Below, piece after piece: positions 1 to 52,754 of a stretch of DNA of 52,754 bases. The stretch is from Betaproteobacteria bacterium. Its GTDB lineage: Bacteria > Pseudomonadota > Gammaproteobacteria > Burkholderiales > Burkholderiaceae_A. Position 1 is the stretch's first letter. Each line of letters starts with the position of its first letter. The notes under the pieces were generated by a model. That model made no database searches, was not told the origin of the DNA, and was given only the letters and a program-made list of their open reading frames with translations. The translations under genes were made by a program, and so were the position numbers. The stretch covers positions 1 to 52,754 of the forward strand of contig VGHK01000014.1 in the NCBI GenBank assembly GCA_016868305.1, in the 5' to 3' direction.

Positions 1-73
1 CCAGAACACACCAGGCGAACGAGTGGCCAATGGACTTGTTAAGAGAGTCGATGGCGCGGACCAGATTAAGCAT
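1..73 (-). CDS. TRAP transporter small permease (DctQ type), N-terminal fragment
   Basis: Reading from an ATG at 73 off the left edge gives 24 residues, starting MLNLVRAIDSLNKSIG and continuing HSFAWCVL. This matches the usual opening of DctQ subunits: a short amphipathic stretch with an (A/R)IDxLNxxIG pattern, then the first membrane helix. An AGGA lies about 10 bases upstream. The gene lies just downstream of the TRAP binding protein on the same strand, the usual P-Q-M order, so the large permease DctM is expected outside the window. The call rests on few residues plus context. Confidence 0.7.
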   Translation of the reverse strand, partial: MLNLVRAIDSLNKSIGHSFAWCVL

Positions 74-110
74 GGTTAGGTTTTCCTAAATATTTTGACC
101 CAGCCTAATT

Positions 111-145
111 AAAAAGAGCTGCTGCGAACTCGCCGCAGCAGCTCT
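111..145 (-). terminator. Rho-independent terminator after the TRAP binding protein
   Basis: A perfect 12-bp stem (115-126 pairs with 134-145, arms AGAGCTGCTGCG and its complement) closes a 7-base loop. On the minus strand it is followed by five T residues (111-115). It lies 19 bases past the stop of the binding-protein gene and before the start of the small permease. It probably makes the binding protein more abundant than the membrane subunits through partial termination, a common arrangement in uptake operons. Confidence 0.85.
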
Positions 146-163
146 GACAACTAAGACTGCAAA

Positions 164-1333
164 TTAACGCGGTAGCTTAATCTTCTGGACATGCTCATAG
201 GCCATCTTGTAATTGGCCTCGTTGGTGTAGTGGTAGAAACCAACCCGCTTCGACCATGCCTTAAAGGAGTCATTAACCTCCTTGAACATATCGACTTCTT
301 TCTCTAGCTTGGGAACCACTTTGTCCCAGGCCGCCAGCTGACCGCGATAGACGTCGTCGGTAGTACGGGACACCTGAACCTTATGCTTCACGATCAGTTC
401 CTGAAGGTCTTTGGAGTACTGGTCATGGGCTAGAGCGGTCGATGCTAAAGAGGCTGCTTCGGCACCGTACTTGAGGATGGCCTTGAGGTCTGCGGGAAGG
501 GCGTTGTACTTATCCTTATTGAAGATGATCTCAAAGAACTCCTGGGCCTGGTGGAACGAACCCATTGAGTAGAATTTCGCCACATCCTGAGCACCAAAAC
601 GCATATCGGCAGTGGGGTTGTTGAACTCGAAGGCATCGATCACGCCGCGCTGCATGGCGGGAACAATTTCGCCACCGGGCAACTGTGCCACGGCCATGCC
701 CATTTCTTGGAGCATATCGGCCGCCAGGCCAATAGTGCGGTACTTAAAGCCTTTGAGCTCAGCGGCCTTTCTGGGGGGCGTCTTTTTAAACCAGCCCAGG
801 GGCTGGGAGGGCATGGGGAAGGAGAAAAACCCAACCACATTGAGCCCCATTTTGGCTACGAGCTTGTCCCAGAGCTGCTGGCCACCACCTGCGTAGATCC
901 AGGTGAGACCGATCTCGGGCGTAGCGCCGCTCACAGGGCCGGTGCCAAAGAGAGAAGCGGTCTTGTTCTTTCCGTACCAGTAGCCAGACACATGGTGGCC
1001 GCCATCGAGAACGCCCTTGCTAACGGCATCGATAATTTCAAACGTTTTCACCACTGCGCCAGTGGGCAGATACTCCAGGCGGAGGCGGCCGCCGGCCATC
1101 TCGTTAACACGGTCGACATACTGCTTGGCCATGTCGGAGAAGATCTCATTCGGGCCCCAGGAGCCTTGGATCTTTAGAACAACGGGCGACTGGGCTACGG
1201 ACACCATGGGAAAGCCCGCAATGGGGGCAGCAACTGCGGCGGTGGCGGCTTTACCGAAAAATTTACGGCGTCCCTTGACGGCCGCATCGGCTGTTTTTGT
1301 TACCTCGGCAACTTCTTTTGTAGAGTGGTTCAT
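164..1333 (-). CDS. TRAP transporter substrate-binding protein (DctP family, Tat-exported)
   Basis: Periplasmic receptor of a TRAP secondary transporter, which captures an organic acid and hands it to DctQM. I chose ATG 1333 because AAGGAGA lies about 6 bases upstream; a longer frame from 1396 has no such site. The product has 389 residues. It starts with a cytosolic tail, then a twin-arginine signal (GRRKFFGKAA, about residues 21-30) followed by an Ala-rich helix ending near VSVAQS. The mature part starts VVLKIQGSWG and has the binding-fold elements EIIDAVSKGVLDGG and GFKYRTIGLAADMLQEMG. The length and the YGKNKTASLFGTGP segment recall the TakP-like branch that binds 2-oxo acids; the substrate is not shown by sequence alone. 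The downstream partial gene is DctQ, and a terminator separates the two. Confidence 0.9.
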   Translation of the reverse strand: MNHSTKEVAEVTKTADAAVKGRRKFFGKAATAAVAAPIAGFPMVSVAQSPVVLKIQGSWGPNEIFSDMAKQYVDRVNEMAGGRLRLEYLPTGAVVKTFEIIDAVSKGVLDGGHHVSGYWYGKNKTASLFGTGPVSGATPEIGLTWIYAGGGQQLWDKLVAKMGLNVVGFFSFPMPSQPLGWFKKTPPRKAAELKGFKYRTIGLAADMLQEMGMAVAQLPGGEIVPAMQRGVIDAFEFNNPTADMRFGAQDVAKFYSMGSFHQAQEFFEIIFNKDKYNALPADLKAILKYGAEAASLASTALAHDQYSKDLQELIVKHKVQVSRTTDDVYRGQLAAWDKVVPKLEKEVDMFKEVNDSFKAWSKRVGFYHYTNEANYKMAYEHVQKIKLPR

Positions 1334-1481
1334 GGAGTCTCCTTGTTGAACACAGTGTGACAAATTCCACCAAATACAAGACACGACGACATTCATGCCT
1401 TGCGGAATTAGGTCAAAGCGTTACGAGTGTACAGAAACCGGCAACTTGCAGGGCAGCCCAAACCTCGGTACTTTCCCCCAG

Positions 1482-1826
1482 ATGATTCGCGGACTTGTTA
1501 TTCTGCTGGCCTTTCAGAGCCTTGGTGAACTTGTTGCAAAGGGGCTTTCTCTGCCTATTCCGGGGCCGGTCGCCGGGCTGGTGTTTCTGCTTGCTTTTTT
1601 ATTGGTGCGCAAAAAGACTGATCCCGACCTAGGGGCAGTCTCAGCAGCCTTTAGCCAGCACCTAGGCCTGCTCTTTGTGCCCGCTGCCGTGGGCGTGGTG
1701 ATCTTCATTCCGCAACTAGCCGAGCATGCCCTTGCCATCGGGGTCGCGCTTCTGGGCAGCGTTGCCTTGGCGATCGGTATCACTGCCTTCCTTCTAACAT
1801 TTTTGGGGAGAAAACCCCGTGACTGA
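1482..1826 (+). CDS. LrgA/CidA-family holin-like membrane protein
   Basis: Small integral membrane protein of the CidA/LrgA family, which acts with LrgB in murein-hydrolase control or, in some bacteria, in export of small organic acids. The segment from residue 1 shows four hydrophobic helices and the family motif LPIPGPVAGLVFLLAFLL near residues 25-42. The chosen start MIRGLVILLAFQSLGE gives 114 residues, normal for the family; the reading frame is open back to 1395 but those residues (MPCGIRSKRYECTETG) do not look like a family N-terminus. The ribosome site is weak, so the start is uncertain. It overlaps the next gene by 8 bases, so the pair is translationally coupled. Confidence 0.85.
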   Translation: MIRGLVILLAFQSLGELVAKGLSLPIPGPVAGLVFLLAFLLVRKKTDPDLGAVSAAFSQHLGLLFVPAAVGVVIFIPQLAEHALAIGVALLGSVALAIGITAFLLTFLGRKPRD

Positions 1827-2556
1827 CCTGCAGGAAATCTGGGTCTATCTGTCGGGTAGTCCGCTCTTTAGCCTGGTTCTTACCCTATTTGCGTACCACC
1901 TGGGGCTCACCGCCTATGAGAAATCGGGCAAATCCCCCCTAGCCAATCCTGTGGCGATTGCCATTCTGATTGTGATCGCCACCCTTTTGACAAGCGGCCT
2001 TTCCTACGAACAATACTTCGAAGGGGCGCAGTTCATCCATTTTCTGCTGGGAACGGCCACGGTATCTCTGGCAGTACCCATCGCGCAAGGGTTTCATATG
2101 CTCAAAGGGAGAATGGCTGGCCTGCTGCTTGCCTTGCTCATGGGCGGGACGGTATCGATTGTGTCTGCCGTGGGCATTGGCCTGGCCTTTGGGGTGCCAT
2201 CGAGTCTTTTGCTGCCAATGTTTGCCAAGTCGGTCACCGCCCCCATCGCTATGGGGATTGTCGATGCCTCTGGCATCTCGCCAACCCTTACCGCGATCTA
2301 TGCAGTGACCACGGGAATTCTTGGGGCGATCATTGCCCGATATGTGCTCGATGGACTTCGCATAAAAGACTGGACAGTGCGCGGCTTTGCAATTGGGGTC
2401 GCTGCCCATGGCATTGGCACCTCGCGGGCCTTCTCAGTGCATCCCCAGGCGGGGGCATTCTCAAGCCTGGGGATGGGGATGCACGGCATCCTTGGGGCCA
2501 TTATCCTGCCCCCACTGCTACCCTGGCTCACCCAAGGGCTAAAGGCCCTCGCGTAG
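1819..2556 (+). CDS. LrgB/CidB-family membrane protein
   Basis: Partner of the LrgA-type protein upstream. It has 245 residues and about six or seven hydrophobic helices. Family-typical segments are FAKSVTAPIAMGI, AIYAVTTGILGA, and GFAIGVAAHGIGTSRAF near residues 186-205. The start is GTG 1819, inside the end of lrgA, with GGGGAG about 8 bases before it. Known members (PLGG1 of plants, LrgAB of Bacillus and Streptococcus) move glycolate, glycerate or pyruvate; the bacterial role here is unknown. Its last 18 bases overlap the tail of the convergent ABC ATPase gene, so no terminator can lie between the two. Confidence 0.88.
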   Translation: MTDLQEIWVYLSGSPLFSLVLTLFAYHLGLTAYEKSGKSPLANPVAIAILIVIATLLTSGLSYEQYFEGAQFIHFLLGTATVSLAVPIAQGFHMLKGRMAGLLLALLMGGTVSIVSAVGIGLAFGVPSSLLLPMFAKSVTAPIAMGIVDASGISPTLTAIYAVTTGILGAIIARYVLDGLRIKDWTVRGFAIGVAAHGIGTSRAFSVHPQAGAFSSLGMGMHGILGAIILPPLLPWLTQGLKALA

Positions 2557-4224
2557 AGCCTCTGGCTGTCGGTTGGGTTTTTCCAGCGCAGCGGCGGCCT
2601 GCTGGCGCTCTTCGGGAAATGCTGCATCAAGCAGCTGCTGCGTGTAGGGATGACGCGGGGCACGCAGAATATGGTGGGTTGGCCCAAACTCAACGATCTT
2701 GCCCTTCTGCATAACCAGACAACGATGGGCTACCGCACGAATCACCGCCAGATCGTGAGAGACAAAGACATAGGTGAGCTTCTTGTCCTGCTGCAGCCGC
2801 ACCAGCAACTCTAAGATCTGCTGCTGAATCGAGACATCCAGGGCACTGGTGGGCTCATCGAGCACAATCAGCTCGGGCTCAACAATCACCGCCCGCGCAA
2901 TCGCAATGCGCTGCCGCTGGCCCCCAGAGAACTCATGAGGGTAGCGGCTAAGGCTCTCGGCTGCCAGCCCAACCTCCTGCAGAATCGCATGGCAACGGTC
3001 AAGACGCTCCGAGCGAGACAGCTGCGGGTGGTGCAAGGCCAGGCCTTCCTCGAGAATCTGCCGAATCGTAAGCCGCGGCGAAAGCGCGCTGTAAGGGTCT
3101 TGAAAGACTGGCTGAAAACGGCGGCGTGCAGCCCGCAAGTCCGCACCGGAGAGCCCAAGAATCTCGACATCCCCCAGCTTTACCTGACCGGAAACCCGCG
3201 CGGGACCCAGCCTCATTATCGACATCCCCAGCGTGGTCTTGCCCGACCCGGACTCCCCAACAACGCCCAAGGTCTCCCCCCGCGAAACGACAAAACTCTC
3301 TTTCTGTAGGGCAACAAAAGACCGCTGGTGAAACCAGCCGCTAGGAAGCAGAAAGGCGCTGTGCAACTGGCGTACATCCAAAAGGACATCGCGCTTGCCT
3401 GGCACGCCAACCATCTGCTTGGGCTGACTTTGAATGAGCCGTCGGGTGTAGGGATGCCCCGGACGACGAAAGAGTTCGTCTACTGGCCCCTGCTCTACGA
3501 CCCGACCGGTCTGCATCACGGCCACACGCTGCGCAAAACGCCTTACCAGCGGTAGGTCATGGGTTATCAACAGAATAGCCATGCCCGAGTCATCCTGGAG
3601 GTCGATGAGCAGGTCGAGCACCTGCTGCCGCAGGCTGACATCGAGCGCGGTAGTCGGCTCATCGGCGATCAGCAGCGCCGGACGGCAGGCCAAGGCCATG
3701 GCGATTAAGACACGCTGCCGCTGCCCCCCGGAGAGCTGATGCGGATAGGCCCGTGCGCGTCGGTCTGCATCATCGAGCCCAACCCGCTCAAGGATCTCGA
3801 CTGCACGCGCATGCGCCTGATACTCCGTAAGGCCTTCGTGGGTCTCCAGCACCTCACCGATTTGCCTGCCAATGGTAAGCAAGGGATTGAGGGCTGACAT
3901 GGGCTCTTGAAAGACCATTGCGATTTCCCGTCCCCGAATCTGGCGCATGCGGGCGGCGGTAGCCGCAGCCAGGTCTTCGCCTTTCCAGAGGATCTGTCCC
4001 TCTTGGAAAACATCTGGCAGCAGGCCAAGAATCGATAGGGCGGATACCGTTTTTCCGGAGCCGGATTCGCCCACAAGGGCGAGCCGTTCGCCGGGCATGA
4101 GCGAAAGGTTCAGCCCGTCAACGACATAAGGCGTCTCTGCGCTGGGCGAGGTGAATCGAAGGCTCAGGCCACGAATATCCAGCAAAGGGGAAAGCGACTC
4201 AGCCACGTCGGGTATCCAAGGCAT
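2539..4224 (-). CDS. yejF: Peptide ABC transporter ATP-binding protein with two ATPase domains (YejF type)
   Basis: Cytosolic ATPase that powers the YejB-YejE channel. The 561-residue product holds two complete ABC domains in tandem, as in E. coli YejF. Domain 1 has Walker A GESGSGKT (about 53-60), signature LSGGQRQR (164-171) and Walker B LLIADEP. Domain 2 has Walker A at about 323-330, signature FSGGQRQR and Walker B LIVLDEP. Each is followed by the oligopeptide-family C-terminal tail (RPGHPYTRRL and RAPRHPYTQQLL). The start is uncertain: ATG 4224 overlaps yejE by 26 bases, and GTG 4206 would overlap it by 8. The reading frame is open further upstream but that part is inside yejE. Confidence 0.92.
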   Translation of the reverse strand: MPWIPDVAESLSPLLDIRGLSLRFTSPSAETPYVVDGLNLSLMPGERLALVGESGSGKTVSALSILGLLPDVFQEGQILWKGEDLAAATAARMRQIRGREIAMVFQEPMSALNPLLTIGRQIGEVLETHEGLTEYQAHARAVEILERVGLDDADRRARAYPHQLSGGQRQRVLIAMALACRPALLIADEPTTALDVSLRQQVLDLLIDLQDDSGMAILLITHDLPLVRRFAQRVAVMQTGRVVEQGPVDELFRRPGHPYTRRLIQSQPKQMVGVPGKRDVLLDVRQLHSAFLLPSGWFHQRSFVALQKESFVVSRGETLGVVGESGSGKTTLGMSIMRLGPARVSGQVKLGDVEILGLSGADLRAARRRFQPVFQDPYSALSPRLTIRQILEEGLALHHPQLSRSERLDRCHAILQEVGLAAESLSRYPHEFSGGQRQRIAIARAVIVEPELIVLDEPTSALDVSIQQQILELLVRLQQDKKLTYVFVSHDLAVIRAVAHRCLVMQKGKIVEFGPTHHILRAPRHPYTQQLLDAAFPEERQQAAAALEKPNRQPEALREGL

Positions 4225-5254
4225 CCCGCAGGGCTTCGCCAATGAAGATGAGGAGCAGCAAGGTGCCCACCAGAACACCGAAAGTTGTCACCGTAATCCA
4301 CCAGGCATCAAGGTTGTCTTTACCCTGGGCCAGCAGCTCGCCCAGGCTTGGGGTAGAGGTGGGCACCCCCAGGCCAAGAAAATCCAGGCTGGTCAACGCA
4401 AGAATAGAGGCCGTCATGCGAAACGGCAGAAAAGCAATAACCGGCGTCAGGCTATTGGGCAGCACATGCCGCCAGATGATCTGTAGGTTAGACAGCCCCA
4501 GGGCCCGCGCCGCCATGACATAGTCGAGCATGCGATTACGCAGAAACTCCGCCCGCACATAGTCCGACAGCCCCATCCAGCCAAAGAGCGAAAGAATCAC
4601 CAGAAGCACCAGCAGCCCCGGCTCAAAAATCGAGGCCAAAATAATAAGCAGGTAAAGCTCCGGAACCGATCCCCAGACCTCAATGAACCGCTGAAAAAAC
4701 AGGTCTATCCGGCCGGCAAAGTAGCCTTGCAGCGCCCCAAAAAAAATGCCGAGCACCACGCCAATTGCAGTGAGCGCCAGGCCAAAGAGCACAGACACTC
4801 GAAACCCGTAGAGCAAACGGGCCGCGACATCCCGGCCACGGTCGTCAGTGCCAAACCAGTTGTCAAGAGAGGGCGCCGCAGGATTGGGCGACTGCGAGAA
4901 ATAATTCAGGGTGTTGAAGCTATACCGATTCAGGGGATAAATGGCCCAGTTCCCAGGCGCCGACAGCTGACTGCGAATAAAGGGGTCCAGGTAGTCTGCG
5001 GGTGTGGCAAAGTCTCCGCCAAAGGTTGTCTCTGGATAGTCGACCATCAAAGGGAAGTAGAACTTTTTCTCGTAGGAGACGATGATCGGCCGATCATTAG
5101 ACAGGATCTCGGCAAACAGGCTCACCACAAAAAGCGTCAGAAAAATCCAAAGACTGATGCGCCCTCTGCGGTTGGCCTGAAACCGCAGCCAGGCCCGGCG
5201 ACCCGGTGAAAGACTCTCTGGCAGTGCAGTATCGCTAGGCACGGGAGGCCTCAA
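4199..5254 (-). CDS. yejE: Peptide ABC transporter permease YejE
   Basis: Inner-membrane permease of the Yej oligopeptide importer. It has 351 residues: a basic cytosolic N-terminus, a first helix at about 32-50, a long periplasmic insert with the FGTDDRGRDVAARLLYGFRVS segment typical of DppC/OppC-like permeases, and then five helices. The EAA loop is visible as VMAARALGLSNLQIIWRHVLPN. The SFNTLNYF stretch and long N-terminal periplasmic loop are features of YejE rather than DppC. It overlaps yejF downstream by about 26 bases and yejB upstream by 20, which indicates one coupled operon. Confidence 0.92.
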   Translation of the reverse strand: MRPPVPSDTALPESLSPGRRAWLRFQANRRGRISLWIFLTLFVVSLFAEILSNDRPIIVSYEKKFYFPLMVDYPETTFGGDFATPADYLDPFIRSQLSAPGNWAIYPLNRYSFNTLNYFSQSPNPAAPSLDNWFGTDDRGRDVAARLLYGFRVSVLFGLALTAIGVVLGIFFGALQGYFAGRIDLFFQRFIEVWGSVPELYLLIILASIFEPGLLVLLVILSLFGWMGLSDYVRAEFLRNRMLDYVMAARALGLSNLQIIWRHVLPNSLTPVIAFLPFRMTASILALTSLDFLGLGVPTSTPSLGELLAQGKDNLDAWWITVTTFGVLVGTLLLLIFIGEALRDALDTRRG

Positions 5255-6347
5255 ACTGCACCCTGGGATCTACAAAGACGTACAAAATGTCATTCACCAA
5301 CTTGGCCAAAAGCCCCAGCACCGAGAAGAAGAACAGGGTGCCCATAACCACCGGATAGTCGCGGCGTATCACAGCCTCATAGGACAGCAGCCCCAGTCCA
5401 TCAAGCGAAAAAAGCGTCTCAATAAGAAGCGCCCCGGTAAAAAAGGCCGCCACAAAGGCCGCTGGAAACCCCGTAACGATGGGAATGAGGGCATTACGCA
5501 GCACATGCCGCCAGAGCACGGTGCGCTCATCAAGCCCCTTAGCCCGCGCGGTTAAAACATACTGACGTCGAATCTCTTCGAGCATGGTGTTCTTGGTAAG
5601 CATCGTAATTACGGCAAAGCTGCCAAGGACGAGACAGGTAAGCGGCAGTGCAAGGTGCCAAAAGTAATCCATAACCTTTCCGATAAGACTGAGCTGCTCA
5701 AAATCGTCGCTGGTGAGTCCGCGCAGCGGGAACAACTGCAGAAAACTTCCTCCACCAAAAAACACAAGCATGATGACCCCTAGGACAAAGCCCGGAATGG
5801 CATAGCCCACGAGGATGGCCAGGCTGGTCATGAGGTCAAACTGCGACCCATGGCGTACCGCCTTTGAGATTCCCATAGGAATAGACACCAGGTAGGTAAT
5901 CAGAAAGCTCCAGAGCCCCAGGCTCGCAGAAACAGGTAGCTTCTCTACAATCAATTCCCAGACGCTTCTACTATGAAAGAAACTGGTGCCAAGGTCGAGC
6001 CTGAGAAATCCCACCACCATATCGATAAACCGCTCGTGTACTGGCTTGTCAAAGCCATACAGGGCCTTTATCTCTTCAAGCTTCTGCGGGTCTACACCCA
6101 CCCGGCCACGATAGACCCCGCCGGTCTGGCCCACATCGCCCGCTGCCGAACCCCCGGGGACCGCAAGCCCGGCCGAGCCGCCTCCCATTGCGGCGCCGTG
6201 GTCACCCTTAAGCATCTGCACCATCTGCTCGACCGGCCCACCAGGGACAAACTGAATCAGGGTAAAGGTTACAAGTAAGATGCCCAACAAGGTGGGCACC
6301 ATAAACAAGAGGCGCTTGATGATGTAACGCAGAAGGGCTGGAGACAT
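5235..6347 (-). CDS. yejB: Peptide ABC transporter permease YejB
   Basis: Second inner-membrane permease, which forms a heterodimer with YejE. From ATG 6347 the product has 370 residues and starts MSPALLRYIIKRLLFMVPTL, like E. coli YejB; an ATG at 6365 would add six residues that overlap the end of yejA. The N-terminal helix is followed by VTFTLIQFVPGGPVEQ, the usual signature. Residues from about 45 to 80 form a Gly/Ala-rich insert (GGGSAGLAVPGGSAAGD) that looks like an unstructured periplasmic loop. The EAA loop is YVLTARAKGLDERTVLWRHV. It lies two bases after the yejA stop and overlaps yejE. Confidence 0.92.
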   Translation of the reverse strand: MSPALLRYIIKRLLFMVPTLLGILLVTFTLIQFVPGGPVEQMVQMLKGDHGAAMGGGSAGLAVPGGSAAGDVGQTGGVYRGRVGVDPQKLEEIKALYGFDKPVHERFIDMVVGFLRLDLGTSFFHSRSVWELIVEKLPVSASLGLWSFLITYLVSIPMGISKAVRHGSQFDLMTSLAILVGYAIPGFVLGVIMLVFFGGGSFLQLFPLRGLTSDDFEQLSLIGKVMDYFWHLALPLTCLVLGSFAVITMLTKNTMLEEIRRQYVLTARAKGLDERTVLWRHVLRNALIPIVTGFPAAFVAAFFTGALLIETLFSLDGLGLLSYEAVIRRDYPVVMGTLFFFSVLGLLAKLVNDILYVFVDPRVQFEASRA

Positions 6348-6349
6348 AG

Positions 6350-8197
6350 TTATCGGTTCCACCACCAGGCCGCCATGGCCCAGTCTTCAGAATGATAGTA
6401 AAGCGGAATCTGGGTCGGGGACTCCAGCCCGCGGCGATAGGCCACCCGGTGCACGCGATTATGCCAATGGGCAATCGCATAATGGCCATGACGCAGCATC
6501 CGGTCGAGAACCCGCGCGGCGGTTACCATTTCCGTCCGGCTGGACACTGACAGCAGATGGGAAATGGCAGCATCCACCAGGGCACTTTCCAGGCCAATAT
6601 AGTTATCGGCCCCAGGCTGACCCGCCGATTCGGAGGTGAATCGAAACAGTAGTTCATTGCCCGGGTTCTGACTCGACAGGTACCAGTGCACCATCATGTC
6701 GTAGTCGTAGTCATCGATGCGCTTTTTGTATAACGAGTTGTCGGTGACCCGGGTATCCGCAACGATGCCAAGCTTGGCAAGGTTGCGTGCAAACGGGGCG
6801 ATTACCCGTTCCCAGTTGCGCTGGTTAATCAGAATCTCAAACCGGAAGGTCTCTCCCTTTTGGTTGCGAAGTACGCCGTTCTGTATGGTCCAGCCTGCCT
6901 CTGCCAGCAGCTGTCGGGCACGCCGCAGGTTCTCACGCAGGCCATTGGGGCCCTTGACCAGCGATGGCATCGGTACTGGCCCGAGAAGCTCTGGCCGAAG
7001 CGACTGACCGCTACGCTGGGCGAGACGCTCCATCAGGGCAAGCTCATCGGGGTCGGGCCTGCCCGTGGCAGCCATTTCGGTATTAGTAAAATAGGAATCG
7101 GAGCGCTGGTACTGGTCGTAGAAGAGCTGCCGATTCATCCACTCAAAGTCCATGGCCAGACCAATGGCCTCGCGTACCCGAGCATCCTGAAAGATCGGAC
7201 GACGCAGATTGAAATAAAAGGCCTGCAGACCCGCCGCATTGGAGTTCGGAAGCTCTTTGATCTTTAACTCGCCGCGGTCAAAGGGGCGGCCTTTGTAAGA
7301 CCGGGCCCAGTTCTTGGCAACATTCTCGTGAATAAAATCAAACTCGCCTGCCTTGAGCGCCTCGAGCCGGGCAAATACGTCTTTGTAGTAGCGAAAGCTG
7401 ATCCGGTCGAAATTAAACTGTCCCGTGCGGGTGGGATGGTTCTTAGCCCAATAGTCTGCGCGGCGCTCGTAGACAATGGATCGGCCCAGGTCTACCCGTC
7501 CCACTGCGTACGGTCCAGAGCCAATAGGGGTCTGCAGTATCCACTGGTCAAAGGGCAGGCCAGCCCCCCACTGACGCGAGAACACCGGCACACTGGCCAC
7601 GGTCATATGGAGCTCACGGTTACGCCGGATAAAGTCAAAGCGAATGGTCCGCTCATCGACGACCACTGCCTCGCGGACATCGGCCCAGTAGTTGCGCCAG
7701 ATGGGGCTGGCCTGGGGGCTGCGCAGTGTGTCAAAACTAAACTTGACATCGGCAGCAAGCACAGGCGCGCCATTGGAGAACCGGGCATTAGGGTTGAGCC
7801 GAAAGCTCATTGAAAGGCCATTGGGCGCAAGCCGCATCTGCTCAGCGAGCAGACCATACATGGCCATAGGCTCGTCGAGGCTGCCAATGGCCAGTGGCTC
7901 AAATACCAGGTCGATAATCCCGCGCGCGGCAATTCCTTTGAGGGTAAACGGATTGAGCTTATCGAAGCTCCCCATAGCCGCAAGCCGCAGCTCGCCGCCT
8001 TTGGGCGCATCGCGACGGGCATAGTCAAAATGGGTAAACCCTGGGGGGTACTTGGGCTGGGCGCCCAAGGCCATGGCCGACACATACCCCAGGCCTTCCA
8101 ATGCATTCTGCGCGCGACCCTCGGAAGGGGCTGCAGCCCAGAGGGCGAGCGCCGCGCAGAAAAAACACAGAAAGGTTTGAGAAAGGGGACGCATCAT
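6350..8197 (-). CDS. yejA: Peptide ABC transporter solute-binding protein (family 5, YejA-like)
   Basis: Periplasmic receptor of the Yej system, which in enterobacteria imports peptides including microcin C. It has 615 residues, typical for YejA. The N-terminal Sec signal runs from MMRPLSQTFLCFF through an Ala/Leu core to a likely cleavage after EGRAQ. The family-5 pattern follows: HFDYARRDAPKGGELRLAAMGSFD, then PFTLKGIAARG, YGLLAEQM and FRLNPNARFSNGAPV. The C-terminal part has the YDYDMMVHWYLSSQNPGNE segment seen in YejA proteins. It is the first gene of yejABEF. Two adjacent ATG codons (8197, 8194) make the exact start trivial. The divergent gap to fabI (8198-8349) should hold promoters for both sides, but I see no strong sigma-70 match. 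Confidence 0.92.
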   Translation of the reverse strand: MMRPLSQTFLCFFCAALALWAAAPSEGRAQNALEGLGYVSAMALGAQPKYPPGFTHFDYARRDAPKGGELRLAAMGSFDKLNPFTLKGIAARGIIDLVFEPLAIGSLDEPMAMYGLLAEQMRLAPNGLSMSFRLNPNARFSNGAPVLAADVKFSFDTLRSPQASPIWRNYWADVREAVVVDERTIRFDFIRRNRELHMTVASVPVFSRQWGAGLPFDQWILQTPIGSGPYAVGRVDLGRSIVYERRADYWAKNHPTRTGQFNFDRISFRYYKDVFARLEALKAGEFDFIHENVAKNWARSYKGRPFDRGELKIKELPNSNAAGLQAFYFNLRRPIFQDARVREAIGLAMDFEWMNRQLFYDQYQRSDSYFTNTEMAATGRPDPDELALMERLAQRSGQSLRPELLGPVPMPSLVKGPNGLRENLRRARQLLAEAGWTIQNGVLRNQKGETFRFEILINQRNWERVIAPFARNLAKLGIVADTRVTDNSLYKKRIDDYDYDMMVHWYLSSQNPGNELLFRFTSESAGQPGADNYIGLESALVDAAISHLLSVSSRTEMVTAARVLDRMLRHGHYAIAHWHNRVHRVAYRRGLESPTQIPLYYHSEDWAMAAWWWNR

Positions 8198-8349
8198 GCC
8201 CCGGTAGTGTACCGAACGGCTGCCGATTTACACTGGCTGGTTTCTTAGCGCCAAAAAAGACGCGCCAGACCCCAAAAGACCTTGCCGCAGTGGCACGTCT
8301 AAAATAGGAAGGGTCTGGACATCAATATTTCAAAAAAGGTTGTCTACCT

Positions 8350-9138
8350 ATGGGGTTTCTCGCGCAGAAAAAGATACTCGTCACCGGCCTGCTCTCCAAC
8401 CGCTCTATCGCCTATGGCATCGCCCAGGCCTGCCGTGCCCAGGGAGCCGAACTGGCCTTCACCTACCAGAACGAGCGGTTTGAAGGGCGGGTGCGGGAGA
8501 TGGCCGCTGAGTTCGGCAGTGCCATCTGCCTGCCCTGCGATGTCTCCGAAGACAGCCAGATAAGCCAAGCCATGACCGCACTGGCTGGGACATGGGATGG
8601 CCTTGATGGGCTGGTCCATGCCATTGCCTACGCCCCACGAGAGGCGATTGCCGGAGACTTTCTCGATGGCCTGAGCCGGGAAGCATTTCGTATCGCCCAT
8701 GATGTCTCGAGCTACAGTTTTCCAGCCCTGGCGAAGGCCGCTATGCCCCTGATGCAGGGCCGGCAGGCGGCGCTGGTGTCGCTTACCTACCTGGGCGCCG
8801 AAAGGGTGGTTCCCGGCTACAACACCATGGGCCTTGCGAAGGCAAGCCTTGAGGCAGCCGTGCGTTATATGGCGGCAAGCCTTGGGCCCAAGGGTATCCG
8901 GGTCAACGGGGTGTCTGCGGGGCCCATTAAAACCCTCGCAGCCAGTGGAATCAAAGGGTTCGGTCAGATCCTGTCGGTGGTAGAGAAAAATGCACCACTA
9001 CGGCGCAACGTGACCATTCACGATGTTGGTAACGTCTGCGCCTTCCTGCTGTCTGACCTCGCAGCAGGCATTACCGGTGAGGTCACCTATGTGGATGCTG
9101 GGTTCAATACCGTGGCCTCCGGCCTGGACGCAGACTGA
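8350..9138 (+). CDS. fabI: Enoyl-[acyl-carrier-protein] reductase, NADH type
   Basis: Catalyses the last reduction of each fatty-acid elongation cycle in the cytosol. The 262 residues align without gaps to E. coli FabI over the first 130. The GxxSxxSxAYG nucleotide motif is seen as GLLSNRSIAYG (residues 13-23). The catalytic pair is Y157 and K164, with the second tyrosine at Y147 (E. coli Y156, K163, Y146; one residue is inserted here). At position 93, where E. coli has glycine in the triclosan pocket, this protein has alanine (HAIAYAP). Substrate-loop residues SAGPIKTLAASGIKGF are intact. It is followed 12 bases later by thyA. Confidence 0.96.
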   Translation: MGFLAQKKILVTGLLSNRSIAYGIAQACRAQGAELAFTYQNERFEGRVREMAAEFGSAICLPCDVSEDSQISQAMTALAGTWDGLDGLVHAIAYAPREAIAGDFLDGLSREAFRIAHDVSSYSFPALAKAAMPLMQGRQAALVSLTYLGAERVVPGYNTMGLAKASLEAAVRYMAASLGPKGIRVNGVSAGPIKTLAASGIKGFGQILSVVEKNAPLRRNVTIHDVGNVCAFLLSDLAAGITGEVTYVDAGFNTVASGLDAD

Positions 9139-9150
9139 GCCCAGAGAATC

Positions 9151-9957
9151 ATGCAGGCCTACCATGACCTCATGCGCTACGTGCTTGCCCATGGCATAGA
9201 GAAGTCCGACCGTACCGGCACTGGCACGCGGTCGGTCTTTGGCTGGCAGATGCGGTTTGCGCTGGAACACGGGTTCCCCCTAGTGACCACCAAAAAAGTG
9301 CACACCAAGAGCATCGTGCATGAGCTTCTCTGGTTTCTGCGTGGGGAGACCAACGTGAAGTCTCTACAACAGGCAGGGGTCACGATCTGGGATGAATGGG
9401 CTGACGCCCAAGGCGAACTCGGGCCCGTCTATGGCAGACAGTGGCGCGCCTGGCCCGACCCCCGCTCCAACGACCCCGAACATGCCATCGATCAGATCGC
9501 CTGGGTGATTGATGAGATAAGGCGCAATCCAGACTCACGGCGGCTGATCGTGAGTGCCTGGAACGTAGGACAGATCCCGCAGATGGCCTTGGCACCCTGT
9601 CACGCCTTCTTCCAGTTTTATGTAGCCCAGGGAAAGCTCTCCTGCCAGCTCTACCAGCGCAGTGCCGATATCTTTCTGGGCGTGCCGTTCAATATCGCCA
9701 GCTACGCTTTACTAACCCACCTGATAGCCGCCCAGACCAACCTGGCCGTTGGCGACTTTGTCTGGACAGGCGGGGACTGCCACCTCTACACCAACCATTT
9801 TGCGCAGGCCCGCGAGCAGCTCAGCCGCGCGCCGCTGCCCCTGCCAACGCTGCGGCTGCTCAGGCAACCGGCCACCATTTTCGACTATGCCTATGAGGAC
9901 ATACTGATCGAGGGATACCAAAGCCACCCGGCCATTAAAGCCCCTGTGGCGGTGTAG
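9151..9957 (+). CDS. thyA: Thymidylate synthase
   Basis: Methylates dUMP to dTMP with methylene-tetrahydrofolate, which leaves dihydrofolate for the reductase encoded next. It has 268 residues against 264 in E. coli. The [12 protein letters not shown] phosphate-loop region is at 20-31, the catalytic cysteine is C150 in [12 protein letters not shown], and the nucleotide-binding segment [22 protein letters not shown] is complete. The C-terminus ends in IKAPVAV, as the family requires for closure over the active site. It lies 12 bases after fabI and 14 before the folA fusion, in a probable three-gene operon. Confidence 0.97.
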
Positions 9958-9971
9958 AACGGGCGGCAGCC

Positions 9972-11174
9972 ATGAGGGAGCCGAAGGAGCCCAGTCTGCC
10001 GCCGGCTGGCGCAAGGGGCCTCACCGTCTCTCTCATTGCCGCAGTGGCCCAAAACGGCTGCATTGGGAAAGGCAACGATCTGCCCTGGCATATTCCCGAA
10101 GACCTCCAGCGATTCAAGTCGCTCACCTCCGGCCAGACGGTGTTCATGGGGCGAAAGACCTATGACTCCATCGTCGCGCGTCTGGGTAAGCCGCTTCCTG
10201 GGAGAAGGCACTGGGTTCTTACGCGACAGCCCGACTGGCATCCGGCGGCTGCCCATGCCGCCCAGGTGCAGCGACTGTCCAGTCTGGCTGAGGCTATAGA
10301 CCAAGCCCATCGAGAAGGTCTGCAGTCACTCTGGGTGATCGGGGGCGCCGACATCTATGCCCAGGCGCTCTGCTATGCCGATGCCCTCGAGCTTACCGAG
10401 GTCGGGGTCGATGTAGACGGAGACGCATTCTTTCCCGACTGGGGAACGCAGCGGTTTTCTGCCAGTTTCTCGTTACAAGAAGAAGGCCCCTGGGCGAATT
10501 CTGCTCAGGGGCTTCGATACCGGTTTCTGCGCTTTGCCCGAAAGCAGTCTAGCCCGGTGGCGGCAGTGGTGCTTGCAGCAGGCCAGGGCAGCCGAATGGG
10601 CAGCCGGCCCAAGAGTCTCATCAAGGTGCAAGGTCAGCCGCTCATTTTGAGGCTACTGGCAACCCTCAGAGTCTCAGGCATTGACCAGATCTCAGTTGTC
10701 TTGGGCTACTACGCAGACGAGATTGCAGCGGTGCTTGCTGGCGCAGGCGTAACCATTCTTCGAAACCCGCAGCCCGAGCGAGGTCAGGCCTCTTCCCAAA
10801 AGATTGGCTTAGCCAGCCTAACGACCGAGGCCAAGGCGGTCATGGTGGTGCTGGCCGATCAGCCCTATCTGGAGAAAGAGGATCTTCAGCAGCTCCTATC
10901 TGCATTCGAAAAACGGCCGCCCGATATCCAGTTTGTCTTTCCCCGCGTATGCGGCATTCCGGGCAACCCAGTCATCATGACTGCAGACCTGGCGCGGTTT
11001 TTTGCCCAACAAGACCCTCCCCTCGAGGGCCGTCAATGGCGTGCGGAAAATCCTCAGGCATGCCTGGGGTTTGAATCCAACAGCCGGCATTTCATCGAAG
11101 ACCTTGATACGCCAGAAGACCTTGCCATGCTTCAGGCCAGTCGCCGAAACACCGTAATACGCGGCCCCCAGTAG
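9972..11174 (+). CDS. folA: Fusion of dihydrofolate reductase and MocA-like nucleotidyltransferase
   Basis: One uninterrupted 400-residue frame encodes two enzymes. Residues 18-190 are a full dihydrofolate reductase: IAAVAQNGCIGKGNDLPWH, the acid D44 in IPEDLQRFK, FMGRKTYDSI, and WVIGGADIYAQAL. It regenerates tetrahydrofolate after ThyA. After only about four linker residues, 195-385 form a GT-A fold nucleotidyltransferase of the MocA/MobA kind. Visible motifs are LAAGQGSRMG (201-210), NPQPERGQASS, ADQPYL (295-300), IPGNPVIM (329-336) and DLDTPEDL. This family transfers CMP or GMP to molybdopterin, or acts on related substrates. No ribosome site precedes the second domain, so separate internal translation is unlikely. 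I do not know this fusion as a standard architecture. The 3' end overlaps the convergent C40 peptidase gene by 43 bases. Confidence 0.93.
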   Translation: MREPKEPSLPPAGARGLTVSLIAAVAQNGCIGKGNDLPWHIPEDLQRFKSLTSGQTVFMGRKTYDSIVARLGKPLPGRRHWVLTRQPDWHPAAAHAAQVQRLSSLAEAIDQAHREGLQSLWVIGGADIYAQALCYADALELTEVGVDVDGDAFFPDWGTQRFSASFSLQEEGPWANSAQGLRYRFLRFARKQSSPVAAVVLAAGQGSRMGSRPKSLIKVQGQPLILRLLATLRVSGIDQISVVLGYYADEIAAVLAGAGVTILRNPQPERGQASSQKIGLASLTTEAKAVMVVLADQPYLEKEDLQQLLSAFEKRPPDIQFVFPRVCGIPGNPVIMTADLARFFAQQDPPLEGRQWRAENPQACLGFESNSRHFIEDLDTPEDLAMLQASRRNTVIRGPQ

Positions 11175-11659
11175 GCGGAAATCAGGCTGTCGATCCGTAC
11201 CGTGCCGCCCTCGTTGGGCGCATGCACAAACCGGTTCTGACCCACGTAAATGCCAACATGAGAAAACGGATGGCCCGAGGTGTTGAAGAAAACAAGGTCT
11301 CCGGGCAGACGGTCTTCGACGGTAATCTCTTGCCCGAATCGGCTCATTTCGGCTACAGTTCGGGGCAGCTGCAGACCCTGAGCCCGTCGGGCAACGTAGA
11401 CCACGAGCCCGCTGCAGTCAAAGCCCCCCTGGGGCGTGTTTCCTCCCCAGCGATAGGGCACCCCCACCAGCCCAATCGCATGAATGGCCACTTCTGAAAG
11501 CCCGATCTGGTGGGACTCTTGCCGCGCGGGGGGGATGCGTATCCCAGAAGACGGCGCCTCGGCACCCGAAGGTGGTCGCGCCGGATCTGGCACGCTGGCG
11601 CATCCTGAGAGCAGCACCATGCCCAGGGTCACCGAAATATTACCTAGCCGAGTCGGCAT
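11132..11659 (-). CDS. C40-family (NlpC/P60) lipoprotein peptidase
   Basis: Probable outer-membrane-anchored murein endopeptidase that cuts the stem peptide. It has 175 residues. The lipobox LLSGC puts the lipidated cysteine at C20; a Pro/Ser/Ala-rich linker runs to about 48. The NlpC/P60 domain carries the expected triad C82 (GGFDCSGLV), H134 (FSHVGIY) and H146 (FVHAP), with LPGDLVFF between. It is close in style to the NlpC/Spr group. It follows metZ by three bases and may be cotranscribed with the metZ-purF end of the anabolic run. The last 43 bases overlap the end of the folA fusion on the other strand. Confidence 0.92.
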   Translation of the reverse strand: MPTRLGNISVTLGMVLLSGCASVPDPARPPSGAEAPSSGIRIPPARQESHQIGLSEVAIHAIGLVGVPYRWGGNTPQGGFDCSGLVVYVARRAQGLQLPRTVAEMSRFGQEITVEDRLPGDLVFFNTSGHPFSHVGIYVGQNRFVHAPNEGGTVRIDSLISAYWGPRITVFRRLA

Positions 11660-11662
11660 GGC

Positions 11663-12892
11663 CTAGTTCTTGCGGCGCTTCCAGTCGGAGTCTGAGACCA
11701 TGGCCAGGTCTGCCTTCAGATCCTTCAGGCTTTCCAGGCCAACCGCCAGCCGAATCAGTCCCTGAGTAATGCCCGCCCGTTGGCGTGCCTCCTCAGGTAT
11801 ACGCCCATGGGTGGTTGAGCCCGGATGGGTAATGATGCTGCGGGTATCGCCAAGGTTTCCGGTAACCGAAAAGATCCGCACGCCGTCGACCAGCGCCCAG
11901 GCCCGCTCGCGTGCCTGGTCTGAATTTTCCGCACGCAGCTCAAAGGAGACAATCGCGCCCCCAAGCGACTGCTGCCGCATGGCCAGTGCGTGCTGCGGAT
12001 GCGAGGGCAGCCCTGGGTAGAGCACCCGCGCGACAGCGGGCTGCTGTTCAAGCCATTGGGCCAGCGCCAGGGCATTCTCGGAATGTGCCCGCATGCGCAC
12101 GGCAAGTGTTTCGAGCGACTTGAGCAAGACCCAGGCATTAAAGGGTGAAAGCGAGGGGCCACAGGTACGCACCACCTGTCGCACCGGATCAACCAGAGCC
12201 CGCGGGCCAGCGATAGCCCCGCCCAGCACCCTGCCCTGACCATCAATGTACTTGGTGGCCGAATGCAAGACCAGATCTACCGGAAAACGTAAAGGGCGCT
12301 GCAAGGCTGGGGTACAGAAACAGTTATCGACAACCGATAAGACACCCGCCTTTTGGGCAATCTCACCAATAGCCTGAAGGTCGGCAATCTCAGTCAGCGG
12401 GTTAGACGGGGTTTCCAGATAAAACAGCTTTGTATTAGGGCCAATCGCGTCCTTCCAGGCCTGCGGGTCGGTAAGAGCCACGTACCGAATGCCTACGCCA
12501 AACTTGGCCATGAAGTTGTCAAAGAGCTGGATAGTGGCGCCAAATAAACTACCCGTAGTGACGATCTCATCACCGGCCTTCAGGTGGCCCAGACACAGCG
12601 CGAGGATGGCAGACATGCCCGAGGCGGTGGCCACACAGTCTTCGGCATCCTCAAGCGTGGCAAGCCGCGCTTCAAACATTTGTACGGAGGGATTAGTGAA
12701 TCGGGAATAGACCATGCCCGGCTCGGTATTCTGAAACCGCCGGGCTGCCTCAGCAGCGTCTTCAAAGACGAAGCTTGAGCTCAGAAAGAGCGCCTCGGAA
12801 TGCTCGCCAAACGCAGACCGCTCGGTGCCGGCCCTTATAGCACGGGTTTCAAAACCCCAGTCATCGGCAGAATCAGGCAATGGGAGAGACAT
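11663..12892 (-). CDS. metZ: O-succinylhomoserine sulfhydrylase
   Basis: PLP enzyme of the Cys/Met metabolism family that makes homocysteine directly from O-succinylhomoserine and sulfide. It has 409 residues. The PLP lysine is K214 in LVLHSATKYIDG. Other family segments are YSRFTNPSVQMFEARLATLE, ASGMSAILALCL, YLETPSNPLTEIADL and FSVTGNLGDTRSIITHP. The assignment as MetZ, rather than MetB, MetC or MetY, rests on overall length, the GFETRAIRAGTERS start and its position after purF, as is usual in Betaproteobacteria. The gap to purF is 20 bases, so the two are cotranscribed. Confidence 0.92.
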   Translation of the reverse strand: MSLPLPDSADDWGFETRAIRAGTERSAFGEHSEALFLSSSFVFEDAAEAARRFQNTEPGMVYSRFTNPSVQMFEARLATLEDAEDCVATASGMSAILALCLGHLKAGDEIVTTGSLFGATIQLFDNFMAKFGVGIRYVALTDPQAWKDAIGPNTKLFYLETPSNPLTEIADLQAIGEIAQKAGVLSVVDNCFCTPALQRPLRFPVDLVLHSATKYIDGQGRVLGGAIAGPRALVDPVRQVVRTCGPSLSPFNAWVLLKSLETLAVRMRAHSENALALAQWLEQQPAVARVLYPGLPSHPQHALAMRQQSLGGAIVSFELRAENSDQARERAWALVDGVRIFSVTGNLGDTRSIITHPGSTTHGRIPEEARQRAGITQGLIRLAVGLESLKDLKADLAMVSDSDWKRRKN

Positions 12893-12912
12893 ACCACTCC
12901 ATTTGAAATGGG

Positions 12913-14376
12913 TTAAGCCGCCTGGCGCGACAGCTCAAGACGATCTAACAGGGCACTGGTAACGTCACCCGTAACATAGTGGCCATCAAAACAAGAGGCT
13001 TCAAGACCGGTCAAAGCCGGATTGAAGCCACGCACGTCAGACTTCATCGCGGCAATATCCTGATACACCAGGTCGTCCGCACCAATGGCATGACAGATCT
13101 CTGCGTCGCTGCGGCCATGGGCGATAAGCTCCTGGCGGCTGGGCATGTCAATACCATAGACATTGGGAAACCGCACCGGCGGTGCAGCCGATGCAAAGAT
13201 AACGCCTCGGGCGCCGGACTCACGGGCCATCTGCACGATCTCCCGACTGGTGGTTCCACGAACGATAGAATCGTCTACCACCAGGACACGTTTACCCTTG
13301 AACTCCGAGCCAATGGCATTGAGCTTTTGACGCACCGATTTCCGCCGCACCTCCTGCCCCGGCATGATAAAGGTACGGCCCACATACCGGTTTTTGATAA
13401 ACCCTTCGCGATAGGAAAGGCCCAGGCGCATGGCCAGTTGCAGGGCCGCGGGGCGACTCGAGTCGGGTATGGGCATCACGACGTCGATATCACCCTTGGG
13501 AAACTTTTCCGCCACCAGTCCTGCCAGGGTCTCGCCCATGCGCAGCCGCGCATCATAAACAGCAACCCCATCGATCAGGGAGTCGGGCCGCGCAAAATAG
13601 ACATACTCAAATACACAAGGCACGCGCATGGTGTGATGGGCACAGGTCTTTGAAAATACCTCACCGCCTTGGGTAATCACGATACACTCCCCAGGCGCAA
13701 TGTCGCGCACCAGGCGATAGCCTAGACCCTCTAGGGCAACAGACTCTGAGGCCAGCATGTATTCGGGCCTGCCCTTGGGCCCCTCGAGCTGCCCCAAGGC
13801 CAAAGGCCGAATACCAAACGGGTCACGAAACCCGATAACGCCAAAGCCAGGAATCATGGCAACGCAGGCATAGGCACCACGCACCCGCTGATGCAGCATG
13901 GTGACGGCATCAAACACGGCCTCCGGGTCGAGCGTCAGGCCGCTGACCGCCTTTTGCAGTTCGTGGGCAAAGACATTGAGAAGCACCTCAGAGTCAGACT
14001 CTGTGTTGATATGCCTGCGGTCACGGCGATACATATCGTCTTGCAGTTCGGGCGCGTTGGTGAGGTTTCCGTTATGTCCGAGCACAATCCCAAAGGGCGC
14101 ATTCACATAAAAAGGCTGGGCCTCTTCGGCACTCATGGCGCTGCCTGCCGTGGGATAGCGCACATGGCCAATACCCATTTCTCCCTGCAGATTGCGCATG
14201 TCACGCGTGCGAAAGACATCGCGAACCAGGCCATTACCCCGGGCCAGACCGATGCGCTTGCCCTGGGCGGTTGCGATGCCCGCAGCATCCTGGCCACGAT
14301 GCTGCAGAAGCAATAAAGCATCGTAGAGCATCTGGTTCACCGGACCTGTCGAGACGATTCCTACCACTCCGCACAT
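12913..14376 (-). CDS. purF: Amidophosphoribosyltransferase
   Basis: First committed step of purine synthesis: PRPP plus glutamine gives phosphoribosylamine. I chose ATG 14376 because removal of Met exposes the catalytic cysteine of MCGVVGIVS and a GAGGGG lies about 8 bases upstream; an open extension to 14418 would bury that cysteine. The product has 487 residues. The N-terminal glutaminase half has HRGQDAAGIAT, GIGHVRYPTAGS and GHNGNLTNAPEL. The C-terminal transferase half has the PRPP loop VLVVDDSIVRGTTSREIV. It lies 13 bases after cvpA, the classical cvpA-purF pair. Confidence 0.97.
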   Translation of the reverse strand: MCGVVGIVSTGPVNQMLYDALLLLQHRGQDAAGIATAQGKRIGLARGNGLVRDVFRTRDMRNLQGEMGIGHVRYPTAGSAMSAEEAQPFYVNAPFGIVLGHNGNLTNAPELQDDMYRRDRRHINTESDSEVLLNVFAHELQKAVSGLTLDPEAVFDAVTMLHQRVRGAYACVAMIPGFGVIGFRDPFGIRPLALGQLEGPKGRPEYMLASESVALEGLGYRLVRDIAPGECIVITQGGEVFSKTCAHHTMRVPCVFEYVYFARPDSLIDGVAVYDARLRMGETLAGLVAEKFPKGDIDVVMPIPDSSRPAALQLAMRLGLSYREGFIKNRYVGRTFIMPGQEVRRKSVRQKLNAIGSEFKGKRVLVVDDSIVRGTTSREIVQMARESGARGVIFASAAPPVRFPNVYGIDMPSRQELIAHGRSDAEICHAIGADDLVYQDIAAMKSDVRGFNPALTGLEASCFDGHYVTGDVTSALLDRLELSRQAA

Positions 14377-14389
14377 ATGGCGCAACCCC

Positions 14390-14908
14390 TCATGAAAAGT
14401 GCTGTGCGGCACGCACAAGCCGCTCGGTAAGAAAACCAGGTGCCCATGGCGCTAGGAGATCCATAGTCTTCTCGAGCACAGGACGCACCCGCGCATCCTG
14501 CCAGGCAAGATCGGACCGCAGCGAGGTTGCCGTTGCCAACAGAGCCAGTAGTCCGCAGATAAGCAGACCTCGAACAAGGCCAAAGCCCGCGCCAAGAATA
14601 CGATTAAACCAGGACAGGCCCATGGCCTGTGTCATTACCGAGAGCACCTGCCCTAGCCATTGCCCGAGAAAGAGCACCAGAACAAAAACCGCGCCAAATC
14701 CAAGGCCATGCCGCACGCTGGCACCGAGACCTTCGGGCATCCACTCGGCCGCATACTGGGCAAGCGCCCCTGCGGAAAAAAATGCCAAGACCCAGAGCCC
14801 AATCGCATATACCTCTTGAACCAGCCCACGAAACAGGGCCAATAGGGTTGAGGCGCCCACCAGGACAATAAACACCAGGTCGACCCAGGTAAGCGAAAGC
14901 GCTGTCAT
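14390..14908 (-). CDS. cvpA: CvpA family membrane protein
   Basis: Inner-membrane protein first known for colicin V production and found upstream of purF in many proteobacteria; its biochemical role is still unclear. It has 172 residues and four hydrophobic helices. The start TWVDLVFIVLVGASTLLALFRG and the segment FRGLVQEVYAIGLWVLAFF are typical. RILGAGFGLVRGLLICGLL forms the last conserved block. It lies between dedD and purF with gaps of about 10 and 13 bases, so it belongs to the same transcript. Confidence 0.93.
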   Translation of the reverse strand: MTALSLTWVDLVFIVLVGASTLLALFRGLVQEVYAIGLWVLAFFSAGALAQYAAEWMPEGLGASVRHGLGFGAVFVLVLFLGQWLGQVLSVMTQAMGLSWFNRILGAGFGLVRGLLICGLLALLATATSLRSDLAWQDARVRPVLEKTMDLLAPWAPGFLTERLVRAAQHFS

Positions 14909-14917
14909 GCGAAACCG

Positions 14918-15562
14918 CTAGGGCCGCACCAGAAATGGCGTATAGCCCTGCGCCCGGGCACGCTCCTGGTAGGCCTTCGCCTGGGCCTCATTAAACGGCC
15001 CAACACGCACACGATAGCGAACGCCCTGTGCAGAAGGGACCGACTGCACTGCGGCGGTATACCCCAGTCCACGTACCTTTGCGGCCATGGCAGCAGCCGC
15101 CTCTTGCGACTCATAAGCCCCGAGTTGCACAAACCAGGCCCGAGATCCTCCAGGATTGGCTACGCCGGATGCACGCGACTGTGCCTTCGGATCGTTCGAG
15201 CCCGAGACTGCGGTATCGGGCGTCACCACAATCACCGTAGGCGTCTCATGTCTCTCGGAAGATAGGGCAGCAGAAGGCGTGCTCGCGGCATCAGACTCAG
15301 CGGCTGCCGCAGGCGCGCCGGAAGCGGGCGACCGCAGATCGGGGTTGACATCGCGCACCGGCATAAGCACCACGAAGTCTTGGGCCAGCGGCCTTGGTTC
15401 TTGCAGCATGAGCTGAGAGGCCGCTGTTGCCACCACGAGCGAGAAGACCAAAGCGCCCAAAAGCCGCCAACGGGCGCGGCGTTTCTGGTCTGCACCAGGG
15501 TCTGACCCCTCTGAATCAGAGCGACGATAGGCAGACTGAGAAGAACCGAGGTCAGTGGGCAT
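14918..15562 (-). CDS. SPOR-domain cell-division protein (DedD type)
   Basis: Bitopic inner-membrane protein likely recruited to septal peptidoglycan. From ATG 15562 it has 214 residues: a polar cytosolic tail, one helix (LLGALVFSLVVATAASQLML, about 33-52), a Pro/Ala/Ser-rich periplasmic linker, and a C-terminal SPOR domain of about 75 residues starting RAWFVQLGAYESQEAA and ending TPFLVRP. The SPOR domain binds glycan strands without stem peptides. The start at 15562 overlaps the end of folC by 11 bases. A longer frame from 15586 adds eight residues with no clear ribosome site. The folC-dedD-cvpA-purF order supports the name. Confidence 0.88.
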   Translation of the reverse strand: MPTDLGSSQSAYRRSDSEGSDPGADQKRRARWRLLGALVFSLVVATAASQLMLQEPRPLAQDFVVLMPVRDVNPDLRSPASGAPAAAAESDAASTPSAALSSERHETPTVIVVTPDTAVSGSNDPKAQSRASGVANPGGSRAWFVQLGAYESQEAAAAMAAKVRGLGYTAAVQSVPSAQGVRYRVRVGPFNEAQAKAYQERARAQGYTPFLVRP

Positions 15563-16931
15563 AGGGAGAATGGGGCGCCTGACCAACAGACTGGGCCTGC
15601 GGCCAGACCGCCGCGATCGTCATAAAGGAACCGAAGACCACGATTCTATCACTGGCCTGCGCCTGACCTTTGGCATGCACGAAGGCCTCTTCTGGGCTGC
15701 TAAAGGCCAAGACCTGTGGCGTCTCTAGGGGCAGTTCCGAGGGCGATAGCGAAGAGATCACCTGCTGCACCACCGACTGTAGGGCCTCGGCCGATCGCGC
15801 ACGCCTGCCTAAGCTCGGATCCTCGAGACCGGCCAGGCACCAGACATCTATGCGGCCTGCCAGCCTCTGGATCATTGCTACAGCGTCTTTATCCGAGAGA
15901 ATCCCTACCACCGCAAAGGTGCGGGGGAAAAATCCCATCTGGTCCAGGTTTGTGGCAAGAACCCCCGCCGCCTGCGGGTTGTGGGCAACATCGAGAACCA
16001 CAGCCGGCTGGCCAGGAAGCACCTGAAAACGCCCCGGGAGACTCACCATTGCCAGGCCTTGGCGCACACCCCCCTGCGACACGGGAATTTTGTCCTGTAG
16101 CGCCACGAGCGCTGCCAGGGCCGCCGAGGCATTAAGTAGCTGATTGGCCCCCCGCAAGGCCGGATAGGCCATCGCGTTACGGCGAACGCCCCGCCCAGAC
16201 CAGCCCCACTGCTGGCGATCGCCCTGGAAGTTAAAGTCTTTTCCAAGCTGCCAGAGGTCGGCTCCAAGGGCATTGGCCACCTCTGCCACCGAAGAGGGGG
16301 GGACCGGATCTCCCAACACCAGGGGCCTTCCGGCCCTGGCGATGTGGGCCTTTTCCCAGCCAATCTTTTCACGGGTGTCACCGAGAAATTCCTGATGATC
16401 GAGGTCGATAGAGGTGAGAACCGCTGCATGGCTTGCCAAGACGTTTACTGCGTCGAGCCTACCGCCTAGGCCGACCTCAAAAATGGCAACATCACAGGGG
16501 CTTTGGGCCACCTGCACCATAGCCGCCAGCGTGGTGAGTTCAAAATAGGTAAGGGTTTGTTTCGGCGCCTGAGAGGCTGCGGCTTCGACTGCCTGCAGGG
16601 CGGTCAGCCAGTCCTCGGCGGGGCAAGGCTCGGTGTCAAACCGCAGGCGTTCCTCAAAGCTCAGAAGGTGCGGCGAGGTGTAACAGGCCACCCGATAGCC
16701 CGACTGCATCAGGATGCTCTCGAGAAAGGCGCAGGTGGAACCTTTACCGTTGGTACCGCCGACGACAATCACGGTGCAATCCAGGCCAATTCCATCGGGC
16801 CCCTTCGAAAATCCCAGCCGCGAAGCGACCTCAAACACACGCTCAAGACCGAGACGGATGCCAGCCCCCCTCCGCTCCAGAAAACGAGTGAGCCATTGGT
16901 CAAGGGCTGACGAGTGGGAACCGCCTGACAA
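15552..16931 (-). CDS. folC: Bifunctional dihydrofolate/folylpolyglutamate synthase
   Basis: Adds glutamate to dihydropteroate and then to reduced folates. The ATP loop is GTNGKGSTCAFLESIL, followed by the Mur-ligase-like segments YTSPHLLSFEERLRF, FEVGLGGRLDAVN and TSIDLDHQEFLGDT; the C-terminal domain has VVLDVAHNPQAAGVLATNL. I chose a TTG start at 16931 because a perfect GGAGG sits eight bases upstream (16940-16944). The GTG at 16952 is the longest start, but it lies upstream of that site and has none of its own. The TTG start gives 459 residues. It lies about 50 bases after accD and overlaps dedD. Confidence 0.94.
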   Translation of the reverse strand: MSGGSHSSALDQWLTRFLERRGAGIRLGLERVFEVASRLGFSKGPDGIGLDCTVIVVGGTNGKGSTCAFLESILMQSGYRVACYTSPHLLSFEERLRFDTEPCPAEDWLTALQAVEAAASQAPKQTLTYFELTTLAAMVQVAQSPCDVAIFEVGLGGRLDAVNVLASHAAVLTSIDLDHQEFLGDTREKIGWEKAHIARAGRPLVLGDPVPPSSVAEVANALGADLWQLGKDFNFQGDRQQWGWSGRGVRRNAMAYPALRGANQLLNASAALAALVALQDKIPVSQGGVRQGLAMVSLPGRFQVLPGQPAVVLDVAHNPQAAGVLATNLDQMGFFPRTFAVVGILSDKDAVAMIQRLAGRIDVWCLAGLEDPSLGRRARSAEALQSVVQQVISSLSPSELPLETPQVLAFSSPEEAFVHAKGQAQASDRIVVFGSFMTIAAVWPQAQSVGQAPHSPYAH

Positions 16932-16983
16932 TGGACTTACCTCCGAGGGCACTGAAAAAGCGGTCTAGACCAGCCCGCCGGGT

Positions 16984-17856
16984 CTACGACGTCAGGGCCG
17001 TCTCGGGCTGGCGCAATAACATCGCCAACATGCTGGCAATCTCATCGCGCATCTGACGGCGGTCCACAATCCGATCGACCGCCCCTTTTTGTAGCAGAAA
17101 CTCGGCCCTTTGAAATCCCTCCGGAAGCTTCTCACGAACGGTTTGTTCAATAACCCGCGGTCCGGCAAAACCAATCAGCGCCTTAGGCTCAGCAATTACA
17201 AGGTCGGCCACAAAGGCAAAGCTCGCCGATACCCCACCCATGGTTGGGTCGGTGAGAACCGACACATAGGGCAGGCGGGCGCGCGACAGGCGCTCGATCG
17301 CCGCAGTGGTCTTTGCCATTTGCATGAGCGAGAACAGCCCCTCCTGCATCCGGGCTCCGCCGCTTGCGGCAAAGGACACAAAAGGCAGTCGGGCCTCAAT
17401 CGCGGCCTCCACACCCCGGGCAAACCGCTCACCCACCACCGAGCCCATGGAGCCACCCATAAACTCAAACTCAAAGCAGGCCACGACCACGGGTAAGCCG
17501 CGTATGGCGCCCGACATCACCACGATCGCATCCTGCTCACTGGTGTCGGACTGCGCCTCCACAAGCCTATCGGGATAACGGCGACTGTCTTTAAACTTCA
17601 GGCTATCGACCGGTATCACCTCCTGGCCGATTTCATGCCGACCCTCCTGATCAAGCAGGTGATCCAGTCGATGGCGCGCCCTGATGCGCAGGTGATGGCT
17701 GCAGGTTGGGCAGACCTGCAGGTTTTTTTCGAGGTCGGTTTTATACAGTACCGAGTCGCAGGCGGGACACTTGAGCCAGAGCCCCTCTGGCACGGCACGC
17801 CGTCGCGACTCATTGTGCTGGATTCGGGGTGGCAACAGCTTTTCAATCCAGCTCAT
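16984..17856 (-). CDS. accD: Acetyl-CoA carboxylase carboxyltransferase subunit beta
   Basis: Half of the carboxyltransferase that makes malonyl-CoA; the alpha subunit gene is not in the window. From ATG 17856 the product has 290 residues and starts [12 protein letters not shown], as in relatives; the frame is open to 17961 but that part is inside trpA. A zinc ribbon is formed by C30, C33, C49 and C52. The crotonase-like core shows [21 protein letters not shown] and [16 protein letters not shown]. The ATG shares one base with the trpA stop (TGATG), so translation is coupled. The trpA-accD-folC order is common in proteobacteria. Confidence 0.97.
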
Positions 17857-18728
17857 CAGGCCGCTCCTGTTAAGGGGTGGCATCGGGTGTCGAGTGCCTG
17901 TCGGACCTCCTGGATGAACCCAGAGGCCGCTCCCACCGGATCTTGGCTGGCCTGTACGCAATTTTCCATCAGGCGAATCAACGCACTTCCGATGACCACC
18001 GCATCTGCATGATTACCAACAGCGACAGCGGCCTGGGCGTCGGAGATGCCAAACCCGACGCCAACGGGCATGTCTGTAAAGCCGCGAATCTGCGCCACAC
18101 GCGCCTGAACATCGGAGGCGTTCAGGTTGCCCGCCCCGGTTACCCCTTTTAGAGACACGTAATACACATAGCCAGACCCCAGCCGTGCCACCTGGGCCAT
18201 GCGCTTTTCCGAGGAGGTTGGTGCCAGCAGAAAGATCGGGTCGATGCCCGCCGTCCGCAGCATCTGGCTAAACAACTCGCATTCCTCCGGCGGGTAGTCA
18301 ACGACAAGCACACCATCCACCCCGGCCCGAGCTGCCGCCTGGGCAAAGGCCTCGCTGCCGAATCGTTCGATGGGGTTCGCGTAGCCCATCAGCACCACCG
18401 GGGTATCCGAATCCTTCTGACGAAATTCCGCTACCCAGTCTATGCAGTCTTGAAGACTCACGCCACGAGCCAAGGCGCGTTCACTAGAGCGCTGGATAAC
18501 CGGGCCATCGGCCATCGGGTCTGAGAAGGGAACCCCGAGTTCAATGACATCGGCACCGGCGGCGGCAAGCTGGTGCATCAGCCCTATCGTGCCCTCGCGC
18601 GAGGGGTCACCGGCGGTGATATACGGTATGAGCGCCCGGCGACCCTGGGCGCGCAGAGCAGAAAACCGAGCCCGCATTCGGGCTGAGGCAGCCGGAAGGC
18701 CTTGATGCGAAGCGGCGGTTTCAGCCAA
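17856..18728 (-). CDS. trpA: Tryptophan synthase alpha chain
   Basis: Splits indole-3-glycerol phosphate to indole, which passes through a tunnel to TrpB. The catalytic Glu is in [14 protein letters not shown] and the catalytic Asp should lie in the strand before GYANPI (the usual loop-2 region). The phosphate site is [12 protein letters not shown]. Two starts are possible: TTG 18728, one base after the trpB stop, giving 290 residues, or ATG 18677, giving 273. The second is nearer the normal family length; neither has a clear ribosome site. The stop overlaps the accD start. Confidence 0.94.
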
Positions 18729-18729
18729 T

Positions 18730-19941
18730 TTAGAGCGTGAGCCCGCTGGCCTGCGCTACCGTGTGCATGTCTTTATCACCGCGGCCAGACAGGTTCACCA
18801 GAATAATCTGGTCTTTGTCTAGCTGCGGCGCAAGCTTGGCCGCGTAGGCCAGTGCATGGCTGGTTTCCAGGGCTGGAATAATGCCTTCGATGCGGCAGCA
18901 GGTGTGGAAGGCATCAAGGGCTTCGCTATCGTTAACCGGAACATAACAGGCCCGTCCAGAGTCTTTAAGCCAGGCATGCTCTGGGCCCACCCCGGGATAG
19001 TCGAGGCCGGCAGATATGGAATGGGTTTCAATGATCTGGCCATTAGCGTCTTGCAGCAGGTAGGTGCGGTTGCCATGCAACACCCCTGGGGTTCCGGCCG
19101 ATAACGATGCCGCGTGATGGCCAGTTGCAAGACCCTCACCGCCCGCCTCAACGCCAACAAGACTGACGCCAGGCTTGTCGATGTAGTCATAAAAAATACC
19201 CATGGCATTGCTGCCCCCGCCCACACAGGCGAGAACAAAATCGGGCTGGCGGCCGGCAATCTCGGGCATCTGCCAGAGACACTCCTTTCCCACCACCGAA
19301 TTAAAGTCACGCACCATGGAAGGATAAGGATGCGGACCCGCCACGGTGCCTATGATGTAGAAAGTGTCCTCAACATTGGTTACCCAGTCGCGCATGGCCT
19401 CATTTAACGCATCTTTGAGAGTCTTGGATCCGCTATGAACAGGCACCACCTCGGCGCCCAAGAGCTTCATGCGATAGACATTGGCAGCCTGACGTGTAAC
19501 ATCGGTGGCTCCCATATAGACCACGCACTGCATGCCGAAACGCGCCGCCACCGTGGCAGTAGCCACGCCATGCTGGCCGGCCCCGGTTTCGGCAATCACC
19601 CGAGGCTTACCCATGCGCTTTGCCAGCAAGGCCTGGCCGATGGTGTTGTTCACCTTATGCGCCCCGGTATGGTTCAGGTCTTCGCGTTTGAAATAAATCT
19701 GTGCGCCGCCAAGCTGTTCCGACCAGCGCCGCGCATGATAAATCGGGCTGGGCCTACCCACAAAATGCTTTAACTCATGGTGAAACTCCCGTTGAAACTC
19801 GGGATCGGTCTTACTTTTTTCGTAGGCTTCTTTCAGGGCATCGAGGGCAAAGACCAGGGTCTCGGAGACAAAGCTGCCCCCGTAGGGACCAAAGTGTCCC
19901 GAGGCATCAGGGTAGTTGTAGGGAAGGTCATTCGGTTTCAT
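18730..19941 (-). CDS. trpB: Tryptophan synthase beta chain
   Basis: PLP enzyme that joins indole and serine to tryptophan. It has 403 residues, normal for TrpB1. The Schiff-base lysine is K96 in [10 protein letters not shown]. The phosphate-binding glycine run is [10 protein letters not shown], and the monovalent-cation and closure region is [14 protein letters not shown]. The N-terminal [16 protein letters not shown] is diagnostic. It lies 31 bases after trpF and one base before trpA. The rest of the trp pathway (trpE, G, D, C) is not in the window. Confidence 0.98.
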
Positions 19942-19972
19942 AGAAAGAGCCTCTGAGCAACACTACTGCGGT

Positions 19973-20704
19973 TTAGGTTGGCCTTACCAAGTCAAACTCT
20001 CGCACGGCCTGAACAAAGGCACGCATCCGAACGGGATCCTTTACGCCTTTCTGCACCCGCCCATTAATCACCTGCTCAACACCACTTGATACGTCGATTG
20101 CGGGCGGCGAGAGATCGGCCAAGGCCTGGGCAATATTTTCAAGGCGCAGCCCCCCACTGAGAACCCAGTGGCGCCCCAGGGATCGTGACATGCCCGACAA
20201 AAGCCCCCAGTCGAAGACATGCCCACTGCCACCAAAGCCTATGGAGTCGGCGTCAAACAACACCGCCTGCGCCAGGACCCGCCACGCCTCGAATTCTAAC
20301 AGGTGCGTCTGCACAATAGCCGCAGCGGGTACGGAAGGATCAGATGGGGGCCCCGCAGAGGCTGGCAGCCGAATCGCCTTGACTATCGGGCGCCCGAGAC
20401 CGGCATAGTGGTGTGGCTGCTCATCGCCGTGCAGCTGTATGTGACTGAGACCCACCTGATCGGCCACACGCAAAATTTCTTCTTGGGGGGTGTTTACAAA
20501 AAGCCCCACCAGAGATACCCAGGCAGGGACATAGCGGGCCAGCGTGGCCGCCTGCGCAATGGTGACCGACCGGGGACTGGGCGCGTAGAAGACCAGCCCA
20601 ATGGCATCGGCACCGATATCCACGGCTGCCTCCACGTCTTGCGGACGGGTAAGGCCGCAGATCTTAATGCGGGTGCGGCACAAGGAAGGGGTATTGGCTG
20701 TCAT
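19973..20704 (-). CDS. trpF: Phosphoribosylanthranilate isomerase
   Basis: Third-stage enzyme of tryptophan synthesis (Amadori rearrangement of phosphoribosylanthranilate). It has 243 residues. The N-terminal RIKICGLTRPQD carries the catalytic cysteine, and the second acid is expected in the LFDADSIGFGGSGHVFDW strand. The SPRSVTIAQAATLARYVP and VQLHGDE-like (IQLHGDEQ) segments are typical. The C-terminal phosphate site is LSGGLRLENIAQAL, followed by DVSSGVEQVINGRVQKG. The ATG overlaps the truA stop by four bases (ATGA). Confidence 0.96.
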   Translation of the reverse strand: MTANTPSLCRTRIKICGLTRPQDVEAAVDIGADAIGLVFYAPSPRSVTIAQAATLARYVPAWVSLVGLFVNTPQEEILRVADQVGLSHIQLHGDEQPHHYAGLGRPIVKAIRLPASAGPPSDPSVPAAAIVQTHLLEFEAWRVLAQAVLFDADSIGFGGSGHVFDWGLLSGMSRSLGRHWVLSGGLRLENIAQALADLSPPAIDVSSGVEQVINGRVQKGVKDPVRMRAFVQAVREFDLVRPT

Positions 20705-21450
20705 GGTGCTATGGGGGGATCGTACGCGACATGCCGCAGACAGAGGCCCTGGGCAGGAAAGGTGCGGCCCGCCTGGCTGCGGTCGCGTGATTGCAGCACC
20801 TTAGCGATCGATTGCGGCGGTCGCGCCCCACGCCCCACCTCAAAGACCACACCCATGATGTTGCGCACCATATGATGCAGAAAGGCATTGCCCCTGATCT
20901 CTAGCGTTATCACCGGGCCATCCTGAGAAAAACGCGCACCGTGAATGGTCCGCACCGGCGAGGCGGCCTGACAGTCTGTTGCCCGAAAGGCCGAAAAGTC
21001 ATGGGTACCGATCAGTTGATCAACACCGGCCTGCATAGCGGCGAGGTCGAGTGGCTGAAAGACCCAGGTGGCAAACCGGGCATGCAGTGGGGAGTCCACC
21101 GGGTGGTTATAGATCGTGTAGGTATACATGCGTGACAGGGCAGAGAACCGGGCATGGAAGTCTTCGGAAACCCGCCTGGCCCAGCGCACCCGAATGGCAG
21201 CAGGCAGAAAGGTGTTGACCCCTCGCACCCAGTTCCAGTCTGGCCGGTCTACCGAGGCCGTGATATGCACCACCTGCCCGCTGGCATGCACTCCCGCATC
21301 GGTGCGGCCAGCAGACACCGTCTCTACCGGGCCGCCCACAAACTGCGCAAGCGCGCTTTCGAGATGGTCTTGCACCGTATTGCCGCTAGGCTGGGTCTGC
21401 CAGCCCTCGAAGTCTGTGCCGTCGTACTCCAGACCGAAGGCAAGCTTCAT
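20701..21450 (-). CDS. truA: tRNA pseudouridine(38-40) synthase
   Basis: Isomerises uridines in the anticodon stem of many tRNAs. It has 249 residues. The catalytic aspartate is D51 in SAGRTDAGVHASGQV. Other motifs are LEYDGTDFEGWQTQP at the start and IRGNAFLHHMVRNIMG near the end. Its ATG directly follows the asd stop with no base between, and its stop overlaps trpF by four bases. The asd-truA-trpF order is a hallmark of gamma- and betaproteobacterial chromosomes. Confidence 0.97.
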   Translation of the reverse strand: MKLAFGLEYDGTDFEGWQTQPSGNTVQDHLESALAQFVGGPVETVSAGRTDAGVHASGQVVHITASVDRPDWNWVRGVNTFLPAAIRVRWARRVSEDFHARFSALSRMYTYTIYNHPVDSPLHARFATWVFQPLDLAAMQAGVDQLIGTHDFSAFRATDCQAASPVRTIHGARFSQDGPVITLEIRGNAFLHHMVRNIMGVVFEVGRGARPPQSIAKVLQSRDRSQAGRTFPAQGLCLRHVAYDPPIAP

Positions 21451-22581
21451 TCACAGCAGAATACGAAGCACACGGCGCAGGGGCTCAGCAGCCCCCCAGA
21501 GCAACTGGTCACCGATAGTAAAGGCACCGAGATATTGCGGCCCCATGGCAAGCTTACGAAGGCGGCCCACGGGAATGGTGAGGGTTCCAGTCACCTGCAC
21601 AGGGGTCAGCCCATGAATACTGGCCTCTTTGGTGTTTGGGATCACCCGCACCCAGTCGTTATCCTGGGCAATTATCTGCTCGATCTCTGGCAGAGGAACG
21701 TCTTTTTTCAACTTGATCAACAAGGACTGGCTGTGGCAACGCATGGCGCCAATACGAATGCAGGTGGAATCGATTGGCACCGGCGCGGCAGAAAACCCTG
21801 GGCCTCGGCCAAGGATCTTGTTGGTTTCCGCGCCGCCCTTCCACTCCTCAAGGCTGGTGCCGTCCCCACGGTCGGCATCGATCCAGGGAATGAGGCTACC
21901 GGCCAGGGGCACCAGAAAGTTCTGGGTCTCCTGCGGCGACAGACCCTTTTGAGCGGCCAAGACCTTTCGGTCGATATCGAGAATGGCGCTGGCCGGGTCG
22001 TCTAAGAGGCCATGCACTGCAGAATTGAGCGTCCCCATCTGGGTGAGCAGCTCGCGCATATGTTGGGCACCGCCGCCTGAGGCGGCCTGGTAGGTCGTTG
22101 CCGACATGAACTCGACGAGGTCGGCCTTAAACAAGGCACCAAGGCCCATGAGCATGCAGCTCACCGTGCAGTTGCCACCAATGAAGTCCTTAATGCCACG
22201 GTTTAAGGCGGCATCAATAACATTGCGATTGACGGGATCCAACACGATCACCGCATCTTCGGCCATGCGCAGCGTCTTGGCAGCATCGATCCAGAAGCCC
22301 TTCCAGCCCTTGGCCCGCAAGGGGTCGTAGACCGCCTTGGTGTAGTCGCTGCCCTGGCAGGTAAGCACCAGATCGCAGTCGGAAAGCGCCTGAAGGTCAT
22401 GGGCATCGTAGAGCCGGGCCTCGGTCTTGGGCAGGCCCGCGATCTCTTTGGGCAGGCTGCCCCCAGCGTTCGATGTCGAAAAGAACCGGGCTTCAAAAAG
22501 GCCGAAGTCATTCTCTTCACGCATGCGATGCATCAGCACCGACCCCACCATTCCCCGCCAGCCTACGAATCCAACCTTCAT
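21451..22581 (-). CDS. asd: Aspartate-semialdehyde dehydrogenase
   Basis: Reduces aspartyl phosphate to aspartate semialdehyde for lysine, threonine and methionine synthesis and for diaminopimelate in the wall. It has 376 residues, the Gram-negative long form. The NADP loop is [16 protein letters not shown]. The catalytic cysteine is C138 in [14 protein letters not shown], and the general-base histidine region is [22 protein letters not shown] lies about 5 bases before the ATG. The 66-base gap to leuB is AT-rich with a run of T residues on the transcribed strand but no strong stem, so I do not call a terminator. Confidence 0.97.
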
Positions 22582-22647
22582 TGCATCCTCAAAATAAAAA
22601 TTAAAAAATGATCTGTCGCATAGGCCTGAGGCGCGAACCCGCGGGTC

Positions 22648-23730
22648 TTAGCCCAGGGCCGCCACCACCGCTGCGCCCATAGCGGCTGTACCCACCCGCC
22701 TTGACCCCGGGCGGTCAATATCTGCCGTGGCAAGGCCATCGGCAAGCACCCTGCGCACCGCCGACTCAATGGCATGGGCTGCCGCCTCTAGCCCAAAGGT
22801 ATAGCGCAGCATCATCGCTGCCGAGAGAATCGTGGCAAGTGGATTGGCCTTGTCCTGGCCAGCAATATCGGGCGCCGAGCCATGGATGGGCTCATAGAGC
22901 CCTTTGTTGTTCGCATCGAGTGAGGCCGAGGGCAGCATGCCAATTGAGCCGGTAAGCATCGAGGCCTCATCGGACAGGATGTCACCAAACATGTTGCCGG
23001 TAACCATAACGTCAAACTGCTTGGGGTTCTTCAGCAGCTGCATCGCCGCATTATCCACATACATATGGCTCAAGGACACGTCGGGGTATTCCTTGCCCAG
23101 GCCCGTCATGACATCCCGCCATAACTGGGTAGTCTCCAGGACATTGGCCTTATCCACCGAACAGAGCCTGCGGCCGCGTTTGCGGGCTGCCTCAAAGGCA
23201 ACCCGGCCGATGCGCAGAATTTCGCTCTCGCGATAGACCATGGTGTCAAAGCCCTCACGCTCGCCATTGTCCAGAATGCGCACCCCTCGGGGCTGGCCGA
23301 AATAAATGTCGCCCGTCAATTCCCGCAGAATGAGCAGGTCCATGCCCGATACCACCTCTGGCTTGAGGGTGGAGGCACTGGCAAGCTCCGGAAAAATAAT
23401 GGCCGGTCGAAGATTGGCAAAGAGCCCAAGAGACTTGCGCAGCCCAAGAATTGCCTGCTCCGGCCGCAGTTCCCGGGGAAGATTGTCTAGAGAAAAGTCA
23501 CCCACTGCGCCAAACAAGATCGCCTGCGACTGCTGCGCCAGCCTGAGGGTGACTTCGGGCAGGGGATGCCCACTGGCACGATAGCCAGCGCCGCCCACCT
23601 CGGCAGACCCCAGGTTTAAACCAAAATGTCCCTGGGCTGCCAGTCGACGGAGCACGGCCACCGCCTCGCGGGTGATCTCCGGGCCGATGCCATCACCCGC
23701 CAGTACCGCAATGTTAAGCGTCGTTGTCAT
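22648..23730 (-). CDS. leuB: 3-isopropylmalate dehydrogenase
   Basis: Oxidative decarboxylation of 3-isopropylmalate in leucine synthesis. It has 360 residues. The N-terminal [17 protein letters not shown], the substrate helix [14 protein letters not shown], the catalytic tyrosine region ([24 protein letters not shown]), the metal site [11 protein letters not shown] and the NAD loop [12 protein letters not shown] are all present. The ATG overlaps the leuD stop by four bases. The closing residues are Ala/Val-rich ([14 protein letters not shown]). Confidence 0.97.
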
Positions 23731-24398
23731 GCGAGCGCCTTATGAAGATCTGTTCCAAGCCAAGGTTTGTCGGCCAATCGCCGGGCCTCGTAGGCCTTGA
23801 TCTTGTCGGCCTTCTGTAGGGTCAGACCAATGTCGTCGAGTCCATTGATCAGGCAGTGCTTGCGAAAGGCATCCACCTCAAAGGCGCGCTCAAAAACCGT
23901 ACCGTCAGCGGCGCGACCGCGAACCATCTGGGCGGGCAGGTCGACGGTGAGACGAAAACCAGGGCTAGACGCAGTCATCTGAAAAAGGGCGTCGACATCT
24001 GCCTCGGTTAACACGACCGGCAGCAGACCGTTTTTAAAACAGTTGTTAAAAAAGATGTCCGCATACGAGGGAGCGATTAGGACCCGAAAGCCGAAATCTT
24101 CAAGTGCCCATGGAGCGTGTTCGCGCGACGAGCCACAGCCAAAGTTACGACGCGCCAGAAGAATGCTCGCCCCCTTGTACCGAGGCTGGTTGAGCACGAA
24201 GTCTTCGCGCAGAGGGCGTTTGCCGCAGTCCATGCCCGGCTCGCCTTCGTTGGCATACCGCCAGGCATCGAAAAGGTTAGGCCCGAAGCCCGAACGCTTG
24301 ATCGACTTCAGAAACTGCTTAGGAATAATGGCATCGGTATCGACGTTGGCCCGGTCGACTGGGGCCACCAGGCCATCATGAACGGTAAGTGGATTCAT
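23727..24398 (-). CDS. leuD: 3-isopropylmalate dehydratase small subunit
   Basis: Swivelling subunit of isopropylmalate isomerase, paired with LeuC. It has 223 residues. Family motifs are [17 protein letters not shown] near the start, [19 protein letters not shown], and [19 protein letters not shown]. It lies 14 bases after leuC and overlaps leuB by four bases. Confidence 0.97.
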
Positions 24399-24412
24399 AG
24401 CGTGCCATTCCT

Positions 24413-25819
24413 TTACGACGATGAAAGCTGTCTGACATCGATAAAATGACCGGTAACACCCGCTGCGGCGGCCATCGCGGGCGATACCAGGTGGGTGCGA
24501 CCGCCCGCGCCCTGGCGGCCTTCGAAATTCCGGTTACTGGTTGAGGCGCATCGCTCACCGGGCTCGAGCCGGTCGGCATTCATGGCAAGGCACATAGAAC
24601 AGCCTGGCTCACGCCATTCAAAACCCGCCTCGCGAAAGACCTTGTCCAGTCCTTCGGCCTCGGCCTGCGCCTTTACAAGGCCTGAACCAGGGACTACCAA
24701 GGCAAGCTTCACCGACTCTGCCTTCTTGCGGCCCTTGACCACGGCCGCGGCCGCCCGCAGGTCTTCGATACGGGAATTGGTACAGGACCCGATAAAGACT
24801 TTATCGATGTATATCTCCGACATCGGCGTGTTGGCCTTGAGCCCCATGTAATCGAGCGCACGGGTCATACCCTCGCGCCGGGCCGCGTCGGGCTCGGCAG
24901 AAGGATCTGGCACCCGCGCTCCGACAGGGACCACCATCTCGGGTGATGTACCCCAGGTAACCTGGGGCGCGATCGTCTCTGCGCGGATCTCAACGACCCG
25001 GTCGAAGACAGCATCGGGGTCGGAATGTAGCGTCTTCCAGTAGGCAAAGGCCTGCTCCCAGGCCGTACCGGTGGGCGCAAGCGGCTTGCCACGCACATAG
25101 GATTCGGTGGTGGCATCAAAGGCCACCATGCCGGCCCGGGCACCTGCCTCAATGGCCATGTTGCAGACGGTCATGCGGCCTTCCATGGAGAGGCCACGAA
25201 TCGCACTGCCCGCAAACTCAATGGCATAGCCGGTGCCGCCTGCGGTTCCAATAGCGCCGATTACGGCCAAAACAATGTCTTTGGCGGTGACACCCGCGCC
25301 CAAGGTGCCGTCGACTCGCACCAGAAGATTCTTTGCCTTTTTCATCAACAGGCACTGGGTGGCCAGAACATGCTCGACCTCCGAGGTGCCAATGCCAAAG
25401 GCAAGGCAGGCAAAGGCGCCATGGGTGCTGGTATGCGAGTCGCCACAGACCACAGTCATTCCCGGCAGGGTCGCCCCCTGCTCTGGGCCGATGACATGCA
25501 CGATGCCCTGTCGTTTATCTGTAATGTTGAAGTACTTCAGGCCCCAGGTCTTGGCATTGGCATCGAGCGTTTCCACCTGCAGCCGCGAAACAGGATCTGC
25601 AATGCCCTTAGACCGGTCGGTGGTGGGCACATTGTGGTCGACCACCGCCAGGTTCGCCGAATTGCGCCACAACGGCCGGCCCGCAAGTTCCAGGCCCTCA
25701 AAGGCCTGGGGGCTTGTCACCTCGTGGACAAGATGCCGATCAATATAAATAAGACAGGTACCGTCTTCCTGACGGTCGACCACATGCTCTTCCCAGAGCT
25801 TGTCATACAAAGTGGGCAT
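24413..25819 (-). CDS. leuC: 3-isopropylmalate dehydratase large subunit
   Basis: Iron-sulfur hydrolyase of the aconitase family that isomerises 2- to 3-isopropylmalate. It has 468 residues. The cluster cysteines are visible in [13 protein letters not shown] and in GCSMCLAMN. Other conserved parts are [32 protein letters not shown] (two adjacent blocks) and [30 protein letters not shown] lies about 6 bases before the ATG. The 91-base gap to the upstream MFS gene is the likely site of a leuCDB promoter; I see no leucine-rich leader peptide in it. Confidence 0.97.
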
Positions 25820-25910
25820 ACGAGACCTCTTTACTTATTCGCTACGCTAGACATCGCGGCCTAAAGACCTAGCAATAATTTGAAAGCATCAGGACGCGCT
25901 TAGATCTCTA

Positions 25911-27116
25911 TTATGACGCCTGCCCCTTAGCGCCGTCTTGCCCCACCTCGGGCACCTCCGAAGAGCCCAGCCGTCGGTCTCGGGCGGCTACCCAGAGGGC
26001 CATTAGAAAGCCCAATACCGCGGCCGCAGCAGAGAACCAGAAGCTCGCCTCGGGCATGATCGCCTCCCAGAGCCAGCCTGCAAGGATTCCGCCCAAAGAC
26101 CCCCCGAGCCCATAGGCGGCCATCGTATACAACGCCTGTCCTCGCGCCTGGGACTGCGCAGGAAACCACTGCTGCACCAGGCCCACAGAGGCACTGTGGT
26201 GCAGCCCAAAGGTGACTGCATGCAGCAACTGGGCAATGATCAGCACCGCAAGGTTTCCTTGTGATACGGCAATCAAAACGAACCGCAGGATCGTGACCAG
26301 ATAGCTTGCGAGCCATACCCGGCGCAGACTCCAGCGCCGAAACACCAGCCTTTGAAACTGAAAGACAGCGATCTCGGCGACCACACCCAGGGTCCAGAGC
26401 AGACCAATCGCCAAGCGGCTGTAGCCATGGCCCTCCAGCCAAAGCGAGAAAAGCGTGTAGAGCGGCGCATGGGACAGAAGCATTAGAAAAGATGCCAACA
26501 AAAACCCTCGCACATGGGGCTGGGCCAAGACCTGCTTGAAGGCCAGCGCAGGCGTTGTAAGGTCATGTACGGGACGGGCAGGAAGCCTTCCGGCAGACCA
26601 TGCCACCAGGCTTAAGAGCAGCATCAGGCCCATGGGCAGAACCCCAATACCAAACCGGTCGAAGGCCCATCCACTGACCAGGACTGCTGCGATAAACCCC
26701 ACCGAACCCCAGACCCTTACCCTGCCGTAACGCCCGAGGTCTCCCTGGCTGGTCTGCATTGCCAGAGACTCGGCAATAGGTACCTGACCCGTGAGAAAAA
26801 GGCTCATGGCAAAGAGCACAAAAAAGAGCGCCCAGAAAGACCAGTCAAAGACCAAGAGCCCGGCCATCGCAAGCGCTGCAACCGCAGACCAGCGCAACAG
26901 TATCGGCACCTGTGCGGGGGAGGCACGATCTGCCAGCCAGCCCCAGAAAGGCGGGCCGATCACCCGGGTCCATTGCAAGGGCGAGACAACTACGCCGATT
27001 TCCGCAGGCGAGAACCCGCGCCCGTTCAGCCAGAGTGAAAGGTAGGGGGCGAACAGGCCTACGTAGGAGAAGTAACTGGCGAAAAACACCGCCAGTGGTC
27101 GAAAGGTCTGCGACAC
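25911..27116 (-). CDS. MFS transporter of the HcaT-like family
   Basis: Twelve-helix inner-membrane carrier with 401 residues. The N-terminus PLAVFFASYFSYVGLFAPYL and the loop GVVVSPLQWTRVIGPPFWGW are typical of the MFS_1-like group that includes the phenylpropionate permease HcaT; the substrate here is not known. The repeat at the domain junction, VWGSVGFIAAVLVSGWAFDRFG, fits an MFS motif-C-like helix. The start is GTG 27116, 17 bases after the aroC stop, with only a weak ribosome site. The C-terminal tail is polar (GSSEVPEVGQDGAKG). Confidence 0.87.
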   Translation of the reverse strand: MSQTFRPLAVFFASYFSYVGLFAPYLSLWLNGRGFSPAEIGVVVSPLQWTRVIGPPFWGWLADRASPAQVPILLRWSAVAALAMAGLLVFDWSFWALFFVLFAMSLFLTGQVPIAESLAMQTSQGDLGRYGRVRVWGSVGFIAAVLVSGWAFDRFGIGVLPMGLMLLLSLVAWSAGRLPARPVHDLTTPALAFKQVLAQPHVRGFLLASFLMLLSHAPLYTLFSLWLEGHGYSRLAIGLLWTLGVVAEIAVFQFQRLVFRRWSLRRVWLASYLVTILRFVLIAVSQGNLAVLIIAQLLHAVTFGLHHSASVGLVQQWFPAQSQARGQALYTMAAYGLGGSLGGILAGWLWEAIMPEASFWFSAAAAVLGFLMALWVAARDRRLGSSEVPEVGQDGAKGQAS

Positions 27117-27133
27117 TGCGAGAAAAAACCGGC

Positions 27134-28276
27134 CTAGCTGCGGGGGGTGTGGTCGTCGGTGACTGCTCTATCCGAGACGAGGGCCTGGCCCGCTATCGGC
27201 GCCAAGGGCGTACGCACGTCTGCATTCTGGCCACGATGACGAAGGGCATGGTCTATGAGCACAAGCGCGAGCATGGCCTCAGCAATGGGCGTTGCACGAA
27301 TGCCCACACAGGGGTCATGCCGTCCATGGGTCTCCACCATGACCGGTTCCCCCTGCAGGTTTATCGACGGCCGCGGGGTGCGAATACTCGATGTGGGCTT
27401 AATTGCAATGGCTACTGTCACCGGCTGTCCGGTAGAGATTCCACCCAAGACCCCGCCGGCATGGTTGCTGAGAAACCCGTTCGGCGTCATCGGGTCTCCA
27501 TGCTCAGAGCCGCGCTGCGCAACACTGGCAAACCCCGCCCCAATCTCGACCCCTTTTACCGCATTGATTCCCATCATGGCAGAGGCAATGTCGGCATCCA
27601 GGCGATCAAAAACCGGCTCGCCCCAGCCGGCCGGAACGCCCTGGGCCTCGACACAGATGCGCGCGCCGCAGGAGTCTCCGGCCTTGCGCAGGCCATCCAT
27701 ATAGTCCTCTAAGGCAGCGATCTGAGACTGATTGGGCGCAAAGAACGGGTTCTGAGAGACATACGCCCAGTCTTCAAAGGCAATCGCAAGCTCTCCCAGT
27801 TGGGCCATATAGCCACGAATCTGGATGCCATAGCGCTGGGCAAGCCATTTCTTGGCAATGGCAGCCGCCGCTACGCGAACAGCGGTTTCGCGCGCAGAAG
27901 ATCGCCCCCCTCCCCGGTAGTCCCGCATGCCATATTTCTGCAGATAGGCATAGTCGGCATGCCCTGGGCGAAAGGTGTTCTTAATGTCGCCGTAGTCTTT
28001 GCTGCGCTGATCCTGGTTACGAATGAGCAGGGCAATCGGGGTGCCCGTGGTCACACCCTCGAACACGCCGGATAGTATCTCTACTGAGTCTGGCTCTTGT
28101 CGCTGGGTAACATGCCGAGAGCTGCCAGGGCGCCTGCGGTCAAGCTCCGGCTGAATGTCGGCCTCAGACAGTGCCAGCCCGGGCGGGCAGCCATCTACAA
28201 CACAGCCGATCGCGGGCCCGTGCGACTCTCCGAACGAGGTGACACAAAAAGAGCGGCCAAAGGTATTTCCAGACAT
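27134..28276 (-). CDS. aroC: Chorismate synthase
   Basis: Last step of the shikimate pathway, which feeds the tryptophan genes downstream among others. It has 380 residues. Diagnostic motifs are [19 protein letters not shown] near the start, [23 protein letters not shown] with the serine loop, and [17 protein letters not shown]. The C-terminal [17 protein letters not shown] completes the FMN site. It lies nine bases after gltX and just before the MFS gene. Confidence 0.97.
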
Positions 28277-28285
28277 GACCGCATT

Positions 28286-29692
28286 CTACTGCGGCCAGGC
28301 ATCCAGTACGGCCGAGAGCCGCTGCTGCACCAGTTGCGGACCCAAAACCTCCATCACCTTATCAATCGACGGTGTCTCGGTTTTCCCCAACAGAATGACC
28401 CGCAGGGCCATGGCAAGCTGCGGCATCTTCAGTCCATGATCGGCTAGCACCGTCTTCATGGCCTGCGAGATCGCTGCTGCCGCAAACGGCTCAGGCAGTC
28501 GCGAAGCGAAGTCCCGCAAGGCCTTTGGAACCGCTCCTTGCAGCCGCTCGGTGAGCATTACGGGATCGGGCTGCACGGGGCTATAGAACATCGCTGAGGC
28601 CTCAGCGAGTGCAACCAGGGTATTGGCCCGTTCTTTAAGCAGGTCGCACACGGCATCAAGCCTTGGCAGACCCGGTAACACCCCCAGTTCGGCGGCAAGC
28701 CGGGGGGCCGTCTTCTGGGCCAGCACCGCTCCGGTCATCTGCCTCAGGTAGTGGTTGTTGAGCCACTGCAGCTTCTCAAAATCAAACTGCGCAGCCGACT
28801 TGCTGCAGCTCTCCAGGGCAAACCAGGATACAAACTCGTCCATGGAAAAGACCTCATCGTCGCCATGGCTCCAGCCCAGTCGAGCAAGGTAGTTACACAG
28901 CGCCTCGGGGAGATAGCCGTCTTCGTCATATTGCATGACCGAAACGGCCCCGTGACGCTTTGATAACTTCTCGCCATCCGGGCCATGGATCATGGGCAGA
29001 TGGGCGTAACTCGGAACACTGGCGCCGAGCGCCTTGAGGATATTGATCTGACGCGGGGTATTGTTGATATGGTCATCACCTCGAATCACATGGCTGATAC
29101 GCATATCCATGTCATCGACAACAACACAAAAGTTATAGGTGGGCGTGCCATCGGCACGGGCAATAATCAGGTCATCTAACTCGCTGTTAGAGATACTGAT
29201 CTGACCCTTCACACCGTCTTGCCAAGATACCGTGCCCTCATCCGGGTTACGAAACCGCACCACCGGCGCGCGGTCTGGTGGAACCACCAGACCCCGCCGC
29301 TGCGCCAGCTCGGGGCGCCAACGACCGTCATACCGGGGCTTGGCGCCACGGGCACGCTGCTCTTCACGCATCGCATCGAGCTCTTCTTTGCTGCTGTAGC
29401 AGTAATAGGCCTGCCCCGATTCGAGCATCTGGGTAATCACCTGCCGATACCGAGGCATGTGCTGCATCTGGTAGAACGGTCCTTCATCGGGATACAGCCC
29501 GAGCCAGGCCATGCCATCCAAAATTGCCTGCACCGCCTCGGGGGTGGAGCGCTCGAGATCGGTATCTTCGATACGCAGAATGAACTGACCACCATGCCGT
29601 CGGGCGTAGGCCCAGCAGTACAAGGCCGTTCGCGCCCCCCCAACATGCAGATATCCGGTGGGGCTGGGTGCAAAACGCGTTCGAACGATCAC
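28286..29692 (-). CDS. gltX: Glutamate-tRNA ligase
   Basis: Class I aminoacyl-tRNA synthetase. The HIGH equivalent is [14 protein letters not shown] and the KMSKS equivalent is [13 protein letters not shown] chose GTG 29692 (product [13 protein letters not shown], 468 residues) because a strong GGAGG lies 11 bases upstream; the longest start, a TTG at 29710, overlaps that site and so cannot use it. It is the most upstream gene of the minus-strand anabolic run. The divergent gap to the lipoprotein gene (29693-29802) contains TTATATTTT, a possible -10, but no well-spaced -35. Confidence 0.95.
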
Positions 29693-29802
29693 GGGAATCA
29701 GTGCCTCCAAAAAACCAAAATATAACCCTGTTCCACGACAGAGCCCCTGACCAGAGTCAAACTTCAGGCGAACTTTTCGGGGCGGGTCCTATCAAAAAGT
29801 GT

Positions 29803-30129
29803 ATGGACACGCGCTTACCCTCAGTCTTTCTTCGGGCCAGTTCGATTGGCATCGTACTGGCCATTCTTGCTGCCTGTGGAAATGGTCGCGAAAAACCGCC
29901 CTCCACGCTTCGGCCCGATGCTGCGCAGAAGTCGCAGCAGGAACAGCAGGCCAAAAGAGAACGGGAAAAGCGTATTCGCAACACCCAAGACTGTTACATC
30001 GAAGAGCGCAGGCTCAACCCCAATCAGCACACCACCTGCATCTATCGCTGCCCCGACGGCAAAATAGAGAGCGAAAATGTGGCGCCTGGCTTCTACTGCC
30101 CCACCGTTCTCAATGTGATGAAGCGCTAG
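29803..30129 (+). CDS. Small lipoprotein of unknown function
   Basis: From ATG 29803 the product has 108 residues. It has a basic N-terminus (MDTRLPSVFLRA), a hydrophobic run and a lipobox LAACG, so it should be lipidated and exported. A charged, Gln/Lys/Arg-rich stretch follows (QKSQQEQQAKREREKR), likely a short helix. The C-terminal 45 residues carry four cysteines in a compact pattern (QDCYIEE, TTCIYRCPDG, FYCPT), which suggests two disulfides in the periplasm. I do not recognise the family. The frame is open upstream to 29668, but that part overlaps gltX. Confidence 0.75.
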   Translation: MDTRLPSVFLRASSIGIVLAILAACGNGREKPPSTLRPDAAQKSQQEQQAKREREKRIRNTQDCYIEERRLNPNQHTTCIYRCPDGKIESENVAPGFYCPTVLNVMKR

Positions 30130-30207
30130 CCTGCAGATCGCGGCGCAGCGCAGTCACAGTCCCGTCCGCAATTTTCGTCGGCCCGAACCCGTTTATCATG
30201 GCGGGCC

Positions 30208-30693
30208 ATGCCAAACATCGAATTTCAGGTCGACCGATCGGCCATCGACCGGCTCAGTCCATCGGCAACCACGCAGGAAAGACTGCGGCTTTTCAAAGAC
30301 CTGCAGCTGTCCGGTCCACAGCGTCTGCTCTATAAGCTCTGGGCCAGTAGGTCCCTTGCTACGGTGGTATTCCGGCCGAACCAGACGATCCAACATGCCG
30401 GCGAGATTCCCCATTCCGCGTATGTCGTACTCGCCGGTCGGGTACTGGTGCAGGAAAAGGATAAGACCTTTCTGCTCGGGCCTGGGGCAGTAATCGGCCT
30501 AGCCGAAGGGCTCTGCGAGATCCCTTGCCATCACAACTACCGCGCCACCGAGGTGGTCAACTGCAAAGAGATTCCGCTGGATACCGCGTGTCGCGAGGTA
30601 AGCCGCGTCAACGCGGGGCTCAAGGGCGTCTTTCGTCTCACCCTGCAAAAGATCCTCGTTGAGCGCGCCCAGATCCCGCTCTGGCTGAAATAG
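30208..30693 (+). CDS. Cyclic-nucleotide-binding-domain-like protein, single domain
   Basis: It has 161 residues with no signal peptide or membrane helix. The central part (about 50-130) reads as a CRP-type beta-roll: VVFRPNQTIQHAGEIPHSAYVVLAGRVLVQEK, then TFLLGPGAVIGLAEGL, and a RATEVVNC strand. The classical phosphate cassette FGE...RxA is only partly kept (GLAEG and RATE), so ligand binding is uncertain. There is no helix-turn-helix, so it is not a transcription factor of the CRP kind. It is followed one base later by a second protein with the same fold. The role is unknown. Confidence 0.75.
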   Translation: MPNIEFQVDRSAIDRLSPSATTQERLRLFKDLQLSGPQRLLYKLWASRSLATVVFRPNQTIQHAGEIPHSAYVVLAGRVLVQEKDKTFLLGPGAVIGLAEGLCEIPCHHNYRATEVVNCKEIPLDTACREVSRVNAGLKGVFRLTLQKILVERAQIPLWLK

Positions 30694-30694
30694 C

Positions 30695-31576
30695 ATGACA
30701 CCGGAGCCCGATCCCATCGATCGCGTCTTAAAAGACGCGGCAATCCGCAACACCGAGATCCGCGCCGAGACCCAGCAGGCCGCTATCGACCTAGAACGTC
30801 TTATTCAGTTTGTCGTGGGCTCAGACGAGATACCCGAGGAGTTTCGGCCGAAGTTGCTGGCAGAAAAACCCGACCTTCCCTGGTCTATTTCCAGCGAGTC
30901 TACAGCCAGTGCAAGGCCCGAAGGCCCCTCCAGCGACTTCGCACACCGTGCAACACCAGAAGTCTCCGCAAGCGACTTCGCAGCAGGCGCAACCCCGGAA
31001 CTTGGCCCCTCCAGCGACTTTGCAGCCGGTGCAGGGTCAGGGCCCGCTGCAGAGGAATCGGTTTTTTCGGGTGGCCCGAGCCGCACAAGCCGACACGACG
31101 ATGAACAGGACTTCTCTGCTGCAAAGACCCCTGCCGCAGACCGCGGTGGGCCAGGGCATGCTCCCCCCAACGAGCCGCCCACGCCCCTCGATCCGCAGAA
31201 TCTCAGGCCGGAAGACGGCGGCGTTGCCCTCGCCTATGCGGCCGGTGACATGCTCTTTTCCAAAGGAGATGCGGCCGAGTTATTTTTCGTTATCACCGAA
31301 GGACAGGTCTCGCTTTTTGAGCCCACCACCGGCTATGAAATGGCAGTCATCGGGCCCGGAGACTCCCTGGGTGAGCAGTCAATTCTCATGGGGGGCGTCC
31401 ATACCCTTTCTGCCCGAGCAGTAACGCGGGTGGTCTGTACCACGGTGCGTGCCGATAGGCTGAGAACCATTCTTGATCAACAGTCTGGGGTGGTGAGGCC
31501 TGTGTTTGAGGCAGTCTTGCTGCAGCTTTCCATGCATAACGAACTGCGTGCGCAAGGCAACCGGCTCAGCCTCTAA
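30695..31576 (+). CDS. Cyclic-nucleotide-binding-domain protein with repetitive linker
   Basis: It has 293 residues. The N-terminal 60 are helical and charged (TEIRAETQQAAIDLERLIQF). Residues 68-165 form a Ser/Ala/Pro-rich linker with three repeats of a SDFA-containing unit. The C-terminal 120 residues are a cNMP-binding beta-roll: AYAAGDMLFSKGDAAELFFVI, then TEGQVSLFEPTTGYE, IGPGDSLGEQSILMGG and SARAVTRVVC. This second copy keeps the GE and R of the phosphate cassette better than its neighbour. There is no DNA-binding domain. It starts one base after the stop of the upstream paralogue, so the two are coupled and may form a complex. Function unknown. Confidence 0.8.
   Translation: MTPEPDPIDRVLKDAAIRNTEIRAETQQAAIDLERLIQFVVGSDEIPEEFRPKLLAEKPDLPWSISSESTASARPEGPSSDFAHRATPEVSASDFAAGATPELGPSSDFAAGAGSGPAAEESVFSGGPSRTSRHDDEQDFSAAKTPAADRGGPGHAPPNEPPTPLDPQNLRPEDGGVALAYAAGDMLFSKGDAAELFFVITEGQVSLFEPTTGYEMAVIGPGDSLGEQSILMGGVHTLSARAVTRVVCTTVRADRLRTILDQQSGVVRPVFEAVLLQLSMHNELRAQGNRLSL
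30924..31040 (+). repeat. Three in-frame tandem repeats in the cNMP-protein linker
   Basis: The core AGCGACTT occurs at 30932, 30971 and 31013, spaced 39 and 42 bases apart, each inside a longer similar block (CCCCTCCAGCGACTT in copies one and three). The encoded units are PSSDFAHRATPEV, SASDFAAGATPELG and PSSDFAAGAGSG. Period is a multiple of three, so length can vary without a frameshift. Confidence 0.85.
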
Positions 31577-31587
31577 AAAGACAATCT

Positions 31588-32499
31588 ATGATCGCGTTCT
31601 ATACCGATCGGTTCGTCCTGCCACTGCCCCAAGGCCATCGGTTTCCCATGGAAAAATACCGGCTGCTTCGGGAACGGGTTGCCTCTGAACTCCCCGACAT
31701 CAGTCTTCAAGAACCCCCCGCCGCAACGGATCGGGAGCTCTTGCGCATTCACAGGCCCAGCTATGTGCAGAGGCTTGTGTCAGGCAGTCTTTCGCAGGCG
31801 GAACAAAAGATCATCGGATTTCCTTGGTCAGCGGCCATGGTCGAGCGATCCCGGCGATCCGCCGGTGCCACCCTTGCGGCCTGTCGTGCCGCGGTTTCCG
31901 CCCGAACCATCGCGGTCAATCTCGCAGGGGGAACCCATCACGCCTATCCGGATCGTGGCGAGGGGTTCTGCTGCTTTAACGATGCGGCAGTAGCAGCCAG
32001 GACCATGCAGGCCGAAGGGCTCGCCCAAAAGGTGTTAATTCTCGACCTAGATGTGCATCAGGGAAACGGCACGGCGGTCTGCTTTCAGAACGATCCCAGT
32101 ATATTTACTGCCTCTATTCATGGTGAGAATAACTACCCCTTTCAGAAAGAGGTCTCCGATCTCGACCGCAGCCTGCCAAACGGCACCTCGGACGCCGACT
32201 ACCTGGAATGCCTGGAGAACGTGCTGCTCGAGATTAGCCAACGATTCGCACCCGACCTCATGATCTATCTTGCCGGCGCAGACCCCCTGGCCTCTGACAG
32301 ACTGGGGCGACTATCGCTGTCCCATGAGGGGCTGCGTGCCCGGGACCAACAGGTGCTGGCCTTCGCCCAAGCCCGTAACCTACCAACTGCCGTGACCATG
32401 GCCGGCGGCTATGCCCAGCCCATTTCAGATACGGTTGTGGCCCATTTCAACACCGTTGCGCTTTGCTATGAGGCCTTCTGTACCCGCGCTGAGCCATGA
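31588..32499 (+). CDS. Histone-deacetylase-fold amidohydrolase (acetylpolyamine/acuC-like)
   Basis: Zinc hydrolase of the arginase/deacetylase superfamily that removes acetyl or related acyl groups from amines. It has 303 residues. The catalytic histidine pair is H117-H118 (GGTHHAYPDRGEGFC). Zinc ligands are D155 and H157 (LDLDVHQGNGTA) and D232 (AGADPLASD), and the transition-state tyrosine is Y275 (AGGYAQP). All essential residues are present, so it should be active. The bacterial substrates of this branch are usually acetylpolyamines or acetylated proteins; the sequence does not decide. It lies 11 bases after the second cNMP-binding protein, in the same operon, and is convergent with the enolase paralogue. 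Confidence 0.92.
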   Translation: MIAFYTDRFVLPLPQGHRFPMEKYRLLRERVASELPDISLQEPPAATDRELLRIHRPSYVQRLVSGSLSQAEQKIIGFPWSAAMVERSRRSAGATLAACRAAVSARTIAVNLAGGTHHAYPDRGEGFCCFNDAAVAARTMQAEGLAQKVLILDLDVHQGNGTAVCFQNDPSIFTASIHGENNYPFQKEVSDLDRSLPNGTSDADYLECLENVLLEISQRFAPDLMIYLAGADPLASDRLGRLSLSHEGLRARDQQVLAFAQARNLPTAVTMAGGYAQPISDTVVAHFNTVALCYEAFCTRAEP

Positions 32500-32520
32500 A
32501 AGGCCTTGGCGCTTAACCCC

Positions 32521-33819
32521 TCAGGCCTGACCCGGATTGCGCAGACAACCCGGCAGGCCCGATCGACCGGCATACACCGCATGGGCGCCGAGGGCCTCTT
32601 CAATGCGCAGCGCCTCGTTCCACTTTGCCATGCGCTCAGAGCGGGCGAAGGACCCCACCTTCAGTTGCCCCGCATTCCATCCAATAGCCAGGTGCACGAT
32701 CATCACGTCTTCGGTTTCGCCAGAACGGGCAGAAACCACCTTGCCCCAGCCAAACCGGTTGGCCGCCTGCATGGCAGAAAAAGTCTCTGATATGGTTCCC
32801 ACCTGATTGGGCTTTAGCAATACCGCATTGCATGCGCCCTGCTCGGCTGCCGCATTCACCAGTTCGGCGCGTGTGACCAGGTAGTCATCTCCGACAATTT
32901 GAATGTGATCGCCCCAGCGCTGTGTGAATGCCTGCATGCCAGGCGTATCGTCTTCTGCCACGGGGTCTTCAATCGAAAGAATCGGGTAGCGGTCAATCCA
33001 GCCCGAGAGCACCTCGATCCATTCGTCTGTTGTATAACGCCTTCCTTCTAGCCCAAGCTGATAAAAGCCCCCGTGACGAAACTCCGATGCCGCAATATCC
33101 AGAGAAATCGCCACCTGATCAAACCGATAGCCCGCCCGGGTAATGGCACGGGCAAGCATCTCAAGGGCCTGCTCGTTTGAGTCAAAGTCAGGCCACCAGC
33201 CCCCCTCATCGGCCACTCCGGCCCGCCTGCCCTGCTCCTGCATTAACTGACCCGCCGTTCGATAGACCTCTGCGGTCATTACCATGGCCTCATCGAATGA
33301 CTGCGCTCCAACAGGCATAACCAGGAAATCCTGAATATCCACACGCCGACCGGCATGGGCGCCGCCCCCGAAGATTTGAATCTCTGGCAGCGGAAGCCGA
33401 ACCTCCGCACCCGCAGACAGATACTTCCAGATCGGCAAAGACGCGTCTCTCGCGGCTGCATCAAGAACAGCAAAGGAAGTGGCAATCAGGGCGTTCCCAC
33501 CTATCTCGTGGCGGGTCGCAGAGGGGTCAAGTGCCATGAGCCTCTGATCAATAGAGAGACGATCGGCAATCGGCATGCCCCGAATCGCTGGGGCGATATG
33601 CGCGCGAATATTGTGCAGGGCCTTCTGTACGTCCATCCCCCCAAGGCTCTCACCGCCGTCTCGGAGGTCAACTGCCTCGCGGCTTCCCCGTGAGGCGCCT
33701 GCCGGTGCAACACCCCTGCCGACAACGCCGTTAGACAGACCCACCTCCACCTCAACTGTTGGACGCCCCCGGGAATCCCAGATGCGGCGGGCATGCACTG
33801 CCTGTACTAGGTGAGCCAT
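32521..33819 (-). CDS. Divergent enolase-family protein
   Basis: It has 432 residues and the full enolase fold. Kept: the metal ligands D241, E284 and D311; E205 in ADEGG; catalytic base K336 (LLKPNQ); R365 and S366; K387. Changed: A40 where enolase has the mobile-loop serine that binds the second magnesium (AGASRG instead of SGASTG); D164 in place of the catalytic glutamate of the QEF motif; A364 in place of the histidine in SHRSGETED. So it can probably still form an enolate but is unlikely to be the glycolytic enolase. The N-terminus overlaps the upstream kinase gene by 13 bases, so the two are coupled. Not called eno for these reasons; a true eno is expected elsewhere in the genome. Confidence 0.85.
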   Translation of the reverse strand: MAHLVQAVHARRIWDSRGRPTVEVEVGLSNGVVGRGVAPAGASRGSREAVDLRDGGESLGGMDVQKALHNIRAHIAPAIRGMPIADRLSIDQRLMALDPSATRHEIGGNALIATSFAVLDAAARDASLPIWKYLSAGAEVRLPLPEIQIFGGGAHAGRRVDIQDFLVMPVGAQSFDEAMVMTAEVYRTAGQLMQEQGRRAGVADEGGWWPDFDSNEQALEMLARAITRAGYRFDQVAISLDIAASEFRHGGFYQLGLEGRRYTTDEWIEVLSGWIDRYPILSIEDPVAEDDTPGMQAFTQRWGDHIQIVGDDYLVTRAELVNAAAEQGACNAVLLKPNQVGTISETFSAMQAANRFGWGKVVSARSGETEDVMIVHLAIGWNAGQLKVGSFARSERMAKWNEALRIEEALGAHAVYAGRSGLPGCLRNPGQA

Positions 33820-34889
33820 GCGTTATTACTCCAATCGAGAAGAAGATCTGACGGTGACGCCGAGGGCCTGAGAAGATGCGCAATAGCAAAAGCCCGCACC
33901 CGCTCTTGGTCACGAGGGTCGGTCAGGTATTCCACGGGCGACTTACCATCGACGCGGGCGAGCAACATGGCGGCCAGAAGCTCCGCAACCCTGCCATGAA
34001 ACTGCTCCAAGGGCTCCCACGCCACATGCGCCGCATAGGCCTGCATCAGTCGCGTAAAGCTGAGAAAAAACTGGCTACGGTATTCCGGCTGCCAGACCGA
34101 CTTGAGCAACAGATGATTCAGGCAGAAGGCAAGGTCGAATGCAGGATCGCCATAGACGGCACACTCGGCATCCAGAAACACTGGGCCATTTGGACCCACC
34201 AGTATGTTTTTAGGGCTTACATCCCCGTGCACCAGGGCCCTGCGCATCTGGTGTGTGCGATCTACCAATGCCATTAACACCGGGGCCACAGAAGCATGCC
34301 TTTGCGAAGCAGCAACAAAGTATGGATCCAGACGCAGGGCATAGAACTGGTCCTGATTTGCAAACGCTTCTGCAACATCGGCTCGGTTGGCAGTTACCGC
34401 ATGAATCCTTCCAAGACGATCACCCACCGCTTCCGCGGTATTCCCATCTACCTGGCCGTCGCGAAGCTGCCCCTTCCATACCGGATAGTCCTCTTCTGGA
34501 AGGTATTGCATTGCGAAGCTCTGTGTCGCCAAGTCTTGCCCCAAGACCCGGGGCACCCAGGCGGGATCAATCGCCGAGACCCGTTGAATCCAGGCAACCT
34601 CGGCCTGGTTGCGCTCCACAGGAGCATGCCAGACCGCAGCCACTCTGAGTTGGGGCAGGGCTCTTTTAACGCAAAAACGAGACTCGCCTGAGTCAACACG
34701 CACAATAACCGAGGAGACCCCCCCGACCAGAGGCGTTAGCTGTGGGCTCTGGCGCCCCCGCCCCAGACCCATACGGTCTATAGCGTCATGCAAGACAGCG
34801 CGCTCAGCATCGGAAATTTCCATAGCCATGAAGTATCGCGTAAAAACGCTTGGCGCCAGGCGAAAAGCCTTTGATACACCGTAAGCCAC
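33807..34889 (-). CDS. Small-molecule kinase of the APH / methylthioribose-kinase-like family
   Basis: Protein-kinase-like fold phosphotransferase. The N-lobe has VGGVSSVIVRVDSGESRFCVKRALPQLR, with the ATP lysine in VKRA. The catalytic loop is VHGDVSPKNILV and the metal site FLDAECAVYGDPAFDLAF. The VKxALP and DAE/GDPAFDL patterns recall methylthioribose kinase more than aminoglycoside kinases. The longest start is GTG 34889, three bases after the preceding stop (360 residues); ATG 34829 or 34823 (MAMEISDAERAV) would remove about 20 poorly structured residues and may be the true start. The substrate is unknown; the coupled enolase paralogue suggests a hydroxy acid. Confidence 0.85.
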   Translation of the reverse strand: MAYGVSKAFRLAPSVFTRYFMAMEISDAERAVLHDAIDRMGLGRGRQSPQLTPLVGGVSSVIVRVDSGESRFCVKRALPQLRVAAVWHAPVERNQAEVAWIQRVSAIDPAWVPRVLGQDLATQSFAMQYLPEEDYPVWKGQLRDGQVDGNTAEAVGDRLGRIHAVTANRADVAEAFANQDQFYALRLDPYFVAASQRHASVAPVLMALVDRTHQMRRALVHGDVSPKNILVGPNGPVFLDAECAVYGDPAFDLAFCLNHLLLKSVWQPEYRSQFFLSFTRLMQAYAAHVAWEPLEQFHGRVAELLAAMLLARVDGKSPVEYLTDPRDQERVRAFAIAHLLRPSASPSDLLLDWSNNAWLT

Positions 34890-34892
34890 GTA

Positions 34893-35327
34893 TTAACTGA
34901 CGGCAAGCATCAGCACCAGATACCGCCCTGTCTTGGCCAGGCCTACCAGCAGCAGAAAACGCCAGAAAGGCTCTCGCATCACCCCGGCAGCAACCGTAAT
35001 CGGATCACCAATAACAGGCATCCAGCTTAGAAGAAGAGACCATCGTCCCCACCGGGCATACCAGGCCTGCGCGCGGGCTAGGGCCTGCGGACCCACCGGA
35101 AACCAGCGGCGGCCTTTAAACCGCTCCAGGCCGCGCCCCAATAGCCAGTTCACCACAGCACCCAAAGTATTCCCAAGGCTTGCCACAGTAAGTAGCGCCA
35201 GCGCCGGAGCCGCTTCAGCAATCAGATAGGCCATAAACACGGCCTCGGACTGCATGGGAAGAATAGTTGCGGCAACTAAGGCCGAGAGAAATAGGCTGCC
35301 GTAGACCGCCAGTTCAGAGAGCACCAT
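34893..35327 (-). CDS. YqaA/DedA-like membrane protein
   Basis: It has 144 residues and about four hydrophobic helices in the SNARE-associated/VTT fold. Diagnostic parts are FLSALVAATILPMQSEAVFM, LGNTLGAVVNWLLGRGLERF and RWGRWSLLLSWMPVIGDPITVAAGVMR (helix, LSW and GDP motif). YqaA relatives are small DedA-family proteins linked to lipid or proton handling at the inner membrane; exact role unknown. It starts five bases after the histidine kinase stop and is followed three bases later by the kinase-like gene. Confidence 0.87.
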   Translation of the reverse strand: MVLSELAVYGSLFLSALVAATILPMQSEAVFMAYLIAEAAPALALLTVASLGNTLGAVVNWLLGRGLERFKGRRWFPVGPQALARAQAWYARWGRWSLLLSWMPVIGDPITVAAGVMREPFWRFLLLVGLAKTGRYLVLMLAVS

Positions 35328-35332
35328 ACGGC

Positions 35333-36814
35333 TTACCCCAGGGACTGACCTGGCGCATGGTCACGGGCCGGATCGTGCAGCGGAAAGGCCACCTCCACCA
35401 AGGCGCCATCGGGCGCATGACCATCAGACCAGGTAAGCATGCCACCGTGGCTCTGAGCCACTAGCCGGGACAGCCAGAGCCCTACGCCGGAGCCATCTGG
35501 CTTTGAACTGAAAAAAACCTGCGGATCCTGCGGGCTGAACTGGTTTGGGAACCCCGGCCCGTCATCCCGCACAGTAACTACCACGCGGTCCTGCCGCCTT
35601 GCGACGGACAGCCAGATGTTTCCCTTTTTATGGCTATCGCGAATCGCCTCTATTGCGTTATTGAGCAGGTTTAACAGCAAGGATTGAATCTGCACCTTGT
35701 CACCCTTAATAATCGATCGATCGACAAAATCCTGGTGCAGAAGAATCTGTTCCTCCCGGCAGTGGCTTTCCACGATTGCGGCCACCGACGCGGCAAGATC
35801 AGACAGAACAAGCGGCTCATGCACCGTAGCACCCTTTTGAAACAGGCTGCGAAGCCGGCTTACCACCCCATAAAGACGCTCCGACTCAGAGGTAACCTCG
35901 CGCAAGGCGTCGTGCGCTGCCTCAGAACCCGGTAAGGTAGGCAATACCCTTTCGACAAACCCAAGGTTAAGACGTATCGCGGTAAGCGGCTGGCTAAGTT
36001 CGTGGGTAAGGCTACCTGCCAACATTCCGAGCCCTGAGACAGTATTCATCACCGAGACCCGCTTAAGATGGTCATTACGCTCCTCAAGAACCTTTTGCAG
36101 CTGCTGGTTGATCTGCTCGGCATCCACCAGCTGATCCATCACCCGTTGCTTCTGAACCGCAAGGCGTTCGACCCGCAGCTGAAAAAATCCGAAATGCCCG
36201 ATGACAAACCCAATAAGGGCCAGCAATAAAATTACTGACTGATCAACACTTGGATGAAAAGTATCCTGCCGGCCATCGATATCTGCCATAAGGCCCAAGG
36301 CTCTCACCAGAAATCCAAAGCCGATCATGAGACCCATTACCGCTAAGAGCAAGGCACCCGACCTACCCGTAACCCGGGATACTCGCACCGCCTGCACCGC
36401 AAACTCCAAGAAAAAATATAGGTGAACCAGATTCACGAAAATCATGCGATGAGCAGGCTCGGTGTCAGTCACCACCATGGTCCCGAAGACGCCCAGATAC
36501 AGGGCAGCAACCACCCCATAGCGCCTCAGAAGGCTCTGTTGCATCGTGTGGGCCGGTAGATCCTGCTCCATCATCAGAACCGCGGCGCGACAGAGATATG
36601 CCGCCGCAAAGGCCGTATGGGCCAGGAAGAAACTCATCCAGTCGGGCACCACGCCACGCAGACCCACCAGCACCGCCCCCAGCCCCATGGATATCCAGGC
36701 CAGGTTCCAGACCAGTGTCTGCCGATCGGATTTAGAACGGATCGCCAGATAAAGCGTAAAGGGCACTGCCAGATAGACAATACCCACCACCAGGTACATC
36801 GTTCTAATGTCCAT
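35333..36814 (-). CDS. Membrane sensor histidine kinase, orphan
   Basis: It has 493 residues. The first 215 contain six to seven helices (YLVVGIVYLAVPFTLYLAI to ILLLALIGFVIGHFGFF) with almost no periplasmic loop, so the sensor probably reads the membrane or a small lipophilic signal. A coiled coil follows (RLAVQKQRVMDQLVDAEQIN). The phospho-acceptor is H271 in GSLTHELSQPLTAI, then the N box LLNLLNNAIEAIRD and the G boxes VRDDGPGF and GSGVGLWLS. No receiver domain or response-regulator gene is nearby. It is the first gene of the minus-strand set that includes YqaA, the kinase and the enolase paralogue; whether these share a signal is not known. Confidence 0.92.
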   Translation of the reverse strand: MDIRTMYLVVGIVYLAVPFTLYLAIRSKSDRQTLVWNLAWISMGLGAVLVGLRGVVPDWMSFFLAHTAFAAAYLCRAAVLMMEQDLPAHTMQQSLLRRYGVVAALYLGVFGTMVVTDTEPAHRMIFVNLVHLYFFLEFAVQAVRVSRVTGRSGALLLAVMGLMIGFGFLVRALGLMADIDGRQDTFHPSVDQSVILLLALIGFVIGHFGFFQLRVERLAVQKQRVMDQLVDAEQINQQLQKVLEERNDHLKRVSVMNTVSGLGMLAGSLTHELSQPLTAIRLNLGFVERVLPTLPGSEAAHDALREVTSESERLYGVVSRLRSLFQKGATVHEPLVLSDLAASVAAIVESHCREEQILLHQDFVDRSIIKGDKVQIQSLLLNLLNNAIEAIRDSHKKGNIWLSVARRQDRVVVTVRDDGPGFPNQFSPQDPQVFFSSKPDGSGVGLWLSRLVAQSHGGMLTWSDGHAPDGALVEVAFPLHDPARDHAPGQSLG

Positions 36815-36922
36815 CCACGCCTGCCCACCCTAGAAAACATCGTAAATAGAAATCTGCTGATGAGCAGTGTATCTTCCGTTGCCCCCAGCGGGCTTTATGG
36901 TCAGATCCTACTTTCGGGCAGA

Positions 36923-37108
36923 ATGGCGATGAATCGTAATCCCATGACCTCAGGCCCTTTCAAAGGTAACAAGACCTCTCTCCCGACCAAGCCATGTCAG
37001 GCCTGCGGGCGCCCCATGACCTGGCGCAAGCGCTGGGCGAAGAACTGGGAACAGGTAAAGTTCTGCTCAGACCGTTGCCGGGCAAGCAGAAAGAGTGAGC
37101 GAACTTAG
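36923..37108 (+). CDS. DUF2256 family small zinc-ribbon protein
   Basis: A short gene of 61 residues. The motif LPTKPCQACGRPMTWRKRW followed by VKFCSDRCRASR is the whole DUF2256 domain; cysteines C25, C28, C48 and C52 form a four-cysteine zinc site. The start may be ATG 36923 or ATG 36929. The family is often found beside photolyase-type genes elsewhere, but here it lies between a histidine kinase (divergent) and ettA. The function is unknown. Confidence 0.88.
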   Translation: MAMNRNPMTSGPFKGNKTSLPTKPCQACGRPMTWRKRWAKNWEQVKFCSDRCRASRKSERT

Positions 37109-37176
37109 TGTTGGCCGCCCTGCACCACCCGTAACGCGAGCAAAGTAAAAAAACGCACCAGATAAGGATTCCTCCC

Positions 37177-38841
37177 ATGGCTCAGTATGTAATGTCGATG
37201 CTGCGTGTCAGCAAGGTTGTTCCGCCCAAGCGACAGATCATCAAAGATATCTCCTTGTCCTTTTTTCCCGGCGCTAAGATTGGACTGCTCGGGCTCAATG
37301 GTTCCGGAAAGTCCACGGTGCTCAAGATCATGGCCGGGGCCGACAAGGAATATGACGGCGAGGTGCAACACCTTCCTGGCATCTCTATTGGCTACCTGCC
37401 GCAAGAGCCCGCGATTGATCCTGAGATCTCGGTACGCGATGCTGTGGCAGCTGGCCTCGGCGCGGTGTCGTCTGCCCAGCAGCGGCTCGAGGAAATCTAT
37501 GCCGCCTATGCAGAGCCCGATGCAGACTTCGACAAGCTCGCCGAGGAACAGGCTCGTCTTGAGTCGATCATTGCCGCCTCCGGCCCCGATGCGGAAACCC
37601 AGATGGAAATCGCCGCCGATGCCCTACGACTGCCCCCCTGGGAGGCCAAGATTGCCCATCTCTCGGGAGGCGAAAAACGCCGCGTGGCCCTATGCACGCT
37701 GCTGCTGTCTAAGCCCGACATGCTGCTTCTCGATGAGCCCACCAACCATTTGGATGCCGAATCGGTAGACTGGCTTGAGCAGTTCCTCACGCGTTTCCCG
37801 GGAACCGTCGTAGCCGTTACCCATGACCGCTACTTTCTGGACAACGCTGCGCAATGGATTCTCGAACTAGACCGCGGCCATGGCATTCCCTGGAAAGGGA
37901 ACTACTCGAGCTGGCTTGCGCAGAAGGACGAGCGGCTCGCCCAAGAGAACAAACAGGTTGATGCGCACATGCGCGCCATGAAGCAGGAGCTTGAGTGGGT
38001 TCGGCAGAACCCCAAGGCAAGACAGGCTAAGTCTAAGGCGCGGCTTGCCCGGTTCGAAGAGCTCAACAGTCTCGAATACCAGAAACGCAACGAGACCCAA
38101 GAGATATTCATTCCCCCAGGGGAGCGACTTGGTGATCAGGTGATTACGTTTTCAGAGGTATCGAAATCTTTTGGAGACCGCCTCTTAATCGATCAGCTGT
38201 CCTTCTCGATTCCACCGGGTGCCATTGTCGGAATCATTGGCCCCAACGGTGCCGGTAAATCCACCCTCTTTAAGATGATCCAGGGTCGCGAGAAACCCGA
38301 TGCGGGCACCATCGAAATCGGTCAGACCGTAAAGATCGCGGCCGTAGACCAGTCACGCGAGGGGCTTGAAGACGGCAGAACGGTATTTGACGCTATTGCA
38401 GATGGCGCCGATATTCTTACGGTTGGCCGGTTCGAAATGCCTGCCCGCGCCTATCTGGGGCGATTTAACTTCAAGGGCGCAGACCAGGGCAAGGTGGTCG
38501 GCAACCTCTCTGGGGGAGAACGCGGGCGGCTGCACCTGGCCAAGACCCTGATTCAGGGGGGAAATGTGTTGCTGCTCGATGAGCCTTCAAACGACCTGGA
38601 TGTCGAAACCCTTCGGGCACTCGAAGACGCCCTGCTGGAATTTGCCGGATGCGTGCTCGTTATCTCTCACGATCGCTGGTTTCTTGACCGGATCGCCACC
38701 CATATCCTGGCCTGCGAGGGCGACTCTCACTGGGAGTTTTTTACCGGAAATTATCAGGAATACGAGGAAGACAAAAGGCGCCGCCTCGGCGAGGAAGGCG
38801 CCAAGCCGAGGCGGATTCGCTATAAGCCGGTAACGCGATGA
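37177..38841 (+). CDS. ettA: Energy-dependent translational throttle protein EttA (ABC-F)
   Basis: Cytosolic ABC-F ATPase that binds the ribosomal E site and couples early elongation to the ATP/ADP ratio. It has 554 residues, as in E. coli. The start MAQYVMSMLRVSKVVPPKR is diagnostic. Walker A motifs are GLNGSGKST (39-47) and GPNGAGKST; signatures are LSGGEKRRVAL and LSGGERGRLHL. The arm and P-site tether region lies at about 240-310 (LAQENKQVDAHMRAMKQELEW and following basic residues). AAGGA lies about 7 bases before the ATG. It is convergent with htpX; only 27 bases separate the stops. Confidence 0.97.
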   Translation: MAQYVMSMLRVSKVVPPKRQIIKDISLSFFPGAKIGLLGLNGSGKSTVLKIMAGADKEYDGEVQHLPGISIGYLPQEPAIDPEISVRDAVAAGLGAVSSAQQRLEEIYAAYAEPDADFDKLAEEQARLESIIAASGPDAETQMEIAADALRLPPWEAKIAHLSGGEKRRVALCTLLLSKPDMLLLDEPTNHLDAESVDWLEQFLTRFPGTVVAVTHDRYFLDNAAQWILELDRGHGIPWKGNYSSWLAQKDERLAQENKQVDAHMRAMKQELEWVRQNPKARQAKSKARLARFEELNSLEYQKRNETQEIFIPPGERLGDQVITFSEVSKSFGDRLLIDQLSFSIPPGAIVGIIGPNGAGKSTLFKMIQGREKPDAGTIEIGQTVKIAAVDQSREGLEDGRTVFDAIADGADILTVGRFEMPARAYLGRFNFKGADQGKVVGNLSGGERGRLHLAKTLIQGGNVLLLDEPSNDLDVETLRALEDALLEFAGCVLVISHDRWFLDRIATHILACEGDSHWEFFTGNYQEYEEDKRRRLGEEGAKPRRIRYKPVTR

Positions 38842-38868
38842 TCGATACTGCGATGACCCAGCCGTTCT

Positions 38869-39753
38869 TTACTGCATGCTCCTGAGCGCCTGAATCCGCT
38901 CATCAAGCGGGGGATGGCTCATGAACAGGCGCTTAAAGCCATGGCCCATGCCCCCGCTAATGCCAAAGGCCTCGAGCTGCTCCGGCAGGTGGGGCTGCTT
39001 AATGGAAGCCTGCAGGCGCTCAAGCGCGGCAATCATCTTCTGGCGACTGGCCAGGGCGGCGCCCCCCGCATCAGCCCGGTACTCGCGAATCCGGCTAAAC
39101 CACATAACAATGGCGCTTGCAAGAATGCCAAGTACGATCTGGGCGATGATCGCGGTGACCCAGTAGGCAGGCCCGTGGCCACTTTCGGTTTTAAAGACTA
39201 CCCGGTCAATAAAGTGGCCTAACACCCGAGACAAGAAGAAGACAAAAGTGTTCACCACGCCCTGGATGAGCGCCAGGGTGATCATGTCACCGTTGGCTAC
39301 GTGGCTCACCTCGTGGGCGAGCACGGCTTCCACCTCATCGCGGGTCATTCCCTGAAGCAGACCCGTACTAACAGCAACAAGGGCATCGTTTCGGAACATG
39401 CCGGTGGCAAAGGCATTGAGATCGGGAGACTCATAGATGGCCACCTCGGGCATACCGATACCTGCCTGCTGTGCCTGACGCTCAACCGTGCGTACCAGCC
39501 ATTGCTCAAGCTCGGTGCGCGGCTGGTTAATCACCTGGGCATTGGTCATCTGCTTGGCCATGAATTTGGACATGGCCAGAGACACCAATGAGCCGGTCAT
39601 TCCCACCACGGCCGATAAGACCAGAAGCGCGCCAAGGTCGAGCCCCACCCCCGCCTCGTCCAGCACATTGCCGATTCCAAAGACGGAGATAATGATGGAC
39701 AGCACCAGCATGACTGCCAGGTTTGTCAGGAGAAAGAGAAAAATACGCTTCAT
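38869..39753 (-). CDS. htpX: Membrane protease HtpX
   Basis: Zinc metalloprotease of the inner membrane that degrades misfolded membrane proteins together with FtsH. It has 294 residues. The zinc motif HEVSH is at H147, E148 and H151 ([12 protein letters not shown]), the third ligand is expected in the [19 protein letters not shown] region. The N-terminal pair of helices ([23 protein letters not shown]) and [11 protein letters not shown] are typical. The C-terminal [12 protein letters not shown] is the normal end. A consensus heat-shock promoter lies upstream at 39830-39858. GAGTCGACTC, a 10-bp palindrome, sits just before the ATG and may affect initiation. Confidence 0.97.
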
Positions 39754-39829
39754 AGAGTCGACTCACAAATAAAAGGGCGTTGAGACGGAAAGAAAAGAGG
39801 GAGAACCGCTAGCTGACCACAGTGGCCTT

Positions 39830-39858
39830 AGATGGGGACACGGGCCAAAAGTTTCAAG
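39830..39858 (-). promoter_or_regulatory. Heat-shock (RpoH/sigma-32) promoter of htpX
   Basis: On the minus strand the -35 is CTTGAAA (39852-39858), the spacer is 14 bases, and the -10 is CCCCATCT (39830-39837). This equals the sigma-32 consensus CTTGAAA-N(11-16)-CCCCATNT with no mismatch. The predicted transcription start is about 70 bases before the htpX ATG. htpX is a heat-shock gene in E. coli, which supports the call. Confidence 0.85.
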
Positions 39859-39925
39859 GCTATGTCGTCTCTTTGCCTTCTGAAATAAGTATCATTCTAG
39901 AACGGGCACAGGAGGAAAGACCGTA

Positions 39926-40132
39926 ATGTCGCCGATGCTGCAACGACTGGCCCAGCTAAACTGGACCCTGTTAGCTATTCTCGCGATCGGTGAGGCCAGC
40001 CTCGTAGGAGGACTGGCGTGGATCTTTTGGGAGGAGGTATGGCCCTTGGTTTTTCTTGTCTGGTTTGGCGTCAGTATGCTGGCCTACGGGATAGTGAAGC
40101 ATATCTCAGGCAACCCGCCCCGTCCGGACTAG
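39926..40132 (+). CDS. Small two-helix membrane protein, unknown
   Basis: It has 68 residues. Two hydrophobic helices are visible (LLAILAIGEASLVGGLAWIFW and WPLVFLVWFGVSMLAYGIV) with a short acidic turn EEVWP, and a C-terminal polar tail NPPRPD. AGGAGG lies about 9 bases before the ATG, so it is very likely translated. I do not recognise a family. It faces htpX across a 172-base divergent gap and its last 27 bases overlap the end of the VWA gene on the other strand. Confidence 0.7.
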   Translation: MSPMLQRLAQLNWTLLAILAIGEASLVGGLAWIFWEEVWPLVFLVWFGVSMLAYGIVKHISGNPPRPD

Positions 40133-41113
40133 GCTAAACGCCAACCCGCCCAGCAAAAAAACAAACGCTGCCAGCAGCAACAAGCCAGTGACTTCGGTTT
40201 GCTTGTGCTGGCGAAAGACAATGGTGCGGCCCATTGCCTCATAAATTCGGTGCAGCTCCGAGACACTGGCAGCGCTGAAGTATTCCGCCGAGGTCTCAGC
40301 CGCCACCCATTTCAAAATATCTTCCTCCAGCCGCACCCGCATGGACATGCCGGCGGCCTTCAGCAGAGCACCCTGTGTGGTTCCAACGCCAACGGTGTAG
40401 ATGCGTATGCCCTGCTGGGCTGCAAATCGCGCCATCGTGCGCACATCGGGGGGCATATTGTCTGCCCCGTCCGACAGCAGCACGATTGCAAGGTCGTCGC
40501 GCTTAGCAACGGGCGAGAGCGGCAGGTCAGCCTCCTTAAAGGTTCCATCCAGAATGGCCTGCAGTGGCACACTTCCGGGAGGTAGTAACGCAGACATACC
40601 CACCGCTATGCCGGCGCCAAGCGCCGAACCCTGCTGAAGTGCAATTCCGTCGAGTACGGTGAACAGGGCATCGCGATTGGTAGTGGGCATCTGAGAGATC
40701 GTCGCCGTTGCTGCCACAGTGACCAGGCCCAGCTTCATCTGGGGGGGCTGCCGAGAGATAAACCTGCGAATTGCCTCCGAGGCCGCTTCAATTCGGTTTG
40801 GCGCCACATCATCGGCGCGCATGCTGCCCGAGATATCCAGCACCAGCATCACGGCATCCACCCGTTGCGGGAGCATCACCACTGCCTGCGGCCTGGCCGC
40901 GGCCAGTATGAGTATTCCAAGCCCGACAATCACAAGTGAAAAGGGCAGATGCGGCCAACGACTTCGCGGTACTGCTTGCATGCGCCAGAACCCTTTCGGA
41001 TTACTCGGATCTTGGCGGATGCGACGGGCCCGGTAGAACAACCAGGCCAGAGGCAGAATTACGAGCAGCCAGAGCATCTGCGGCCACAGCCAGGAAATTT
41101 CCCCCAGCCTCAT
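40106..41113 (-). CDS. VWA-domain membrane protein (BatA-like)
   Basis: It has 335 residues: two N-terminal helices (about 10-27 and 57-73), a periplasmic von Willebrand A domain, and a C-terminal helix (GLLLLAAFVFLLGGLAFSLV). The metal-ion-dependent adhesion site is D93, S95, S97 in VLDISGSM, with the later acid in VLLSDGADN. Such proteins work with MoxR ATPases, probably as membrane chaperones or stress factors. Its ATG overlaps the DUF58 stop by four bases, so it is the third gene of moxR-DUF58-VWA. Its residues 93-97 fall at the same position as in the VWA protein at 44097, so the two are paralogues. Confidence 0.9.
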   Translation of the reverse strand: MRLGEISWLWPQMLWLLVILPLAWLFYRARRIRQDPSNPKGFWRMQAVPRSRWPHLPFSLVIVGLGILILAAARPQAVVMLPQRVDAVMLVLDISGSMRADDVAPNRIEAASEAIRRFISRQPPQMKLGLVTVAATATISQMPTTNRDALFTVLDGIALQQGSALGAGIAVGMSALLPPGSVPLQAILDGTFKEADLPLSPVAKRDDLAIVLLSDGADNMPPDVRTMARFAAQQGIRIYTVGVGTTQGALLKAAGMSMRVRLEEDILKWVAAETSAEYFSAASVSELHRIYEAMGRTIVFRQHKQTEVTGLLLLAAFVFLLGGLAFSLVRTGRVA

Positions 41114-42135
41114 GTTCTTGACTGATTTCTGACTGGCAAGTGCCTTCGCTTCTTTCGCAAAGATAGGTAGGTCACCAACTGCGGCGCAAGAGGAATGTTG
41201 GTTTGAATCCGGAGAAGATCGGCTCCCGCGCCACGGCAGATATCGGCAAGGGCCTTATCGCGGTCCGCGACAATCTGCTTGTACCGCGACCGAATCACGG
41301 GGTCACTGGTGTCAATCAGGCACTGTGACCCCGACTCGGAGTCTTCTACCGTAACCAGACCAATGTCTGGAATACTGCGCTCGACCGGATCAATAATCCG
41401 AACACAGAGCACCTCGTGACGATAGGCCAACTGCCGAAGCCAGTCTTCCCATCCTGGCGCGGCCAGAAAGTCTGACAAGACAATCACAAGGCTTCGGCGA
41501 CGAATCGCAGCACAGGCACGCCGTAGCATGGGCGCAAGCGGCGTTCCCCCTGTAGAACCCGCCTGATTTATTCGGCCAGAGTGGGCCGCCGAAGGCGCTC
41601 GCCCGGCATGCTCGCCAAAGAGCCGTGCCAGGCGCATCTGGTGTTGCTGCCCGGCACCGGGTGGCAGCATGACCGCGGGCGACGCCCCGTGACCATCATG
41701 GAACAAGGCGGCAAATCGATCAGCCTGGCGCACAAACAGGCTCGCAAGCATATCGGCACACTGCTGGGCAGCATAATGCTTCGGAACGCCAGTGGAGGAA
41801 AAAGCCATTGAGGCCGAGGTGTCGATAAGAAACCAGGCGGTCAGCTCACGTTCCTCATAAAAGGTTCGTACATGCAGGGTGCCTGTGCGGGCGGTTACAT
41901 TCCAGTCGATATGACGCACATCTTCCCCGGGGAGGTATTCCCGAATATCTGATAGCCGCATCCCCGGACCCTGCAACAGAGTCTCGTGGTCACCCTGCGA
42001 CAGGCCATCGAGCCTGCGCATAACAGGCCAGGCCAGTGACTGCGGCAGAAACCGTTTACCGGCTTGGGCAGCAGGCGCAGCCTGGACTGACTCTGGTGCT
42101 GCCGGCTGGCTAATGCGGCGCAGAAACCTGAACAT
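41110..42135 (-). CDS. DUF58 domain protein
   Basis: It has 341 residues and no membrane helix. The DUF58 signature is DIREYLPGEDVRHIDWNVTARTGTLHVRTF, followed by a VWA-like region with LIDTSASMAFSS. The family is a standard partner of MoxR ATPases. The start ATG 42135 lies 26 bases inside the end of the moxR gene and the stop overlaps the VWA gene, so all three are coupled. The C-terminus ends in a basic tail (LRKKRRHLPVRNQSRT). Confidence 0.9.
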   Translation of the reverse strand: MFRFLRRISQPAAPESVQAAPAAQAGKRFLPQSLAWPVMRRLDGLSQGDHETLLQGPGMRLSDIREYLPGEDVRHIDWNVTARTGTLHVRTFYEERELTAWFLIDTSASMAFSSTGVPKHYAAQQCADMLASLFVRQADRFAALFHDGHGASPAVMLPPGAGQQHQMRLARLFGEHAGRAPSAAHSGRINQAGSTGGTPLAPMLRRACAAIRRRSLVIVLSDFLAAPGWEDWLRQLAYRHEVLCVRIIDPVERSIPDIGLVTVEDSESGSQCLIDTSDPVIRSRYKQIVADRDKALADICRGAGADLLRIQTNIPLAPQLVTYLSLRKKRRHLPVRNQSRT

Positions 42136-43174
42136 GGCTATCGAAGGGCTTATCAGGGGCTGGTACGGCAGTCAAAACCTGTCGCACGATGTCGTCGGCG
42201 GTCACCCCCTCGGCGAGTGCATCGTAGGAGAGCACCAGACGATGGCGAAGCACGTCTGCGGCGATATCGGTCATGTCTTGGGGCAGCACGTAGCTGCGGC
42301 CGCGCAGAAAAGCCAGCGCCCGGGAGGCTTCCACCAGGCCAAGCGTTGCCCGAGGGCTGGCGCCAAAGCGCAGCAAGCGGCCCATATCGGCAAGGCCAAA
42401 CCGGGCTGGCTCGCGTGTCGCAGCAACCAGATGCACCGCATGCTGTATCAGCCGGGCATCCACCTGGCCCTCACGACAGTCGTCTTGTAGTTCTCTGAGT
42501 CGCACCATGTCGAGAACCGGAGCAGTCTGAATCGGGCGACCCGTAAAACGCTGCGCTATTGCAAACTCCTCTTCTTCGGTCGGGTAGCCAATAAGCACCT
42601 TCATCATAAACCGGTCCATCTGCGCTTCCGGAAGGGGATAGGTGCCTTCGGTCTCAATCGGGTTTTGTGTGGCCATCACGAGAAAGGGCTGTGGCACAAA
42701 GTGGGTCTGCCCCGAAATGGTTACCTGCCTTTCCTGCATGACCTCCAACAGGGCACTCTGCACCTTTGCGGGGGCACGGTTAATCTCATCGGCGAGCAGC
42801 AGGTTATTAAATACCGGGCCAAGTACGGTGCTGAACTCTGCCGTCTTTTGGTTAAAGATGCGCGTGCCTGTCATATCAGAAGGCAGAAGGTCTGGGGTGA
42901 ACTGCACCCGACCAAAACTTCCCTGCAATGCGCCTGCCAGGGTCTTTACCGTGAGGGTCTTCGCTAGGCCTGGTACCCCTTCGATCAGCAGATGACCCCG
43001 CGCCAAAAGCGCAACGAGAACGCGTTCGAGAAACCTGTCCTGCCCGACCACGACACGCTTTACCTCATAGAGAAGCCGCTCCATTAGGGCTGCGCTGTCT
43101 GCGATACGCTCGGCAGAGGGTGGGGCTGGGGCACTGGCGGCTGCACTGCCCCAGGAATCATTCGATACGGTCAT
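42110..43174 (-). CDS. MoxR-family AAA+ ATPase
   Basis: Cytosolic AAA+ chaperone with 354 residues. Walker A is GVPGLAKT (66-73), Walker B is LLLADEINRAP, sensor 1 lies in MATQNPIETEGTYPLPEAQMDRF, and the C-terminal lid includes GASPRATLGLVEASRALAFL. These are RavA/MoxR-type features. MoxR proteins help assemble or activate metal-dependent or secreted enzymes; the client here is not known. The start ATG 43174 is the first gene of the three-gene operon, 67 bases after the protease gene on the same strand. Confidence 0.94.
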   Translation of the reverse strand: MTVSNDSWGSAAASAPAPPSAERIADSAALMERLLYEVKRVVVGQDRFLERVLVALLARGHLLIEGVPGLAKTLTVKTLAGALQGSFGRVQFTPDLLPSDMTGTRIFNQKTAEFSTVLGPVFNNLLLADEINRAPAKVQSALLEVMQERQVTISGQTHFVPQPFLVMATQNPIETEGTYPLPEAQMDRFMMKVLIGYPTEEEEFAIAQRFTGRPIQTAPVLDMVRLRELQDDCREGQVDARLIQHAVHLVAATREPARFGLADMGRLLRFGASPRATLGLVEASRALAFLRGRSYVLPQDMTDIAADVLRHRLVLSYDALAEGVTADDIVRQVLTAVPAPDKPFDSHVQVSAPH

Positions 43175-43241
43175 CTGTCAGTCCTTTTACGAGATAAAAC
43201 ATGCCGCACAGGCTGGCTGCAAAGAGGGTTTCGGGTGGTGA

Positions 43242-44036
43242 TCAAAACGGTGGAATTCCCACACCGCCGGCGGCCGCCTCGATCGTTACCGCAAAACCAA
43301 TACCAATAAACGTGCCTGCTTTTGTGGGGTTCAAAATCGCCGTGACAATGCCGATCACCTCGCCCGCCATGTTCACAAGGGGGCCCCCTGAATTTCCAGG
43401 GTTGGCAGCCGCGTCGAACTGGATAAGCCCTGTCATCACGGGACGGTCATCCTGCGACCGAAACTCTCGGTTTAGGCCCGATACAACCCCCGAGGACACC
43501 GACATCGCCAGGCCAAACGGGAACCCCACCACCAGAACCTCAGTACCCGGAGATACCCGGGTACTCGATCCCATCACAGCCGGCTCCAGGTCGTCCGGAA
43601 TGCGCTGGGGTCGCAGAAGAGCCAGGTCTTGCGCCGGCATCACGGCAATCACAGAAGCCGCCGACTGCATACCATTGGAAAAGACCACCTCAAGGCGCTC
43701 CATGCCTCGAATAACATGGAAGTTTGTCAACAGCGTGCCGTCATCGACAATCACCACACCAGTGCCCGCGCCAATCTCTTTTTCCGGTTCCTTAGGGCGT
43801 TTGGGATCGCGGCCAAATCCCCTTACCCGAACAACGGCTGGAATGATCTTTTCTGCTGCACTTGCTGAACGCGAGGGAAGATCGGTATCCTGCAATACGC
43901 GCATCACTGCGGCATCAATATCACGCTGGCTGACAGGCGTTGGCTTTTCTGAAAACAAAAATACCGCCAAGACCACGAGTCCAATGCACAGCGATACGAT
44001 GCTGATGATCCAGTGCGCCAAGGGGTTGTGCCTCAT
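43242..44036 (-). CDS. S1C trypsin-like serine protease without PDZ domain
   Basis: It has 264 residues: one N-terminal membrane anchor (WIISIVSLCIGLVVLAVFLF, 9-28), a 35-residue linker, and a complete HtrA-like protease domain. The triad is H107 (TNFHVIRG), D137 (AQDLALL) and S216 (NPGNSGGPL). The protein ends about 20 residues after GIGFAVTIE, so the PDZ domain of DegP/DegS is absent. It may be a constitutively active periplasmic protease or depend on other regulators. It lies just upstream of moxR and is divergent from a VWA gene with 60 bases between starts. Confidence 0.9.
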   Translation of the reverse strand: MRHNPLAHWIISIVSLCIGLVVLAVFLFSEKPTPVSQRDIDAAVMRVLQDTDLPSRSASAAEKIIPAVVRVRGFGRDPKRPKEPEKEIGAGTGVVIVDDGTLLTNFHVIRGMERLEVVFSNGMQSAASVIAVMPAQDLALLRPQRIPDDLEPAVMGSSTRVSPGTEVLVVGFPFGLAMSVSSGVVSGLNREFRSQDDRPVMTGLIQFDAAANPGNSGGPLVNMAGEVIGIVTAILNPTKAGTFIGIGFAVTIEAAAGGVGIPPF

Positions 44037-44096
44037 GCAGCAAACTTAACACAGCATCTTTGTCAATGGCAGGATAGTTCACGGGAGACTCTTTCA

Positions 44097-45149
44097 ATGC
44101 GGTTCTTTTGGCCCGATATGCTCTGGTCTCTGCTGCTGGTGCCGCTTTTGGTTGGAGGGTATATCTGGCTGCAAAGGCGGCGGGTGAGGAACGCGGTTCT
44201 GTCCTCCGAAATCTCTGCGCTAGTGCTTGCGCAGTCTGGGCGTCGGTCATGGCGAAGGCACGTTCCACCCGGCCTGTGTCTTGCGGCTCTCACCTGCGCA
44301 CTGATCGGCACTGCAGGACCCAACGCCCGGATTGTGCTTCCCGCAGACTATATGACCCTTATTCTGGCCATGGATGTCTCCCGCAGCATGCTGGCAGAGG
44401 ACGTTCCTCCAAATCGCATAAAGGCCAGCCAGGAGGCGGTCAAGGAGTTCGTCAAGGGGCTTCCCTCCAGTGTCCGACTCGGCCTGATTACCTTTGCAGG
44501 CACCGCCCAGCGGGCGCATGTCATCACCGATAACCGGCAAGAGATTTATGAGGCTATCGACCGGTTTCAGTTACAGCGGGGAACCGCAACCGGAAGCGGG
44601 CTTTTATTGTCGCTCGATATGCTGATGCCCGAGGCTGGAATTGACCTTGAGGCATCGGTCTACCGCTGGAACACCTACCCGGGCGGCCCATCCGTATCGG
44701 CATCGACTGCATTGGAAAACGCCGTACCACCAGGTTCCTATCGAAATGGTGCGATCGTCCTGCTGTCCGACGGCAGAAGAACCACCGGACCAGATCCCCT
44801 GGAGGCCGCGCGGCTTGCGGCCCGCCTCGGGGTGCGAGTACATACAGTGGCATTCGGTACCCCAGAGGGCTTTATTCCTGGCTTTGAGGGGTTTTCTTTT
44901 TATGCGCGGGTGGATGAAGAAACGCTACGACAGATGGCACAGATTACACAGGGCGAGTTCTTTAGAGCGTCTAACGCCAATGACCTGCAGGGAATCTACG
45001 CCCATCTGGCCAGCAAGATTCGGCTGGAACGCCAGGATACCCAGGTAAGTGCGCTATTTGGGCTGAGCGCGCTCGTACTCATGCTTGCCGCGGTGGGCCT
45101 GTCGCTTACCTGGTTTCGGGTTGGCGCTACCAGAGTTGAATTACGGTGA
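44097..45149 (+). CDS. VWA-domain membrane protein (BatB-like), divergent copy
   Basis: From ATG 44097 (GGGAG about 9 bases before it) it has 350 residues. The layout is that of the VWA protein at 40106: N-terminal helices, a VWA domain with D93, S95, S97 (AMDVSRSM), a later VLLSDG acid, and a C-terminal helix (FGLSALVLMLAAVGLSLTWF). The frame is open upstream to 44013, but that part overlaps the protease N-terminus. The stop codon TGA at 45147-45149 lies inside a long palindromic repeat (45139-45197), so the C-terminal residues ELR come from the repeat; the original end may have been different. Confidence 0.88.
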   Translation: MRFFWPDMLWSLLLVPLLVGGYIWLQRRRVRNAVLSSEISALVLAQSGRRSWRRHVPPGLCLAALTCALIGTAGPNARIVLPADYMTLILAMDVSRSMLAEDVPPNRIKASQEAVKEFVKGLPSSVRLGLITFAGTAQRAHVITDNRQEIYEAIDRFQLQRGTATGSGLLLSLDMLMPEAGIDLEASVYRWNTYPGGPSVSASTALENAVPPGSYRNGAIVLLSDGRRTTGPDPLEAARLAARLGVRVHTVAFGTPEGFIPGFEGFSFYARVDEETLRQMAQITQGEFFRASNANDLQGIYAHLASKIRLERQDTQVSALFGLSALVLMLAAVGLSLTWFRVGATRVELR

Positions 45150-45240
45150 CAGTTTACTTAATTCCCGTTGGGAATTAAGTAAACTGTCACCGTAATTAAG
45201 TAAACTGTCACCGTAATTACGTAATTCCTCCGTAATTCCC
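45139..45240. repeat. Long perfect palindrome with flanking direct copies
   Basis: Left arm 45139-45166 and right arm 45170-45197 are perfect 28-base inverted repeats around a 3-base loop (GTT). The core of the right arm, 25 bases from 45173, is repeated exactly at 45194-45218, so the copies overlap by four bases (period 21). The heptamer CGTAATT recurs at 45191, 45212, 45220 and 45231. The left arm contains the stop codon of the upstream VWA gene. The motif GTGACAGTTTACTTAATT recalls from memory REP-like elements beside Y1-type transposase genes, but no transposase is present here. It may act as a bidirectional terminator or attenuator as well. Confidence 0.85.
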
Positions 45241-45270
45241 GCAACGCCAATAAAGCGGAAACAAACGGCC

Positions 45271-45696
45271 ATGGTGCTTACTCTGCTTGCGGAACTAGTT
45301 CTGATAGCGCACCTACTGCTGGCCACGCTGATAACACTGGGGCTTATTGCGATTCCTATCGGCGGGGTTTTGCAATGGCCATGGGTACGCAATCGACGGC
45401 TGAGGCTAGTACACGCAGGCCTCATGGTGTTTGTGGCCCTGGAGGCTGTTCTGGGAATTACCTGCCCACTGACCACCATTGAACACCAACTTCGCGGCAG
45501 CCAGGCTCCCGAGTTTTTCCTGGCAGACCTTGCCTCTGATCTTCTCTACTGGAACCTACCCCTTGAATTCTTTGTTATTGGCTATCTTCTTGCTGCAGCC
45601 TGGGTAGGCTTCCTTTGGTGGAAGATCCCGCCGAACGGGGCTAAAGGGGCTAAGGGGGCTAATCGGCCTAACGCGCCTGGCGGGCCTGACGCTTAA
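45271..45696 (+). CDS. DUF2784 family membrane protein
   Basis: It has 141 residues with four hydrophobic helices. The family pattern is seen as ELVLIAHLLLATLITLGL, RNRRLRLVHAGLMVFVALEAVLGITCPLTTIEHQLR and then FLADL. The GITCPLTTxE block is the hallmark. The C-terminal 20 residues come from a 9-bp tandem repeat (GAKGAKGANRPNAPGG) and are polar, probably cytosolic. Function unknown. The end overlaps the convergent small membrane gene by 29 bases. The palindromic repeat lies 30 bases upstream of its ATG. Confidence 0.85.
   Translation: MVLTLLAELVLIAHLLLATLITLGLIAIPIGGVLQWPWVRNRRLRLVHAGLMVFVALEAVLGITCPLTTIEHQLRGSQAPEFFLADLASDLLYWNLPLEFFVIGYLLAAAWVGFLWWKIPPNGAKGAKGANRPNAPGGPDA
45637..45690 (+). 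repeat. 9-bp minisatellite at the 3' end of the DUF2784 gene
   Basis: Six consecutive 9-base units: GGGGCTAAA, GGGGCTAAG, GGGGCTAAT, CGGCCTAAC, GCGCCTGGC and GGGCCTGAC. The first three are nearly identical, the last three degenerate. They encode a three-residue period (GAK, GAK, GAN, RPN, APG, GPD). The same DNA on the minus strand includes the last codons of the convergent gene. Confidence 0.85.
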
Positions 45697-45907
45697 ACAA
45701 TACCCATGCCGTGTTGACCCCGGTCAGGAGCATGATCGGCCAGAGAAAGCTACACAGCAGCACCCAGAAGCTACGCCCATCGAAAAGATTCGGCTCATGT
45801 GTAGGCAACGACTGGGTCGGGCCTTCACTGAAAAGATGCCGACGGGAAAAAGTAAAAAACCCAAAGCAGGCGCCGAAAATAAGAAAGGCAACGATGTAAG
45901 CGTTCAT
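45668..45907 (-). CDS. Small membrane protein of unknown function
   Basis: It has 79 residues with two hydrophobic helices (YIVAFLIFGACFGFFTF and FWVLLCSFLWPIMLLTGVNTAWVLF) joined by a polar loop (SEGPTQSLPTHEPNLFDGRS). AGGAGA lies about 5 bases before the ATG, so translation is likely. I do not know the family. The C-terminus KRQARQAR is encoded within the minisatellite region and overlaps the DUF2784 gene on the other strand. It stands alone; the 163 bases upstream to 46070 hold no clear promoter or terminator that I can support. Confidence 0.7.
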   Translation of the reverse strand: MNAYIVAFLIFGACFGFFTFSRRHLFSEGPTQSLPTHEPNLFDGRSFWVLLCSFLWPIMLLTGVNTAWVLFKRQARQAR

Positions 45908-46070
45908 GCAGTCTCCTAGCCATACTGCAACGATCGGCCCCTTCGCGCTAGCGTGTTAGCCGCTTCGCCCAAGGGGAATAAGGTGCCAGAAACAGGAATG
46001 TCAGAAATAGTTTACGTCAATGTTGTAAATTATGGTATACACAAAAGGCCCCTGTCCTCTCTATGAATAA

Positions 46071-47273
46071 CTATCCTCGGGGAAGAGGCGAGCCAGTAAG
46101 CCGTCCGATCTGTTCGCCGGAGTACCCCAGTTGGGAAAGCAGTTCATACGAGTGCTCGCCAGCATGGGGCGGTTGCAGCCTTAGGCCGAGACGATGCTCA
46201 TTCATCGCCAAAGGCAATAGGGCTGCCTGGGCTAGCCGCCCAGCCTTTGGGCCGTCTGTGAGACGAACCGGTACAAAGCCCCCGGCAGCGTTTAAGTGAG
46301 GGTCTTCAAGCAGATCATGCGGGGCAGTAATTGGGGCGAAGGGAAGCCCCTCCTGCTCAAAAATGGCGCTCAGCGCCTGCCTACTAAATCCTTGAACCCT
46401 TTCCCTGATGACGGGAATCAACCACGCGCGCGCCTGAACCCGCTGGTTATTTGACGAAAGGCGCTCGTCCGCAAGAAGGTCGTCGAAACCCAGGGCCCGG
46501 CAAAAGGTAACCCATTGTGTATCACTAACAACGGCCAGAAAGATCTGCTCTCCTTGAGTGACCGAAAAAACGTCGTAAATACCCCAGGCTGAGACCCGAT
46601 CTGGCATGGGAGAGGCGGGTACTCCCGTTGCTGCGTACTGCATGATGTGCTGGGCTACCAGAAAGACATTGTTCTCGAACAGGGCACTCTGCACCAACTG
46701 CCCCATGCCCGTATGCTGCCTCTGTGCCAAAGCCGCCATGATGCCGATGGCTCCAAACATCCCCCCCATAATGTCATTGACAGAGGCACCCGCTCGTAAT
46801 GGATCGCCGGGCCGGCCAGTCATGTAGGCCAGCCCGCCCATCATCTGCACCACTTCGTCAAGCGCGGTGCGATGCTCATAGGGCCCAGGCAGAAAACCCT
46901 TTAGGCTCGCATAGACCAGTCGTGGATTTCGGTTTTTTAGCGTTGGGTAATCCAGACCAAGCCTGTGCATGGTGCCCGGTCTAAAGTTTTCTAAGACCAC
47001 GTCGGCAGTATCAATCAGTTGCAAGGCAGCCTCGCGGCCTTCCGGTGTCTGTAAGTTTAGGGTGAGGCTTTTCTTATTACGGTTGAACAGGGGAAAGAAA
47101 CCAGCCCCCGAGCCAAGAAGACCACGCGTACTGTCGCCCGATGGCGGCTCGACCTTTATCACCTCCGCCCCAAGATCCGCCAACACAAGCCCGCAAGAAG
47201 GGCCCATGACCATATGTGCAAACTCCACCACCCGCAGACCCTCATAGGGCAGCGACTTAACACTCTTACTCAT
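46071..47273 (-). CDS. CaiB/BaiF family CoA-transferase
   Basis: Family III CoA-transferase with 400 residues. The start RVVEFAHMVMGPSCGLVLADLGAEVIKVEPP is the typical N-terminal binding loop, followed by FPLFNRNKKSLTLNLQTPEGR and the catalytic aspartate expected at or near the VNDIMGGMFGAIGIMAAL segment. The C-terminal region VRLTDGPKAGRLAQAALL and HRLGLRLQPPHAGEHS is normal. It overlaps the lyase gene by four bases. With the lyase and the Tct transporter it should activate an imported dicarboxylate to its CoA thioester, using a CoA donor such as succinyl-CoA. Confidence 0.9.
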   Translation of the reverse strand: MSKSVKSLPYEGLRVVEFAHMVMGPSCGLVLADLGAEVIKVEPPSGDSTRGLLGSGAGFFPLFNRNKKSLTLNLQTPEGREAALQLIDTADVVLENFRPGTMHRLGLDYPTLKNRNPRLVYASLKGFLPGPYEHRTALDEVVQMMGGLAYMTGRPGDPLRAGASVNDIMGGMFGAIGIMAALAQRQHTGMGQLVQSALFENNVFLVAQHIMQYAATGVPASPMPDRVSAWGIYDVFSVTQGEQIFLAVVSDTQWVTFCRALGFDDLLADERLSSNNQRVQARAWLIPVIRERVQGFSRQALSAIFEQEGLPFAPITAPHDLLEDPHLNAAGGFVPVRLTDGPKAGRLAQAALLPLAMNEHRLGLRLQPPHAGEHSYELLSQLGYSGEQIGRLTGSPLPRG

Positions 47274-48226
47274 GCCGGCCCGCCCACAAAGCCTTTTGGT
47301 AGCCCTGCTAGCGGCGTCATGCCGTAAAGCGCCTCGCCAGGCAGAGCCCTCTGTAGAACAGCTCTCGCACGCATAAGCCCTTCAAAATGAATACCTGTTG
47401 AAAGACCCATGGACTCAAACATGAATACCAGATCCTCAGTAACCACATTCCCAGAAGCACCCGGCGCATAAGGGCAGCCGCCAAGCCCGGCCAATGAACT
47501 GTCGAACGCACGAACCCCAGCCTCAAAAGCGGCAAGCACATTAGCCAGGCCAAGCCCTCGAGTGTTATGTAAATGGGCAGCTCCAGCCCGAATCCCCAGT
47601 TCCGCCCCCAGACGCCTAAAGAGATTGCCTACCGAGGCCGGATTGGCCATGCCTGTCGTATCCGAAAGCCCCACCTCATCGGCACCCGCATCGGCGCAGG
47701 CAAGGGCCAGTCGGATGACAGCATCCGGCGCAATAGGGCCTTGCAGAGTGCATCCAAAGGCAGTAGAAATGCCGACCTCAAGCCGCACAGAGCGCACGCT
47801 TTGCTGCGATTGCGACTGGTTATAGTCCCGTAGCGCCAGGGCTATCGCCCGAACTTCGGCAACCATTTCCTCTGGTGTCTTGCGCACATTGGCCAGGCTA
47901 TGGGCAGGGCTGGCTGACACCGGAACCGTGAGCTTGTGCACCCCCGCCTGTAGCGCTCGCTCTGCTCCGCGGAGGTTCGGAACCAGAGCCATCACCGTCA
48001 GCCCTGGCCGACTCAGTGCGTGAGCCACCACCTGTGCGGTATCCGCAAGCTGCGGAAGGAGCCTTGCAGGAACAAATGATCCAACCTCAATCTCACAAAC
48101 TCCCGCCTCAGAAAGCGCATCAATCCACCTGCACTTTGCCTCGGTTGACATGATAGTGCTTACAGACTGAAGACCATCGCGTGGACCAACCTCGCTAATT
48201 AATATATCCATAGGCGGGCGCTTCAC
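47270..48226 (-). CDS. HMG-CoA lyase family enzyme
   Basis: TIM-barrel enzyme of the DRE-metallolyase superfamily with 318 residues. The N-terminal EVGPRDGLQSVS carries the metal-binding aspartate, AHLHNTRGLGLANVLAA holds the HxH metal ligands, and GLGGCPYAPGASGNVVTEDL holds the catalytic cysteine loop. It should cleave 3-hydroxy-3-methylglutaryl-CoA, or a related 3-hydroxyacyl-CoA, to acetyl-CoA and a ketone or keto acid. ATG 48226 or 48211 (MDILISEVG) may be the start. It lies 42 bases after tctA and is coupled to the CoA-transferase. Confidence 0.9.
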   Translation of the reverse strand: MKRPPMDILISEVGPRDGLQSVSTIMSTEAKCRWIDALSEAGVCEIEVGSFVPARLLPQLADTAQVVAHALSRPGLTVMALVPNLRGAERALQAGVHKLTVPVSASPAHSLANVRKTPEEMVAEVRAIALALRDYNQSQSQQSVRSVRLEVGISTAFGCTLQGPIAPDAVIRLALACADAGADEVGLSDTTGMANPASVGNLFRRLGAELGIRAGAAHLHNTRGLGLANVLAAFEAGVRAFDSSLAGLGGCPYAPGASGNVVTEDLVFMFESMGLSTGIHFEGLMRARAVLQRALPGEALYGMTPLAGLPKGFVGGPA

Positions 48227-48268
48227 ATCGAAATCGAAACTAGATCAACATCCATAACGCGCTAGCCT

Positions 48269-49774
48269 TTATTGCAATTGTGCTGCCTGCCTGCTCCGCC
48301 AATGCCTGTAAACGGGCTGGGCGAGGAGCAGCAGTAGAGCAATGCCAAGCAGGGTGGCTGAGATTGGGCGAGTAAGGAAAGTAGTCCACTGGCCCTGACT
48401 AATGGTGAGGGCCTGCCGAAGCGACTGCTCGGCCATGGGCGCAAGGATAAGTCCCATCAACACCGGTGGCGCCGGAAAGTCGAACCGCCGCATCAGGTAG
48501 CCCAGCAGTCCAAAAACAAAAAGCAGCCCGACATTAAACACGGAGTTTCCTGCGCTGTAGACGCCGATAATGGAAACAATAATGATTCCTGCATAAAGCC
48601 AGGGAGGGGGAATCTTAAGCAGCTTTACCCACAGCCCAATAAGTGGCAGGTTAAGAACCAGCAGAATCACATTACCGATGTAGAGACTGGCAATGAGAGT
48701 CCAGACCAGGTTGCTATTAGAGGTAAAAAGCTGTGGCCCAGTCTGGATGCCATAACTCTCAAAGGCGGAAAGCATGATGGCGGCGGTCGCCGACGTCGGG
48801 ATCCCGAGCGTTAGCAAGGGCATTAACACACCGGCAGCCGAAGCGTTATTGGCCGCCTCCGGCCCCGCTACGCCCTCAATGGCCCCCTTGCCAAACTCCT
48901 CGGGGTGTTTGGATAGTTTTTTCTCAGTGTAATAAGACAGCAGCGTTGGCAACTCCGCCCCACCTGCCGGCATTGCCCCAATCGGAAATCCGAAAAGCGT
49001 ACCTCGTAGCCATGCCTTCCAAGACCTTGCCCAGTCGCTGGCACTCATCCAGAGGCGCCCTGACACTCCTAGCAGCGCGCTTGGTTTGCTACTGCGACCC
49101 TGCCATGCCAGATAAAGAGCTTCTCCTACTGCAAATATACCCACTGCCGCAATCGTAATTTCAATGCCATCGAGCAGCTCCGGCTGACCAAAAGTAAAAC
49201 GCATCTGTCCAGTCTGCAGGTCGATACCCACCATGCCCAACAGAAGCCCGAGTCCCAGCGCAATGAGGCCCCGCAAGAGGGAGTTTCCAAGTACCGACGT
49301 GACTGCAACAAGGGCGAGCACCATCAGGCTGAAATACTCCGCAGGTCCGAATGCCAGAGCGGCCTCAACAACGACTGGCGCAAAAAATGTCAAGGCTAGG
49401 GTGCCCAGCGTACCTGCTACAAAGCTGCCAATTGCTGCTGTGGCAAGAGCCTGCCCGGCGCGGCCCTGCCGGGCCATCTTGTTGCCCTCAAGGGCAGTCA
49501 TTACCGAGGCGGTCTCACCGGGGGTATTCAGGAGAATAGATGTAGTAGAACCCCCGTAAGCTGCCCCATAGTAAATGCCAGCAAACATTACGAACATGCT
49601 GGTTGCAGGAACATGGTAAGTAAGCGGAAGTAACAATGCAATCGTAAGCGCCGGGCCTATTCCAGGCAGAACCCCCACCATGGTTCCCACCAGGCAACCG
49701 ATGAAACCCCACATCAAGGTAGTAGGGGTCAGGGCGGAGGCAAACCCGCCCAACAGCGCCTCAAAAGCTTCCAT
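48269..49774 (-). CDS. Tripartite tricarboxylate transporter large permease TctA
   Basis: Inner-membrane permease with 501 residues and about 11-12 helices. The N-terminal [25 protein letters not shown] and [24 protein letters not shown] are the family signature blocks, and the mirrored [26 protein letters not shown] lies in the second half. It works with TctB and the periplasmic receptor TctC in ion-driven uptake of carboxylates. It lies six bases after tctB. Confidence 0.94.
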
Positions 49775-49780
49775 ATGCGG

Positions 49781-50245
49781 CTAAAACCCGAACGGGGTTG
49801 CCGGCCCGATACCGATCCCTAAAACCTTTGAGAACAAAATCCAAAAGCTGGAAGAGACCGAACCACAGATCAGGGCCGACTTTAGATTAAGCGGTGCATC
49901 AAATGCCCGGGCGATGAGCATGCCGCAGAGCGTGGCCGGTAAAACAAAGCCCGCGAAAGAGACCATGACCACAAAAACCATCCCCCCAGACAGCAGAGAT
50001 GCCATTCGCCACTGGCTGCCAGCAAGGGCAGTCTGCCCTGGTGCCTGGGACTCATCGGGCTGTCGTCCCCGCCAGGCGCCATAGGAATAAAAGACTGCGA
50101 CAATCGACAACATCGCTACGATGCCTGCAGGCACCAGCGCTGGCCCGACTGCCATCTGAATCGCTGAGACCGGAATCACGCCAACCTGCCATGCGGCCAC
50201 AATACAAATGGCCACCAGGACCAGGCTAGCGTGTGCCGGGGTCAT
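49781..50245 (-). CDS. Tripartite tricarboxylate transporter small permease TctB
   Basis: Small permease subunit with 154 residues and four helices (first at about 7-22, last at about 126-145), ending in a short hydrophobic tail. The sequence is poorly conserved in the family; position between tctC and tctA and the FVVMVSFAGFVLPATLCGMLIARAF region support the call. The ATG overlaps the tctC stop by four bases. Confidence 0.87.
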   Translation of the reverse strand: MTPAHASLVLVAICIVAAWQVGVIPVSAIQMAVGPALVPAGIVAMLSIVAVFYSYGAWRGRQPDESQAPGQTALAGSQWRMASLLSGGMVFVVMVSFAGFVLPATLCGMLIARAFDAPLNLKSALICGSVSSSFWILFSKVLGIGIGPATPFGF

Positions 50246-51243
50246 GCTAGCCCTAAATCTTTCATCAGGACCGTAGTTCTCTCAATATCCCAGTTAACCT
50301 CACGGATAAAGGGTTGCTCGGTAAGAAAAGCGTCTGTCCACTTACGAGTCACGAGTTCTTTCTTCCAGCCATCAGTGGCCACAGTGCGGGAGACAAAGTC
50401 AATCAGGCCATTGCGTTGGGCATCCGAGATGCCGGGAGGCGCAAAGACTCCGCGCCAGTTCGCCATTACCACATCCACTCCAAGCTCTGTCATTGTTGGA
50501 ACAGTCGTGCCTGGAATACGGCTTCGCCCAGAAGTTGCCAACGGAATCATGCGTCCCGCCTTTATCATCTCTTCAAACTCAGAATAGCCTGAGATTCCCG
50601 CGGTGACTTGGCCACCTACGATCGCTGCATTGGCAGGACCGCCCCCGGCAAATCCCACATAGGCAGCATCTTTTGGATTGCGCCCCAAGGCCTTGATGAG
50701 TAGCCCCAAAATGAGATGGTCTGTACCCCCAGCACTACCCCCGGCCACGGACACCGCCTTCGGATTCTCACGCAAGGCAGCAATCAGCTCATTCCAGGTC
50801 TTAATCTTTCCGCCTGCTGGCACCACGATAACACCAGCCTCTTCGGTAAGCCGGGCGATTGGCGTCACATCTCTCATGGTAACGGGACTCTTATTTGCAA
50901 TGGCCGCACCAACCATCACCGACCCGCCGACCATGAGACTGTTGCCCTGACTCTTTCGCTGGTTAACAAACCGCGGCAACCCCACCATGCCCCCTGCCCC
51001 ACCAACATTCTCAAACTGCATATTGCCGACGAGCCCTGCCGCCTTAGCAGCCCGCTCTAGTGCCCGAGCGGTGCTATCCCACCCCCCGCCGGGGGCAGCG
51101 GGAACAAACATATTGATCGACTCAAACATGGGCTTACCCTGGGCCCATGCTGGCAATGCAAACGAGGGCACGGCGATGGCGCCCAGCTTAAAAAAAGAGC
51201 GCCTTGAAGCCAACATCTTGTAAGACGATTTCTCAGTATTCAT
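50242..51243 (-). CDS. Tripartite tricarboxylate transporter receptor TctC (Bug family), Tat-type signal
   Basis: Periplasmic binding protein with 333 residues. The signal has a twin-arginine motif (ASRRSFFKLGA, about 12-22) followed by a weak hydrophobic core ending FALPAWAQ, so Tat export is likely; most Bug proteins use Sec. The mature part has SINMFVPAAPGGGWDSTARALERAAK, GGSAGGTDHLILGLLIKALG and GYSEFEEMIKAGRMIPLA, typical of the family. GGAG lies about 6 bases before the ATG. The ligand is a carboxylate, presumably the substrate of the CoA-transferase downstream. It is divergent from the IclR gene. Confidence 0.92.
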   Translation of the reverse strand: MNTEKSSYKMLASRRSFFKLGAIAVPSFALPAWAQGKPMFESINMFVPAAPGGGWDSTARALERAAKAAGLVGNMQFENVGGAGGMVGLPRFVNQRKSQGNSLMVGGSVMVGAAIANKSPVTMRDVTPIARLTEEAGVIVVPAGGKIKTWNELIAALRENPKAVSVAGGSAGGTDHLILGLLIKALGRNPKDAAYVGFAGGGPANAAIVGGQVTAGISGYSEFEEMIKAGRMIPLATSGRSRIPGTTVPTMTELGVDVVMANWRGVFAPPGISDAQRNGLIDFVSRTVATDGWKKELVTRKWTDAFLTEQPFIREVNWDIERTTVLMKDLGLA

Positions 51244-51301
51244 AATTGTCTCCGCTAATTAAAAGGAAAATAACTGCCCGTGGGATATGAAACGAAGGCA
51301 G

Positions 51302-51346
51302 AAAAGTTTTATCAGATAGAATTTTAATTTGTCTGATGAACTTTTT
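51302..51346. promoter_or_regulatory. AT-rich imperfect palindrome, candidate IclR operator
   Basis: The two halves AAAAGTTTTATCAGAT and ATCAGACAAAT-type mirror each other: ATCAGA (51311-51316) pairs with TCTGAT (51332-51337), and AAAAGTT (51302-51308) with AACTTTT (51339-51345), around a centre near 51324. It lies between the tctC and iclR starts, about 50-95 bases from each. A TATGGT at 51350-51355 could be the -10 of iclR, so binding would affect that promoter. No other operator-like repeat is seen in the gap. Confidence 0.5.
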
Positions 51347-51395
51347 AATTATGGTTACAGGGCACTCCAATCCCATCAAGTGAGGGCAAACCCCA

Positions 51396-52100
51396 ATGCC
51401 ACGAAGTCCAGTGACATTACAACCACCGCAGGGGCTCATGGCCCCAGGGGGAGTCACATCCGTCGATCGGGCCTTGAGCCTGTTGGACTGCTTCGACGAA
51501 AACAGCCCAACGCTCTCCATAACTGAACTCGCCGAACGCAAGAACCTTCACAAGAGTACTGTTCTACGGCTCCTTGCATCGCTCCAACATGCAGGAATTG
51601 TGATCAAGTCGCAGGAAAAGCTATGGTCACTAGGTCCCAAGGTGCCTCGGTTGTATGCAGCCTACACCAAGGGCTTTTCTTATGAAGCGACTATTAGGCC
51701 TTTGATGGTCGCCCTAATGAAACGTACTAATGAGTGTGTCTCCTTTCATGCCAGGCGGGGCAACCAACGGGTATGCCTGCTGCGCGTGGACTGTAGCCAA
51801 CCCCTTCGAGACCATATCCGCGAGGGCGACCTGCTGCCTTTAAATAAAGGATCGGGGGGTCGCGTCCTGCTCGCCTTCTCCGGAAAGAAAGGCCCGCGGT
51901 TCGACACCATAAGAGCAAACGGAGGCATCGCTATTGTGGGTGACCGCGTTCCCGGGCTTGCGGGTGCTTCCGCTCCAGTGTTCAGCAGTACCGGCCAGTT
52001 GGTCGGTGCATTAACGCTCACTGCACCTGAGACGCGTTTTAAAAGAGCTTTTCTTAATGACGTCAAGAAAACCGCAGCGCAGGTATCGCAATTACTTTAA
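51396..52100 (+). CDS. IclR-family transcriptional regulator
   Basis: It has 234 residues. The N-terminal winged helix-turn-helix (about 18-80) reads SVDRALSLLDCFDENSPTLSI then ELAERKNLHKSTVLRLLASL, the family pattern. The C-terminal effector domain follows, with FHARRGNQRVCLLRVDCSQ, LNKGSGGRVLLAFSG and APVFSSTGQLVGALTL. GAGGG lies about 8 bases before the ATG. It is divergent from the tctCBA-lyase-CoA-transferase genes and most likely senses their substrate or a CoA product. Confidence 0.92.
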   Translation: MPRSPVTLQPPQGLMAPGGVTSVDRALSLLDCFDENSPTLSITELAERKNLHKSTVLRLLASLQHAGIVIKSQEKLWSLGPKVPRLYAAYTKGFSYEATIRPLMVALMKRTNECVSFHARRGNQRVCLLRVDCSQPLRDHIREGDLLPLNKGSGGRVLLAFSGKKGPRFDTIRANGGIAIVGDRVPGLAGASAPVFSSTGQLVGALTLTAPETRFKRAFLNDVKKTAAQVSQLL

Positions 52101-52199
52101 GCAGCCCTTACCGGATCATTAGCATTCATTCGTAACGAGCCCGGCCGCCAGTGACCGCTGGCACGGTTAGGCTCATCTACACGATGCGGTTACAGACGA

Positions 52200-52754
52200 C
52201 TATTTCTCGCCCCTCCCCTGCATCTCCCTCACTGACTTTTGCCGAAGATCCATCTTCTGCATCTTGCCCGTAGGCCCCAGAGGGATGGCATCTACGAAGA
52301 TGACATCGTCTGGAATCTGCCACTTCGGTAGCTTGCCCTCATAGAAGACGAGCAGGGCCTGCTTTGTAACCTGCATATCCTTTTTGACAACCACGAAGAT
52401 CACCGGCCGCTCATCCCATTTGGGATCCGGCCGGCCAATACAGGCAGCCATGGCTACTGCCGGATGGGCCATGGCAATGTTCTCAAGGGCAATAGAGCTG
52501 ATCCACTCCCCACCAGACTTGATGACGTCCTTGCTACGGTCGGTAATGAGCACAAAGCCCTCTGGGTCAATCGAGGCAACATCGCCGGTTGCAAACCATC
52601 CGCGGCCATGTGCGTCTTTTTGCAGCAGTTCTTGTTCTGCCAGGGCGCCAAAGTATCGATCGATCACCCACGGGCCGCGCACCAACAGGTGCCCGCTGCT
52701 CTGGCCATCCCAGGGAAGTTCTTCCCCTTGGTCATCAACAATCTTAATGTCGAT
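52200..52754 (-). CDS. AMP-forming acyl-CoA ligase, C-terminal part
   Basis: The frame runs off the right edge without a start, so this is a C-terminal fragment of 184 residues. It has the adenylate-forming A8 motif [23 protein letters not shown], the [13 protein letters not shown] block, and the A10 region [12 protein letters not shown] with the catalytic lysine. This is the fatty-acid/aromatic acyl-CoA synthetase type; the SGGEWIS pattern occurs in medium- and long-chain ligases. Its N-terminal half is beyond the window. The 99-base gap to iclR contains only weak short inverted repeats. Confidence 0.9.

Follow-up and report, generated by a model that had tools for sequence, protein, structure and literature searches.

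A lineage-specific fusion of dihydrofolate reductase with a MocA-like nucleotidyltransferase in one genus of Burkholderiaceae_A

In the genome of a Burkholderiaceae_A bacterium, a single gene joins an essential folate enzyme, dihydrofolate reductase (DHFR; FolA), to a domain resembling a molybdenum cofactor enzyme, the nucleotidyltransferase MocA. To our knowledge, the folate and molybdenum cofactor pathways are not known to be tied to each other. The fusion of folA and a MocA-like gene is genuine, conserved, and specific to one lineage, being shared by five genomes of one genus. What is new is the combination, both component enzymes being already known; a first-pass annotation of the sequence did not recognize the architecture as a described one, and the literature searched, in which coverage of subscription papers was limited, likewise yielded no description of a FolA-MocA-type fusion. 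The favored reading, to which a probability of roughly 0.7 is assigned, is that a fabI-thyA-folA::mocA operon encodes a bifunctional FolA-MocA that provides the only DHFR found in the genome together with its presumed MocA.

RESULTS

One reading frame encodes two essentially complete domains

The window, that is, the whole stretch of 52,754 nucleotides that was analyzed, carries the folA::mocA-like fusion gene at positions 9972..11174 (+), where a single open frame runs from ATG to TAG through 400 codons (400 amino acids) without an internal stop. The DHFR domain (residues 19 to 188; 10026..10535, +) matches DHFR_1 (PF00186) at 153.7 bits, above the Pfam cutoff of 25 (E 4e-45; profile positions 2 to 157 of 159). 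The MocA-like nucleotidyltransferase domain (residues 198 to 384; 10563..11123, +) is matched over residues 198 to 347 by NTP_transf_3 (PF12804) at 109.6 bits, above the cutoff of 27 (E 2e-31; profile positions 1 to 144 of 160), and over residues 198 to 384 by the MocA model TIGR03310 (profile positions 2 to 185 of 188). Because these three profiles are covered almost in full, both domains are essentially complete, as had been proposed in the first-pass annotation from nearly the same boundaries (residues 18 to 190 and 195 to 385).

Judged from its sequence, the DHFR half looks ordinary. Its closest solved chain is 2w3v (E 5e-32), aligned over the length of the half, and W39, D44, F48, T52, R78, and G124-G125, which we take to be conserved DHFR residues with known roles, are invariant in 27 sequences (the fusion and 26 other DHFRs). 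With the fusion as the query, no second DHFR was found in the window's genome, which is 97% complete and is referred to here as G000.

The two domains meet at residues 189 to 197 (10536..10562, +). In six other genomes of the family (G001, G002, G003, G008, G009, and G011), DHFR is a protein of its own that terminates 7 to 8 residues past a Y-R/T-F (YRF/YTF) motif, and the fused proteins continue exactly where these DHFRs stop, indicating that the join sits at the old C terminus of folA. The sole in-frame start codon noticed by eye within the join is a GTG at 10557-10559, and no purine-rich ribosome site was seen upstream of it, in agreement with the earlier reading that none precedes the second domain; an internal translation start at this codon is therefore unlikely. 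A structure model of the whole fusion was built from an alignment with DHFR relatives only (mean pLDDT, 68.8; pTM, 0.58). The mean pLDDT is at least 90 in each block of ten across residues 21 to 160 of the DHFR half and 36 to 65 per block in the transferase half, which, together with the domain contacts, is poorly modeled because of the DHFR-only alignment. The last DHFR strand (residues 183 to 190) and the first transferase strand (residues 196 to 203) are separated in the model by 5 residues, at middling confidence, close to the linker of about four residues originally noted. The model supports only this short join and not any contact between the domains.

The fusion follows thyA in an apparent operon

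Upstream of the fusion lie thyA, encoding thymidylate synthase (9151..9957, +; NCBIfam NF002497, 463 bits, cutoff of 327), and fabI, encoding enoyl-ACP reductase (8350..9138, +; NCBIfam NF005422, 463 bits, cutoff of 440), the first gene of the apparent operon. The gaps are 12 bases between fabI and thyA and 14 bases between thyA and the fusion, and the gene order read at first pass stands. On the opposite strand, a gene named by eye as an NlpC/P60-type lipoprotein gene (11132..11659, -; NF008096, 77 bits, below the cutoff of 186) is placed tail to tail with the fusion and overlaps its final 43 bases. Tested neighbors in the window include leuC, truA, purF, and metZ-type genes.

The fusion is also found downstream of thyA in G004, G006, and G010; in G005, it lies at a contig end, and its first residues and the upstream gene are outside the assembly. 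Plain folA follows thyA in G001, G002, G003, G008, G009, and G011, and the two genes are ∼7 kb apart in G007. In all four relatives that carry the fusion (G004, G005, G006, and G010), moaE takes the place of the NlpC/P60-type gene, tail to tail with the fusion; in G000, moaE is on another contig than the fusion, in a row read as hom-thrC-moeA-moaE. A separate observation concerns G008, where a dcd-like frame of 583 amino acids beside folA (L080, 6816-8567) extends past the motif KSTYARC ('FRGDTRVALVDGS...'); by eye, the extension looks like an intein in dCTP deaminase.

The fusion is confined to part of one genus

The full-length fusion was detected in 5 of the 11 genomes of the genus (G000, G004, G005, G006, and G010) and in none of the 15 others of the family. 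Among the matches listed for 399 genomes of the order and 398 genomes of the phylum, there was no fusion besides that of G000; scoring covered up to four first-look candidates per genome in these samples, so that a weak or distant fusion could escape. Overall, the fusion was seen in 5 of the 777 genomes examined (G000 to G776) and in none of the other 772. No plasmid record among the best 5,000 matches had one place covering >80% of the query, and none of the 761 matching phage records contained the fusion. Viral contigs, scanned with patterns derived from the DHFR half, gave 11 loci, all without the fusion, with matches that end by residue 218; scanning viral contigs with a MocA alignment found no relative. 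G073 seemed to hold a second fusion (L184), which was rejected because, by eye, it looks like an over-long frame. A wide fusion family was thus not encountered in the order, phylum, plasmid, phage, or viral samples, and the clade-wide conservation that had been proposed as support for function holds for one clade of five genomes but is not wide, given that these are fewer than half of the genomes of a single genus.

The transferase half lies on the MocA side of its superfamily

The first-pass annotation described the transferase half as MocA/MobA-like; the first part of this label is retained, and the second is not. TIGR03310 is its best NCBIfam transferase match, at 112 to 114 bits, below the equivalog cutoff of 186.45. 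The separate MocA-type proteins of G003, G004, and G006 likewise score below this cutoff (125 to 133 bits), which is passed by no protein in the 26 family genomes and in 1 of the 14 control genomes. In phmmer comparisons, the transferase half matches separate MocA-type proteins at 117 to 159 bits (best matches, 131 to 159 bits) and MobA-type proteins at no more than 33 bits; among solved chains, it matches 3d5n (Q97W15_SULSO; E 1e-15) and 2we9, a MobA- or MocA-related protein (E 8e-11). In a transferase tree of 28 rows, none of them an experimentally proven MocA, the MobA clade (support, 100/100) lies across an 87/72 branch from the fused domains; the backbone is poorly resolved, and the order of the MocA, GlmU, and other rows is unsettled.

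The domain carries the signature loop LAAGQGSRMGSRPK as well as the motifs LADQP and DLDTPEDL. Its loop is of the LAAG type and matches that of separate MocA-type proteins; a LAAG loop presumably marks the MocA side and a LAGG loop MobA, which uses GTP. On the evidence of the best matches, the tree, and the LAAG loop, the fused transferase appears to side with MocA, the cytidylyl type, and not with MobA, the guanylyl type. A MobA identity was rejected on similarity, clade, and loop, and the genome encodes a separate MobA-type protein. Because the curated cutoff is missed, the MocA label is used here in the sense of "works like" only; the firm assignments are to DHFR and NTP_transf_3. All five fused domains keep K214, D296, D377, and D379, which we take to be the catalytic residues. 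The signature loop is altered in the four relatives, whose transferase halves may have drifted in function.

Origin and selection of the fused gene

In the transferase tree, the fused domains of all five genomes group as a single clade (support, 98/96), within which those of the four relatives are set apart by a long branch (1.38). The tree of the DHFR halves is compatible with one origin of the fusions (77/78), and with thyA and fabI, the four testable fusion genomes (without G005) fall on one side of an 85/89 branch. Between G000 and the four relatives, identity is 52 to 56% in the DHFR half, 34 to 38% in the transferase half, and ∼44% overall; dS is saturated at this distance, where dN/dS means little. 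From the single clade of fused domains, it seems that the two enzymes stayed paired as over 60% of the transferase residues changed between G000 and the four relatives. Among G004, G005, G006, and G010 (six pairs), the Nei-Gojobori count gives dN/dS of 0.05 to 0.11 for the DHFR half and 0.03 to 0.11 for the transferase half, ratios that are rough because dS is >1, near saturation, in five of the six pairs. Among these four genomes, purifying selection on the two halves is similar.

MocA-type transferases accompany xanthine oxidase-family enzymes

According to PMC2997495, MocA adds CMP to Mo-molybdopterin, which yields the cytosine dinucleotide cofactor of bacterial xanthine oxidase-family enzymes, and some enzymes of this family bind the plain cofactor instead. 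Because MocA makes the cofactor of these enzymes, the fused domain, if it is a MocA, should accompany them. With PF02738, a molybdopterin-binding domain of the family, as the marker, such enzymes were located at six places in G000, four in G005, three each in G003 and G004, two in G006, and one in G010; PF02738 is absent from G001, G002, G007, G008, and G009. A MocA-type transferase, fused or separate, is present in 6 of 6 genomes with PF02738 and in 0 of 5 without it (genus, n = 11), a count that ignores kinship: the five genomes with the fusion belong to one clade, which leaves fewer than eleven independent points. MocA-type proteins were counted as TIGR03310 matches after removal of frames read as GlmU (mostly 460 to 570 residues long, or truncated by a contig end), of MobA-type frames, and of hits below 30 bits (G004, 34 bits). 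The comparison is confined to the genus because in G013 and G015, family members outside it, the transferases have diverged too far to be assigned. MoaE was found in all 11 genomes of the genus, as were DMSO reductase-family domains, so that general cofactor synthesis fails to explain the pattern.

In G000, TIGR03310 finds just a GlmU-length frame besides the fusion, and no MocA-like ORF lies within the six molybdoenzyme regions, which span 10.9 to 19 kb each; xdhC is present in at least two of these regions. The fusion is the only MocA-type protein found in G000, G005, and G010, all three of which have xanthine oxidase-family enzymes; G005 is 92% and G010 76% complete, and a separate mocA could be missing from these assemblies. 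G004 and G006 also carry a canonical separate MocA-type copy, and G003 has separate DHFR and MocA-type proteins alongside the same kinds of enzymes. In G003, G004, and G006 (L085, L084, and L083), the separate MocA-type gene adjoins xdhC, and the CoxL of the cluster bears AYRCSFR, which we take to be the mark of form I carbon monoxide dehydrogenase; a search of the six G000 molybdoenzyme loci gave AYRGAGR and PYRGAGR but not this motif. Gene names in these clusters are mostly by-eye assignments; tests covered the transferases, one MoaE, and three XdhC. This arrangement suggests that the separate copy might serve the form I-type carbon monoxide dehydrogenase, with the other enzymes supplied by the fused copy. 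The form I-type clusters also suggest CO oxidation in part of the genus.

Other features of the molybdenum cofactor genes were observed along the way. The MobA of G000 is itself a fusion (L124, 5157-6098, -; contig C1 near 77,200-78,100), in which an N-terminal part of ∼100 residues matches a [2Fe-2S] ferredoxin (1f37, E 3e-10) and precedes a MobA-type domain (98 bits). The family members G011 and G013 instead encode the ferredoxin in a small ORF of its own, located immediately upstream of mobA in the same orientation; thus, two neighboring genes seem to have merged in G000. Beside moeA and the ferredoxin-MobA gene lies a gene for a formate dehydrogenase-type alpha subunit (G000:C1:80091-81740; L124 from 7756; names by eye). 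Its PF00384 match crosses one in-frame TGA, likely a selenocysteine codon; G009, G011, G013, and G015, among others, likewise have PF00384 matches containing one TGA.

DISCUSSION

Under the favored reading, the N-terminal half would be an ordinary DHFR, working with the ThyA encoded just upstream, and the C-terminal half would be a CTP:molybdopterin cytidylyltransferase that converts Mo-molybdopterin to the cytosine dinucleotide cofactor for the xanthine oxidase-family enzymes encoded at six places in the genome. The fusion would have arisen once, in a subclade of the genus, when a copy of mocA was joined to the end of folA. The two active sites most likely work independently, and the gain from fusion would most likely be constitutive, matched expression.

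The transferase half could instead be a former MocA with another job, acting with another nucleotide or on another acceptor (folate or a sugar phosphate) or having a structural or dimerizing role. This reading, which is rather unlikely, would fit the score under the MocA equivalog cutoff, the long branch to the four relatives with their altered signature loop, and the canonical separate copy in G004 and G006. Against it stand the position of the fusion as the sole MocA-type protein found in three genomes with xanthine oxidase-family enzymes (although G005, at 92% completeness, and G010, at 76%, could lack a separate copy through gaps in the assembly), the four putative catalytic residues kept in all five proteins, the purifying selection on the transferase half, and the loop of the window's protein, which matches that of separate MocA-type proteins. 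An assembly or frameshift error joining two genes is conceivable in a draft genome of 97 contigs, and a stop codon or frameshift at the join, or relatives with always separate genes, had been named at the outset as signs of it; the frame is open through the join, and the same two-domain frame recurs in four other draft genomes, ∼44% identical overall, among which both halves are conserved at a dS of >1 in five of six pairs. Given these four further genomes, an artifact is rejected as very improbable.

The substrates of DHFR and MocA are both pterins, which the first-pass annotation had offered as a possible common theme. The two halves might be coupled, with the DHFR half reducing a dihydro- or oxidized molybdopterin, or keeping it reduced, around CMP charging, or with folate status regulating the charging. 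The shared substrate class, the very short join, the conservation of the fusion in five genomes, and the fusion of MobA in the same genome to a redox protein, the [2Fe-2S] ferredoxin, are consistent with such coupling. However, the DHFR half looks ordinary, the sister genome G003 has both enzymes apart, and gene-end fusions also arise without chemical coupling, which makes coupling improbable. More speculative still is the idea that the DHFR half, alongside making tetrahydrofolate, would reduce or guard the oxidation-prone molybdopterin and hand it to the joined cytidylyltransferase; equally doubtful is its extension, in which one NADPH-dependent enzyme would serve both pterin cofactors and ferredoxin-MobA would be the matching device of the guanine branch. 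The fusion is in any case a natural test of a link between the two pterin cofactors, and it offers a tractable construct for work on MocA. If the coupling is true, this would suggest that reduction state is a hidden need of molybdopterin charging; if it is not, the gene stands as a clean instance of an enzyme fusion restricted to one lineage and found in a small genome.

Both halves of the fusion have counterparts among known systems. MocA proteins (E. coli MocA and B. subtilis PucB) share with it NTP_transf_3, the LAAG...RMG..PK loop, and co-occurrence with xanthine oxidase-family enzymes and XdhC. The MocA-type proteins of G003, G004, G006, and G055 are separate and adjoin xdhC, whereas the fused domain makes up the C-terminal half of a protein that begins with a DHFR; it also scores below the TIGR03310 cutoff. 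MobA, the guanylyltransferase for bis-MGD, belongs to the same superfamily as the fused domain but presumably is distinguished by its LAGG loop, falls in another clade, and is represented in the genome by a MobA-type protein of its own. Like the bacterial chromosomal FolA, the fusion has a complete DHFR domain with the conserved residues and lies behind thyA, as in six family genomes; unlike FolA, it bears a second enzyme at its C terminus. In plants and protists, DHFR and thymidylate synthase are combined in one chain, which resembles the fusion in pairing DHFR with another enzyme. This DHFR-thymidylate synthase appears as a table entry in PMC2705460. Its partner domain, thymidylate synthase, is the metabolic neighbor of DHFR, whereas in the genomes described here, thymidylate synthase is encoded by a separate gene, and the partner of DHFR comes from another cofactor pathway.
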